This document shows, piece after piece, positions 1 to 36,672 of a stretch of 36,672 nucleotides of DNA. The first letter of the stretch is position 1, and every line of letters begins with the position of its first letter. The DNA is taken from the IMG/VR virus record IMGVR_UViG_3300000893_000002, positions 1-36,672 of that record. One strand, given 5' to 3'. Position numbers and translations under genes: made by a program. A model generated the notes under the pieces. The model had not been told where the DNA came from. It saw nothing but the letters and a program-made list of their open reading frames with translations, and ran no database searches. This DNA is from a virus.

Positions 1-1104
1 TGGCAGCGGCATCTGGCTCCCCTCAATCTCTCCCTGCCGGTTGTAGCTCGGCGCCGGTCCGGTCGAGCCGGTCTCCGTCGGAGCGGCCGTACTCATCACC
101 TGTTGGCCGTAGCGGTCGGTGCCGAAACGTGTCGGCGTCGAGCCTGGGGGCGGTTTCTGGCTCTCCTGATCGGGCTCGATCTGCAACGAGGCGGTCCGTG
201 TGCTTGGGCCTACGCCTCCCGCATTTGCCTCCGAGGTCGGCGCGAGATTCGTAACTGGCGGGAGATTCAACTCGCTCGGACCCATCACGCCTCCGGCCTC
301 ATCCTCGGGCGTCGGAGCTGCACCCGATCCGCGGAAGGACCCGCTGGTCGGGAAATTGGGGGCAGGTACCGCGGGCACATACTTACCGGTTTTCGGGTCG
401 TAGTTGACCATCGCGGAAAGCCGTTTGTCCTTCGATATCGTGTTGACCCGATTGTTGACCGTGTCCAGCTCCTTCTGCAACGGGTCGATCTTCAGCTTCC
501 GGGCGTCCGCCGTGCTGCGATACCACGGGACGTCTGGCCGCGGCTCTTCCTTCGCGGTCTTGATTAAGCCCTCCAGCTCGGCCTTTCGGTTATAGGCGCC
601 GGCTGCATCCTGGGCGGTATTATACTCGTAGGTGACTGAGGCTCGAGCCCGCTGCGATTGGTCGGCAAGCACTCCGGCCTCTGCGTCGGACAGGTGAGGG
701 AAAGCGGACTTTACCTCGCCGGCATCGTTGAAGAGCCCCGCCTCGGCCTGCCGTCCCGCCAAAAGTGAGTTGAATTGATTCTCGCGCTCCTGCTGCGCGG
801 TCGGCTGATTCATTTGCCAGTCGATGAACTTGCCGTATTGGGTCGTGCCCTGCTGCAAAATCCTGTTGTGCTCCTGCGCGACCTGATTGCGCCAAGTGGC
901 CTCGTCGCGTTGCAGCTCGAGCGCCTTGGCTCGGTAATCCTGCTCGGCCTGCAAAGCGCGGTTTCGATAGCTCATCTCGTTCCGCTCGCGCAGGGACCCG
1001 AGGATATTGGCCATGCTGTTTGCAAAGGCCGCGTGACGAAGGGCGTCAGCCCTGTCCTGAGAGGCTTGAACTCCGCCGTAGCTGTCGCCAACGATGTAAG
1101 GCAT
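1..1104 (-). CDS. Large internal-virion-like protein, C-terminus cut off by the window edge
   Basis: The ATG at 1104 overlaps the TAA of the upstream gene as TAATG, and 368 codons stay open to the left edge, so the gene is partial. Residues about 10-80 are rich in Gln, Arg, Glu and Ala and should be helical or coiled coil. From about residue 230 the protein becomes Pro/Ser/Gly-rich and probably disordered. I recognise no domain. It follows another internal-virion-like gene at the distal end of the virion cluster, where podoviruses usually place core or DNA-ejection proteins (T7 gp14-gp16 type), so that role is inferred from position and composition only. The strand shows no internal stop, and codon use resembles its neighbours. 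Confidence 0.7.
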   Translation of the reverse strand, partial: MPYIVGDSYGGVQASQDRADALRHAAFANSMANILGSLRERNEMSYRNRALQAEQDYRAKALELQRDEATWRNQVAQEHNRILQQGTTQYGKFIDWQMNQPTAQQERENQFNSLLAGRQAEAGLFNDAGEVKSAFPHLSDAEAGVLADQSQRARASVTYEYNTAQDAAGAYNRKAELEGLIKTAKEEPRPDVPWYRSTADARKLKIDPLQKELDTVNNRVNTISKDKRLSAMVNYDPKTGKYVPAVPAPNFPTSGSFRGSGAAPTPEDEAGGVMGPSELNLPPVTNLAPTSEANAGGVGPSTRTASLQIEPDQESQKPPPGSTPTRFGTDRYGQQVMSTAAPTETGSTGPAPSYNRQGEIEGSQMPLP

Positions 1105-2426
1105 TACTCGTAGGTGCCCGGAGGAATGTAATGCGGGCTATTCGGGTTGTTGTACTTGTTGGCCGTCTGCAAAGCGTAATCGCGCCATTCCGGGGAAATG
1201 TCGTTGAAGTTGCTCGGATGGAAGTAAGCGCTCGGGCTGCTCACGTCTCCGGGCATCGGAGGCGCCCCGTAACCGCCCGACCGGCGTTGACCGCCCCATC
1301 CGCCCCCGCCTCCGCCTTGGTCGGCTACTGGGACCATGGCCGGTCCTGCCCAGTTGGTCGCGAGGTCGGCGTCGACGCGGGCCTGCAAACCCTGAGCGGA
1401 TCCAGCGAGACCTCCGTCGGCATACCCGCCGCCAGAGTAGCCGCGCACCATACCGCCATCAGCTTTCGCGACTTTCGCGGCCTTCATGCGGGCCTTCAGG
1501 GCGTCCTGATGCTTGCCCACATGGTGCATTCGGTGAAGGTGACGGAGTTTCTCGAGCAAGGGTAGCACTCCGGGGATATGGACGACGTCAGCGGGCACAA
1601 CGAATTCGCCCGTAGAGAGTCGAGCCGGAATTGAGTCCGACGTCCACGTTCCCGGGCCGCGGATAAGCCCGCCGCGCGCGTGACCGCCCATCCCCGGAGT
1701 GCCAATGCTTGAGTAGATCGAAGCGGCGTTGAGAATCCCCTGATCCAGTGAGTCCGCTATGTCGGCAAACTGGTTGGGAGATTTCTGCAAGCCGTAAAAT
1801 GTGTTCGCCTGGTCGGCGTTCACCAGTCCGCCGAGGAGCTGGTTATACTGGCCTCTCAGTGCGCCCTCTTGTTGAGCTGGGACCAGAGCCCTTTGCGCCT
1901 GCTGATTGATGAGCCCCTGCCGTGCGCCGGCCAGTCCGATTTGATTGCCAGTCACGTAGCCGAGGTCCGCTCGAGCCTGATTGGCGTTGTCGAGCGCAGC
2001 CTGCACCCGGATCGGAGTCGTCGCTGCCATCCCCTGCCGAGTGTTGTAGCTGCTCAAACCTCCGGAGCCGGTCAACCGGGATTGGTTCTGAGCCCGGAGC
2101 GCCTGCTGGACCGCCACGTCCGCCGCTGCATTCGTCGCAGTCTGCCGCTGCTGGCGGAGCTGCGCGAGCTGGTTGGACATTGCCCCGTTGTAAAACTGCC
2201 CAATCGCGCCGACTTCCTGATTAGTGGCCGTCTGGGTCTGAGGGGTTGCCGCGTTCCAGCCAGAAGTGAACTGACCGAGAGCGCTATTGATATCGCCGCG
2301 GTAGGTCCCAAGGTCGCTGATGCCGGCATTGATTGCGCCGGCAAGCTGCTGGTTCTTGACGTTGCTGACGGTCGAGTACTTACCCGGACCGCTGACCGCT
2401 CTGGCTATTCCACCAATGGCTCCCAT
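1104..2426 (-). CDS. Internal virion / ejection-like protein with tape-measure-type motif
   Basis: 440 residues. Residues 1-240 are rich in Gln, Ala and Asn (helical, ejection-protein style). Around residues 251-282 is a Gly-Gly-Leu-Ile-Arg-Gly-Pro-Gly-Thr segment followed by SDSIPARLSTGEFVV, a motif I know from phage tape-measure and internal virion proteins. A His/Lys-rich stretch follows at about 296-322, then a long Gly-rich linker with a GGGGGGWGG run. The start is fixed by a TAATG overlap with the preceding 27-residue basic ORF, and the stop overlaps the next start in the same way. Placed with the adjacent downstream gene it probably forms the material ejected with, or ahead of, the DNA. 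The exact role is not proven. Confidence 0.75.
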   Translation of the reverse strand: MGAIGGIARAVSGPGKYSTVSNVKNQQLAGAINAGISDLGTYRGDINSALGQFTSGWNAATPQTQTATNQEVGAIGQFYNGAMSNQLAQLRQQRQTATNAAADVAVQQALRAQNQSRLTGSGGLSSYNTRQGMAATTPIRVQAALDNANQARADLGYVTGNQIGLAGARQGLINQQAQRALVPAQQEGALRGQYNQLLGGLVNADQANTFYGLQKSPNQFADIADSLDQGILNAASIYSSIGTPGMGGHARGGLIRGPGTWTSDSIPARLSTGEFVVPADVVHIPGVLPLLEKLRHLHRMHHVGKHQDALKARMKAAKVAKADGGMVRGYSGGGYADGGLAGSAQGLQARVDADLATNWAGPAMVPVADQGGGGGGWGGQRRSGGYGAPPMPGDVSSPSAYFHPSNFNDISPEWRDYALQTANKYNNPNSPHYIPPGTYE

Positions 2427-2509
2427 TAGCGTCGGCGTCTTTTAGTGGTTTTACGTGACTTGCGGACCGTTTTGGTTCTTTTGGTGGTACGGGTTCGCCG
2501 TTTGCTCAT
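2426..2509 (-). CDS. Tiny protamine-like basic peptide (27 aa)
   Basis: A 27-codon frame starts with ATG at 2509 and ends in TAA that overlaps the ATG of the next gene (TAATG). The product has 10 Arg, 6 Lys and 7 Thr, and ends in four Arg; there is no acidic residue and almost no hydrophobic residue. An AAGAAGG sequence lies just upstream but only 2 bases from the ATG, closer than usual. It fills almost exactly the gap between its neighbours (9 bases after the preceding stop). Composition resembles protamines or the adenovirus core peptide mu, so a DNA- or RNA-binding virion peptide is possible. Function is inferred only from charge and position. Confidence 0.6.
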   Translation of the reverse strand: MSKRRTRTTKRTKTVRKSRKTTKRRRR

Positions 2510-2518
2510 GGCCTTCTT

Positions 2519-2986
2519 TTACGACTTTGACTCCCCGTTGCAAGGGAAAACTATCGGGCCGAGATACTGCGCCTCAGCCAGCTTGAGCCCTCGGACGGCG
2601 TAAAACCGCTTCCCGACATGCCGCGGAGCCACGGTCGCGACGTTGACGTGTGTGGCGCCTCGCTTCTGGCATTCTTTCAATAGCATGTCGAAGATCGCAA
2701 TTTCCCGCCTGTTTTCGATGTACCAAAACACTACTTGAGCCACCAGCGCCTCGCGATTGAACGGGAAGGGTAAGAGCAGGGCGCCCGCGCAGCTCGCCCG
2801 CCCGAGGAGACAGACCCCGTCGACTATGGTTTTGAGGACCGTCGAAAGGCAGGAGGCATGGTCGTATTTGATTGCGTAGACCTCGCCGTGCTCCTGGTAA
2901 AACCTCCGAAGCATCTGGCCGATCTGAATGACGTCGTCCGGGCGGGCCAGTTTAATCTGATCCGATGATGAGGTAATTGGTCCCAT
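2519..2986 (-). CDS. GNAT-fold acetyltransferase-like protein
   Basis: 155 residues with the layout of a GNAT N-acetyltransferase: an opening strand and helix (IKLARPDDVIQIGQML, residues 11-26), a central strand (ALVAQVVFWYIE), a helix, then a VNVATV strand followed by GKRFYAVRGLKLAE, the usual end of the fold. The acetyl-CoA pyrophosphate loop that normally reads Arg/Gln-x-x-Gly-x-Gly is not recognisable after the central strand (NRREIAIF instead), so activity is doubtful. It sits in the virion cluster; GNAT-like proteins are known near internal-virion genes of podoviruses. The ATG at 2986 overlaps the previous gene by 35 bases, and no better start is visible. Confidence 0.65.
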   Translation of the reverse strand: MGPITSSSDQIKLARPDDVIQIGQMLRRFYQEHGEVYAIKYDHASCLSTVLKTIVDGVCLLGRASCAGALLLPFPFNREALVAQVVFWYIENRREIAIFDMLLKECQKRGATHVNVATVAPRHVGKRFYAVRGLKLAEAQYLGPIVFPCNGESKS

Positions 2987-3332
2987 TGCTCAGGACCCAA
3001 ACGAATTTATTGCCGCCTGTGTTGAGAGTGTAGGTAGGGTTGGGACCGATGTTCCCCGCCACGGTTGCGACTGTCGCGGTACCTGAGCCTGCGGTCAGGA
3101 TGACGAAAAACATTTGGCCGGCGCAGGTCGCCGCGTCCGGAAGCGTGACCGTGAAGGTCGCCGCAGTCAGCTCGATAAAGAGGTCGGCCAAGGTCGCGGG
3201 GTAATTGGCTCCGACCTGCTTGAAAGGAAAGACGATGCCAGCGGCGGAGGCGTTGAGGGCTGCGGTTACGACCGCCGTCGCGATCGTCGCGGTACCCGGG
3301 ATATTAACATTGTCGCCGTTTACGCTGGTCAT
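2952..3332 (-). CDS. Small fibre/spike C-terminal module protein
   Basis: 126 residues, rich in Thr, Ala, Val and Gly, predicted all beta. The second half (TFTVTLPDAATCAGQMFFVI, a Gly-Ser-Gly turn, then a TYTLNTGGNKFVWVLSNGTN segment) matches a module that ends many phage head fibres and tail spikes, in which hydrophobic strands alternate with short turns and finish in DGTNW-like text. The N-terminus repeats the T-S-V-N-G motif that is also inside the preceding gene. The ATG at 3332 overlaps the previous stop as ATGA. It probably assembles on the virion surface with the 184-residue neighbour. Confidence 0.7.
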   Translation of the reverse strand: MTSVNGDNVNIPGTATIATAVVTAALNASAAGIVFPFKQVGANYPATLADLFIELTAATFTVTLPDAATCAGQMFFVILTAGSGTATVATVAGNIGPNPTYTLNTGGNKFVWVLSNGTNYLIIGSD

Positions 3333-3883
3333 GGCACTGGAAGGAAAACGATTAAACCCGTCACGTTCAAGGTCCCCATTATGTTGAACGGACCCGCCAT
3401 CACAAGCACCCTTCCGGACGGGACAAAGACAGTATCGGCCGGGGGCACGTTGTTACGCACGAATCCGTTGTGATCGAAAAGAGTGAGCCATCCGGCCTGA
3501 GTCAGGTATTTATCGGTCGGCCCCTCCGGAATGTCATCGGTCTCGAGGGAGACTGCTCCCGTCTTGCCGTTGACCGACGTAACGCCCGTTACGCTCGGCG
3601 TCCCGCTGGTTCCGCTTCCGCTCGAGGATCCGCTGCCAGACGCTGCGGCTGCGGTCTTGCCGAGGGGCTGGTTTGTGGCTTGGGTGATCCGCTCGTTAAT
3701 CGACCGCTCGGCGTCCTGCGTCCAGAGCGCCATGGCCTGATCGTGCGCTGCCAGCGCCTGGGCGAATTGCACCCCCTGCTTGAGGGAGTCCGATATCTTC
3801 GGCATCGGACGGAGCTTGAAGTCCGCCGCGAAGCTGGCCGGAGCCGCCGCGACCAGTGCCTCAAAATTGGGGTTCTTGGCCAT
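3329..3883 (-). CDS. Fibre-like virion protein with SVNGKTG module
   Basis: 184 residues. Residues 1-75 are helical. A Gly/Ser-rich hinge follows, then TSVNGKTGAVSLETDDIPEG and a DKYLT segment, a widely shared phage tail-fibre motif. The C-terminal part, about 45 residues, is strand-rich (RVLVMAGPFNIMGTLNVTG) and hydrophobic, fitting a trimeric fibre or a docking surface. The start ATG overlaps the nozzle-like gene's TAA (TAATG) and the end overlaps the next gene (ATGA), so three fibre/tail genes are translated in tight coupling. Family assignment rests on motif memory; the receptor is unknown. Confidence 0.7.
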   Translation of the reverse strand: MAKNPNFEALVAAAPASFAADFKLRPMPKISDSLKQGVQFAQALAAHDQAMALWTQDAERSINERITQATNQPLGKTAAAASGSGSSSGSGTSGTPSVTGVTSVNGKTGAVSLETDDIPEGPTDKYLTQAGWLTLFDHNGFVRNNVPPADTVFVPSGRVLVMAGPFNIMGTLNVTGLIVFLPVP

Positions 3884-5892
3884 TAGAAGTTTTTGGTCCG
3901 CCCGCCTGAGCCTAACTCCGCCTCGAGCGACGAGAATATCGCGTCTCCGCCGACGCCGGCAATCGTCAGCTCAATGTAGAGGAAGCGCCCGACTCGGTAC
4001 AGGTGCCAGTGCGCCCGCTCGACCGGTTGCGTATTGGCCGCGAGGTGCTGCGCCTGGTTGCGCGCGGTGTGGTAGGCAATGTCCTGCCCGCTGTGCTGGT
4101 GGAACACGATGCCAACGCCGGTATTCGGGTCCGCAGGTTGGGCCGATATCCCGACCCGGAGGACGACCTGCAATGGCGGGTTCTGCTCCTGGGGCTCGAA
4201 TTTTATCTCGAGCTGCGTCAGCTTCACCAGCGAGTCCGAGGCGAAGGCCGGAGCAAATCGGAGTATCGAGGTAATCGGGTCGAGCGTGTAGCTCCCAAAG
4301 GCCGCGCTATATCCGTTGGAGTCAGTAATCCCGACCGCCGTCGGGTTCTGGCACATTTCCCGGTAGAACACTCCGCCAAGCTGTTTGATGCACCAGTCGA
4401 CCGACGAAGCCGCGATCAGGATGGGCTCGGGTTTGCATGTGCGGCAAATCTCGTCTATCCGCAAACCTCCCAGGAGAGCGCAAAGGCTATGAATGCTCGA
4501 GTGCGGCTGAGTGTAGTCCTCGACGTTTTTGCCGGCGCCAGCGACCGCGAGCGGGATCGTCGTGTAGATGGCGTCTGGCGTAAAGGGGGCGCTTCCTGCC
4601 GGCAGGACGCGGGGGAGCTGCTGGTTGCCGTAGGGATAGCCTTGGCCGGCGAGCCCGGAAATCGTGCAAATCTCGTTCTCGACAATGAAGTCCCTGATCG
4701 TCGGGACGTCCTGCGGTGCAAACTGGGCAATGGTCGTGAAGCCGTGATCGACAATGTCCGCTACTTCATACTTCCGGTTAATCCGGAGCGTGTAGTCGGG
4801 GCAGTGGTTTGAAGCGCCTTTCCGAGCGATAGAGTACAGCACCTCGTCAGCATCGACGCCCGAGACATGGGCATCGCAAGCGTCCGGGTCGATGTTCGCG
4901 AAAAAGTCGAAACTCGCACGATGGAGCCACTCAGGTCGATCTGGTGCAGTGAAATACTGACCAAAGAAGTAAATGCCCTCGCGTCCGACGTAGCTATGGA
5001 GGTCATGGATATTGGTAAGCGTGTTGGCGTAGGCCAGACACGCCTTCCGCTCATCCTCTTCACCATTATAGACCCTGCGGAAGTCAAAGGACTGGTCCCC
5101 GCCAACGGCAATCATTTCCCAGATCCCGTGCGTCGTATAGATGAAAAACGAATTGCCGACCGGTTTGCCGGCAAGAATCTCCTCGTAGGTGAACAGGTCC
5201 TTAAAGCCCGTGATCGATTGCAGGTTCGCGGGGTCGAACTGCGTCGGGTTGTTGTAGTCCGACCAGACGATCCGGTAAGGCGCCCGCTCCTGGCCCATCG
5301 TTACGTTGGCCAAGAAAAGGACGTTTTTCCAAGCCCATATCACCTTGGCGCGGGACAGCTCGATTGTGTCGAGGTCGTCGAAGGTGAGCATGTACTTGCC
5401 GCTGATCGGGTCCGCTGCCTGGTCGAGCCTCAGGTACTGGGGCTTGTCATGGTCATTGGTGAACGCGACAAAGTCTCCGACCTGAGCGGCGTGGAAACGG
5501 GGCGCGAGGGCGTCGGTCGAGAAGGTCCCGCCGAAGCCGGTCCCGAGGACACGATAACCTCCGGAATGCGCGTCCAACTGCGCGACCGTCTGCTGAGTCG
5601 CGACGAACAGCGAGCGCACCTGGGTCGTAGTGATCGCCTGATAGAGCAGCGTGACCGGTTGACGGCCGCCTGCGCTCGAGAGGGCTAGGAGCTGGTCGTG
5701 GAAATCGGAGTTGTTGTAATTCGCCACGCTGAGGAGCTTTTTGAAACCAGAGCCGCGGCGGAGCGTTCCGGAGCCGACGGTTTGAAAGTTCTGGCGCATC
5801 CGCAGCCCGTTTGAGGCAAGCAAATCGGGGACGGACCGGAGGTCGAGCACTCCGGTCAGCGGGCTAATGGGCCTGATAGCAGGAGGAGGCAT
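3883..5892 (-). CDS. Tail nozzle / tail-tubular-protein-B-like protein
   Basis: 669 residues from the ATG at 5892, 13 bases after the previous stop. The frame stays open further upstream, but that extension lies inside the preceding gene and is not used. The N-terminus (SNGLRMRQNFQTVGSGTLRR, then GSGFKKLL) and the central block with KVIWAWKNVLFLANVT and PYRIVWSDYNNPTQFDP resemble the repeated blades of podovirus nozzle or stabilisation proteins (T7 gp12, P22 gp10 type), where each blade pairs a sensor strand with an RIWWSD-like turn. The C-terminal 200 residues are beta-rich and may contact fibres. It would close the tail tube below the adaptor. No signal peptide or membrane segment. Confidence 0.75.
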   Translation of the reverse strand: MPPPAIRPISPLTGVLDLRSVPDLLASNGLRMRQNFQTVGSGTLRRGSGFKKLLSVANYNNSDFHDQLLALSSAGGRQPVTLLYQAITTTQVRSLFVATQQTVAQLDAHSGGYRVLGTGFGGTFSTDALAPRFHAAQVGDFVAFTNDHDKPQYLRLDQAADPISGKYMLTFDDLDTIELSRAKVIWAWKNVLFLANVTMGQERAPYRIVWSDYNNPTQFDPANLQSITGFKDLFTYEEILAGKPVGNSFFIYTTHGIWEMIAVGGDQSFDFRRVYNGEEDERKACLAYANTLTNIHDLHSYVGREGIYFFGQYFTAPDRPEWLHRASFDFFANIDPDACDAHVSGVDADEVLYSIARKGASNHCPDYTLRINRKYEVADIVDHGFTTIAQFAPQDVPTIRDFIVENEICTISGLAGQGYPYGNQQLPRVLPAGSAPFTPDAIYTTIPLAVAGAGKNVEDYTQPHSSIHSLCALLGGLRIDEICRTCKPEPILIAASSVDWCIKQLGGVFYREMCQNPTAVGITDSNGYSAAFGSYTLDPITSILRFAPAFASDSLVKLTQLEIKFEPQEQNPPLQVVLRVGISAQPADPNTGVGIVFHQHSGQDIAYHTARNQAQHLAANTQPVERAHWHLYRVGRFLYIELTIAGVGGDAIFSSLEAELGSGGRTKNF

Positions 5893-5905
5893 CAGATTGA
5901 GTTTG

Positions 5906-6580
5906 TCAGGTGACGATGTAAATGTAGACGCCGAGGTAAGGCGGAATGATATCGTGCTTGTTGGCGTCGTCGTTGGCGCGAATCGTGACCGGACCGTGCT
6001 GCAGGAAGGGCGAGGAGCTAATGCCGCCGAATACCTCCCCGTTAATTTCAAGCGTCCAGATCGACTCCTGGCCTCCGGTCTGGGCGTCTCCGTCATCCTG
6101 ATGGGTCGTGACGATATACGAGCCCTGCTCGAGCGGAGCGAGCTTGTGCTGGTCCTCGCCTCCGGCCACTCCGACCGCGACCGTACCGGCTGCGGCAAAA
6201 GAGCCGATGCCTACCGGGAATTTGGCCTGGTAATTCGGTAGCCTGAAGTTGCCGGCGGTCGAGGTCCCGTAGATGCCGGAGGTCCCGCCGAGCGCGGCGG
6301 AAAGGTCCGGGTAGGTAACAGTCGGCATGTCGCGCCCGTCGGCTAGGAGGCGTGTGCCGTCCTCGGGCAACGTGACTGCGGAGAAGATTAGTGAACCGGT
6401 CGGCAGCGACTGGTTGACGAGCGCCTTGCTCGGGTTGCCGCTCGAGTCGAACAAATAATTGACGAGCTTCCAGATCAGGACCGGGAGCTTCAGGAGCGAG
6501 CTGACGAAGTTGGAGCAGAGCCCGGAGCTGGGGTCGCTGATACAAGCCTTAAAGTCGTCGGGGACTACTGGTGCTGGCAT
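5906..6580 (-). CDS. Phage tail-collar-domain fibre protein
   Basis: 224 residues. The core fits the phage tail collar family: LPTGSLIFSAVTLPEDGTRL, then a LLADGR turn, YPDLSAALGGTSGIYG, a NFRLPNY segment and GIGSF. The protein ends NKHDIIPPYLGVYIYIVT, close to the usual N-x-x-PPY-x-x-x-YIIK-type end of collar and microcystin-dependent proteins. Residues 1-60 contain a short helical anchor with LPVLIWKLVNYLF. It starts 3 bases after the upstream stop. Likely a short fibre or adhesin distal to the nozzle; the ligand is unknown. Confidence 0.85.
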   Translation of the reverse strand: MPAPVVPDDFKACISDPSSGLCSNFVSSLLKLPVLIWKLVNYLFDSSGNPSKALVNQSLPTGSLIFSAVTLPEDGTRLLADGRDMPTVTYPDLSAALGGTSGIYGTSTAGNFRLPNYQAKFPVGIGSFAAAGTVAVGVAGGEDQHKLAPLEQGSYIVTTHQDDGDAQTGGQESIWTLEINGEVFGGISSSPFLQHGPVTIRANDDANKHDIIPPYLGVYIYIVT

Positions 6581-6583
6581 AGG

Positions 6584-7792
6584 TTAGGCAAGTGTTCGCC
6601 CCCACGTAAACCGGAAGGTGAGACTGAGGGTTTGCGTGTTGGCCTTGGTTTGTGCTTGGGCAAACAGGAACGTGAGCCCCTGAGCGCTTGGCATGGTTGG
6701 CAGCGTGTCCGGGCCGAAACCGCCCGGAATGAAAATCCCAATACCCATTGAGCGGAGGTCGTTCCGGTTGGCCTCACCGACGTCGAAAGTACCGGTCTTG
6801 TCCCGCAGATAGGTCCCGTTGCTGTAGGAGGCGAGAGTTACCGTCTCGCGTGAGGCGTTGGTCGAGCGGTCCGGAATGCTTCCGCCCAAGGTCCCAAGCG
6901 CCGAGGAGTCGGGGGAGACCCATATCTGCGCGGCATTGTTCGATGGGTCAAGGGCGTTTGAGAATCCGGCGCCAGAAGTGTCCACTCCTCCAATCAGGAG
7001 GTTCTGGAGCTGCTCGTTGCCGTCCGTGTTCACACTCGGAGAGACCGGCCAGCCGGATATTACAGCCGTCTTTGACCGTGCGGTGTCCGGGGTGCAAGTC
7101 ACGTTGAGCTGATAAACGACCCGGAGCCTCTGGCCAGAGGTGAGCGCCACGGGGCTCCCGAGCAGGATCCGGCTAAAGACATTGGTGTTGGGCGTCGAAC
7201 TCGGGGAAAAGCCAATCTCGGTGTAGTTGACCGGACCGGCCTCGGTCGAGAAATCGGTCGTGCGCTTCAGCTCAACCACGTTGCCGACGATAGTCGTACC
7301 GCAGTTGCCGGAGCCGGCAAGGTAAGTGTTCGAGCGCTTCACCTCGGTTTGCAGACCGACCTGCGCCGTTTTCCAGATTGTGAATGACGTCGAGGCTACG
7401 CTCTGTGACGGGCTCGCCTGGACGTGATGAGCGTCGGTTATCGAGGTGATGGTCGCCTCCTCGAGCGTGGAGAATTTGATCACGTCTCCGACCGCTGCGT
7501 CCGTCGTGAAGTCGATTAGCCCTCCGGACGAGGTTACGGTGTTTGCCGCTTGGCTCGCGTTGGTCGCCAGCGAAGCGATCGAGGTCGGACGGGTGCCCGT
7601 GCCGGCGCATGCGTAGGCGAAACAGTTGGCAAAGGAGTTGGTCGCGACCAGATCCATACCGGCGTTGAGGATCAGGTTCTTCTTAAACTCCGGCATCTCC
7701 CACACGATCTTATCGTCCGGGCCGACGATGGCCACTTTGTAGAAGCCTTGGAGCTTTGCGCTGACACCGTTAATCAAGAGATTCTTTTTCAT
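6584..7792 (-). CDS. Tail fibre / virion surface protein
   Basis: 402 residues from ATG at 7792 (MKKNLLINGV), 4 bases after the previous stop. The N-terminal EFKKNLILNAGMDLVA matches the short motif (F-x-N-L-I-x-x-x-G-L-D) that begins many phage fibre and baseplate-associated proteins. The rest is Thr/Ser/Gly-rich beta sequence, with a C-terminal strand set ending in TQTLSLTFRFTWGRT. No enzyme motif seen. It lies between the repeat protein and the collar fibre, so a surface-exposed appendage is the best reading. The frame extends upstream to 7918, but that part lies inside the preceding gene. Confidence 0.65.
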   Translation of the reverse strand: MKKNLLINGVSAKLQGFYKVAIVGPDDKIVWEMPEFKKNLILNAGMDLVATNSFANCFAYACAGTGTRPTSIASLATNASQAANTVTSSGGLIDFTTDAAVGDVIKFSTLEEATITSITDAHHVQASPSQSVASTSFTIWKTAQVGLQTEVKRSNTYLAGSGNCGTTIVGNVVELKRTTDFSTEAGPVNYTEIGFSPSSTPNTNVFSRILLGSPVALTSGQRLRVVYQLNVTCTPDTARSKTAVISGWPVSPSVNTDGNEQLQNLLIGGVDTSGAGFSNALDPSNNAAQIWVSPDSSALGTLGGSIPDRSTNASRETVTLASYSNGTYLRDKTGTFDVGEANRNDLRSMGIGIFIPGGFGPDTLPTMPSAQGLTFLFAQAQTKANTQTLSLTFRFTWGRTLA

Positions 7793-7796
7793 AGGT

Positions 7797-8363
7797 TCAA
7801 ACAAGTGCGCCTGACAGAAACCCGACGTCGAGACTATCAGCGGCGGAATGGTCCTCCACGAAAACCGTAACGACGGCCGCCCCCGAATGGAAGGCACTAT
7901 CAAGGCTCCCGCCGTCACTCTGGGACGTGCTCAAGATGACGTCCGTCAGGGCGCCGGCATTGAAGGCCGAGTCGAGGGACCCGTCCGCAGATTCGCTATC
8001 CGTTAGAATGATCGTGAGCAGCTCGCCGCTCTGGAATGCGACGTCCTCGTTGCCGTCGTCGGACTGGTCCGGAGCGCTGATGACGATGTTGAGCAGTGCG
8101 CCAGACAAAAAGGCCGAGTCAATCAGCGGATAGTCAATCGGGTAAGGCGCGTTGGCCAGACTGCCAAACAGGAAACTCGCGTTGACCGATGCCATGTCCG
8201 AGAAGCCCGAGGCGGTGACAATGTCCGGAGGCGCGACGACGCTGCCGCCTCCTATGGGCGCCCGGTACTCGATCAGGTTGACCTGAAACGCGGTATTGGG
8301 CGTCTCGTCCACATTGGGCGAGGTCAGTTGGCCGCCGTCGTCGTTAAGGTTTGGTAAGTTCAA
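7797..8363 (-). CDS. Virion-cluster protein with 24-residue tandem repeats
   Basis: 188 residues from a TTG at 8363, which follows an in-frame stop closely and overlaps the upstream gene by 20 bases. A GTG (residue 18) or the ATG at residue 57 are alternatives. From residue 82 to the end lie four 24-25 residue repeats plus a partial fifth, each built as D-S-A-F-x-S-G-A-L then a run of Val/Ile and an Asp/Ser-rich turn. The protein is acidic and beta-rich with Gly-Ser turns. I do not recognise a named family. It stands between adaptor and fibre genes, so a repetitive tail decoration or fibre shaft is likely. The start is uncertain. Confidence 0.65.
   Translation of the reverse strand: MNLPNLNDDGGQLTSPNVDETPNTAFQVNLIEYRAPIGGGSVVAPPDIVTASGFSDMASVNASFLFGSLANAPYPIDYPLIDSAFLSGALLNIVISAPDQSDDGNEDVAFQSGELLTIILTDSESADGSLDSAFNAGALTDVILSTSQSDGGSLDSAFHSGAAVVTVFVEDHSAADSLDVGFLSGALV
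7800..8120 (-). repeat. Protein-level tandem repeat, 24-residue unit
   Basis: Within the 188-residue gene, units begin at residues 82, 107, 131, 155 and 179 (last one partial). Each unit starts with Asp-Ser/Val-Ala/Gly-Phe, continues with x-Ser/Ala-Gly-Ala/Glu-Leu, and then carries a hydrophobic strand and an acidic Ser-rich turn. The DNA copies have diverged considerably, so the repeat is old rather than a recent expansion. Confidence 0.7.
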
Positions 8364-9927
8364 GGGTGTCGATCAATTCCCCGTCTTTAGTCCAAAACTC
8401 CGAAACAAGGCTGGCATCCTTGGCCGTTATCTTCAGGGCGCCGGCTTTCGCCGCGTAGCTGCTCCGCGTGTCGACGCTGGCATAGATGCCGAGAGGCTGG
8501 AATGGACCCAGACCGCCGAGCCCGTTATTGATTACCGGCAGTCCGGAAATGTCGAGCCGCTCATAGTTGAGCGCCTGGGAGCTGATGACCAAGTCGGCGC
8601 CCCAAGTCTTAAAGGGCCATTGCAGGTTTGCGTCGTTGTAGAGCGAGCCCCAGGCGTCGTGCCACATGATGACGATCTTCCATCGCGCCGTTGACGCCGC
8701 GAGCGCGGCCTGAAGCCAAAGCCCCTGGGTGCTGCCCGCCGTGTTTCCGTCAGGCTCGCTGGTGCTCGAGTCGACAAAGAAAATCTGAGTGTCCCCGACC
8801 GTGACGAAGTAATAGCGCTCGTTGTTGGCCAGCGGGAAAAATCCTCTGAAGGTAACAAGGCTGTCGAAGTCCCAATCGAATTGACTCGGGCCGGCCCAGA
8901 GCAAATTGCCGTTGTCCGCCCCGTCCCCCTTGTTTCCGGAGTAAGGGTCGAGGTAATCGTGAAACTGGTCGCCCGCGGTAGCGTCGTAATCGGTCTGGAC
9001 GTCGTTGATCCAGCCTGTGCCGAGGATGGCCATTGGTCCCCAGTTGCGGATGAGGCGCCCGACGTCGTCCAGGTCCTCCCCGAGGAAAGACGGGTTGCCC
9101 GTGTGCGCGAGCACCAAGTCCGTGACGCCCGGAATGAAGGCGTCGTCGGCAATCTCCGCGCAAATCCTGTTCCGCTCGTTGGTCTGCGGGAATTCGTCAT
9201 GGGTCCGCAGCCGCTCGCGGCATTCATGGATCAGGGTCGCCAGCGCCTCATCGAAGAGCCCCGAGTGCGTGTTGTTGTGGAAGGCCATTGCGTCGGCCAT
9301 CGACCCGTAATCCCGCTCATGCGCGTACTGCATGAAGAGCTTGACCGCGCTCCGGTACATTATCTCGGAGTTGATCAGGTCGTTGTCCTCCCACTGGGTT
9401 TTGATCCCCTTCCACTCGACGACAACCAGTTCGTTAGACTGGATCCATGGGGCGATATAGATGTTTCCCTGGTAAACCGCCCAGATCGCCGTCCGTGCGC
9501 GACCGTAGAGACTGTCGTTATCCGAGGTTGGATACCCGAAGCCGAGCGGCAGCTTGCCCGCCTTGGTGAAATCCGGCGCCGGGGAAAGGTAAAGATTCAG
9601 GGCCCAGGACTCGGGCTCGGGCCATTGGCGCTGCCGCACAAAGACCGGATCGGTGAAGTTCTCGTTAGCAACCGTGAAAACCCGCTGGACGATGCCCCGA
9701 GGCGCGGGGATTACCGTCATGCCGTTTTTATAGAACGTCTTTTCAAAACGGTAGGTGTTGACGTTGTCGTCCCGCTCGCAAGTGACCCACTTGGCAATCT
9801 CGGCAAAAGCCTCCTGGAAGTGGGTGTCGTGAGCCGTGACCAAGTTCTCGTACTCGCCACTGGCCCAGATCGTATTGCGAATATCAGTCTTTAGCTGAAG
9901 GACTGTTTTTGTCTTTTCCCTTGGCAT
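8344..9927 (-). CDS. Head-tail adaptor fused to an inactivated metallophosphoesterase-like domain
   Basis: 527 residues, two parts. Residues 1-245 look like a podovirus head-tail adaptor (tail tubular protein A / gp11 class), with QGNIYIAPWIQSNELVVVEW and a W-x-D-x-D-L-I-x-S-E-I-M helix. Residues about 265-527 align in order with calcineurin-like metallophosphoesterases: YDATAGDQFHDYLDPYSGN, NERYYFVTVGDTQIFFVDS, SEPDGNTAGSTQGLWLQAAL, LQWPFKTWGADLVIS, NYERL, a NGLGG turn and a C-terminal Gly-Ala-Leu-Lys-Ile strand. The metal ligands are replaced: GDN reads GTG (302-306), GNHD reads AGPSQFDWD (345-353), and GHxHxYER reads SSQALNYER. Start ATG 9927 overlaps the previous gene by 44 bases. The adaptor is fairly secure; the pseudoenzyme reading is inference. 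Confidence 0.8.
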   Translation of the reverse strand: MPREKTKTVLQLKTDIRNTIWASGEYENLVTAHDTHFQEAFAEIAKWVTCERDDNVNTYRFEKTFYKNGMTVIPAPRGIVQRVFTVANENFTDPVFVRQRQWPEPESWALNLYLSPAPDFTKAGKLPLGFGYPTSDNDSLYGRARTAIWAVYQGNIYIAPWIQSNELVVVEWKGIKTQWEDNDLINSEIMYRSAVKLFMQYAHERDYGSMADAMAFHNNTHSGLFDEALATLIHECRERLRTHDEFPQTNERNRICAEIADDAFIPGVTDLVLAHTGNPSFLGEDLDDVGRLIRNWGPMAILGTGWINDVQTDYDATAGDQFHDYLDPYSGNKGDGADNGNLLWAGPSQFDWDFDSLVTFRGFFPLANNERYYFVTVGDTQIFFVDSSTSEPDGNTAGSTQGLWLQAALAASTARWKIVIMWHDAWGSLYNDANLQWPFKTWGADLVISSQALNYERLDISGLPVINNGLGGLGPFQPLGIYASVDTRSSYAAKAGALKITAKDASLVSEFWTKDGELIDTLELTKP

Positions 9928-10414
9928 TGGTCGGTTGCTTTCTTTGGCCCAGTGTAGCCTTGAACTCCGGTTGCTCGGGGGCTTTGGCGTGGTTGGTCGG
10001 CTCTGGCGCGGGCGCGGACTCTTCCATGGTGATCATGCCTCGGCGGATATCGCTCTTGCCTTTAACAGGTGCTACACCCTGGTTTCCCCCACCAAGACGC
10101 CCGACGACCTCGCGGTTGACTAAGCCTAGGCCCGCCGATCTTGATAACTCCTCCCTCCAAGGACTTATCGGGGCCTGCTCCCCCGTCATTTTTTTTTGAG
10201 AGTATTCAGACTCGTACTCCTGCTGGCTCACCTCGGTAATGCCGCCGCGCTGCTCGCGGATGAGTCTCAGGAATTCGTTTTGAACGCGCTCGTCAGTTGT
10301 GGCGTACCAGCCCAGGACATGATCTAGGGTGTCAAAGGTGATCGCCTCCGGTTTGTCGAGCACGATAAAGGCGGGTGTGCTCGGCATGAATTTTTTGAAG
10401 TACTTAGCTGCCAT
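9884..10414 (-). CDS. Small virion-cluster protein (unknown)
   Basis: 176 residues from ATG at 10414 (MAAKYFKKF). The frame is open up to 10483, but that would run through a terminator hairpin, so the shorter start is preferred. Residues 1-75 are compact and helical (TLDHVLGWYATTDERVQNEF). The C-terminal 90 residues are Pro/Lys/Gln-rich and look disordered. It is the first gene after the two capsid terminators and overlaps the adaptor gene by 44 bases. I do not recognise it. A minor head or head-closure protein would fit its position. Confidence 0.65.
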   Translation of the reverse strand: MAAKYFKKFMPSTPAFIVLDKPEAITFDTLDHVLGWYATTDERVQNEFLRLIREQRGGITEVSQQEYESEYSQKKMTGEQAPISPWREELSRSAGLGLVNREVVGRLGGGNQGVAPVKGKSDIRRGMITMEESAPAPEPTNHAKAPEQPEFKATLGQRKQPTNAKGKDKNSPSAKD

Positions 10415-10454
10415 GGGCGCCTGTTTACAACCGACGGCCGGGAAATGGAAGAAT

Positions 10455-10503
10455 AAAAAGCCCTCGGTCCGAAACGCCGGCAAAGGACCGAGGGCCGTTT
10501 TTT
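10455..10503 (-). terminator. Second, bidirectional terminator after the capsid gene
   Basis: A perfect 11-bp stem (10460-10470 with 10485-10495; GCCCTCGGTCC against GGACCGAGGGC) closes a 14-base loop. On the minus strand it is followed by TTTTTA, and on the plus strand by a run of six T, so it can work in both directions. It lies 40 bases before the next gene's ATG, so that gene needs read-through or its own promoter. Confidence 0.85.
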
Positions 10504-10575
10504 CGCGTACTCACTCTAAAAGCAAGCGGCCCTTTCAGCGAATGGGCCAAACCCAAAACCTAAACCTACGGAGGC

Positions 10576-10617
10576 AAAAATAGAGCGGGGCCGGTCCAAG
10601 ATCAAGACCAGCCCCGC
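10576..10617 (-). terminator. Rho-independent terminator right after the capsid gene
   Basis: On the minus strand GCGGGGCTGGTC pairs with GACCGGCCCCGC (12 pairs with one G-T wobble) around a 9-base loop, followed by TCTATTTTTG. It starts about 30 bases after the capsid stop at 10648. Together with the second terminator it isolates the capsid transcript from the tail genes. Confidence 0.8.
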
Positions 10618-10647
10618 GATCCAGCATTCCAAACCTGTTAAGCAGCC

Positions 10648-12489
10648 TCAGTACAGGTTGGAATATGACGGGTTCGCCGTGTAGCCCACGGTCGTCGGAG
10701 GACCTGCGGCTACGCCCATGATCCAGACCGAGTTAGCAGGGCACTCTACGATTGCCGTGCAGGTCTCGCTGATGAGCGTTATTTCCTCCGTGATGTTTTC
10801 CATCGTGCAGGCAAACGTCGGGTCGATTCGAGCGAGCTGCTCAATCTCACCGAGGGTCCGCACCTTCCGGTTGGTCGCGATCATACCGGGGTAGATCGTG
10901 CCTCCCTTGGGTCCGGGTTTGCCGATATCCAGAATGAGCATCATTCGACCAGCCGAGTCGATATTCTCAGTCGTGAAGGCGTTGAGGATATCGTCGAAAA
11001 ACTCATGCGTCACAATGGCGATCGTCAGACCGGCCGGGAATTTGACCTTGTACTTCCTCCAGTAGAAGCCAAGCTCGTTTGACCCTTCCTCGATCACGAT
11101 ACGGACAATGTCACCATACTCCTTGCGGTAGTAGCTGATCATCGCGGACTCGAAATCGGCCGCGGTCTGGTTGTCCGTAAAAATGTCGATGGTGTCGACG
11201 ACTTTGCCCTGCGACTTGCGGGCGCGCATGATGTTGTAAATCTCCTTCAGCAGCTCGTAGAGGTTGAGGCTCTGGTTTTGCAGGTCGCGGACGCGATCGC
11301 AAGCCAGCATCTGCTCAAACACTCCGACCATGTTGGCCCGGTAGGCAATGATTTTGCCGCCCGTCCCTGGGTCTACGCTGCCACCAGAGACCGTGAGGAT
11401 CTGCTCGAGGCTCTGCCAGTTGGAGAGGGTCTGGTTGGCGGAAATCTTCTTACCGTAGAAGAAGCTGTTAAGCCAATTCCGCTGCCACATTTCCTCGTCC
11501 TGCCGGTTGCGCTCGGCAAGGTCCAAGTCACCGAACTGACGGAAGTACTCGTTTGACTCCATCAGCCGCTCGAAAACCTTCTTATATTCCGAGTCTACGC
11601 GACGACCTCGGCGCATCGTCTGAAACCAGAACGGAACGCGCTTTCTCGGGTCCAACGTAGGCCGGTTCTGACACCAGCTTTCGTAGTCGTTGACGTTGTT
11701 GCCGCCGGCGAGGAGGACGCCAGACGTCGGGGTCGGGTCATACGGAGTTGCCGAGCCGGCATTCTCCGAGGTGATCAGAACGTCGACGTAGCTGAAGTCG
11801 GCAGCTACTGCGGAGGCGAGTACCTTCCATTGGCCAATGACGGTTTGCCCGCCAATGCGCCCGAAGATATGCACACGGTCGCGGTCCACGAACCACTTGG
11901 GGTCAAGGTCGATGCCGTAGCGGGAAACGACCCGGATAACGCGGTCGCCAGCAACGCCGAGCGCGAGCTGCCCGGAGGTGAGGGGACCAGTAACTCCGGC
12001 GGTGTAGGCGCTCTGCGCCTGACCGGACGCGACTGCCCAAAACTCCTTGTTCACTACCGAGTCTTGCCGACCCAGAATGAAAGGTTTAAGCAGCGAAGGC
12101 CCGCGGTCGACCTTCTCGTAGGAGAGCAGGCTCCCTACGTTGCGCTGACTGGACATGACCCAGTCATACATTCCGTTGACCTTGATCCCGCAAGCCTTCA
12201 TCTCGAACGCTGTGCGAAACCAACTGTCCATGTCCGCAAACAGGCCGTTTGGGCGGAACAGGTTTTCAAGGTCCGTTGGAGTTAGGTGTGCTACGCTCGC
12301 CCGCGTGATCGTCCCATGGGTATCGAAGTTATTCGATACGACGACCGTACAGGGAGTTTCCTGGAAACGCCGCGACGTGCTCGTTACCGCCAAGAATGGC
12401 AGAGCACAGAGGGCGCTGAGAGCCCATATCGGGCTGAGGAGGAAGGCCGCTACGAACAGCAGGCCATACCAACAGTTTTTTTGTCTCAT
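10648..12489 (-). CDS. Probable major capsid protein with odd hydrophobic N-terminus
   Basis: 613 residues from the ATG at 12489; the frame also opens at a TTG at 12540 directly after the scaffold stop. Assignment rests on order (portal, scaffold-like, this, double terminator) and size class, plus globular capsid-like text; I see no diagnostic motif. Residues about 6-34 are strongly hydrophobic (YGLLFVAAFLLSPIWALSAL), like a signal peptide or membrane anchor, which is unusual for a capsid protein. The mature part may start later, near the SRRFQETP segment, by processing or by an internal TTG start. The C-terminus carries three Cys (FACTMENI, SETCTAIVECPAN). If it is not the capsid, no other candidate is visible in the window. 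Confidence 0.7.
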   Translation of the reverse strand: MRQKNCWYGLLFVAAFLLSPIWALSALCALPFLAVTSTSRRFQETPCTVVVSNNFDTHGTITRASVAHLTPTDLENLFRPNGLFADMDSWFRTAFEMKACGIKVNGMYDWVMSSQRNVGSLLSYEKVDRGPSLLKPFILGRQDSVVNKEFWAVASGQAQSAYTAGVTGPLTSGQLALGVAGDRVIRVVSRYGIDLDPKWFVDRDRVHIFGRIGGQTVIGQWKVLASAVAADFSYVDVLITSENAGSATPYDPTPTSGVLLAGGNNVNDYESWCQNRPTLDPRKRVPFWFQTMRRGRRVDSEYKKVFERLMESNEYFRQFGDLDLAERNRQDEEMWQRNWLNSFFYGKKISANQTLSNWQSLEQILTVSGGSVDPGTGGKIIAYRANMVGVFEQMLACDRVRDLQNQSLNLYELLKEIYNIMRARKSQGKVVDTIDIFTDNQTAADFESAMISYYRKEYGDIVRIVIEEGSNELGFYWRKYKVKFPAGLTIAIVTHEFFDDILNAFTTENIDSAGRMMLILDIGKPGPKGGTIYPGMIATNRKVRTLGEIEQLARIDPTFACTMENITEEITLISETCTAIVECPANSVWIMGVAAGPPTTVGYTANPSYSNLY

Positions 12490-12540
12490 TGCTTTCCGGC
12501 TCGGGGCGGTCCTAGCTGGTCGCCCGTTGCGCGGAAGCAA

Positions 12541-14082
12541 TCATCTACCAAAAGCCACGTTCACAGCGTCCTTGCCGTAAGAATTATCGCCTCCGCCGCC
12601 TGGGCGGACACTGGTTCCGGTATCAGCCTGACCGCCTAAGGCCGGCGAAGCGGGCTTTCCGCCAGCGGGCGCGGGGATTGGTGTTGGTTGAGGAGGGGGC
12701 GGAGCTGCGGCCTTTCCGCCAGCAGGCTCTGCCACTTTGAAGTATTTTTGACCGACTTTGACCCGTTTATCGATCGTCGCCTTCGCTTTCTTGGCGTAAA
12801 AGTCGCAAATCAGATCCTCGAGCATGTCGGCGGTGATCGTCCAGACCGTGCGGTCGAGCGCGGCCATTTGCGCCTGCTTCTGCTGAGGACTCAGCGAGCC
12901 GTCGCGCTGGATCTGGCTCAGGTTGTCGGAATACTCATCCAGACTCATCCACCTCCGACCCTGGGCGTCGATTTTTGCACTGGCCGGCGCCTTGGCCATG
13001 TCCGCCTCGCGCTTTGAGAGGAAGGTCGCGATCGCGGCATGTGCGGGATTGCTCTTCGGGTTGAGCTTGTACCCCAGCTCAGGGACGGTCGTCTTTTCCA
13101 GCTCGAACAGGAGGGGCTCCAGCTCGTTCTTTACGACGTCGTCCATCACCTCGCGCGCGATGGGGTGCGCCTCGTCGATTTTATTGACGTTCTCCTCGGT
13201 GAGGGTCGGGTTGCCTTTGGCGTCCGTGACCAGCTTGGCGAGGTCTGGGTCGACCATGCCGACGAAGCTCACGATCTTTTTGTCGATTTGCTGGACTATG
13301 GCTCCGCCCGCCTGCTGAAGCGCCTGATCGCGTCGAGCCTTGTCCCGCTCCTCTTCTATCGGTTTTAGCCGAGCCTGCACCTTTGCCTCAGCGGCCATGT
13401 CGATCCGGGCCTGTTCGAGGTCGTCAACGTCGATATCCGGCTGATTGTCAGCGTAGAACTGCTGATGCTCCTCGGCGTCGGGGTTATACTCGTCGTCCGG
13501 GTGCTTTCCCGCCCAGTCGGCCATGTAGGCGTAGTGCTTCTGGACGTAATCGGCAAACTTGCCAGACATGCCGGCATATTTCTTGGGATTGGTCGCCTCG
13601 AGGTACTGGATCAGCTTGTAGTCGCGCTGGTCGTCCTCGTTCATCTGCGGAGCTTGGGGCGCCGGCTGCACTGGCGGGACCGGCGTCTCGGGCTTCAGGG
13701 CTTTCGCGACCGCTTGTGCTGTCGCCTGGGCGGTCCTGCTGACCAGCTCCTCCGGGCTCAAAGTCGGCTCGGGCTCGGGCTCAGGTTCTGGCTCGGGCTC
13801 GGGAGCAGCGGCAGCGGGAGGAGTTGGGGGAGCTGCGGGAGCTACAGGAGCTGTAGCTGTCGGCAATGGCAAATTCTTCGGACGTTCGCCCCATCCCATC
13901 GAGGACCATGAATCAGTAACGTCTTTGAGCAGCTCGTCGGGAGTCGGGATCTGCACCTGGGTATCTGGCGCTGCGGCTGGCTGACCGCCCGTCGTTACGG
14001 ACCCGCCTTCTGCGGCAGGAGGCTTGATATCCTTTTGAGGCTCTTTGGCTGGCTTCGGTGTTTGAGTAAACGTGACTTCCAT
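12541..14082 (-). CDS. Scaffold-like protein
   Basis: 513 residues. The first 150 are Pro/Ala/Glu-rich with a run of six Glu-Pro pairs. Residues 150-420 are acidic and helical (ARIDMAAEAKVQARLKPIEE). The end is again Pro/Gly-rich and low in complexity. Such acidic, helical, Pro-rich proteins lying between portal and capsid genes are typical scaffolds, and no protease motif is seen. The ATG at 14082 has a clear AGGAG five bases upstream, one of the few good ribosome sites in the window, overlapping the previous gene's TAG. It would shape the procapsid and leave on packaging. Confidence 0.75.
   Translation of the reverse strand: MEVTFTQTPKPAKEPQKDIKPPAAEGGSVTTGGQPAAAPDTQVQIPTPDELLKDVTDSWSSMGWGERPKNLPLPTATAPVAPAAPPTPPAAAAPEPEPEPEPEPEPTLSPEELVSRTAQATAQAVAKALKPETPVPPVQPAPQAPQMNEDDQRDYKLIQYLEATNPKKYAGMSGKFADYVQKHYAYMADWAGKHPDDEYNPDAEEHQQFYADNQPDIDVDDLEQARIDMAAEAKVQARLKPIEEERDKARRDQALQQAGGAIVQQIDKKIVSFVGMVDPDLAKLVTDAKGNPTLTEENVNKIDEAHPIAREVMDDVVKNELEPLLFELEKTTVPELGYKLNPKSNPAHAAIATFLSKREADMAKAPASAKIDAQGRRWMSLDEYSDNLSQIQRDGSLSPQQKQAQMAALDRTVWTITADMLEDLICDFYAKKAKATIDKRVKVGQKYFKVAEPAGGKAAAPPPPQPTPIPAPAGGKPASPALGGQADTGTSVRPGGGGDNSYGKDAVNVAFGR
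13764..13803 (-). repeat. Glu-Pro dipeptide repeat (six-base unit) in scaffold gene
   Basis: The plus strand repeats ggctcg/ggctca units, read on the minus strand as alternating Glu and Pro codons in the scaffold-like gene. Such tracts vary in length easily by slippage and usually act as a stiff extended spacer. Confidence 0.7.
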
Positions 14083-14090
14083 GTGTGCTC

Positions 14091-14408
14091 CTATTCAGGT
14101 TTGGTTGTTATCGGTCGCGGAAGGATCTTGGAGTTGGGCGGAGTGTAGGTCCGGTCAACAAACTGGATCATTATCTCCCAGGCCGCTTGATACCTCCGGG
14201 CCTCGGCGGCTTTCTGTTCCGCTTCGATCTTGCTTGGTTCGCTGCCGTCGACTAGCGCGTTGCCAGCCTCGGCGGTAAGTGTAGCAGCCTGGTTTGCGAG
14301 GAAACTGACGAAAATCTCGAAAGCCGGTTGCGTTAGCCATTCGCGGACTTGCTTAACTTGGGCCTCCGGCCATGGCAGGTGCTGGAGGTGTATTGTTGGT
14401 GAACTCAT
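14091..14408 (-). CDS. Small helical protein between portal and scaffold
   Basis: 105 residues, strongly helical with a coiled-coil-like middle (SKIEAEQKAAEARRYQAAWE). Its ATG at 14408 overlaps the portal gene by 56 bases, and no nearer start exists. I do not recognise a family. Position next to portal and scaffold suggests an assembly or core-related helper. The last codon plus stop (TAG) supplies part of the ribosome site of the scaffold gene, which ties the two together. Confidence 0.6.
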   Translation of the reverse strand: MSSPTIHLQHLPWPEAQVKQVREWLTQPAFEIFVSFLANQAATLTAEAGNALVDGSEPSKIEAEQKAAEARRYQAAWEIMIQFVDRTYTPPNSKILPRPITTKPE

Positions 14409-16728
14409 CGGCTGCTGGATTTGGCGGGTTCTTCAGCGCCTCAGCGAGGGTCTGAATATCCTGCGCGTTCTTCTCGGTTTGCTGGATGACTGGCTTCAAC
14501 TGGTTAAGGACAGCCTGCGTGACCTGCTGGAGCTGCCCCTGTGCGGCCGCCTGCTGCTGCTCGGGTGAGGCGCCGGCCGGCGTGACGTCCTGCAACTGGA
14601 AGTCACGGTCGAGACCTGCGAGCTGGCCGATCTTGTTGGCCAACTGAATCGCCTGCTGCGAGCCGATAGCCTGGGCGGTCATCGGATTTGCCATGAGGGT
14701 TTGCACAAGCTGCGCCATGACCTGAGCCGTCGCGGCGTCGTTCATGCGGTCGTCTCCGTCGCGGGTCGCCGCAATCTCCCATAGCTCGATCGCCGTGTTC
14801 TGCTTTTTGACCTTGACCCTGCGATGACGGTCCTGCGGATGGAAAGCCGAGTCTCCGTCCTCGGCAAAAGTGAATCCCATGGCCTTCAGCACGTCGGCGG
14901 AAAGCGGGATATCGGTCGCAACGTGGACGTACATGTCCTCATCCCCGAAAGCCATCAGCCCGTTATAGAGCTGGCGCTTCCATGCGTCCCGGTAAATGTC
15001 TACCGGTGTGCTGGTGAAGAGCAGCCGCGTTGACGTCGAGGCGGCAATGTTACGCACCTCCTCGCGGGTTTGCTCATGGCTGGCTGCTTGTGCGACCTCA
15101 TGGCTGCTCATCACCAGCACCCGCTCGAGCACGTCGAGGATGGTTCGCATCACATTGATCAGCTCCGCCACATTACCCTTAGGCAGTGTGTGATTGATCA
15201 CTGCCTCCTGGATTTTGTTCTGCGCCCGGACGGCCTGCTTGCCGCTGAAGGGCACGAAATTCAAACTGCGGAAAATCTTTTCACCGAGGTTTTTGATAAC
15301 GCTCTTGCCCTCGGTAGTGATCTGGTCCTCGTCGACGAAAGTAATGTTCGAGAGGTTCTGCTTCGCGGTCATCACGATCTGCGTGAGTATGTTCGAGAAT
15401 TGGTCCTGGAAGGGCAGAATCTCGAGCGAAAGGCTCGCGTTATTGGTGCGCGACTCGTCGGCGTCGTAGCCGAGGTAAAGGATCGGACAGTAGGGCAAGG
15501 GCTCGGCATAGAGGAACGTCGAGACGTCGCCGGCAATCACGAATCTGAACCAGACCGGATAATCGTAGTCGCCCAGTCCGTTTTGCGCGGGGATGAGCTT
15601 CTCGAAATGTTCCGTCGTCAAAACACCCTGGTCGAGGTGATCGGTCCCGTAATAGAGGTAGGCCAGTTGCTTCTCCCGATCCATGTCGCCAATCCCGGCG
15701 CCGGTTTGAGCCAGTAGCGTATTGCCGTCGTTGGTCTTCTTCGGGAGCACGGGCATAAGCAACGTGCAAGCGGAGTAGACGGTCGCGAAAAACGTCCGGT
15801 GATCGACAACGAGGGAGTTAGGCCCGACGCTGATTTGCTCTTTGTTCCAGAATTGGGAATTGACGATATCCCGGTAGCGCCGGATCGACCAGTAGCCGCC
15901 AAACTCGCAGCCCGTATCGTAGTTGTACGTGTAGGCCCCATGGTTCAAGTCCCGGTAGAAGCGCGTCGGATGCGGATGATGGTAGCGCAGCCCCTCCTTG
16001 ACGACGACCTCGATTAGCTCCCCCTCCTTCTTGGCGCGGCCTATAGCGACGTCCTTTTTGTCGGCATGCTTCCATTGCTTCTCATGGTGCCATGACTCCT
16101 TGGGGAACTGAAAACACCAGCCGTAGTGCAGCATCTTCAGGACGGCCTGCTTCATCACGTCGTAGTAACCGTACTGGTTGCTCATCTCCTGAATCCGGTC
16201 CGTGATGGCTCCGCACTTGAGCCGGTTGACCGCAGTCGCTTTGACGGGGTCAAACTTGAAAAACGGGATGAGGCGCCGATCGTTCATTATCTTCGCCCAT
16301 CGGATAGTCACGTAGGCCCGGACCAGAGGCACGAAAATGTTGAAGAACATCGGCAGGTTGAAGGTCTTTTTGCCGGTCGGCTTGCCCGTGCGCGAGTCCA
16401 GCTCCTGATCGATGAGGTGCGTCAGCCCCAGCTCAGTCACCATTTTCTGCACCTGGTCGTCGTCGAGCGTGTCTCCGCGCTCAATGAAGTAGCCGAGCAA
16501 GGTCGGACTGATCTGCCGGAAAGGGGTCTCCCATGCCACGTCCAGCGCGTGGTACAGGCGATAGTCGATGAAGTTGCGGTTCATCCCCTCCTGAATGCGC
16601 GAGCGAATGCGCTGCCAGAGTGCGACCCGTCCGTCGGTCGCGTTCCAAGTCAGGGGATTGCCGGCAAGTTGGCCTTTGAGGAAATCCTGAGTGATCCCCC
16701 GGTCCCGCAGTATCTTGATATCAACCAT
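14353..16728 (-). CDS. Portal protein
   Basis: 791 residues, in the size range of large podovirus portals. The start overlaps the previous stop as TAATG. The N-terminal region has the portal-type helix-loop body (LYHALDVAWETPFRQISPTL), the middle carries a FNLPMFFNIFVPLVRAYVTI stretch and a long beta/loop wing, and the C-terminal 120 residues are Gln-rich with a coiled coil (TEKNAQDIQTLAEAL) that would form a barrel. It should sit at the capsid vertex as a twelve-fold ring, binding terminase and adaptor. The assignment is by size, position and overall look; no short signature exists for this family. Confidence 0.75.
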   Translation of the reverse strand: MVDIKILRDRGITQDFLKGQLAGNPLTWNATDGRVALWQRIRSRIQEGMNRNFIDYRLYHALDVAWETPFRQISPTLLGYFIERGDTLDDDQVQKMVTELGLTHLIDQELDSRTGKPTGKKTFNLPMFFNIFVPLVRAYVTIRWAKIMNDRRLIPFFKFDPVKATAVNRLKCGAITDRIQEMSNQYGYYDVMKQAVLKMLHYGWCFQFPKESWHHEKQWKHADKKDVAIGRAKKEGELIEVVVKEGLRYHHPHPTRFYRDLNHGAYTYNYDTGCEFGGYWSIRRYRDIVNSQFWNKEQISVGPNSLVVDHRTFFATVYSACTLLMPVLPKKTNDGNTLLAQTGAGIGDMDREKQLAYLYYGTDHLDQGVLTTEHFEKLIPAQNGLGDYDYPVWFRFVIAGDVSTFLYAEPLPYCPILYLGYDADESRTNNASLSLEILPFQDQFSNILTQIVMTAKQNLSNITFVDEDQITTEGKSVIKNLGEKIFRSLNFVPFSGKQAVRAQNKIQEAVINHTLPKGNVAELINVMRTILDVLERVLVMSSHEVAQAASHEQTREEVRNIAASTSTRLLFTSTPVDIYRDAWKRQLYNGLMAFGDEDMYVHVATDIPLSADVLKAMGFTFAEDGDSAFHPQDRHRRVKVKKQNTAIELWEIAATRDGDDRMNDAATAQVMAQLVQTLMANPMTAQAIGSQQAIQLANKIGQLAGLDRDFQLQDVTPAGASPEQQQAAAQGQLQQVTQAVLNQLKPVIQQTEKNAQDIQTLAEALKNPPNPAADEFTNNTPPAPAMAGGPS

Positions 16729-17081
16729 TACTGGTTGTCTCCGCCGTTGGTCGGCTTCCTCAGACCGCTATACGCCTCGTTGGTCTGCTGGCTCTTCATG
16801 TACTCCATCGCTCCGCCCTTATCGCCTCCGCCTGGGCGCTTCACCAAGCCTCCGGCCTTCTTCTTCATGCGTTCGATGTGGGTAACGTGGAACGTGTGAG
16901 TCAGCGGCATGGGCCTCGGGTCGTTGCGCTCCTCGGTTTTCATGCCCCCAGGCATTGTCATCGGCTTGGGCGCCGGCGCCTTCTTGGCGTGAACCATTAT
17001 CGTGTCGTCCTCGTCCATGTCGTTGATTGCGGGGTGATGGGCGGGCAGCTCGATCTGGTGAATTGGTGCTTTTGCGCTCAT
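16728..17081 (-). CDS. Small Pro/Lys-rich protein ahead of portal (unknown)
   Basis: 117 residues from ATG at 17081 (MSAKAPIHQI). A longer form from a TTG at 17129 is possible but would use almost all of the divergent spacer. The sequence has many His, Met, Lys and Gly residues, little hydrophobic core, and is probably mostly disordered. It is the first gene of the leftward virion operon and its end overlaps the portal start as TAATG. I do not recognise it. It does not look like a small terminase subunit. Confidence 0.6.
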   Translation of the reverse strand: MSAKAPIHQIELPAHHPAINDMDEDDTIMVHAKKAPAPKPMTMPGGMKTEERNDPRPMPLTHTFHVTHIERMKKKAGGLVKRPGGGDKGGAMEYMKSQQTNEAYSGLRKPTNGGDNQ

Positions 17082-17147
17082 AGTTTTATCGAACTTTCGA
17101 CGCCTCTTTACTCTTGAGCGCCAGAGCAATCAAGCCCTAACTGAGGC
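17082..17147. promoter_or_regulatory. Divergent spacer between virion operon and terminase
   Basis: This 66-base spacer is the only place where transcription must diverge, leftward into the virion genes and rightward into the terminase. It holds a palindrome at 17089-17100 (TCGAACTTTCGA, 5-bp arms) just upstream of the leftward ATG. I see no convincing sigma-70 boxes; a TTGATT with TAAAGA 17 bases further on the minus strand is the best weak match. A phage-specific promoter or operator is likely but not shown. Confidence 0.35.
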
Positions 17148-18710
17148 ATGCCATTAGACAGCTCTGGTGACTGGTACCCGAATCTCTTCGGTCGGCAGCT
17201 CGAGGTATTCAACGCTTTCTTCCGTGCACTGCTGGTCTGCGGCCCGCGCAAGAGCGGCAAAACATGGGCGGTTTTGCATAAAATCGTCCGTCACCTCTGG
17301 GAGACCCGAGGCGCGCGCGTAGCGATGTTTTCGCGCACTTTGAAGAATTCTAAGGAGGGCGGGACCTGGTCGGATCTGCACACGATAGTTTTGCCCGAAT
17401 GGATCAAAGCCAAAATCGGGTTGAACTATACGACCAAAAGCGCCGAGGGACGCCCCGGTCCTAAAACGGACGGCCAGACCCGCACTCCTTATTTCCGCAT
17501 CAGCAACGCGCACGGCGGGGAATCCGAGCTGATGCTCTTCTCGCTCGATTACGACCCGGACATTGAGGACAAGCTCAAAGAGCAGCGCTTCTCGATGATC
17601 TATTTCTCGGAGCTGTCGAAGTTTCGGGACCGCAGGATCCTCTCGGTCGCCCTGCCCTCGCTCCGCATGCCGCACCTCACGATGGAAGAGCAAATGTGGA
17701 TTGCGGACACCAATCCGAGCGAAGAGGGAGACGCCTCCTGGATTTATGAGGTCTGGTATATCGAGCGGGTGCTCGAGTACTCGGCCTACCTCGAGCGCAA
17801 CAAGGAGCGCGGCAAACCTTACATGCCGGAATCCGGCTTTTTGAACTTTCAACGCGGGCTCGGCCTCATCGAGATTAAGCCCGAGGAAAACCCATACCTC
17901 GACCCGCGGGAGCTGGAAGAGCTGAAAACGACCTACGCCTACGACGAGGGTCTCTATAACCGCTACGTCAATGGGCTCTGGGTCTACGGAGAGGGCGATG
18001 CCTCAATCCACTTCAAGGGCAAATTCAATCCGAGCAAGCACCTGGTAGGCTCGACCGAGGCGCCCGACAAGGCGGACTGGACCTATGCAAACCCGCATCC
18101 GAATAGCTTTGAGCTGATAACCGGTTGGGACCTTGGAGACACCCATCACGCGGCGGTGATCATCGACCGGACTTTCGTCGGGAAATCGATCCATTTCACG
18201 CTGCTGGACGAGCTGGAGGTCCTCGGGGAGAACGTCAGCAACGAGGATTTTACCTTTGAATTCATGGAGCTGATCGCGCAGCTCGAGGCTACGGCCGGCA
18301 AGACGTTCCAGCTCGACCGCGCATGGTCCGACCGCTCGAGCATCGAGAAATACTCCGCCACGGGTGACACCTTCCCTTACCTTCAGGTCCACGCCGCGAG
18401 CAATAAGCGGATTTTCCTCCGCGGTTGCCCCAAACCTGCGGGCTCGGTCCGGGTCCGGGTGCAGCTCTTGAAAAGCCTGCTGCACACTGGCCGGATCCAT
18501 ATCTCGGCGCACTGCAGGAGCACTATCCGCATGTTCAAAGAGCTGAAGAAGGGAGCGGGAGCGCTCGACTACGTCGCGCACGATGAGAACAAGCACATTT
18601 TCGACGCGCTGACCTACGCCCTGCTGATGGAGTGCGCCGAGGACCTTGAGCTGACGCCGGCAGTGAACGAAGGGAAGCGGGAATCGCTGGCCTCGAGTAT
18701 CAAACTTTGA
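17148..18710 (+). CDS. terL: Terminase large subunit
   Basis: 520 residues with both terminase domains. Walker A is GPRKSGKT (residues 32-39). The Walker B strand is SMIYFSEL (149-156), with Glu155 as catalytic base and a Ser in place of the usual preceding Asp. The C-terminal nuclease begins with TGWDLGDTHHAAVIID (Asp328, Asp331), continues with LDRAWSDRSS, and ends with HIFDALTYALL. It packages DNA into the procapsid through the portal. It is the only plus-strand gene in the window and faces the early operon. Upstream TGAGG lies too close to the ATG for a normal ribosome site. Confidence 0.95.
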   Translation: MPLDSSGDWYPNLFGRQLEVFNAFFRALLVCGPRKSGKTWAVLHKIVRHLWETRGARVAMFSRTLKNSKEGGTWSDLHTIVLPEWIKAKIGLNYTTKSAEGRPGPKTDGQTRTPYFRISNAHGGESELMLFSLDYDPDIEDKLKEQRFSMIYFSELSKFRDRRILSVALPSLRMPHLTMEEQMWIADTNPSEEGDASWIYEVWYIERVLEYSAYLERNKERGKPYMPESGFLNFQRGLGLIEIKPEENPYLDPRELEELKTTYAYDEGLYNRYVNGLWVYGEGDASIHFKGKFNPSKHLVGSTEAPDKADWTYANPHPNSFELITGWDLGDTHHAAVIIDRTFVGKSIHFTLLDELEVLGENVSNEDFTFEFMELIAQLEATAGKTFQLDRAWSDRSSIEKYSATGDTFPYLQVHAASNKRIFLRGCPKPAGSVRVRVQLLKSLLHTGRIHISAHCRSTIRMFKELKKGAGALDYVAHDENKHIFDALTYALLMECAEDLELTPAVNEGKRESLASSIKL

Positions 18711-18762
18711 ACAGCGGCCCTTTCGGGTCAACCGACCGTCTACCTGCGGGCCTGTGCTAGGG

Positions 18763-19167
18763 TCATTCCAACAAGCCGCGTGAATCGCGAGGGCCGCTAT
18801 TCAAATCAGTCAAAAGCCTCTTATACATTCGCCTTTGGGCTGGCGAGGCTTTTCTCAAAAAGGACAGGTTTCCGGCCCGGACGAGTCGGGCGTCCCTGCG
18901 CTTGTGTGGCTCCATCAGGTTTATGCCGCACCCGTAGGCAAACGCTTCGATGACCTTCAGCTTCAGGTTATCCCAGTTACGCAGCTTCGATATCTTCGCG
19001 ACCGCAGAGCGCGAGAGACCTGAAGCGAGGGAAATGTCCCAGTTGGAAAGAGGTCTCCGGCCCCTGCGAGCGAACAAGCGGCAGCGGGCCGGAGGAAACC
19101 GGTTGAGGAATCGACGTAGCGTCACGAAGGGCTCTGCGGAGGCGGAGGTACCGCGGGCGTCGGCCAT
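18763..19167 (-). CDS. Small HTH DNA-binding protein
   Basis: 134 residues from ATG at 19167. A GTG at 19125 that overlaps the upstream TGA (GTGA) would give 120 residues and fits the coupling style of this genome. The core PLSNWDISLASGLSRSAVAK, followed by ISKLRNWDNL and a KVIEAFAYGCGINL helix, is a lambda-repressor-like helix-turn-helix with a short stabilising helix; the C-terminal tail is basic (KASPAQRRMYKRLL). Similar small proteins are common near phage lysis genes. A small terminase subunit is possible given the neighbouring terL, but it is on the opposite strand. It is the last gene of the leftward early/late operon. Confidence 0.75.
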   Translation of the reverse strand: MADARGTSASAEPFVTLRRFLNRFPPARCRLFARRGRRPLSNWDISLASGLSRSAVAKISKLRNWDNLKLKVIEAFAYGCGINLMEPHKRRDARLVRAGNLSFLRKASPAQRRMYKRLLTDLNSGPRDSRGLLE

Positions 19168-19454
19168 CCGGTTGGCGGAGGCGTTGCCAATGGCGATCCG
19201 GCCTGCGGAGCGTAAGCCGTGTCCGTCGGGTCGGGCTCGACCGTCCAGGGGGTCGGGACGTTCCCGGCCGCGAGGTCTGCGGCATGCTGGTCGATGTGCG
19301 CGTGAAGGGTGTTCTGCTGCTCGGCGGTGATCACACCAGCCGTAAAGAGTGAGCTGATCAAAGCCTTTGCCTTGTCAACCACGTCCGCGATTTGCGGAGC
19401 GGCCTGAAGGGCTGCTTCGATGCCGGCGATGATTAAAGGAATTAAGGGAGGCAT
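19122..19454 (-). CDS. Small helical protein with Pro-rich tail (unknown)
   Basis: 110 residues. The N-terminus is hydrophobic and amphipathic (LIPLIIAGIEAALQAAPQIA), followed by a charged helix (AEQQNTLHAHIDQHAADLAA), then a Pro-rich, probably disordered tail. The ATG at 19454 lies 3 bases after the preceding stop. I do not recognise it. Company with small membrane proteins suggests a lysis-cassette accessory; nothing in it proves this. Confidence 0.55.
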   Translation of the reverse strand: MPPLIPLIIAGIEAALQAAPQIADVVDKAKALISSLFTAGVITAEQQNTLHAHIDQHAADLAAGNVPTPWTVEPDPTDTAYAPQAGSPLATPPPTGWPTPAVPPPPQSPS

Positions 19455-19457
19455 AGG

Positions 19458-19937
19458 TTACTTGGTCGGGGTGTTGGTATTGATGTTCGATGCAGTGACC
19501 GCTCGGGCTGCGGAAACTAACTGCTGCATCTTTGCTAACGTCTCCGTCAGGCCGGTCAGGCCCGCAGGCGTCGGGTTTGCCATGTAGGCCGCTCTGGCCG
19601 TGACGTACTCCTTGTCCGCAGCGACCGCCTGCGGGCGAATTTTATCAAGCTCATGCTTGATATTGTGGGAGATAGCCCAAAGGGTGAGCCGGTTATCGTG
19701 CTCAAAGGTAAAAATCACGTTCATGGCAGACCATGCCGTGTCGTAGGCAAGGTCGACGTTGAAGAACGCCGGATCCGCGGCTGGCTGAGTGACTACGCCG
19801 GTCGTCGCGTTGGTTGTCGGGTCGGGAGCGTAGGCGCCCCCAGGCGCCAAGGTGCTCTTGCCGCACCCGCTCAGGAGTGAGGCGCCTCCGGCAATGAACA
19901 TTGCCGAGGCTAGTATCCACGAATAGAAGTTTTTCAT
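19458..19937 (-). CDS. Predicted lipoprotein
   Basis: 159 residues with a lipoprotein signal: basic start, hydrophobic run, then lipobox Leu22-Ser-Gly-Cys25, the lipidated Cys. The mature part has a disordered linker and helical segments (LWAISHNIKHELDKIRPQAV, AGLTGLTETLAKMQQLVSAA). The start overlaps the previous gene as ATGA. A phage lipoprotein beside membrane proteins could be an outer-membrane spanin component, but it is longer than a typical Rz1. Other outer-membrane roles, such as superinfection exclusion, are equally open. Confidence 0.7.
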   Translation of the reverse strand: MKNFYSWILASAMFIAGGASLLSGCGKSTLAPGGAYAPDPTTNATTGVVTQPAADPAFFNVDLAYDTAWSAMNVIFTFEHDNRLTLWAISHNIKHELDKIRPQAVAADKEYVTARAAYMANPTPAGLTGLTETLAKMQQLVSAARAVTASNINTNTPTK

Positions 19938-20161
19938 GCTGCTTTTTGAGGTTGGACCGGTTGATCTTGTGCTGGCGCCGAGCTGGTACTGATACCATGC
20001 CGGATGCTGGCTGTAGCTCCGCCGGCGAGGAGTCCGTCAATCAGGACGTTATGGCCCCACCAGCCTTGCTGAATGCCGCCAGCGTAAACGATAGCGGCCA
20101 GACTGATGAGGTAGGTCTTTTTTCCAGACAACCAATTCCAGGCAGAGGTTATAGCTTGCAT
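19934..20161 (-). CDS. Small single-span membrane protein, holin-like
   Basis: 75 residues from ATG at 20161. The frame extends upstream to 20275, but that is not needed. One membrane segment (KKTYLISLAAIVYAGGIQQG) follows a short helix with WNWLSGKK, and a Gly-rich second half ends in IRHGIS. Small phage proteins with the lysine-lysine-threonine-tyrosine plus hydrophobic segment layout occur beside lysis genes. It overlaps the lipoprotein start as ATGA. A holin or holin accessory role is inferred. Confidence 0.65.
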   Translation of the reverse strand: MQAITSAWNWLSGKKTYLISLAAIVYAGGIQQGWWGHNVLIDGLLAGGATASIRHGISTSSAPAQDQPVQPQKAA

Positions 20162-20199
20162 GGGCGGACTATTACCCCTCGGGACAGGAGGGCGGCAAG

Positions 20200-20502
20200 C
20201 TATTTTTTGATCGTGATGAAGTTCCGGAAGAGTTCCCAGATGCCCCCGGCGATGATTGTCCCCGCTGCGATCCATGCCGCGACCCGGATCTTGTACTCCT
20301 CGAGCCGCTCGACTCGATTCTTGAGCCCGGACCCGTTCCGGTAGAGGTCGTCCATCATCATCAGGTGATTGGTGATGAGCCCGCGCGCGTCCTTGCTGAC
20401 GCTCAGGTCCCCCATGAGCGCTTTTTTCACAAGGTCCATGTCCTCTTGGAGTTTTTTAAGCGCTCTCGCGGTTTCGTGCGGGTCTATCTCGGGCTCGCTC
20501 AT
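20200..20502 (-). CDS. Coiled-coil protein with C-terminal membrane anchor (XhlA-like)
   Basis: 100 residues from ATG at 20502, which overlaps the CheY-like gene's TGA (ATGA). The start gives MSEPEIDPHETARALKKL. A long helix with heptad spacing (LKNRVERLEEYKIRVAAWIA) leads into a C-terminal transmembrane segment (WIAAGTIIAGGIWELF) and a basic tail. This resembles XhlA/hemolysin-type small lysis proteins that pair with holins. Coupled translation with a phospho-receiver protein is notable. Confidence 0.65.
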   Translation of the reverse strand: MSEPEIDPHETARALKKLQEDMDLVKKALMGDLSVSKDARGLITNHLMMMDDLYRNGSGLKNRVERLEEYKIRVAAWIAAGTIIAGGIWELFRNFITIKK

Positions 20503-20918
20503 TTGGTTTTGAAGAGCAAGGCGAGCGTATCCCTCGTCACGGGTTTTGGAAGCCATAGGATTGCGCCGGCTCTGACTGCATTCGATTTTACTGCGGCATC
20601 CGGGTAGCCAGTGACCATGATGTACTCAGTCGCGCTTTCGTGACCGATCATCTCGCCAACAAGCTCGAATCCGTTGCCCGGATACATTTTGATATCAACG
20701 AAGGCTAGGTCATAACGGCTCTCGCGCAGTTTTGCAACTGCGCTTTCTTTCCCGTAGGTGACTTCCGGATGGACGTCAAATCCCTCAAGCTCTTTAAGGA
20801 GCATGAGGGCGTCGGCTTGGCAATCCTCGACGATGAGCAGGCGGGGCGTGTTCGACAACCGTGCTTGGAGCCCGAGCAGGTACTCTTTCGATTTTACAAA
20901 ATGTTCCGTGTCACTCAT
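20499..20918 (-). CDS. Stand-alone CheY-like response-regulator receiver
   Basis: 139 residues from ATG at 20918 (MSDTEHFVKS); a longer start at 20963 adds 15 residues. The receiver domain is complete: acidic pair Glu31-Asp32 after RLLIV, phospho-acceptor Asp75 in LAFVDIKMYPGNGFEL, switch Thr103 in YIMVTGYPDAA, and Lys125 in LPKPV. No output domain follows; the gene ends just after the fold. Stand-alone receivers act by protein contact when phosphorylated by a host sensor kinase. Its stop overlaps the start of the coiled-coil membrane gene, so both are made together. Confidence 0.9.
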   Translation of the reverse strand: MSDTEHFVKSKEYLLGLQARLSNTPRLLIVEDCQADALMLLKELEGFDVHPEVTYGKESAVAKLRESRYDLAFVDIKMYPGNGFELVGEMIGHESATEYIMVTGYPDAAVKSNAVRAGAILWLPKPVTRDTLALLFKTK

Positions 20919-21032
20919 AAGCGCCGAGCTTTCCACTGCCCGCGATCGCAGCGCAAGGAACATAAGGTAGGGTCCTCACCCCATGCCGCTAGAGCTTTCC
21001 TGGCAGCGGCGGGGCTGTCCCCGGTTTGAGCT

Positions 21033-21500
21033 TCATGGCCCTCCCGGTATTTGGAGATTGTTTTGGGACGGAGCTGGCGGGGCTGTAGCCGCCAGACCGG
21101 AGAAAAAACTTGTTTGCGAGCTATTCGAGCAGGTCCCCGTGTAGAAGGTTTGAGCCCCCAAAAGCGGGACGTTCGTCGAATAATAGACGTAGCCAAGATT
21201 CGTTTGCGCGGGCGGATTAACAACAGTAGCTAGAAGCTGCCACTGGGTGTTTGTTCCCGACAAAGTTGTCGCGCCGTAAAATCGGTAAGTCAGATTGGTC
21301 AGCGCTGGCCATGCAACCGGATTGGTAACTGTGGTTTGCATCTGGCCTTTGACCGTCTGCCAAAAGTTCGTTGGCCAGTCCCAATAGATTGCGGTTTGCG
21401 AGTTGAATTGACCGGCCGGGATTTGAGCCGCGGCGGCTACGATAGCAAGGCCGAAGCCTGCGAGTGCTGAAGCAAGTTTCTTGAGTGAGTTAGTAGTCAT
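21033..21500 (-). CDS. Secreted fibronectin-III-like protein
   Basis: 155 residues with a Sec signal peptide (SLKKLASALAGFGLAIVAAA) ending near AAAAQ. The mature region has a beta-sandwich style: TNLTYRFYGATTLSGTNTQW and QTFYTGTCSNSSQTSFFSGL, the Tyr and Thr-x-x-S-x-S pattern of fibronectin type III modules from Verrucomicrobiota and phages. The C-terminus is Pro-rich. Gap to the upstream gene is 48 bases. It is probably exported to periplasm or surface; whether it is also in the virion cannot be told. Confidence 0.7.
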   Translation of the reverse strand: MTTNSLKKLASALAGFGLAIVAAAAQIPAGQFNSQTAIYWDWPTNFWQTVKGQMQTTVTNPVAWPALTNLTYRFYGATTLSGTNTQWQLLATVVNPPAQTNLGYVYYSTNVPLLGAQTFYTGTCSNSSQTSFFSGLAATAPPAPSQNNLQIPGGP

Positions 21501-21548
21501 AACGTCCGGTTATGGCTCTACCCCTCCGGGCTCCCCGGTGCAAGCAAA

Positions 21549-22295
21549 TTACTTTGGGTGCCTGCGAGCCTTGAGTTTCTCAAGTGCCTCTTCTGAGGGC
21601 GGGATAACGGGATCGGACTTAACTTCCTCGCCCTTCTGCCGCTTCAAAATGATCGCGTTGAGTTCGTCCATGGTCTTGCCGTCGCAACGCCAGTAGCGAA
21701 ACTTCCGCTTCTTATAGACCTTCTCCTCCGGCGTGACGCATCGGTAAATCAACTTGAGACCAAGCACCCTAGCGGCAAAGAGGACTGTGCCTGGTGGCTT
21801 CTGTGCAACGAAGCTGTCTCCAATTTTACCCGCGACTAAGGCTTCCAGAGCTAATCGCATTTGGCTGAAGCCGCCTTTGAGTGCGTGTGGGACTATAACG
21901 GGGGTTGTTTCGATCTGGTATTCCTTAAATGTGGTCGTGCTCATGGTGTTCGTGCCGAATGTTTGTGTTCTGCGGTGACAGAGTCCGCATCGGATTGACT
22001 GCTGACCTTTCCGCCCGCCGCAGTCGGGACAATATCGGCGCCCGAGCGGTTTGACTATATCGAAAGCGACATTGAGCTGCAGGACCATGGCCTCGTTGCC
22101 GGCTTTCCTAGCGTGGACAACGCGGTCCTTCCACACGTCGTGAACGACCCGGAAGTCTGTGGGGTTTCTGACTTGAAACTCTCTGCCGACGCCCAAAGTC
22201 GCGAGAGCGGATCCAATCCGTTCCGCTTGGTTAGCGCGGTATGCCCTTATCCCGTTCAATGTGCTCAGTCTCAAATGAGCGCGTGAGCTTTTCAA
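21549..22295 (-). CDS. Zinc-ribbon protein, possibly two joined segments (unknown)
   Basis: 248 residues from a TTG at 22295 that overlaps the previous gene by 65 bases; downstream TTG codons at 22259 and 22196 are alternatives. Middle part has a Cys-x-x-Cys pair (RYCPDCGG) and a second pair (RCGLCHRR), a zinc ribbon. After it, from residue 118, the text restarts with MSTTTFKEYQIETTPVIVP and looks like a second globular protein with a basic end (KVYKKRKFRYWRCDGKTM). The frame is continuous, so either it is one fused protein or the second half is also made from the internal ATG. I do not recognise a family. Confidence 0.55.
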   Translation of the reverse strand: MKSSRAHLRLSTLNGIRAYRANQAERIGSALATLGVGREFQVRNPTDFRVVHDVWKDRVVHARKAGNEAMVLQLNVAFDIVKPLGRRYCPDCGGRKGQQSIRCGLCHRRTQTFGTNTMSTTTFKEYQIETTPVIVPHALKGGFSQMRLALEALVAGKIGDSFVAQKPPGTVLFAARVLGLKLIYRCVTPEEKVYKKRKFRYWRCDGKTMDELNAIILKRQKGEEVKSDPVIPPSEEALEKLKARRHPK

Positions 22296-22479
22296 CCTCT
22301 TTAGCGTCGGCGGCCGTAAGCGCGGTCCACGCCCGACCGCCTGCGGAAAGCACAGCTCCGGCGAATATCGTCCAGAAGAGGATCGGCTCGTCTTTGAAGT
22401 GCTCGCACAGCGCTACGGCCATGAGGCTGGTTCCGAAAACCCCAACGGCGCCCCCTGTGCTGGTGCGCCAGTTTCTCAC
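22231..22479 (-). CDS. Small two-span membrane protein, holin-like
   Basis: 82 residues from a GTG at 22479 whose GTGA overlaps the previous stop. A longer form from an upstream ATG at 22536 would lie fully inside the previous gene and is not preferred. Two hydrophobic segments, GAVGVFGTSLMAVALCEHF and ILFWTIFAGAVLSAGGRAW, are followed by a charged tail. Size and topology fit a class II holin or other small membrane protein. Function is inferred. Confidence 0.6.
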   Translation of the reverse strand: MRNWRTSTGGAVGVFGTSLMAVALCEHFKDEPILFWTIFAGAVLSAGGRAWTALTAADAKEVEKLTRSFETEHIERDKGIPR

Positions 22480-23288
22480 GCTAGGAGGGCTACGCCGTGA
22501 GCGCAAATGTTCATTACGTAGTCCGCACGGTTCCACCAGGTGCTGACCGCGTTTAGGACTCCATCGGTCCCCTCATTGACGGCTAGTGTTTGTGGCGCTC
22601 CGGCTGTTGCCGAAGGACTAGCAAGCGGAAGGTTCGTCAGGAAGTCAGAGACGGCATTGTCGGCATAGCCACTGCTGCCCCACATGTTTATCGTGTAGTT
22701 TGGGCTCCCTTTCGTGACGTCGACAAACCAGAGTTGCCGCGAGGTGCTGCTGCTGGTCTGGGTGTAGACGTTGAGCCCGTTGCTGCCGAAAATTGCGGAG
22801 CTGGCCGTTTCAGTCGTTCCTACGCACTTGTATCCAAAGAAATCGCAGACGAGGCTCGGGCCTCCGGGGTAGACCCAACTCGACTGATTAGGTCGCCCGC
22901 CAACGAAGTGATCGCACGAAGCGTCTCCGTAGACGTTGCTCGTCCCGTGACAAAAGCCTACAGCCCACCGAGGATCCGAGGTCAGATTGACAACCGCATT
23001 GACCGCGAGGTTGATCAGAAGCCCGAACCGGATCTTGCTCCATCCACCAGGGAGGGTGATGGGCCGCGCCCAAACGTCATTGAGCATCTGGATCGAATTA
23101 AGGCTGTGAAAGGTCTGGATCGTCGAGGTCGCCCGCGCCTTGATCGACATGCCAGCCACGAAAGCCAGCGGCAGGAACAGGCTCGAGCGTTTAACGAAAC
23201 TGCGACGACTGAGCAACTCAATGTCGCGCTGTTTTGGCTTAGGGAGCCAGTCGTTGCCCTGACCGAAGTAAAGAATTTGTGGTTTCAT
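22476..23288 (-). CDS. Tat-exported protein of unknown function
   Basis: 270 residues with a textbook twin-arginine signal: Ser27-Arg-Arg-Ser-Phe-Val-Lys33, then a hydrophobic run LFLPLAFVAGMSI, and a likely cleavage after Ala-Arg-Ala53. The mature part is Ser/Thr/Gly-rich with several Cys (VGFCHG, DASCDHF, KCVGTT) and no enzyme motif I know. Twin-arginine signals are rare on phage proteins. The gene starts 5 bases after the preceding stop and overlaps the next one as GTGA. A virion or cell-surface protein that must fold before export is the simplest reading. Confidence 0.75.
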   Translation of the reverse strand: MKPQILYFGQGNDWLPKPKQRDIELLSRRSFVKRSSLFLPLAFVAGMSIKARATSTIQTFHSLNSIQMLNDVWARPITLPGGWSKIRFGLLINLAVNAVVNLTSDPRWAVGFCHGTSNVYGDASCDHFVGGRPNQSSWVYPGGPSLVCDFFGYKCVGTTETASSAIFGSNGLNVYTQTSSSTSRQLWFVDVTKGSPNYTINMWGSSGYADNAVSDFLTNLPLASPSATAGAPQTLAVNEGTDGVLNAVSTWWNRADYVMNICAHGVALLA

Positions 23289-23293
23289 AATGG

Positions 23294-24805
23294 TTATTGG
23301 AAGCCTCCGCCGAGCGCGGTTCTAAGTGTTTGCACCCTGCTGAATTGATGGCTGCTGTCTGTCGAAGTCAAGCCCTTGCCGATCGAGGCGTAGCTGTAGC
23401 GGTCCCCGATGTAGACACCTCCAAACGGCGAGCCCGCCGCGTCCCACCCCCAGATATAGACGTTCTGGCCGATAAGCGCGTAGGCGGGAGTCGACGAGCC
23501 GGTAACGACGCTCGCATGCGCGTTGCCGCTGTTAGCCCAGTAGATCGCGTCCGCATTCGACGCCGTGCGAGTGCCGCAGAAGTAGCCCGCGCCCGGGTTG
23601 CTGACGTGGATCGTCCCCGTGCCGCCGTTGCCAGCGCCGTAGTCATACCACTGCGTGTTCCCGCTGCGGGACGGCATGATCATAAAACCGCTGTTATCGT
23701 CTCCGGACGCAATTCCTTGCAGGCCGCCGCCACCGTTGATCGAATAGGCGTAGACCGTGAAGCTCACGTCGTTGACCGAGGCGAACGTGGTTGAGTCCTT
23801 GATCCCAGTGTCCACGTATTTTGCTGAGGCGTCCCCAATCAGTCCGTTCACCGTGAGGTCTCCAGACACAAAGCCGTGATTAACCCAAACGCTTGGACCG
23901 CCAGTGTTGAGGAGTGGGGTGAGGGCCGCGCTCAGGTTGTCAGGGACTAAGACATTTACGGAGTAGAGCTTGGAGTCGAGCCCATCAGTCACTATGCCAT
24001 TCCAAAACGTGTCGACCGCCCAAACGGTATTCGAGGCGATCGCCGTTGGGCTCGCGGGAGCAATGTTCTCCGCCACGCAAAGCCAGTTGCTTACGGTTGT
24101 CGTCGTGACGACGGCGAGGAGCGCGTTAGGGCTGGTGAACGTCCCCCGTGTGCTGGTCCCGTCTACGGTGTAGTTGGCGAAGTCGCTGGCGCCCGCCCCG
24201 GATAGGACATAACTGCTCTGTGTCGCTCCGGCTATGGCGGTCCCGTTCTTCTTCCATTGCCAGCTTGTCAACGTGCCAACGCCGGTTACTGCTGCCACGA
24301 AGGTAGCGCTTCCGCCTGAAAGCGTTATCGCGTTGGTCGGCTGCGTCCACGATACCGTGCCTTGGTAGGCGCCCGCCCATCCGGTCCCGCCGTTGAGTGA
24401 GTCGACTGCCTGCCCGCTGGCTACATACGAAGTGAGGTCATCGACGGCGAGCGTCTTGAGGTAGGCCGTGCGTGAGGCGTAAGCCTGCCCGCTTCCCAAC
24501 CAGGTCCCCGTACCGTCGGAGAGCCCGACGATCGATGCCGTTGGCGTGTAGCTCGTCAGTTGGTCGGTCATCCGGACACCGATGTAAGCGGTCCGCGAGA
24601 CGTATGGGCCGGCGAAAGTGGCTCCGTTCTGCGTTACTGAGTCACTGCCGTTGAGCCCCGGAAGGATTTGCCCAGGCGAATAGGTCGTCAGCAGGTCGAC
24701 GCTGCTCAAAGGCTTTCCGCCCGCCATGAAGGGCAGGTCGTAAAACGTGAATCCCTGTCCGAGGCAGCTACACGCCGTGAGGAGTAAGGCCAACAGGTAA
24801 CGCAT
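23294..24805 (-). CDS. Exported Ig- and LamG-like surface protein with internal repeats
   Basis: 503 residues from ATG at 24805, 4 bases after the previous stop. The signal (MRYLLALLLTACSCLG) contains Leu-Thr-Ala-Cys12, a possible lipobox. Residues 20-150 hold three ~45-residue repeats built around Asp-x-Leu-Thr-Ser-Tyr, a LNGGTGWAG turn and SRTAY. Next is an Ig-like domain with LTSWQWKKNGTAIAGATQSS and ASDFANYTVDG, then a lectin-like beta sandwich of the LamG style ending HQFSRVQTLRTALGGG. A cell-surface or virion adhesin is likely. The Ig pattern is typical for Verrucomicrobiota proteins. Confidence 0.75.
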   Translation of the reverse strand: MRYLLALLLTACSCLGQGFTFYDLPFMAGGKPLSSVDLLTTYSPGQILPGLNGSDSVTQNGATFAGPYVSRTAYIGVRMTDQLTSYTPTASIVGLSDGTGTWLGSGQAYASRTAYLKTLAVDDLTSYVASGQAVDSLNGGTGWAGAYQGTVSWTQPTNAITLSGGSATFVAAVTGVGTLTSWQWKKNGTAIAGATQSSYVLSGAGASDFANYTVDGTSTRGTFTSPNALLAVVTTTTVSNWLCVAENIAPASPTAIASNTVWAVDTFWNGIVTDGLDSKLYSVNVLVPDNLSAALTPLLNTGGPSVWVNHGFVSGDLTVNGLIGDASAKYVDTGIKDSTTFASVNDVSFTVYAYSINGGGGLQGIASGDDNSGFMIMPSRSGNTQWYDYGAGNGGTGTIHVSNPGAGYFCGTRTASNADAIYWANSGNAHASVVTGSSTPAYALIGQNVYIWGWDAAGSPFGGVYIGDRYSYASIGKGLTSTDSSHQFSRVQTLRTALGGGFQ

Positions 24806-24809
24806 GGGA

Positions 24810-25667
24810 TCAGAAACCTCGGCCAACGCTATTCGTGCGTCCGGAGCTGAGGAAAGGGGTGTATTCGACCGACCAAGCAAAAACCCGTCCGTTTGTCAGG
24901 GTGTACTGCGTCGAGTAATTGGCATCGGCAAAACCGGGATCCATGGTGAGAGTCTGATCTGAGCCCGTGCCGTTATAAAACTCGATAACGACCGGCTGCA
25001 CATTGGTCGTCGACTTCCCGGTTACTCCTGTGACCTTCACCGACCCGCTCGAGATGCTGAAATGCTGGCGTCCGATATTGAGGTTGAGCGCTCCGGTTGG
25101 CGCGTTCGCCCAGGCTTGGCTCGCGTACTGGATCCCGTTCGAGACGACCAGAAACTGATTAAACGTCGCATGGCCGTTGACGTTGATGTTCTGCTTTACA
25201 ATCAGGTTGGTCTCGATGGTCAGCGAATCGTAAATGTTGACGTTGGTCGAATAGAAGTTCTGGACCGGAGTGGCCGAGCTGATGGGGACCAAAGCGCCCG
25301 TGACTGGGTCGACCGCGAGTGAGGCGCCGAGGTAGGAGGCGTTGTCGATGTAAAAGGGGATTGCCTGGGGAAAGTGAAACTGTTCGTTGACGGTGTTCCA
25401 TACCACGTCCGCGAAGTCGCCGGCTACTCCGCGGTACTGGAAGGAGATACCGCTCGAGTTAAACGGTACGATCGCGTCCTCATGGCCGAGCCCCAATGGG
25501 AATTGCAAAGCCGCGTTAGTGATGGCCGCCGATGCCTTGATCGCGATCTTGTTGTTGCTGGTCGTCGCGAACTGGCTCCCGAGGAAGTCGCTGAAGGATG
25601 GGTTAGCAGCCCAGACCGCGAGCGCGATCAGGCACAATAGGCCGGCGTAGAGTAGTTTCTTTCTCAT
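24810..25667 (-). CDS. Fibre-like protein with Sec signal peptide
   Basis: 285 residues. A clear Sec signal (MRKKLLYAGLLCLIALAVWA, cleavage near Trp-Ala-Ala) is followed by a fibre-like region: YSTNVNIYDSLTIETNLIVK and INVNGHATFNQFLVVSNG, strand repeats typical of phage tail-fibre shafts, and a C-terminal beta domain. Phage fibres are normally cytoplasmic until lysis, so a signal peptide is unexpected. It starts 4 bases after the next-upstream stop, and is followed 4 bases later by the Ig/LamG-like gene. Confidence 0.7.
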   Translation of the reverse strand: MRKKLLYAGLLCLIALAVWAANPSFSDFLGSQFATTSNNKIAIKASAAITNAALQFPLGLGHEDAIVPFNSSGISFQYRGVAGDFADVVWNTVNEQFHFPQAIPFYIDNASYLGASLAVDPVTGALVPISSATPVQNFYSTNVNIYDSLTIETNLIVKQNINVNGHATFNQFLVVSNGIQYASQAWANAPTGALNLNIGRQHFSISSGSVKVTGVTGKSTTNVQPVVIEFYNGTGSDQTLTMDPGFADANYSTQYTLTNGRVFAWSVEYTPFLSSGRTNSVGRGF

Positions 25668-25671
25668 AGGT

Positions 25672-25905
25672 TTAGCCCCATGTGTGCGCGATGGTGTCCC
25701 AGACGTAGGTAGTTCCCATCCCGTTTCGCTTGTAAGCCTCCGATGGAAGGCTCGGGTCAGGAGGAGTTAGCCCCTCGGTCGTTGGGTCGGTGCTTTCATA
25801 GATAACGTCGTTGGTCGACGCTACGAGGAAAGTGGCACTGGCGGGGGGATCTGGGTGCCTCAGGACCGGCGCGTAATTTCCGTTGCTGTCGATTTCTGTC
25901 GGCAT
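25672..25905 (-). CDS. Small fibre-associated protein (unknown)
   Basis: 77 residues from ATG at 25905; a TTG start at 25941 is an alternative. It overlaps the upstream gene by 46 bases. The end, TTYVWDTIAHTWG, follows the Trp-Asp-x-x-x-x-Trp pattern of small carbohydrate-binding-like tails on phage fibres. The remainder is Pro-rich. It lies 4 bases before the fibre-like secreted protein and may be made with it. Confidence 0.55.
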   Translation of the reverse strand: MPTEIDSNGNYAPVLRHPDPPASATFLVASTNDVIYESTDPTTEGLTPPDPSLPSEAYKRNGMGTTYVWDTIAHTWG

Positions 25906-26171
25906 GGGCCAGCTTTTACGCCCGCCCCTTGCCGCGAGCAAGCGAAATCCTTGAGGGCGCCCCTCAAGTAGGCCGAATAGAGTCCAAGGAAGATATCACG
26001 AAACCGCGGCATCCGAGGGGTGTCAGGACTAGAGAGCGAGCCGAGCTGAGACGCAAATGCCTGCCACGCCTGCGCCGAGGCTTCCGGCGAGAGCTGCTCC
26101 ATCCCGGCCGCGAGCACCTCGAGGTGCTCCTTGCGCGTTTTGCATTCTGAGAAGTCGAGTTCAACATTCAT
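25860..26171 (-). CDS. Small helical protein (unknown)
   Basis: 103 residues. The start overlaps the upstream stop as ATGA. Helical first half (CKTRKEHLEVLAAGMEQLSP), then MPRFRDIFLGLYSAYLRGAL, and a basic tail rich in Gly, Lys and Arg that overlaps the next gene. I do not recognise it. The C-terminal 15 residues share DNA with the downstream gene, so the end is less certain as protein. Confidence 0.55.
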   Translation of the reverse strand: MNVELDFSECKTRKEHLEVLAAGMEQLSPEASAQAWQAFASQLGSLSSPDTPRMPRFRDIFLGLYSAYLRGALKDFACSRQGAGVKAGPCRQKSTATEITRRS

Positions 26172-26359
26172 TCCCGAGGCTTAATGCCGTTGGCTTTGTG
26201 GAAGTCGAGGTAGGCGTCGGCCATGTCCCATCCGTAACCGGCTTTGACGCAGCCTGGGGCATGGCACACGCAGGACCAGAGCCCTTGCTTGTCTCGCTCG
26301 ACGCTCAGTGGTTTATCGTGAAGCGGGCAAACTGGCGTTGCTAGTGTGGTTGGTTTCAT
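26168..26359 (-). CDS. Tiny zinc-finger-like protein
   Basis: 63 residues. Cys11-Pro-Leu-His14 and Cys30-x-Cys32 with Cys37 can bind a metal ion; the CPLHDKPL text is common in small viral zinc proteins. It overlaps the upstream gene by 47 bases and the downstream one as ATGA. Role unknown; similar small zinc proteins are frequent in early phage operons. Confidence 0.6.
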   Translation of the reverse strand: MKPTTLATPVCPLHDKPLSVERDKQGLWSCVCHAPGCVKAGYGWDMADAYLDFHKANGIKPRE

Positions 26360-26519
26360 TCGCGGTTAGCACTCCGAGGAGTATCCAACTCAGCCAAGGC
26401 TGTCGCTGGAGCTGGTCGGCTATCTCGGCGTCGGTTTCATTGTCGGTCTTGTGTTCGATGAGGTACTCGACCAATGCCGCAAAGTAAGCGGCATCGTTCC
26501 AAATTGCCTCGACACTCAT
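26313..26519 (-). CDS. Small acidic helical protein (unknown)
   Basis: 68 residues starting directly after the stop of the Pro-rich small gene (TGAATG). Residues 5-30 are acidic and helical (AAYFAALVEYLIEH), then WLSWILLGVLT and a Thr/Ser/Asn-rich tail. I do not recognise it; it belongs to the run of small early proteins. The tail overlaps the next gene by 47 bases. Confidence 0.55.
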   Translation of the reverse strand: MSVEAIWNDAAYFAALVEYLIEHKTDNETDAEIADQLQRQPWLSWILLGVLTANETNHTSNASLPASR

Positions 26520-26759
26520 TCAAAAAACGGGCGGCGGAGGCTGGCAAACACGAATGGTCTGGACGGGCGGTCGAGGCTCGCACGGGCGAAGAGCAGCCCG
26601 CGACCATGGGTCGGCCAAGATGCCCGGAGGCGGAGGGCAGTTTCGATATCGTTTACCCTCGGGCCAGTGTGTGACCTCTCCGGGCAGCGGTTGGGTGTAG
26701 TCGGGATCATTGCAGGGATATCCGTCGGGCTTTGGGGCTCTGATGATTTCATTGCTCAT
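26520..26759 (-). CDS. Pro-rich, Cys-containing small protein (unknown)
   Basis: 79 residues. The ATG at 26759 overlaps the nuclease-like gene's stop as ATGA, and the TGA abuts the next ATG, so this frame is preferred over the overlapping one ending at 26516. It has many Pro, 4 Cys, Arg and Trp, and no clear core. I do not recognise it. Confidence 0.55.
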   Translation of the reverse strand: MSNEIIRAPKPDGYPCNDPDYTQPLPGEVTHWPEGKRYRNCPPPPGILADPWSRAALRPCEPRPPVQTIRVCQPPPPVF

Positions 26760-27490
26760 AGCGGTAATGTATCCATCTGCCGGAGGTGGATCTGCTCAAT
26801 TTCCCAGTTTTGCGGTTCTCCGGGTGAGTGCGGGGGTTTCAGGTGCCTGTCGATATGGGCTTCTTTGCCCCATAGCCATCCGACCAGCGTAAAAGTGTTT
26901 CCCTGCCTGATTACGAGAATGAACTTGTGATCGGGGTTCTCCTGCTTGGGCCGGATGATCATTTTACCAGTGCGCCAGTGAGTGTGCTTGATCTGGACGT
27001 CGGTCCCGAGGTCAGGTCCTCTTCCCTGACCATGATAGGGATTGAGCGGAAGGCCAGTCACCTTTGACGCAGCTATCTCCGCCGCTCGGGAGTTGGTATC
27101 GTTCTCGAGTCGACTGGATCCCCAGCTCGCGGGGTCGAACTTGTCTTTGTAGCCTTGCCTGCGGGTGTCCTCGTTGTTTTCGCTCGCCTCTTGCTTCGCC
27201 CTGCGTAGGTCGGCCTCATCGAGCGTCGTTTCCCACCGATTAAGCGCTTGCCGGCTCGTCAGGTAATCTCCGGGCCATGGGAAGAGCTTCATCGGCGCGG
27301 GATACCTTCCCTTGGGGCGCAGCGCCCAATACATTGCTCCGCAACTGCAACGCGCTTTTTCCCAGTGCCTAAGGTAGACGCCGATCTTCTTGTTGCACCC
27401 ATCGCAGACGATTGTGAAGTACTGCTCAACGTCGGGGTCGCGCTCGGTTCTGGAGACCTGCGGCTTTTGGTCAGTGAAGAGGTCGCTCAT
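26756..27490 (-). CDS. Zinc-ribbon plus PD-(D/E)XK nuclease-like protein
   Basis: 244 residues from ATG at 27490 (MSDLFTDQ). Residues 28-51 form a zinc ribbon (Cys29-x-x-Cys32 and Cys48-Ser-Cys50). Residues 90-120 are a charged helix. Residues 130-210 look like a restriction-type PD-(D/E)XK fold: RAAEIAASKVTGLPLN, GRGPDLGTDVQIKHTHW, then a KMIIRP strand and KFILVIRQGNTFTLVGW. The catalytic set would be Asp160 and Gln166-x-Lys168, with Glu139 possible. Possible roles are DNA degradation, recombination or structure-specific cutting; this is family inference. Confidence 0.65.
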   Translation of the reverse strand: MSDLFTDQKPQVSRTERDPDVEQYFTIVCDGCNKKIGVYLRHWEKARCSCGAMYWALRPKGRYPAPMKLFPWPGDYLTSRQALNRWETTLDEADLRRAKQEASENNEDTRRQGYKDKFDPASWGSSRLENDTNSRAAEIAASKVTGLPLNPYHGQGRGPDLGTDVQIKHTHWRTGKMIIRPKQENPDHKFILVIRQGNTFTLVGWLWGKEAHIDRHLKPPHSPGEPQNWEIEQIHLRQMDTLPL

Positions 27491-27731
27491 GCAGTGATTG
27501 CCACACATTCCAGGCGGCGGAGAGAAAGCTCCCGATGATCAGGCAAATGCAGAACTTCGGGAAGTTGGGCGCGATCAGCACCAGCACGATATTGACCCAG
27601 AGGTTAAGGCGCCAGCCGAGCAGCCTCACAAACGGGTTTGCCTCCCTGCTCAGGTCCGGGGTGACAAGGAACGTCGTCAGCAGGTCAACTGCTCGAGCTA
27701 CCGCCAGCCCGCAGAAGAGCCAAAGATTCAT
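27471..27731 (-). CDS. Small multi-span membrane protein
   Basis: 86 residues from ATG at 27731, overlapping the previous gene as ATGA. Three hydrophobic segments are visible (MNLWLFCGLAVARAVDLLTT, NLWVNIVLVLIAP, FCICLIIGSFLSAAW), joined by a DLSREANPF loop. The aspartate, TT and E-x-N-P arrangement fits the small membrane family DUF5658. Its role in a phage is unknown; it could be an inner-membrane exclusion or anti-host protein. It overlaps the nuclease-like gene start by 20 bases. Confidence 0.65.
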   Translation of the reverse strand: MNLWLFCGLAVARAVDLLTTFLVTPDLSREANPFVRLLGWRLNLWVNIVLVLIAPNFPKFCICLIIGSFLSAAWNVWQSLHERPLH

Positions 27732-27997
27732 GGCTTGGGGAAAGGCGCATTCACACATACGTCGACCTTGCTGTTCTGGAACATCGGCCCTATTGCCGGC
27801 TGGACCGGTGATCGGCATGGGTCAGGCTCTGGCCGGCCGGCCGTAAGTTCGAGCGCGATCGTTTCCTGCAGTGCGAGAGTCCAGACCGAGCGCGGAATTT
27901 TCGCACGGTGCGAAGCCAGCCTTTTCCAGACGTTCCGGCGTTGAGTGTCCGAAAGGCTCTTCCACTTCTTCCGCAATTCTATGGCAGGATCGATCAT
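27728..27997 (-). CDS. Small helical protein with Pro-rich tail (unknown)
   Basis: 89 residues. Helical first half (IELRKKWKSLSDTQRRNVWK), basic with several Trp, followed by a Pro-rich tail. Both ends overlap neighbours as ATGA. The basic, Trp-containing helix could bind nucleic acid or membrane. I do not recognise it. Confidence 0.55.
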   Translation of the reverse strand: MIDPAIELRKKWKSLSDTQRRNVWKRLASHRAKIPRSVWTLALQETIALELTAGRPEPDPCRSPVQPAIGPMFQNSKVDVCVNAPFPKP

Positions 27998-28194
27998 TTG
28001 ATTTCGTCGAGCGTCCGGGTGACTCGACCGATATGGTCGTCTATTTCGACGACGGTCAGGCCGTACTCGGTCATGCGCTTGCGGTTGTAGATCAGGAATT
28101 CTTTCAGAGCTTCCAGCTCCGCCCTGAGCTTGGTCTTGGCGTTCTGCAAATCGATCAGCAGGCCGTCGACGTCAATCTCGCGTCGGTTAATCAT
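27994..28194 (-). CDS. Small coiled-coil protein (unknown)
   Basis: 66 residues from ATG at 28194, which overlaps the previous stop as ATGA; a longer form at 28221 is less likely. The sequence is a single charged helix with heptads (LLIDLQNAKTKLRAELEALK). No motif seen. It belongs to the block of small early proteins. Confidence 0.55.
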   Translation of the reverse strand: MINRREIDVDGLLIDLQNAKTKLRAELEALKEFLIYNRKRMTEYGLTVVEIDDHIGRVTRTLDEIK

Positions 28195-28469
28195 AAGCTC
28201 TTCGGTCTCCCGGTGTCCCATACCTTCGATAGCTGATGCAACGGACCAATCTGCTGCGGAATGACCTCGTTGCGGACTGCCGCAGTGACCTGACTCCTTT
28301 TAACCGGCTTGCGGATGGAATGCCAGATCACGATGAGGGTATCGTCGGGCGGAGTTGAAAGGATGCTGATGACCTGACTGTAATTGTCGCCCGGACACTT
28401 CCGGCTCTGCCAGTGCACCATGTCGAGGGGCTGGATCTGGTCGATGGGGACTTCGATTGAACCGCTCAT
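28191..28469 (-). CDS. Small beta-rich protein (unknown)
   Basis: 92 residues from ATG at 28469, overlapping the previous stop as ATGA. Alternating strands (DDTLIVIWHSIRKPVKRSQV) with few Cys and many Ile/Val suggest a compact beta fold. It sits directly downstream of a candidate sponge gene, which raises the chance of an anti-host role, but nothing in the sequence shows it. Confidence 0.55.
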   Translation of the reverse strand: MSGSIEVPIDQIQPLDMVHWQSRKCPGDNYSQVISILSTPPDDTLIVIWHSIRKPVKRSQVTAAVRNEVIPQQIGPLHQLSKVWDTGRPKSL

Positions 28470-28777
28470 AGCTGCGGGGTGCCTTCCACGCCGCGGGCCT
28501 TCCGCTCCTGAGTCCGGTTGTTGAGCCACATTAGCGCTTCCTCGCACTTCGTGATCGCTATCGAGGTCTGCCGGCTCGGGAGCTTCTTATTGAGGCTCTG
28601 CAATCGGTCGATTAGGACTCTCAAGACTTCCTCGTTGGTCGTCCCGTTGCAGACGGTTTTGAATTCGCCCGTCTCCGTCGGCATCTTCTCAATGAATTGC
28701 AGGATCTGGCCCAATGCGTCCGGGTCGGGTTCAAAGCTCTCCAGCTCGTAGCGGTGTCCGGGTCGTAGGATTTTCAT
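28466..28777 (-). CDS. Candidate Acb2/Tad1-type cyclic-nucleotide sponge
   Basis: 103 residues from ATG at 28777 (ATGA overlap). The end, LPSRQTSIAITKCEEALMWL, followed by NNRTQERKARGVEGT, has the pattern I associate with the Acb2/Tad1 hairpin family (Ser-Arg-x-x-x-Ala-Ile-Thr-Lys-x-Glu-Glu-Ala-x-x-Trp). The middle NGTTNEEVLRVLIDRLQSLN is the helix in front. Family members bind cyclic oligonucleotides or cyclic ADP-ribose made by CBASS or Thoeris defence and so block it. The assignment is from motif memory; the ligand is unknown, and a divergent relative without that function cannot be excluded. Confidence 0.6.
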   Translation of the reverse strand: MKILRPGHRYELESFEPDPDALGQILQFIEKMPTETGEFKTVCNGTTNEEVLRVLIDRLQSLNKKLPSRQTSIAITKCEEALMWLNNRTQERKARGVEGTPQL

Positions 28778-29142
28778 TCTGGATGCCCCCTTTCCCCCGG
28801 ATTGGTCCCGTCTGGTATCCGGTCGAAGCAGGAAACTCCGCCCTCGGTTGCCTGGATGGCTTTGCCCAGGCGCATCCGTGCGTCCTCAAGATGACGGTAG
28901 GCAAGCATGATGTTGGCGATCACCTCGCCCTTGTCGACTCCCTCGATCGCGTTGACGCAGACTGGGTGCAGCTTCAGGTTTTTGACGCCGTTGCCAATAA
29001 TCTGGATGGCGGAGCGCCAATCGCGGGCGAATTCTCGGAAGCCCTCCTTTTTCATGTCACTGGGCGTATCCGGACTTTGAGCCCGGTTTTGAGCGCGGGC
29101 TATCATTTCATTGATTTGTTGTAGCTCATCTGGTTGCGGCAT
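28774..29142 (-). CDS. Second candidate Acb2/Tad1-like protein
   Basis: 122 residues with a good AGGAG six bases upstream of ATG at 29142. The C-terminal part carries GEVIANIMLAYRHLEDARMR followed by LGKAIQATEGGVS, again the hairpin pattern (His-Leu-Glu-Asp-Ala-x-Met-Arg) that I recall from Acb2-related phage proteins. The N-terminal half is helical (DELQQINEMIARAQNRAQSP). It overlaps the first candidate as ATGA. Two different but related small proteins side by side suggest complementary ligands or partners. Confidence 0.55.
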   Translation of the reverse strand: MPQPDELQQINEMIARAQNRAQSPDTPSDMKKEGFREFARDWRSAIQIIGNGVKNLKLHPVCVNAIEGVDKGEVIANIMLAYRHLEDARMRLGKAIQATEGGVSCFDRIPDGTNPGERGHPE

Positions 29143-29150
29143 AATTGCTC

Positions 29151-29498
29151 CTATGTGTGTGCGTCTCCCTTATCAATGAAGCCGTGCCAGCAGGAGAGCT
29201 GAATGCTCCGGGCCGTGCCGACCGGATCCCCTTGGACCGTCAGGTCCTCGAGGTTTGTTCCGTGCAGCGTCCAGCGTCCCGGTCCCGGTGATATGTCATC
29301 GGGTATCCCGCGGCTGCGACTCCAAATCACAATGCTGTGCACCCCCTCGCGCTTGCCTCCGTTTTTTTGAAGGCATCCGGGGCAGACAAACATCAGCCCC
29401 TGCGCTTCGCCAATCGTGTCGACGTGTTGATAGCCGTAGTACTTCCCATCGACGAAGTTGGCCCGGATAAATTGTCCCTCGAGCTGCGAGAGTCTCAT
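29151..29498 (-). CDS. DUF6527-like zinc-binding phage protein
   Basis: 115 residues from ATG at 29498, overlapping the previous stop as ATGA; the frame upstream is not needed. The order FVCPGCLQKN (Cys39, Cys42), a GVHSIVIW strand, GPGRWTLHGTNLEDLTVQG, and LSCWHGFIDKG matches DUF6527 (Cys-x-x-Cys, His, Trp-x-x-x-Gly-Thr, Leu-Thr, Cys-x-x-Trp-His-x-Phe-Ile). It probably binds one zinc ion. Function in phages is unknown. The TAG end overlaps the AGGAG site of the next gene. Confidence 0.75.
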   Translation of the reverse strand: MRLSQLEGQFIRANFVDGKYYGYQHVDTIGEAQGLMFVCPGCLQKNGGKREGVHSIVIWSRSRGIPDDISPGPGRWTLHGTNLEDLTVQGDPVGTARSIQLSCWHGFIDKGDAHT

Positions 29499-30061
29499 GG
29501 TCGCCTTTCTGGTGGAACGTAGGGCAGTCCGACGAATCGGAAAACGTCCTCCTCGGACGTCGTGTCGTACCGCTCTGTCTCGTCGTTTACTCTGTGAAAG
29601 CCTGAGCCGTAAGCCTCGAAACTCCAGCCGCGTCTTAGCGCCCCGTTGGTGATTTGCAGGTTGCTGGTCTTTCCCCCGGTCCTGCACACAAGCGAATTCC
29701 ACCAGTTGAGCTGCGTCGTGGAGAACAGGTCGACCGGTATCCCGCTCGGGACGTGGACCGCGAGCTTGTTCTTCTCTCCCCAGGTGAACACTCCGACTTT
29801 GCTCGGGCGTTTGGCGAGCAGTCCCTCTTTGAGCCAGCCCTCGATGAGCCGGTCGGCCTGACTCTCGAGCGCCGTGTCAAAGAGCCCTGACTTCACCTCG
29901 ACGCAGCGCGGGATGAAAAGAAGCTCAATGTCTCCGACGTTGGGGCGCCTCCGGCGCAAGCTGCCGGCAATCTCGACCCGCTCGCAGACCTGCTCGAGCG
30001 CCAAGGCTAACGGTCTGGCCACTGCCCAAGCCTCGGCCTCGCTGTACCGTTTCTCGCTCAT
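29495..30061 (-). CDS. DNA polymerase X-like nucleotidyltransferase
   Basis: 188 residues from ATG at 30061, overlapping the previous stop as TGATG. The palm motif IAGSLRRRRPNVGDIELLFI has Gly33-Ser34 and the metal-binding pair Asp44 and Glu46, and a third acidic residue Asp111 is in IPVDLFS. The C-terminal SEEDVFRFVGLPYVPPERRP is the usual Pol beta/X ending. It lacks the N-terminal helix-hairpin-helix region, so it is a bare palm domain with thumb, possibly a gap-filling or nucleotide-transferring enzyme. Its place beside replication and repair genes fits. Confidence 0.8.
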   Translation of the reverse strand: MSEKRYSEAEAWAVARPLALALEQVCERVEIAGSLRRRRPNVGDIELLFIPRCVEVKSGLFDTALESQADRLIEGWLKEGLLAKRPSKVGVFTWGEKNKLAVHVPSGIPVDLFSTTQLNWWNSLVCRTGGKTSNLQITNGALRRGWSFEAYGSGFHRVNDETERYDTTSEEDVFRFVGLPYVPPERRP

Positions 30062-30483
30062 CAGTGTTGCGTCGCCGGATGGTCCGTCGTCGGCTCTCGG
30101 TGGAGCGCTGCGGCCTGCGCTGCCGGCGTTGGCGCCTGCTCTTCGATAATGTTCGAGCAAACCCGCTGCATAAACTCGCTCGCGTTTTTGTCGTAGCTCA
30201 CCCGCCCCATGAGCATCGGCTGAAACTCTCCGGGCGAATGCTGAGTCGCGCAGCCGGTCATAACGACCAGGTTGCAGCCAAACAGGATTTTGATCCGCTC
30301 CCAGAAGCTGAATTCGCGAAACCATTCCCATTTGATATTGCAACGGAACTTGGTCGGGACCTTGCGCTCGGTGATCTTCGGAGGCGGCCGCAGCTTCAGC
30401 AGGTCGACCTCGGGGGGCTCGTAGCCGGATTTGTCCTGCTCGTATCTAACGCCTGGGCTCTTTGGCCTATTCTGGTTCTTCAT
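30061..30483 (-). CDS. Phage protein with short hydrophobic segment (unknown)
   Basis: 140 residues from ATG at 30483 (MKNQNRPK); an earlier ATG at 30528 adds a Cys-x-x-Cys pair but overlaps the previous gene by 62 bases. The middle has ERIKILFGCNLVVMTGCATQ, a short hydrophobic run typical of a widespread uncharacterised phage family. The C-terminal tail is Pro/Ala-rich. The ending overlaps the Pol X-like gene as TGATG. Role unknown, perhaps weakly membrane-associated. Confidence 0.6.
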   Translation of the reverse strand: MKNQNRPKSPGVRYEQDKSGYEPPEVDLLKLRPPPKITERKVPTKFRCNIKWEWFREFSFWERIKILFGCNLVVMTGCATQHSPGEFQPMLMGRVSYDKNASEFMQRVCSNIIEEQAPTPAAQAAALHREPTTDHPATQH

Positions 30484-30913
30484 CGCGATCTGGCAGGAGG
30501 GGCACGTCGTAGGTTTTAACTGGCTCATTGCGGAAGCGTGATTGAGTCAGCAGGCTTCTGGCAACCTTTTCCTCGAGCGGGTTAATCGAGTAAATGGCGT
30601 TGGGGTGAAAGTAGCGGGTGTAGCCCTCGCCCACGCCTTTGACGGTCGGAACGTCGACCCGGAGGAATGCGCCCCCGAGCTGCGTCGTCTGCGTTACCTT
30701 GCCGACGATCTGCTGATGACCGAACAGCTCGACCAGAGCCCACTGGTCGAATGACTCAGGAGTCGGATTAGATTCTGATCGGATTCTTCCCTCCGGGCAG
30801 TCTTTTGCGTCGAAGAAGTTTTTGCACTCCGGGCAGCAGACTAGTCCCGTGAGTGTCGGCTCAACCTCGAATTTGTAACCGCAGCCGGTGCAGGTCGCGT
30901 TAATGAGAGTCAT
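30467..30913 (-). CDS. Zinc-ribbon phage protein (unknown function)
   Basis: 148 residues with two Cys pairs at the N-terminus (CTGCGYKFEV and CCPECKNFFD), a zinc ribbon. The second part, QWALVELFGHQQIVGKVTQT and then LRVDVPTV, a FHPNAIYSINPLEE segment, is a beta domain seen in many phages, with no known function to me. The start overlaps the GroES-like gene as ATGA. Nucleic-acid or protein binding is likely. Confidence 0.7.
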   Translation of the reverse strand: MTLINATCTGCGYKFEVEPTLTGLVCCPECKNFFDAKDCPEGRIRSESNPTPESFDQWALVELFGHQQIVGKVTQTTQLGGAFLRVDVPTVKGVGEGYTRYFHPNAIYSINPLEEKVARSLLTQSRFRNEPVKTYDVPLLPDRDEEPE

Positions 30914-31203
30914 AGCACCCCCAGAATGTCGTCCCCATGGCAGAGGCGGAATGTTCCGGCCTGTCCCTCAATGCTGATGGGTTCAAAGCCGACCTCCGCC
31001 ATGAGGATCCGGTCGTCTTTAGCGACCGTAATTGGAATAATCCGGACCTGCATCGAGTTCAGGCCGTCTCCGACCAGCTTGACGATCCCGATCGTCGGGT
31101 CGTACTGACGCTGGTCGGGGAGCTGAAGCTCGGATTTGATCGGGTCCAGAAGGACGAGGACCCGATGGCCGAAAAGGGCTTTTGGTATGTGCGGTATGTT
31201 CAT
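30910..31203 (-). CDS. GroES-like (cpn10 fold) protein
   Basis: 97 residues. The start (ALFGHRVLVLLDPIKSELQL), a G-I-V-K-L-V-G-D-G strand, then a EPISIEGQAGTFRLCHGDDI segment ending ILGVL follow the GroES layout (Arg-Val-Leu-Val, Gly-Ile-Val, and a final Glu/Asp-Asp-Ile-Leu-x-Val). The mobile loop that touches GroEL should be near residues 23-38 and reads differently from bacterial GroES. Phages such as T4 (gp31) carry their own co-chaperonin to fold the capsid protein. Start overlaps the methyltransferase stop as ATGA. Confidence 0.6.
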   Translation of the reverse strand: MNIPHIPKALFGHRVLVLLDPIKSELQLPDQRQYDPTIGIVKLVGDGLNSMQVRIIPITVAKDDRILMAEVGFEPISIEGQAGTFRLCHGDDILGVL

Positions 31204-32528
31204 GGTGTTAATGCTAGTGCTGTTTGACTGTCTCTTGCGTCCGAGAGCCTGATGTACTCCTCGGAAATCTCAATGCCGGTGTAGCGCCGGCCAAGCTCAA
31301 CGCATGCCTGGGCGGTCGTGCCGACGCCGTGAAATGGATCCAAAACCGCGCAGGGCGGGAACTGGTTGCCCCAACACTCACAGGTCCTTTTCCAGCCGAT
31401 TGTTTTGCGCTCGCGCATGCCGGCCAGTATCCGCCGTTTGACGTCGCCCGGATTTTGGGCCTTGGACTCTTTGACTCCGGGTCGGCTCTCGCCGTGATAT
31501 TCCCCGAGGGTGTCTCCGCCGCACTTCTTCTGGTGCTCCCGGTCGGGCTCGCCAAGCTCAACGATCCGCTCCCGCGGTCGACCGCAGGTAAAACAGCATC
31601 CGCCCTCGGAGGTGGATACCTCGATAATCGGGCGCACCAGCGAAACGGGATAGCTCGCGAAATGGCTCAGGACCGTTCCCTTTGGGTTTACCACCAGCGC
31701 CAGCGGGTCGCCGTCCTCATCCCCGAGCAGTCCCTCCCATGACTGGAGGAAAAGGTCGGTGTTTCTCCAGTTGCGGTGAGTGACCAGATAGTCGGACGTC
31801 GCGCCCTGAAAGCTCTGGTTTTGCTTCACGCCGATCTGCGCCTGAGCTGCCTTGGGGTTCGTTCGCCGGCGCCTGCGGTTGTCGTCGCTGACTCGGTCGC
31901 CACGATGAGGGAATACCGCCGCGCGCGGGTGCGTGTTGCCGCTGGCCCGGACCCGGACCGCGTCCCGGTCGTAGTAGTAAAACCGGTCTTTTGAGAACAT
32001 GCAGAAGTACTCGAGCGCGTTGACCGGCCTGTCCTCGACCGACTCGGGCATGCAATTCCGTTTGATCCAAGGGCACATTGAGCGGAGGATCCAGCCTGCT
32101 CCCTGCAAGTCCATGGCAACCCTCTGCGGCAGTAAGAGCAATTCCTTACACTTCAAACCAAGGGGGTCTTTTGGCCGGAACACTCCGTTGGACGGATGGT
32201 CGTCTTTTTCCCGACCCATCACTTTCGCCGTCGGGTCGTAGGTCCTCCGGGCGCCGGCAGTGTAGCGATCCCCGAGGTTGATCCACAAAAGGCCGTCATT
32301 GCGGAGCACCCGCCAGACCTCGGTGAACACCTCGCGCAAGTGGTAAAGGTATTCCTCGAGGGTTTCCTCGGTCCCTATCTCCTGATGCTTGCGCGGGTGT
32401 CCTGCCGGCAGGTAAGACCTCAGCCCCCAATACGGCGGACTCGTCACGCAGAGCTGGAAGCTCTTGTCGGGGATCTGCTTCAGGACCTCGCGGGCGTCCC
32501 CGCAGTATTTCTCAGGGATGATTTTCAC
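31200..32528 (-). CDS. N4/N6-type DNA methyltransferase (beta class)
   Basis: 442 residues from a GTG at 32528 (GTGA overlap). Motif IV VTSPPYWGLRS (residues 28-38) lies near the start and motif I CAVLDPFHGVGTTAQACVEL near the end, the beta-class order. A Cys-rich insertion (GCCFTCGRPRERI and a later TCECW) forms a probable zinc site in the target-recognition region. Several basic stretches (DDNRRRRRTN) suggest DNA contact. It would methylate phage DNA and help it escape host restriction. No paired restriction enzyme is next to it, so an orphan enzyme. Cytosine-N4 or adenine-N6 cannot be decided. Confidence 0.9.
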   Translation of the reverse strand: MKIIPEKYCGDAREVLKQIPDKSFQLCVTSPPYWGLRSYLPAGHPRKHQEIGTEETLEEYLYHLREVFTEVWRVLRNDGLLWINLGDRYTAGARRTYDPTAKVMGREKDDHPSNGVFRPKDPLGLKCKELLLLPQRVAMDLQGAGWILRSMCPWIKRNCMPESVEDRPVNALEYFCMFSKDRFYYYDRDAVRVRASGNTHPRAAVFPHRGDRVSDDNRRRRRTNPKAAQAQIGVKQNQSFQGATSDYLVTHRNWRNTDLFLQSWEGLLGDEDGDPLALVVNPKGTVLSHFASYPVSLVRPIIEVSTSEGGCCFTCGRPRERIVELGEPDREHQKKCGGDTLGEYHGESRPGVKESKAQNPGDVKRRILAGMRERKTIGWKRTCECWGNQFPPCAVLDPFHGVGTTAQACVELGRRYTGIEISEEYIRLSDARDSQTALALTP

Positions 32529-32716
32529 TCGTTGATCGTTACCTCGCCAAGCAGGGCTTTGATTTCCTCTCGGCTCTGGTTCCAGGCCGTTTGAACAATG
32601 TCCTCGGCGGGCTTGTTGTCGTATTTTGCGCGGACTGAGTCGGAAGCGACCGCGAGGATCAGCTCCGCGATCCGGTTGGTTTCATCCTGCGATAGACTGA
32701 GCGTGAATGCTGGCAT
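32525..32716 (-). CDS. Small acidic helical protein (unknown)
   Basis: 63 residues from ATG at 32716 with an AAGGTG about five bases upstream. The frame is open further upstream, but that region lacks a good start and overlaps the previous gene. Helical, acidic (RIAELILAVASDSVRAKYDN). The stop overlaps the methyltransferase GTG start. Role unknown. Confidence 0.6.
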   Translation of the reverse strand: MPAFTLSLSQDETNRIAELILAVASDSVRAKYDNKPAEDIVQTAWNQSREEIKALLGEVTINE

Positions 32717-32738
32717 GGTTTCACCTTTGGTTATTTGT

Positions 32739-32984
32739 TTACTCTCCGTGCCCCTTTCCCTGACTGCGGATCGTGCCTGGGGCGAGCTGCTCGACCGCAA
32801 AGCAAAGACAGGCCAAAACTGTCGCATTGTCGACGTCCTCGGGTATGCAGACGACGAGCTGCCCGCACTTCTCATTGTGACCGACGCCGAGCAGAACCAT
32901 TGGCGTTGCCTGTTCGCCGTCGAGTTTCTTTGCCCAACGGGCAAGCCGTTCGCGGGTGATACTTTCTGTGGGGACTCTAGCCAT
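32739..32984 (-). CDS. Small protein (unknown)
   Basis: 81 residues, 4 bases after the RusA-like frame ends. Helical start (ESITRERLARWAKKL), a compact middle (GQLVVCIPEDVDNATVLACL), and Gly/Lys tail. No motif that I recognise. Between it and the next gene are 22 bases without feature. Confidence 0.55.
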   Translation of the reverse strand: MARVPTESITRERLARWAKKLDGEQATPMVLLGVGHNEKCGQLVVCIPEDVDNATVLACLCFAVEQLAPGTIRSQGKGHGE

Positions 32985-32988
32985 AAGC

Positions 32989-33477
32989 CTAGAAGGGGAC
33001 CTTTCCGGTTACAGTCGTTCGATTACTATGGTCGCCCCCTCTTGACCGGGAGCGCACAACTCGCTTTTTACCGATATCTCCGGACACCACGCCCAGGAGT
33101 CGTCCAACGGCAGACGTGATGCAATCCATGATCGTGGAGAGGCAACCGTCCGGATCCTTGCGTCGGTAATCGCTAAAGCGGAGCGTAACTGAGATTCGAT
33201 ACTGAGGATGGCCAGCTCCATCCATTTTTGGTGCTGCGGCAGCGTCATGGGCCTTGCCTGGATTTTGTTCGTGAGCTTGTCCAGCCAGCCGATCGCCGTC
33301 TTGCCGGTCTTGAAGCTCGGGATCCCCCGCAGGACCCGCTGCTTGCCCTCCGAGTCTTTGTAGTTCACCGAGATATTCTTCAGCTCGAGCACTACCGGGA
33401 TGCCACGCTCCGTCTCGGAAAACAAATCCCTTTCGCTGCATGCTGAGGGCGAACTCATCAGGTGTTAGCTTCGGCAT
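32989..33477 (-). pseudogene. RusA-like Holliday-junction resolvase gene split over two frames
   Basis: Two overlapping frames each show half of a RusA-like resolvase. The frame starting at ATG 33458 (TGATG with the KH gene) carries GIPSFKTGKTAIGWLDKLTN and LPQHQKWMELAILSIESQL. The other frame (from ATG 33477 to stop 32989) gives YRISVTLRFSDYRRKDPDGC and LSTIMDCITSAVGRLLGV, the strand and Asp-rich site. Joining them needs a minus-one shift between roughly 33185 and 33240. The N-terminus of the second frame (MPKLTPDEFALSMQRKGFVF) also looks protein-like, which would need a second, plus-one shift. Whether this is a programmed shift, decay or a sequencing indel (near a five-A run at 33225) is open. 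Confidence 0.55.
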
Positions 33478-34015
33478 TTTCAGTCTCCTCAGGATGGTAG
33501 TCCAACACTCGGAAACTGAGCTTGCGCCCGTTCCGATAACCGTAGGGATAGAACACGGCGCCCAACGCTTTGATTAGCGTCAGGTCGTCCCGCGGTACGT
33601 CAAAGACGACGTAGACCTTTTCGTCATGGTCCTCAAACGCCACTCCCGGCGCCGTTTTGTAGAGCATGGCGAGCATCGGAGTCAGGACCGGCAGCATCAT
33701 CTCCGGCGTGAAAGCCGGATTGAATGAAAACGGTTTCTGGTCCCCGAGCTGTCCCTTGAATGAATCGCGCACCTCGAGCCGCACCTTCAGCCCCATCTGT
33801 GCGCCCATGCGCTCGGCTACGTGCCGCAGCGCCAAAATCATCTTGCCCTTTTTGCCGATCAGGATCTTCAGGTCCCGCGTGTTGGGCTGGAACGTCAGAT
33901 CCAAAATCGAACCGTCAAGGCTTTCGATGACTTCAATCTCATCGGGCTCGAAACAGAAGGTTTTGAAGAAGGTCAGGAGCGCCTGGGTTATCGGATTTTG
34001 AGGCTCACGTCGCAT
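33458..34015 (-). CDS. KH-domain RNA/DNA-binding protein
   Basis: 185 residues. Residues 40-80 (NTRDLKILIGKKGKMILALR and HVAERMG) hold a KH domain with the Gly54-Lys-Lys-Gly57 loop, close to the KhpA/YlqC type. Residues 120-175 repeat a strand-helix-strand arrangement without the Gly-x-x-Gly loop, perhaps a degenerate second KH unit. It lies 17 bases downstream of DnaB and overlaps the RusA-like gene as TGATG. Likely binds RNA or single-stranded DNA; a role in replication priming or RNA handling is a guess. Confidence 0.65.
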   Translation of the reverse strand: MRREPQNPITQALLTFFKTFCFEPDEIEVIESLDGSILDLTFQPNTRDLKILIGKKGKMILALRHVAERMGAQMGLKVRLEVRDSFKGQLGDQKPFSFNPAFTPEMMLPVLTPMLAMLYKTAPGVAFEDHDEKVYVVFDVPRDDLTLIKALGAVFYPYGYRNGRKLSFRVLDYHPEETENAEANT

Positions 34016-34032
34016 TGCTGGCGCCTTTTGTA

Positions 34033-35475
34033 TTAGTGTCGGTCGTAGTAGTCAAGCCTCTCTTGCTGCGGAACGTCCTCGTCGCTCACTTTGGCCGCAC
34101 TTTCAAACCTGGTGTACGGCCGTAAAAAGCTCAGGTGAACCTCGCCGGTCGGGCCGCTGCGCTGTTTGGCAATCATCAGATTGACCGCAGCGCACTCCTC
34201 ATCCGTCTTTTCCTCCTCGTCCTTCGCCCGATAAAGCATCCCGACTAAGTCGGCATCCTGCTCGAGGCTCCCGCTCTCCCGCAGGTCGGCCAAGACCGGC
34301 TTGCGCTTGGCGCGGTCAATCTCCCGGTTGAGCTGGGAGACGACCAGAACCGGGATCCGCAACTCCTTGGCCAGAGCCTTTAATCCGCTCGAGACCTCGG
34401 ACACTTCGCGCTCCCGCTTCTCCGGGCGCTTGCCGTTGACGGTCGCCGTCAGGAGCTGAATGTAATCGATCACCAGCAGCTTTATCCCGTGCTGCATCTT
34501 TAACCGCCGCGCGCGGGCGCGAAGTTCCATGATGCTGAGTCCGTTGGCATCGTCTACGTGCAGGTTTGAGGAGGCTATCCTGCCGGCCGCTCCGGTCAGC
34601 TTTGGAAAGTCGCGCTCGGCCAGAAACCCCTCGCGAATGTTCCGCAGGTTCACGCGGGCCCGGGAGCAGAGCATCCTCAGCACCAGCGACTCTACGGTCA
34701 TTTCAAGGGAAAAGACTCCGACGGTGAGCTGCTGGTCAATCGCGACGTGCTCCACGATGTTCATGGCCAGCGAGGTCTTGCCCATGCTCGGGCGAGCGGC
34801 CAAGAGGTAGTAGCCCCCGTCCTGCAGCCCGCCCGTCATTTTGTCCAAGTCCATGAAGCCGGTCGCGAGCCCTGTAACAGCGCCGGCCCGATGGTGCAGG
34901 TCCTCGATAATCGCGATAGCGCTGTGCACTACCTCCTTGATCGGCTTTATCTGCTGTTCGCTGGCAATGTTCCGGACGGCCAGCACATTGCGCTCGACTT
35001 CGTCCAGCGCGTTATCGGCTTTGTCCTCCTCGAACAGTTGCCCGACCGCTTCGGTGCAAACCTTGATCAGCCGGCGCCTCCGCAGCTTTTCGATCATTAT
35101 GTCGAGGAACGTGTCGATCGCCTCCGGGCTCGGAGAGCAGTCGGCCAGCGTGGAGATAGTGACCAGTCCCCCCACTTGCTCGAGCTGCTGCCGGTCCTTC
35201 AGGTATTCCGCGAGTGAAACGACGTAGACCCTGACTCCGGCGTTGACCAACTGCTCGATCGCGGTCCAGATTGTTTGCAGGCGCAGGTCATAAAACGCCT
35301 CGGTTGCCTCTTTCCCCAGTCGCTCAATCACGCGGCTGGCGCTCATCACGCTCCGCTTTTCGTCCATGAGGATGCACCCGAGGACACTTTGCTCGGCCTC
35401 GATGCTGTGAGGTGGAAGGCGATCCGGCGTCGTCTGCCCGCGACGAGGGCGCCTGAGGTCAGGCGCTTCGCTCAT
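34033..35475 (-). CDS. dnaB: Replicative DNA helicase DnaB
   Basis: 480 residues. The N-terminal helical domain (residues 20-140, starting PHSIEAEQSVLGCILMDE) is followed by the RecA-like core: Walker A ARPSMGKTS (227-235), catalytic Glu258 in FSLEMT, Walker B LLVIDYIQLL with Asp337, SQLNRE near 380, the SGSLEQDADL turn, and KQRSGPTG with the arginine finger. Length and domains match a full bacterial-type DnaB. It unwinds the phage replication fork as a hexamer; a primase or loader is not seen here. The ATG overlaps the previous stop as ATGA. Confidence 0.95.
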   Translation of the reverse strand: MSEAPDLRRPRRGQTTPDRLPPHSIEAEQSVLGCILMDEKRSVMSASRVIERLGKEATEAFYDLRLQTIWTAIEQLVNAGVRVYVVSLAEYLKDRQQLEQVGGLVTISTLADCSPSPEAIDTFLDIMIEKLRRRRLIKVCTEAVGQLFEEDKADNALDEVERNVLAVRNIASEQQIKPIKEVVHSAIAIIEDLHHRAGAVTGLATGFMDLDKMTGGLQDGGYYLLAARPSMGKTSLAMNIVEHVAIDQQLTVGVFSLEMTVESLVLRMLCSRARVNLRNIREGFLAERDFPKLTGAAGRIASSNLHVDDANGLSIMELRARARRLKMQHGIKLLVIDYIQLLTATVNGKRPEKREREVSEVSSGLKALAKELRIPVLVVSQLNREIDRAKRKPVLADLRESGSLEQDADLVGMLYRAKDEEEKTDEECAAVNLMIAKQRSGPTGEVHLSFLRPYTRFESAAKVSDEDVPQQERLDYYDRH

Positions 35476-35867
35476 ACCATAGTCCAGAGCACTCCTCTGT
35501 GAAGGTGCAGTATCCCGAGCCGTCCGGGCTTTCGCTCGCAGACGGCCTGGTAACAGACAACGTCCCGGTAGTTGTAGCGCAGACCGTTGATAATCGGCAG
35601 GCTCATCCAGGAGCTTTTGTCCTGATGTGATAAGGGCGCTGCGGGCCGGCGCAGTGCGAGGGGAATGCCGCCTGAGCGGTAATCGTCATCGGTCATATAC
35701 TCGAGCCAATGGGTGTTTGTTTTGAGCGGTACGTATTCGTCGGAGTCCAGCTCGCGGGAGAAAGCGTTAGCGGTCAAAATGAAGGGCACAATGATTTGCG
35801 TGTCGGGCATCTGGCGCGACGTGCTGATCCACTCGGACAGGTCGAAGGTGTCTTTAATCCAAATCAT
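35472..35867 (-). CDS. Uncharacterised protein upstream of DnaB
   Basis: 131 residues from ATG at 35867; its ATGA overlaps the stop of the right-edge frame ending at 35864, and its own stop overlaps the DnaB start. Beta-rich with IWIKDTFDLSEWISTSRQMP and INGLRYNYRDVVCYQAV. Two Cys, many Trp and Tyr. I do not recognise it. Coupling to DnaB suggests an early or replication-linked role. Confidence 0.6.
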   Translation of the reverse strand: MIWIKDTFDLSEWISTSRQMPDTQIIVPFILTANAFSRELDSDEYVPLKTNTHWLEYMTDDDYRSGGIPLALRRPAAPLSHQDKSSWMSLPIINGLRYNYRDVVCYQAVCERKPGRLGILHLHRGVLWTMV

Positions 35868-36672
35868 ATTTCTATTCCCGCCCTTTTGAGTAGCTCCACA
35901 AGAGCAACCGCTGCACAGAGCGCCACGACTGCGTTACCTGTGCACCTGAGCTGATCGATTCGGCTCTCGTCCAGAACCACGGGGCGCCCATCAGCCACGC
36001 CGCGAAAGCGGGGTTCAACCGCGGGCGCGAGCCACGGGTAGCGCTCGAGGATGGCGGGCCATCTTGGGTCGTCGGGGCCTGGGGCGAAAAGGAATGGACT
36101 TGTCGCGCTAATTGGTCTTTCCGATCCCTTATGCTTCCGTCCGGGTCGATGCCCGTCTCGCTCATGCCCGGAGTGTCCTTCCAGTCCCGTGCGCTCGGGG
36201 TCGCCCAGTTCCGCGCTACGGCATGCAGGCTGTCCTCCGAGCCCGGATGGTTCCCGATCGACTCCCCGTCCTCCGCGCGCGGGCTCGGCCAGTTGCTCGC
36301 CATTGCCTGCAGGGCAAGCCCCGTTGTGCTCCGTTCGCTCTTCGCGTAATCCGGACCGCCCTCGCTCGCCTTGGGCGTCGACCATTTGCTCGCCTGGTCC
36401 TGCAACGTGACCTGCATCTTGGTCCCCGTTTCGTGTTCCCCGCGTTCCACTGCCTCCGGGCTCCTGCATCTGCTGCCGCCCGTCGGCGCGTCCGGGGTCG
36501 CCCATTTGCTCGACTGTCCAGTCAGCGTCTCGCGTTCCATCCCCTTCACCCCATGGTCCCGCGTGAAGTCGCCCGCTTCGTGCGCTCGAGGAGTCATCCA
36601 CTGGCGGGCGTTGATCGCCAGATTGCTCCCCGCCCCGGGCCGCTCCGTCTCCCGCTGGATCGCCTCGTCGCT
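35864..36672 (-). other. Overlapping second frame with methyltransferase-like ending
   Basis: The frame one base off the main right-edge gene is also open to the window edge. Its last part, ESRIDQLRCTGNAVVALCAA, is the closing motif of C5 DNA methyltransferases, and the text before it, YPWLAPAVEPRFRGVADGRP, matches the usual preceding segment. Its stop TGA overlaps the next ATG (ATGA). It may be the real C-terminus reached by a minus-one shift, a separate overlapping gene, or a chance mirror of the main frame. Confidence 0.3.
35872..36672 (-). CDS. C5 DNA methyltransferase-like protein, N-terminus beyond the right edge
   Basis: 267 codons, open to the edge, so the catalytic N-terminal half is missing. 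The visible part has four WATP/WSTP/WPSP-type units (for example RNWATPSARDWKDTPGMSET) and then LNPAFAAWLMGAPWFWTR, which I know from the variable region and end of phage cytosine methyltransferases. Codon third positions are strongly G/C-rich in this frame, supporting coding. The motif with the catalytic Pro-Cys would lie outside the window, so activity cannot be judged. Genes further upstream, to the right, are unknown. Confidence 0.65.
   Translation of the reverse strand, partial: SDEAIQRETERPGAGSNLAINARQWMTPRAHEAGDFTRDHGVKGMERETLTGQSSKWATPDAPTGGSRCRSPEAVERGEHETGTKMQVTLQDQASKWSTPKASEGGPDYAKSERSTTGLALQAMASNWPSPRAEDGESIGNHPGSEDSLHAVARNWATPSARDWKDTPGMSETGIDPDGSIRDRKDQLARQVHSFSPQAPTTQDGPPSSSATRGSRPRLNPAFAAWLMGAPWFWTRAESISSGAQVTQSWRSVQRLLLWSYSKGRE

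Follow-up and report, generated by a model that had tools for sequence, protein, structure and literature searches.

A predicted phage head-to-tail adaptor extended by a purple acid phosphatase fold without metal ligands

What can a phosphatase fold contribute to a phage structural protein once every residue that would hold its metals has been replaced? The question is raised by a 527-residue protein encoded in the virus record IMGVR_UViG_3300000893_000002, of which 36,672 bases (here called the window) were analysed. An earlier note on this DNA had described the protein as a virion adaptor fused to a calcineurin-like phosphatase domain, placing the latter in residues 265–527, which indeed correspond to positions 8344–9135. 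The reading frame is open throughout, the codon-position composition of the two halves of the gene is similar, and a relative with intact motifs matches the protein over its full length (35% identity, E 2e-101). The layout, with the evidence for each part in brackets, is as follows.

8344–9927, minus strand: adaptor–phosphatase fusion gene, 527 residues
9193–9927, minus strand: probable head-tail adaptor domain, residues 1–245 (AF2 model and Foldseek matches)
9127–9192, minus strand: linker, residues 246–267 (alignments and descriptions of T7 gp11 and SU10 gp11)
8347–9126, minus strand: predicted purple acid phosphatase (PAP) fold without metal ligands, residues 268–527 (AF2, PDB fold search and PAP profile matches)

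The protein has no homologue in 50,697 phage records and no match to a PHROG family; as a single sequence it gave chance matches only in the PDB, and the search of genome contigs yielded no adaptor relatives. The two halves were characterized from predicted folds, each being modelled and searched separately.

The N-terminal half gave an AF2 model of moderate confidence (pLDDT 79.7, pTM 0.69), with helices at residues 9–20, 27–47, 189–207 and 225–245 and a beta ‘dock’ region at 55–173, and the up-down helix bundle with a beta dock insertion is present. Foldseek returned 13 PDB matches at E <= 0.001, every one from phage tail or portal complexes, the best being SU10 (7z47, E 5.6e-7) and A4 (9k09, E 1.7e-6), with further matches to VP1, GP4, KHP30, crAss001 and Pa223 chains. 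The TM-scores of these matches are low (0.27–0.44), so the assignment leans on gene order too; the sequence profile of the adaptor had no match to solved adaptors. The gene sits between the capsid gene (identified by position) and the nozzle gene, and the T7-like order portal, capsid, adaptor, fibres, nozzle is kept across relatives. In the window this order is made up, besides the fusion gene, of the following.

14353–16728, minus strand: probable portal protein (PHROG head-tail adaptor, 0.075; VP1 portal profile match, E 0.0086; kept in nearly all relatives)
10648–12540, minus strand: probable major capsid protein (position only; in nearly all fusion loci, at up to 93% identity)
6584–7918, minus strand: protein resembling tail fibres, in the variable stretch that follows the adaptor (E 2.8e-19 to phrog_4176 tail fiber)
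3883–6198, minus strand: nozzle-like tail protein, start codon uncertain (matched by phmmer to the nozzle of phage VP1, E 2e-4, and in PHROG to a virion structural protein, 1.5e-19)

On predicted fold and gene order together, residues 1–245 are probably a podovirus-type head-tail adaptor with the fold of the SU10, A4, VP1 and GP4 proteins, as the earlier note had supposed. The linker that follows would occupy the place of the portal-embracing segment of the T7 and SU10 adaptors, and in alignments it is partly conserved even in L013, a relative without the phosphatase domain. The window also holds a 188-residue ORF after the adaptor (7797–8363, minus strand) with ‘DSAFxSGAL’-like repeat units and no family match, and two DNA methyltransferase-like genes (31200–32528 and 35864–36601, both minus strand; PHROG 3e-52 and 6e-19). 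What follows the adaptor in L013, L020, L021 and L023 is a gene for a von Willebrand A domain, accompanied in L013 and L020 by a bacterial Ig-like domain; such a gene is absent after the adaptor in the window.

With 12 relatives included, AF2 predicted the C-terminal half confidently (pLDDT 88.3, pTM 0.88), and the best PDB fold match of this model was rat PAP (1qfc, E 5.6e-13, TMq 0.72), followed after the mammalian PAPs by plant PAPs, GAP50, GpdQ, Rv0805 and Vps29. The family profile matched PAPs and GAP50 only among PDB sequences (best E 1.4e-8). Model and profile agree, and at the level of predicted structure they confirm a metallophosphoesterase (MPP) fold of the purple acid phosphatase type, bearing out the phosphatase resemblance claimed for this half. 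The window protein itself does not reach the PF00149 cut-off, its only such signal being to PhoD at 15.7 bits against a cut-off of 27; the five intact relatives that were tested do pass PF00149 (Metallophos E 3e-12 to 3e-16), which, when whole records were searched, matched intact members only. Annotation by curated cut-offs thus overlooks domains of this kind. The best BFVD match, A0A6J5NEL2 (554 residues), may, judged from its length alone, be another fusion.

Within this fold the active site is gone. In alignments, from which rather than from model coordinates its geometry was judged, the eight positions that read DDYNHHHH in intact relatives read NWDQFWQL in the window (N278, W306, D309, Q349, F350, W422, Q451 and L453): none of the seven PAP metal ligands is retained, and the catalytic His is replaced too. 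In rat PAP numbering we take these positions to be D14, D52, Y55, N91, H92 (catalytic), H186, H221 and H223. The alignments place them as follows.

9094–9096, minus strand: N278, in place of the motif I Asp (GDxG), the register of this motif being the least certain of all
9010–9012, minus strand: W306, in place of the motif II Asp (GDN)
9001–9003, minus strand: D309, in place of the PAP-type metal-binding Tyr
8878–8883, minus strand: Q349-F350, in place of the Asn ligand and catalytic His of GNHD
8662–8664, minus strand: W422, in place of the HxPP His
8569–8577, minus strand: Q451-A452-L453, in place of HxH in GHxH

For motif I, the first MAFFT alignment shifted L026, and a local alignment restored the L026 Asp. 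The earlier claim that every expected metal motif is replaced is upheld, but its exact pairings are not: GDN aligns with GWI, which starts at the last G of the proposed GTG; GNHD aligns with SQFD, the Asp being kept, rather than with PSQF; and the residues aligned with GHxH are SQAL. Motif I (GD to GN), the PAP Tyr and the HxPP His, all absent from that list, are lost as well. Of the 77 positions shared by four or all of the five intact members considered, the window retains 0/8 at the active site against 51/69 (74%) elsewhere (Fisher p 7e-5), which argues for a loss centred on the active site rather than for general decay.

The same fusion, which the earlier note had proposed looking for in other phages, occurs in about sixteen IMG/VR contigs besides the window, with intact as well as lost ligands; all members come from metagenomic contigs. 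Six distinct fusions are intact (L021, L023, L025, L026, L027 and L050/L052), each with DDYNHHHH except L021, which lacks the Tyr. Seven are degenerate (the window, L002, L003, L007, L012, L016/L017 and L018/L019; L004 is a partial near-copy of L002), L022 is partly degenerate, and L109 is degenerate with the ligand string EGFADN--, its protein being ended by the contig end. The adaptors of L013, L014 and L020 carry no PAP domain. That the domain had moved to another gene in these three was considered and rejected, as no MPP domain was found elsewhere in their records, two of which are short contigs. In the related adaptor L060:4356–6494, DUF5977 repeats at the C-terminus (3e-23) replace the phosphatase domain, and its dock region contains a long insertion as well. 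The intact fusion L027:7980–10079 has a 134-residue intein in its adaptor half (residues 94–227; Hint_2 2.9e-8, Intein_splicing 4.7e-6). A fecal-phage match, MT835841, was rejected as a fusion, being a stand-alone secreted-type MPP.

Beyond adaptors, 930-residue proteins (L101:3012–5804, L102 and L103) end in a PAP-type domain whose GNHD and GHxH motifs are intact; by eye they look like tail nozzle proteins, an identity that the PDB sequence search did not confirm. A PAP-type domain also ends the 1363-residue protein L107:1776–5867 and lies inside the 1984-residue protein L110:2694–8648, and these two cases suggest a module that is mobile among phage proteins.

Which state came first can be read from cellular relatives (35–41% identity; Hymenobacter, Chloroflexota, Actinomycetota and others), all eight active-site residues being kept in the 7/7 examined. 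A tree with six cellular relatives as outgroup, built after masking the ligand columns, unites the seven degenerate domains in one clade (support 95/91; 96% of bootstrap trees), and since the outgroup uniformly has DDYNHHHH, ligand loss is derived. L022 groups with the intact L025 (support 97/94) and L109 is placed outside the degenerate clade, so that the losses number at least two and probably three, and ligand loss appears to have been recurrent in this domain tree. The adaptor-half tree has weaker support: there the seven degenerate members are not one clade (AU p 0.056), and the domain-less members fall among them, a placement that fits later deletions of the domain.

The dead domain nevertheless appears to be constrained. 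By NG86, comparisons of the window with L002, L003 and L007 give dN of 0.11–0.23 in both halves and dS above 1, and hence a ratio of about 0.1, a rough figure since dS is near saturation; on this estimate the domain is under purifying selection. The former active site behaves differently: in the degenerate clade its positions vary more than the remainder of the domain does (mean entropy 1.63 vs 1.04, p 0.007) and differ even among 80%-identical proteins. The HxPP His position reads W/E/D/Y/A/E/N across the clade, W, E, D and Y belonging to the window and the three relatives nearest to it (71–82% identical). N278 is the sole invariant position of the eight; it counts, with Q436 and, outside the classic site, H275 (6/7) and H323 (7/7), among the residues newly fixed in the clade.

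The adaptor fold, the PAP fold, the total ligand loss, the intact fusions elsewhere and the purifying selection were all computed here. We suggest that the gene product would act as a short-tailed phage's head-to-tail adaptor, to which a bacterial-type PAP domain has been added C-terminally. In its ancestors, and still in some present relatives, this domain is probably an active two-metal phosphatase borne on the virion; in the window's clade it has lost its metal site, while its fold would have been kept as a non-catalytic domain. In T7 and SU10 the C-terminal segment of the adaptor runs around the stem or clip of the portal, and the dock domain holds tail fibres. Because the PAP domain directly follows the portal-wrapping position, twelve copies should ring the exterior of the neck, and this ring, adjoining the capsid vertex and the docks of the tail fibres, may act as a structural or docking collar. 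Given that the pocket is gone and the fold is under selection, we favour such a non-catalytic collar as the fairly probable role of the dead domain; its presence in the virion, its copy number and its location we infer. Such a domain would have a parallel in GAP50, the PAP-fold anchor of Plasmodium that also came up among the fold and profile matches. A counterpoint is that L013, L014 and L020 do without the domain, which is thus not essential to being an adaptor.

Of the two roles suggested in the earlier note, sugar or phosphate binding in the old pocket is disfavoured by the variability of the old ligand positions, and a domain with a structural or docking task at the top of the tail would fit better. 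A related proposal, that the domain binds the host surface, holding a phosphorylated or sugar polymer uncut and giving low-affinity adhesion at the neck, we consider unlikely, if worth keeping in mind. The fold descends from an enzyme that binds phosphate, relatives differ by exchange of both the C-terminal module of the adaptor and the gene after it (BIG2/vWA, DUF5977), as is common for adhesion modules, and N278, H275, H323 and Q436 could make a new site; but the positions that vary are those of the former active site, as the HxPP His illustrates. It is less probable still that the domain is an inert passenger heading for loss, in which catalysis decays and deletion follows, as in L013, L014 and L020. 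The grouping of domain-less adaptors with the degenerate clade would agree with this, as would the L022/L025 pair, in which dN of the C-terminal half is about four times that of the adaptor half, but in the window's clade the two halves evolve at similarly low rates and 74% of the conserved non-ligand positions are retained. Finally, that the ligands were shifted rather than lost, with metal bound through H275, H323, H423, D351 and N278 and some activity kept, is very improbable, for although H275 and H323 are new and conserved and H423 lies one residue past the lost His in the window and L007, H423 is missing in 5/7 clade members, no consistent replacement set exists and 7/8 classic positions vary.

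Returning to the collar, a broader reading would make the adaptor C-terminus a plug-in site, at which a captured bacterial phosphatase was displayed at the neck and turned into a non-catalytic collar in about three lineages (the window clade, L022 and L109), a case of recurrent pseudoenzyme formation to which we give roughly even prospects.

Adaptors, PAPs, a PAP-fold anchor and phage MPP proteins are already known. For the fusion of adaptor and PAP, or for repeated catalytic loss in it, the literature searched holds no description, an absence that is weak evidence given coverage by titles and abstracts with few subscription papers. The protein shares with the T7 gp11, SU10 gp11, A4, VP1 and GP4 adaptors its helix order with a beta ‘dock’, its C-terminal segment and its gene order, but the T7 and SU10 proteins stop once the embracing helix or loop is complete, whereas this one runs on into a 260-residue PAP domain. 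With PAPs (rat, pig and human TRAP, and bacterial secreted-type MPPs such as Hymenobacter L062) it shares fold and profile; it differs from them in having other residues at all seven metal-ligand positions and at that of the catalytic His, and in the fusion of the domain to a virion-type protein. P1312 ORF22, a phage protein with an MPP domain and a carbohydrate-binding module (PMC4569894), and the L101–L103 proteins likewise place an MPP domain in a tail-region or structural-type protein, but they are non-adaptors, and the latter keep the two motifs noted above. GAP50 of Plasmodium, to which the window protein is likened by fold and profile only, is a eukaryotic membrane protein in which a PAP fold serves as the anchor of a protein complex. 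Adaptors were formerly seen as compact parts of the neck, and here one bears a large captured enzyme fold. Related phages have it intact, partly degenerate, dead or not at all, a natural series bearing on the purpose of a virion phosphatase and on the change from enzyme to structure.
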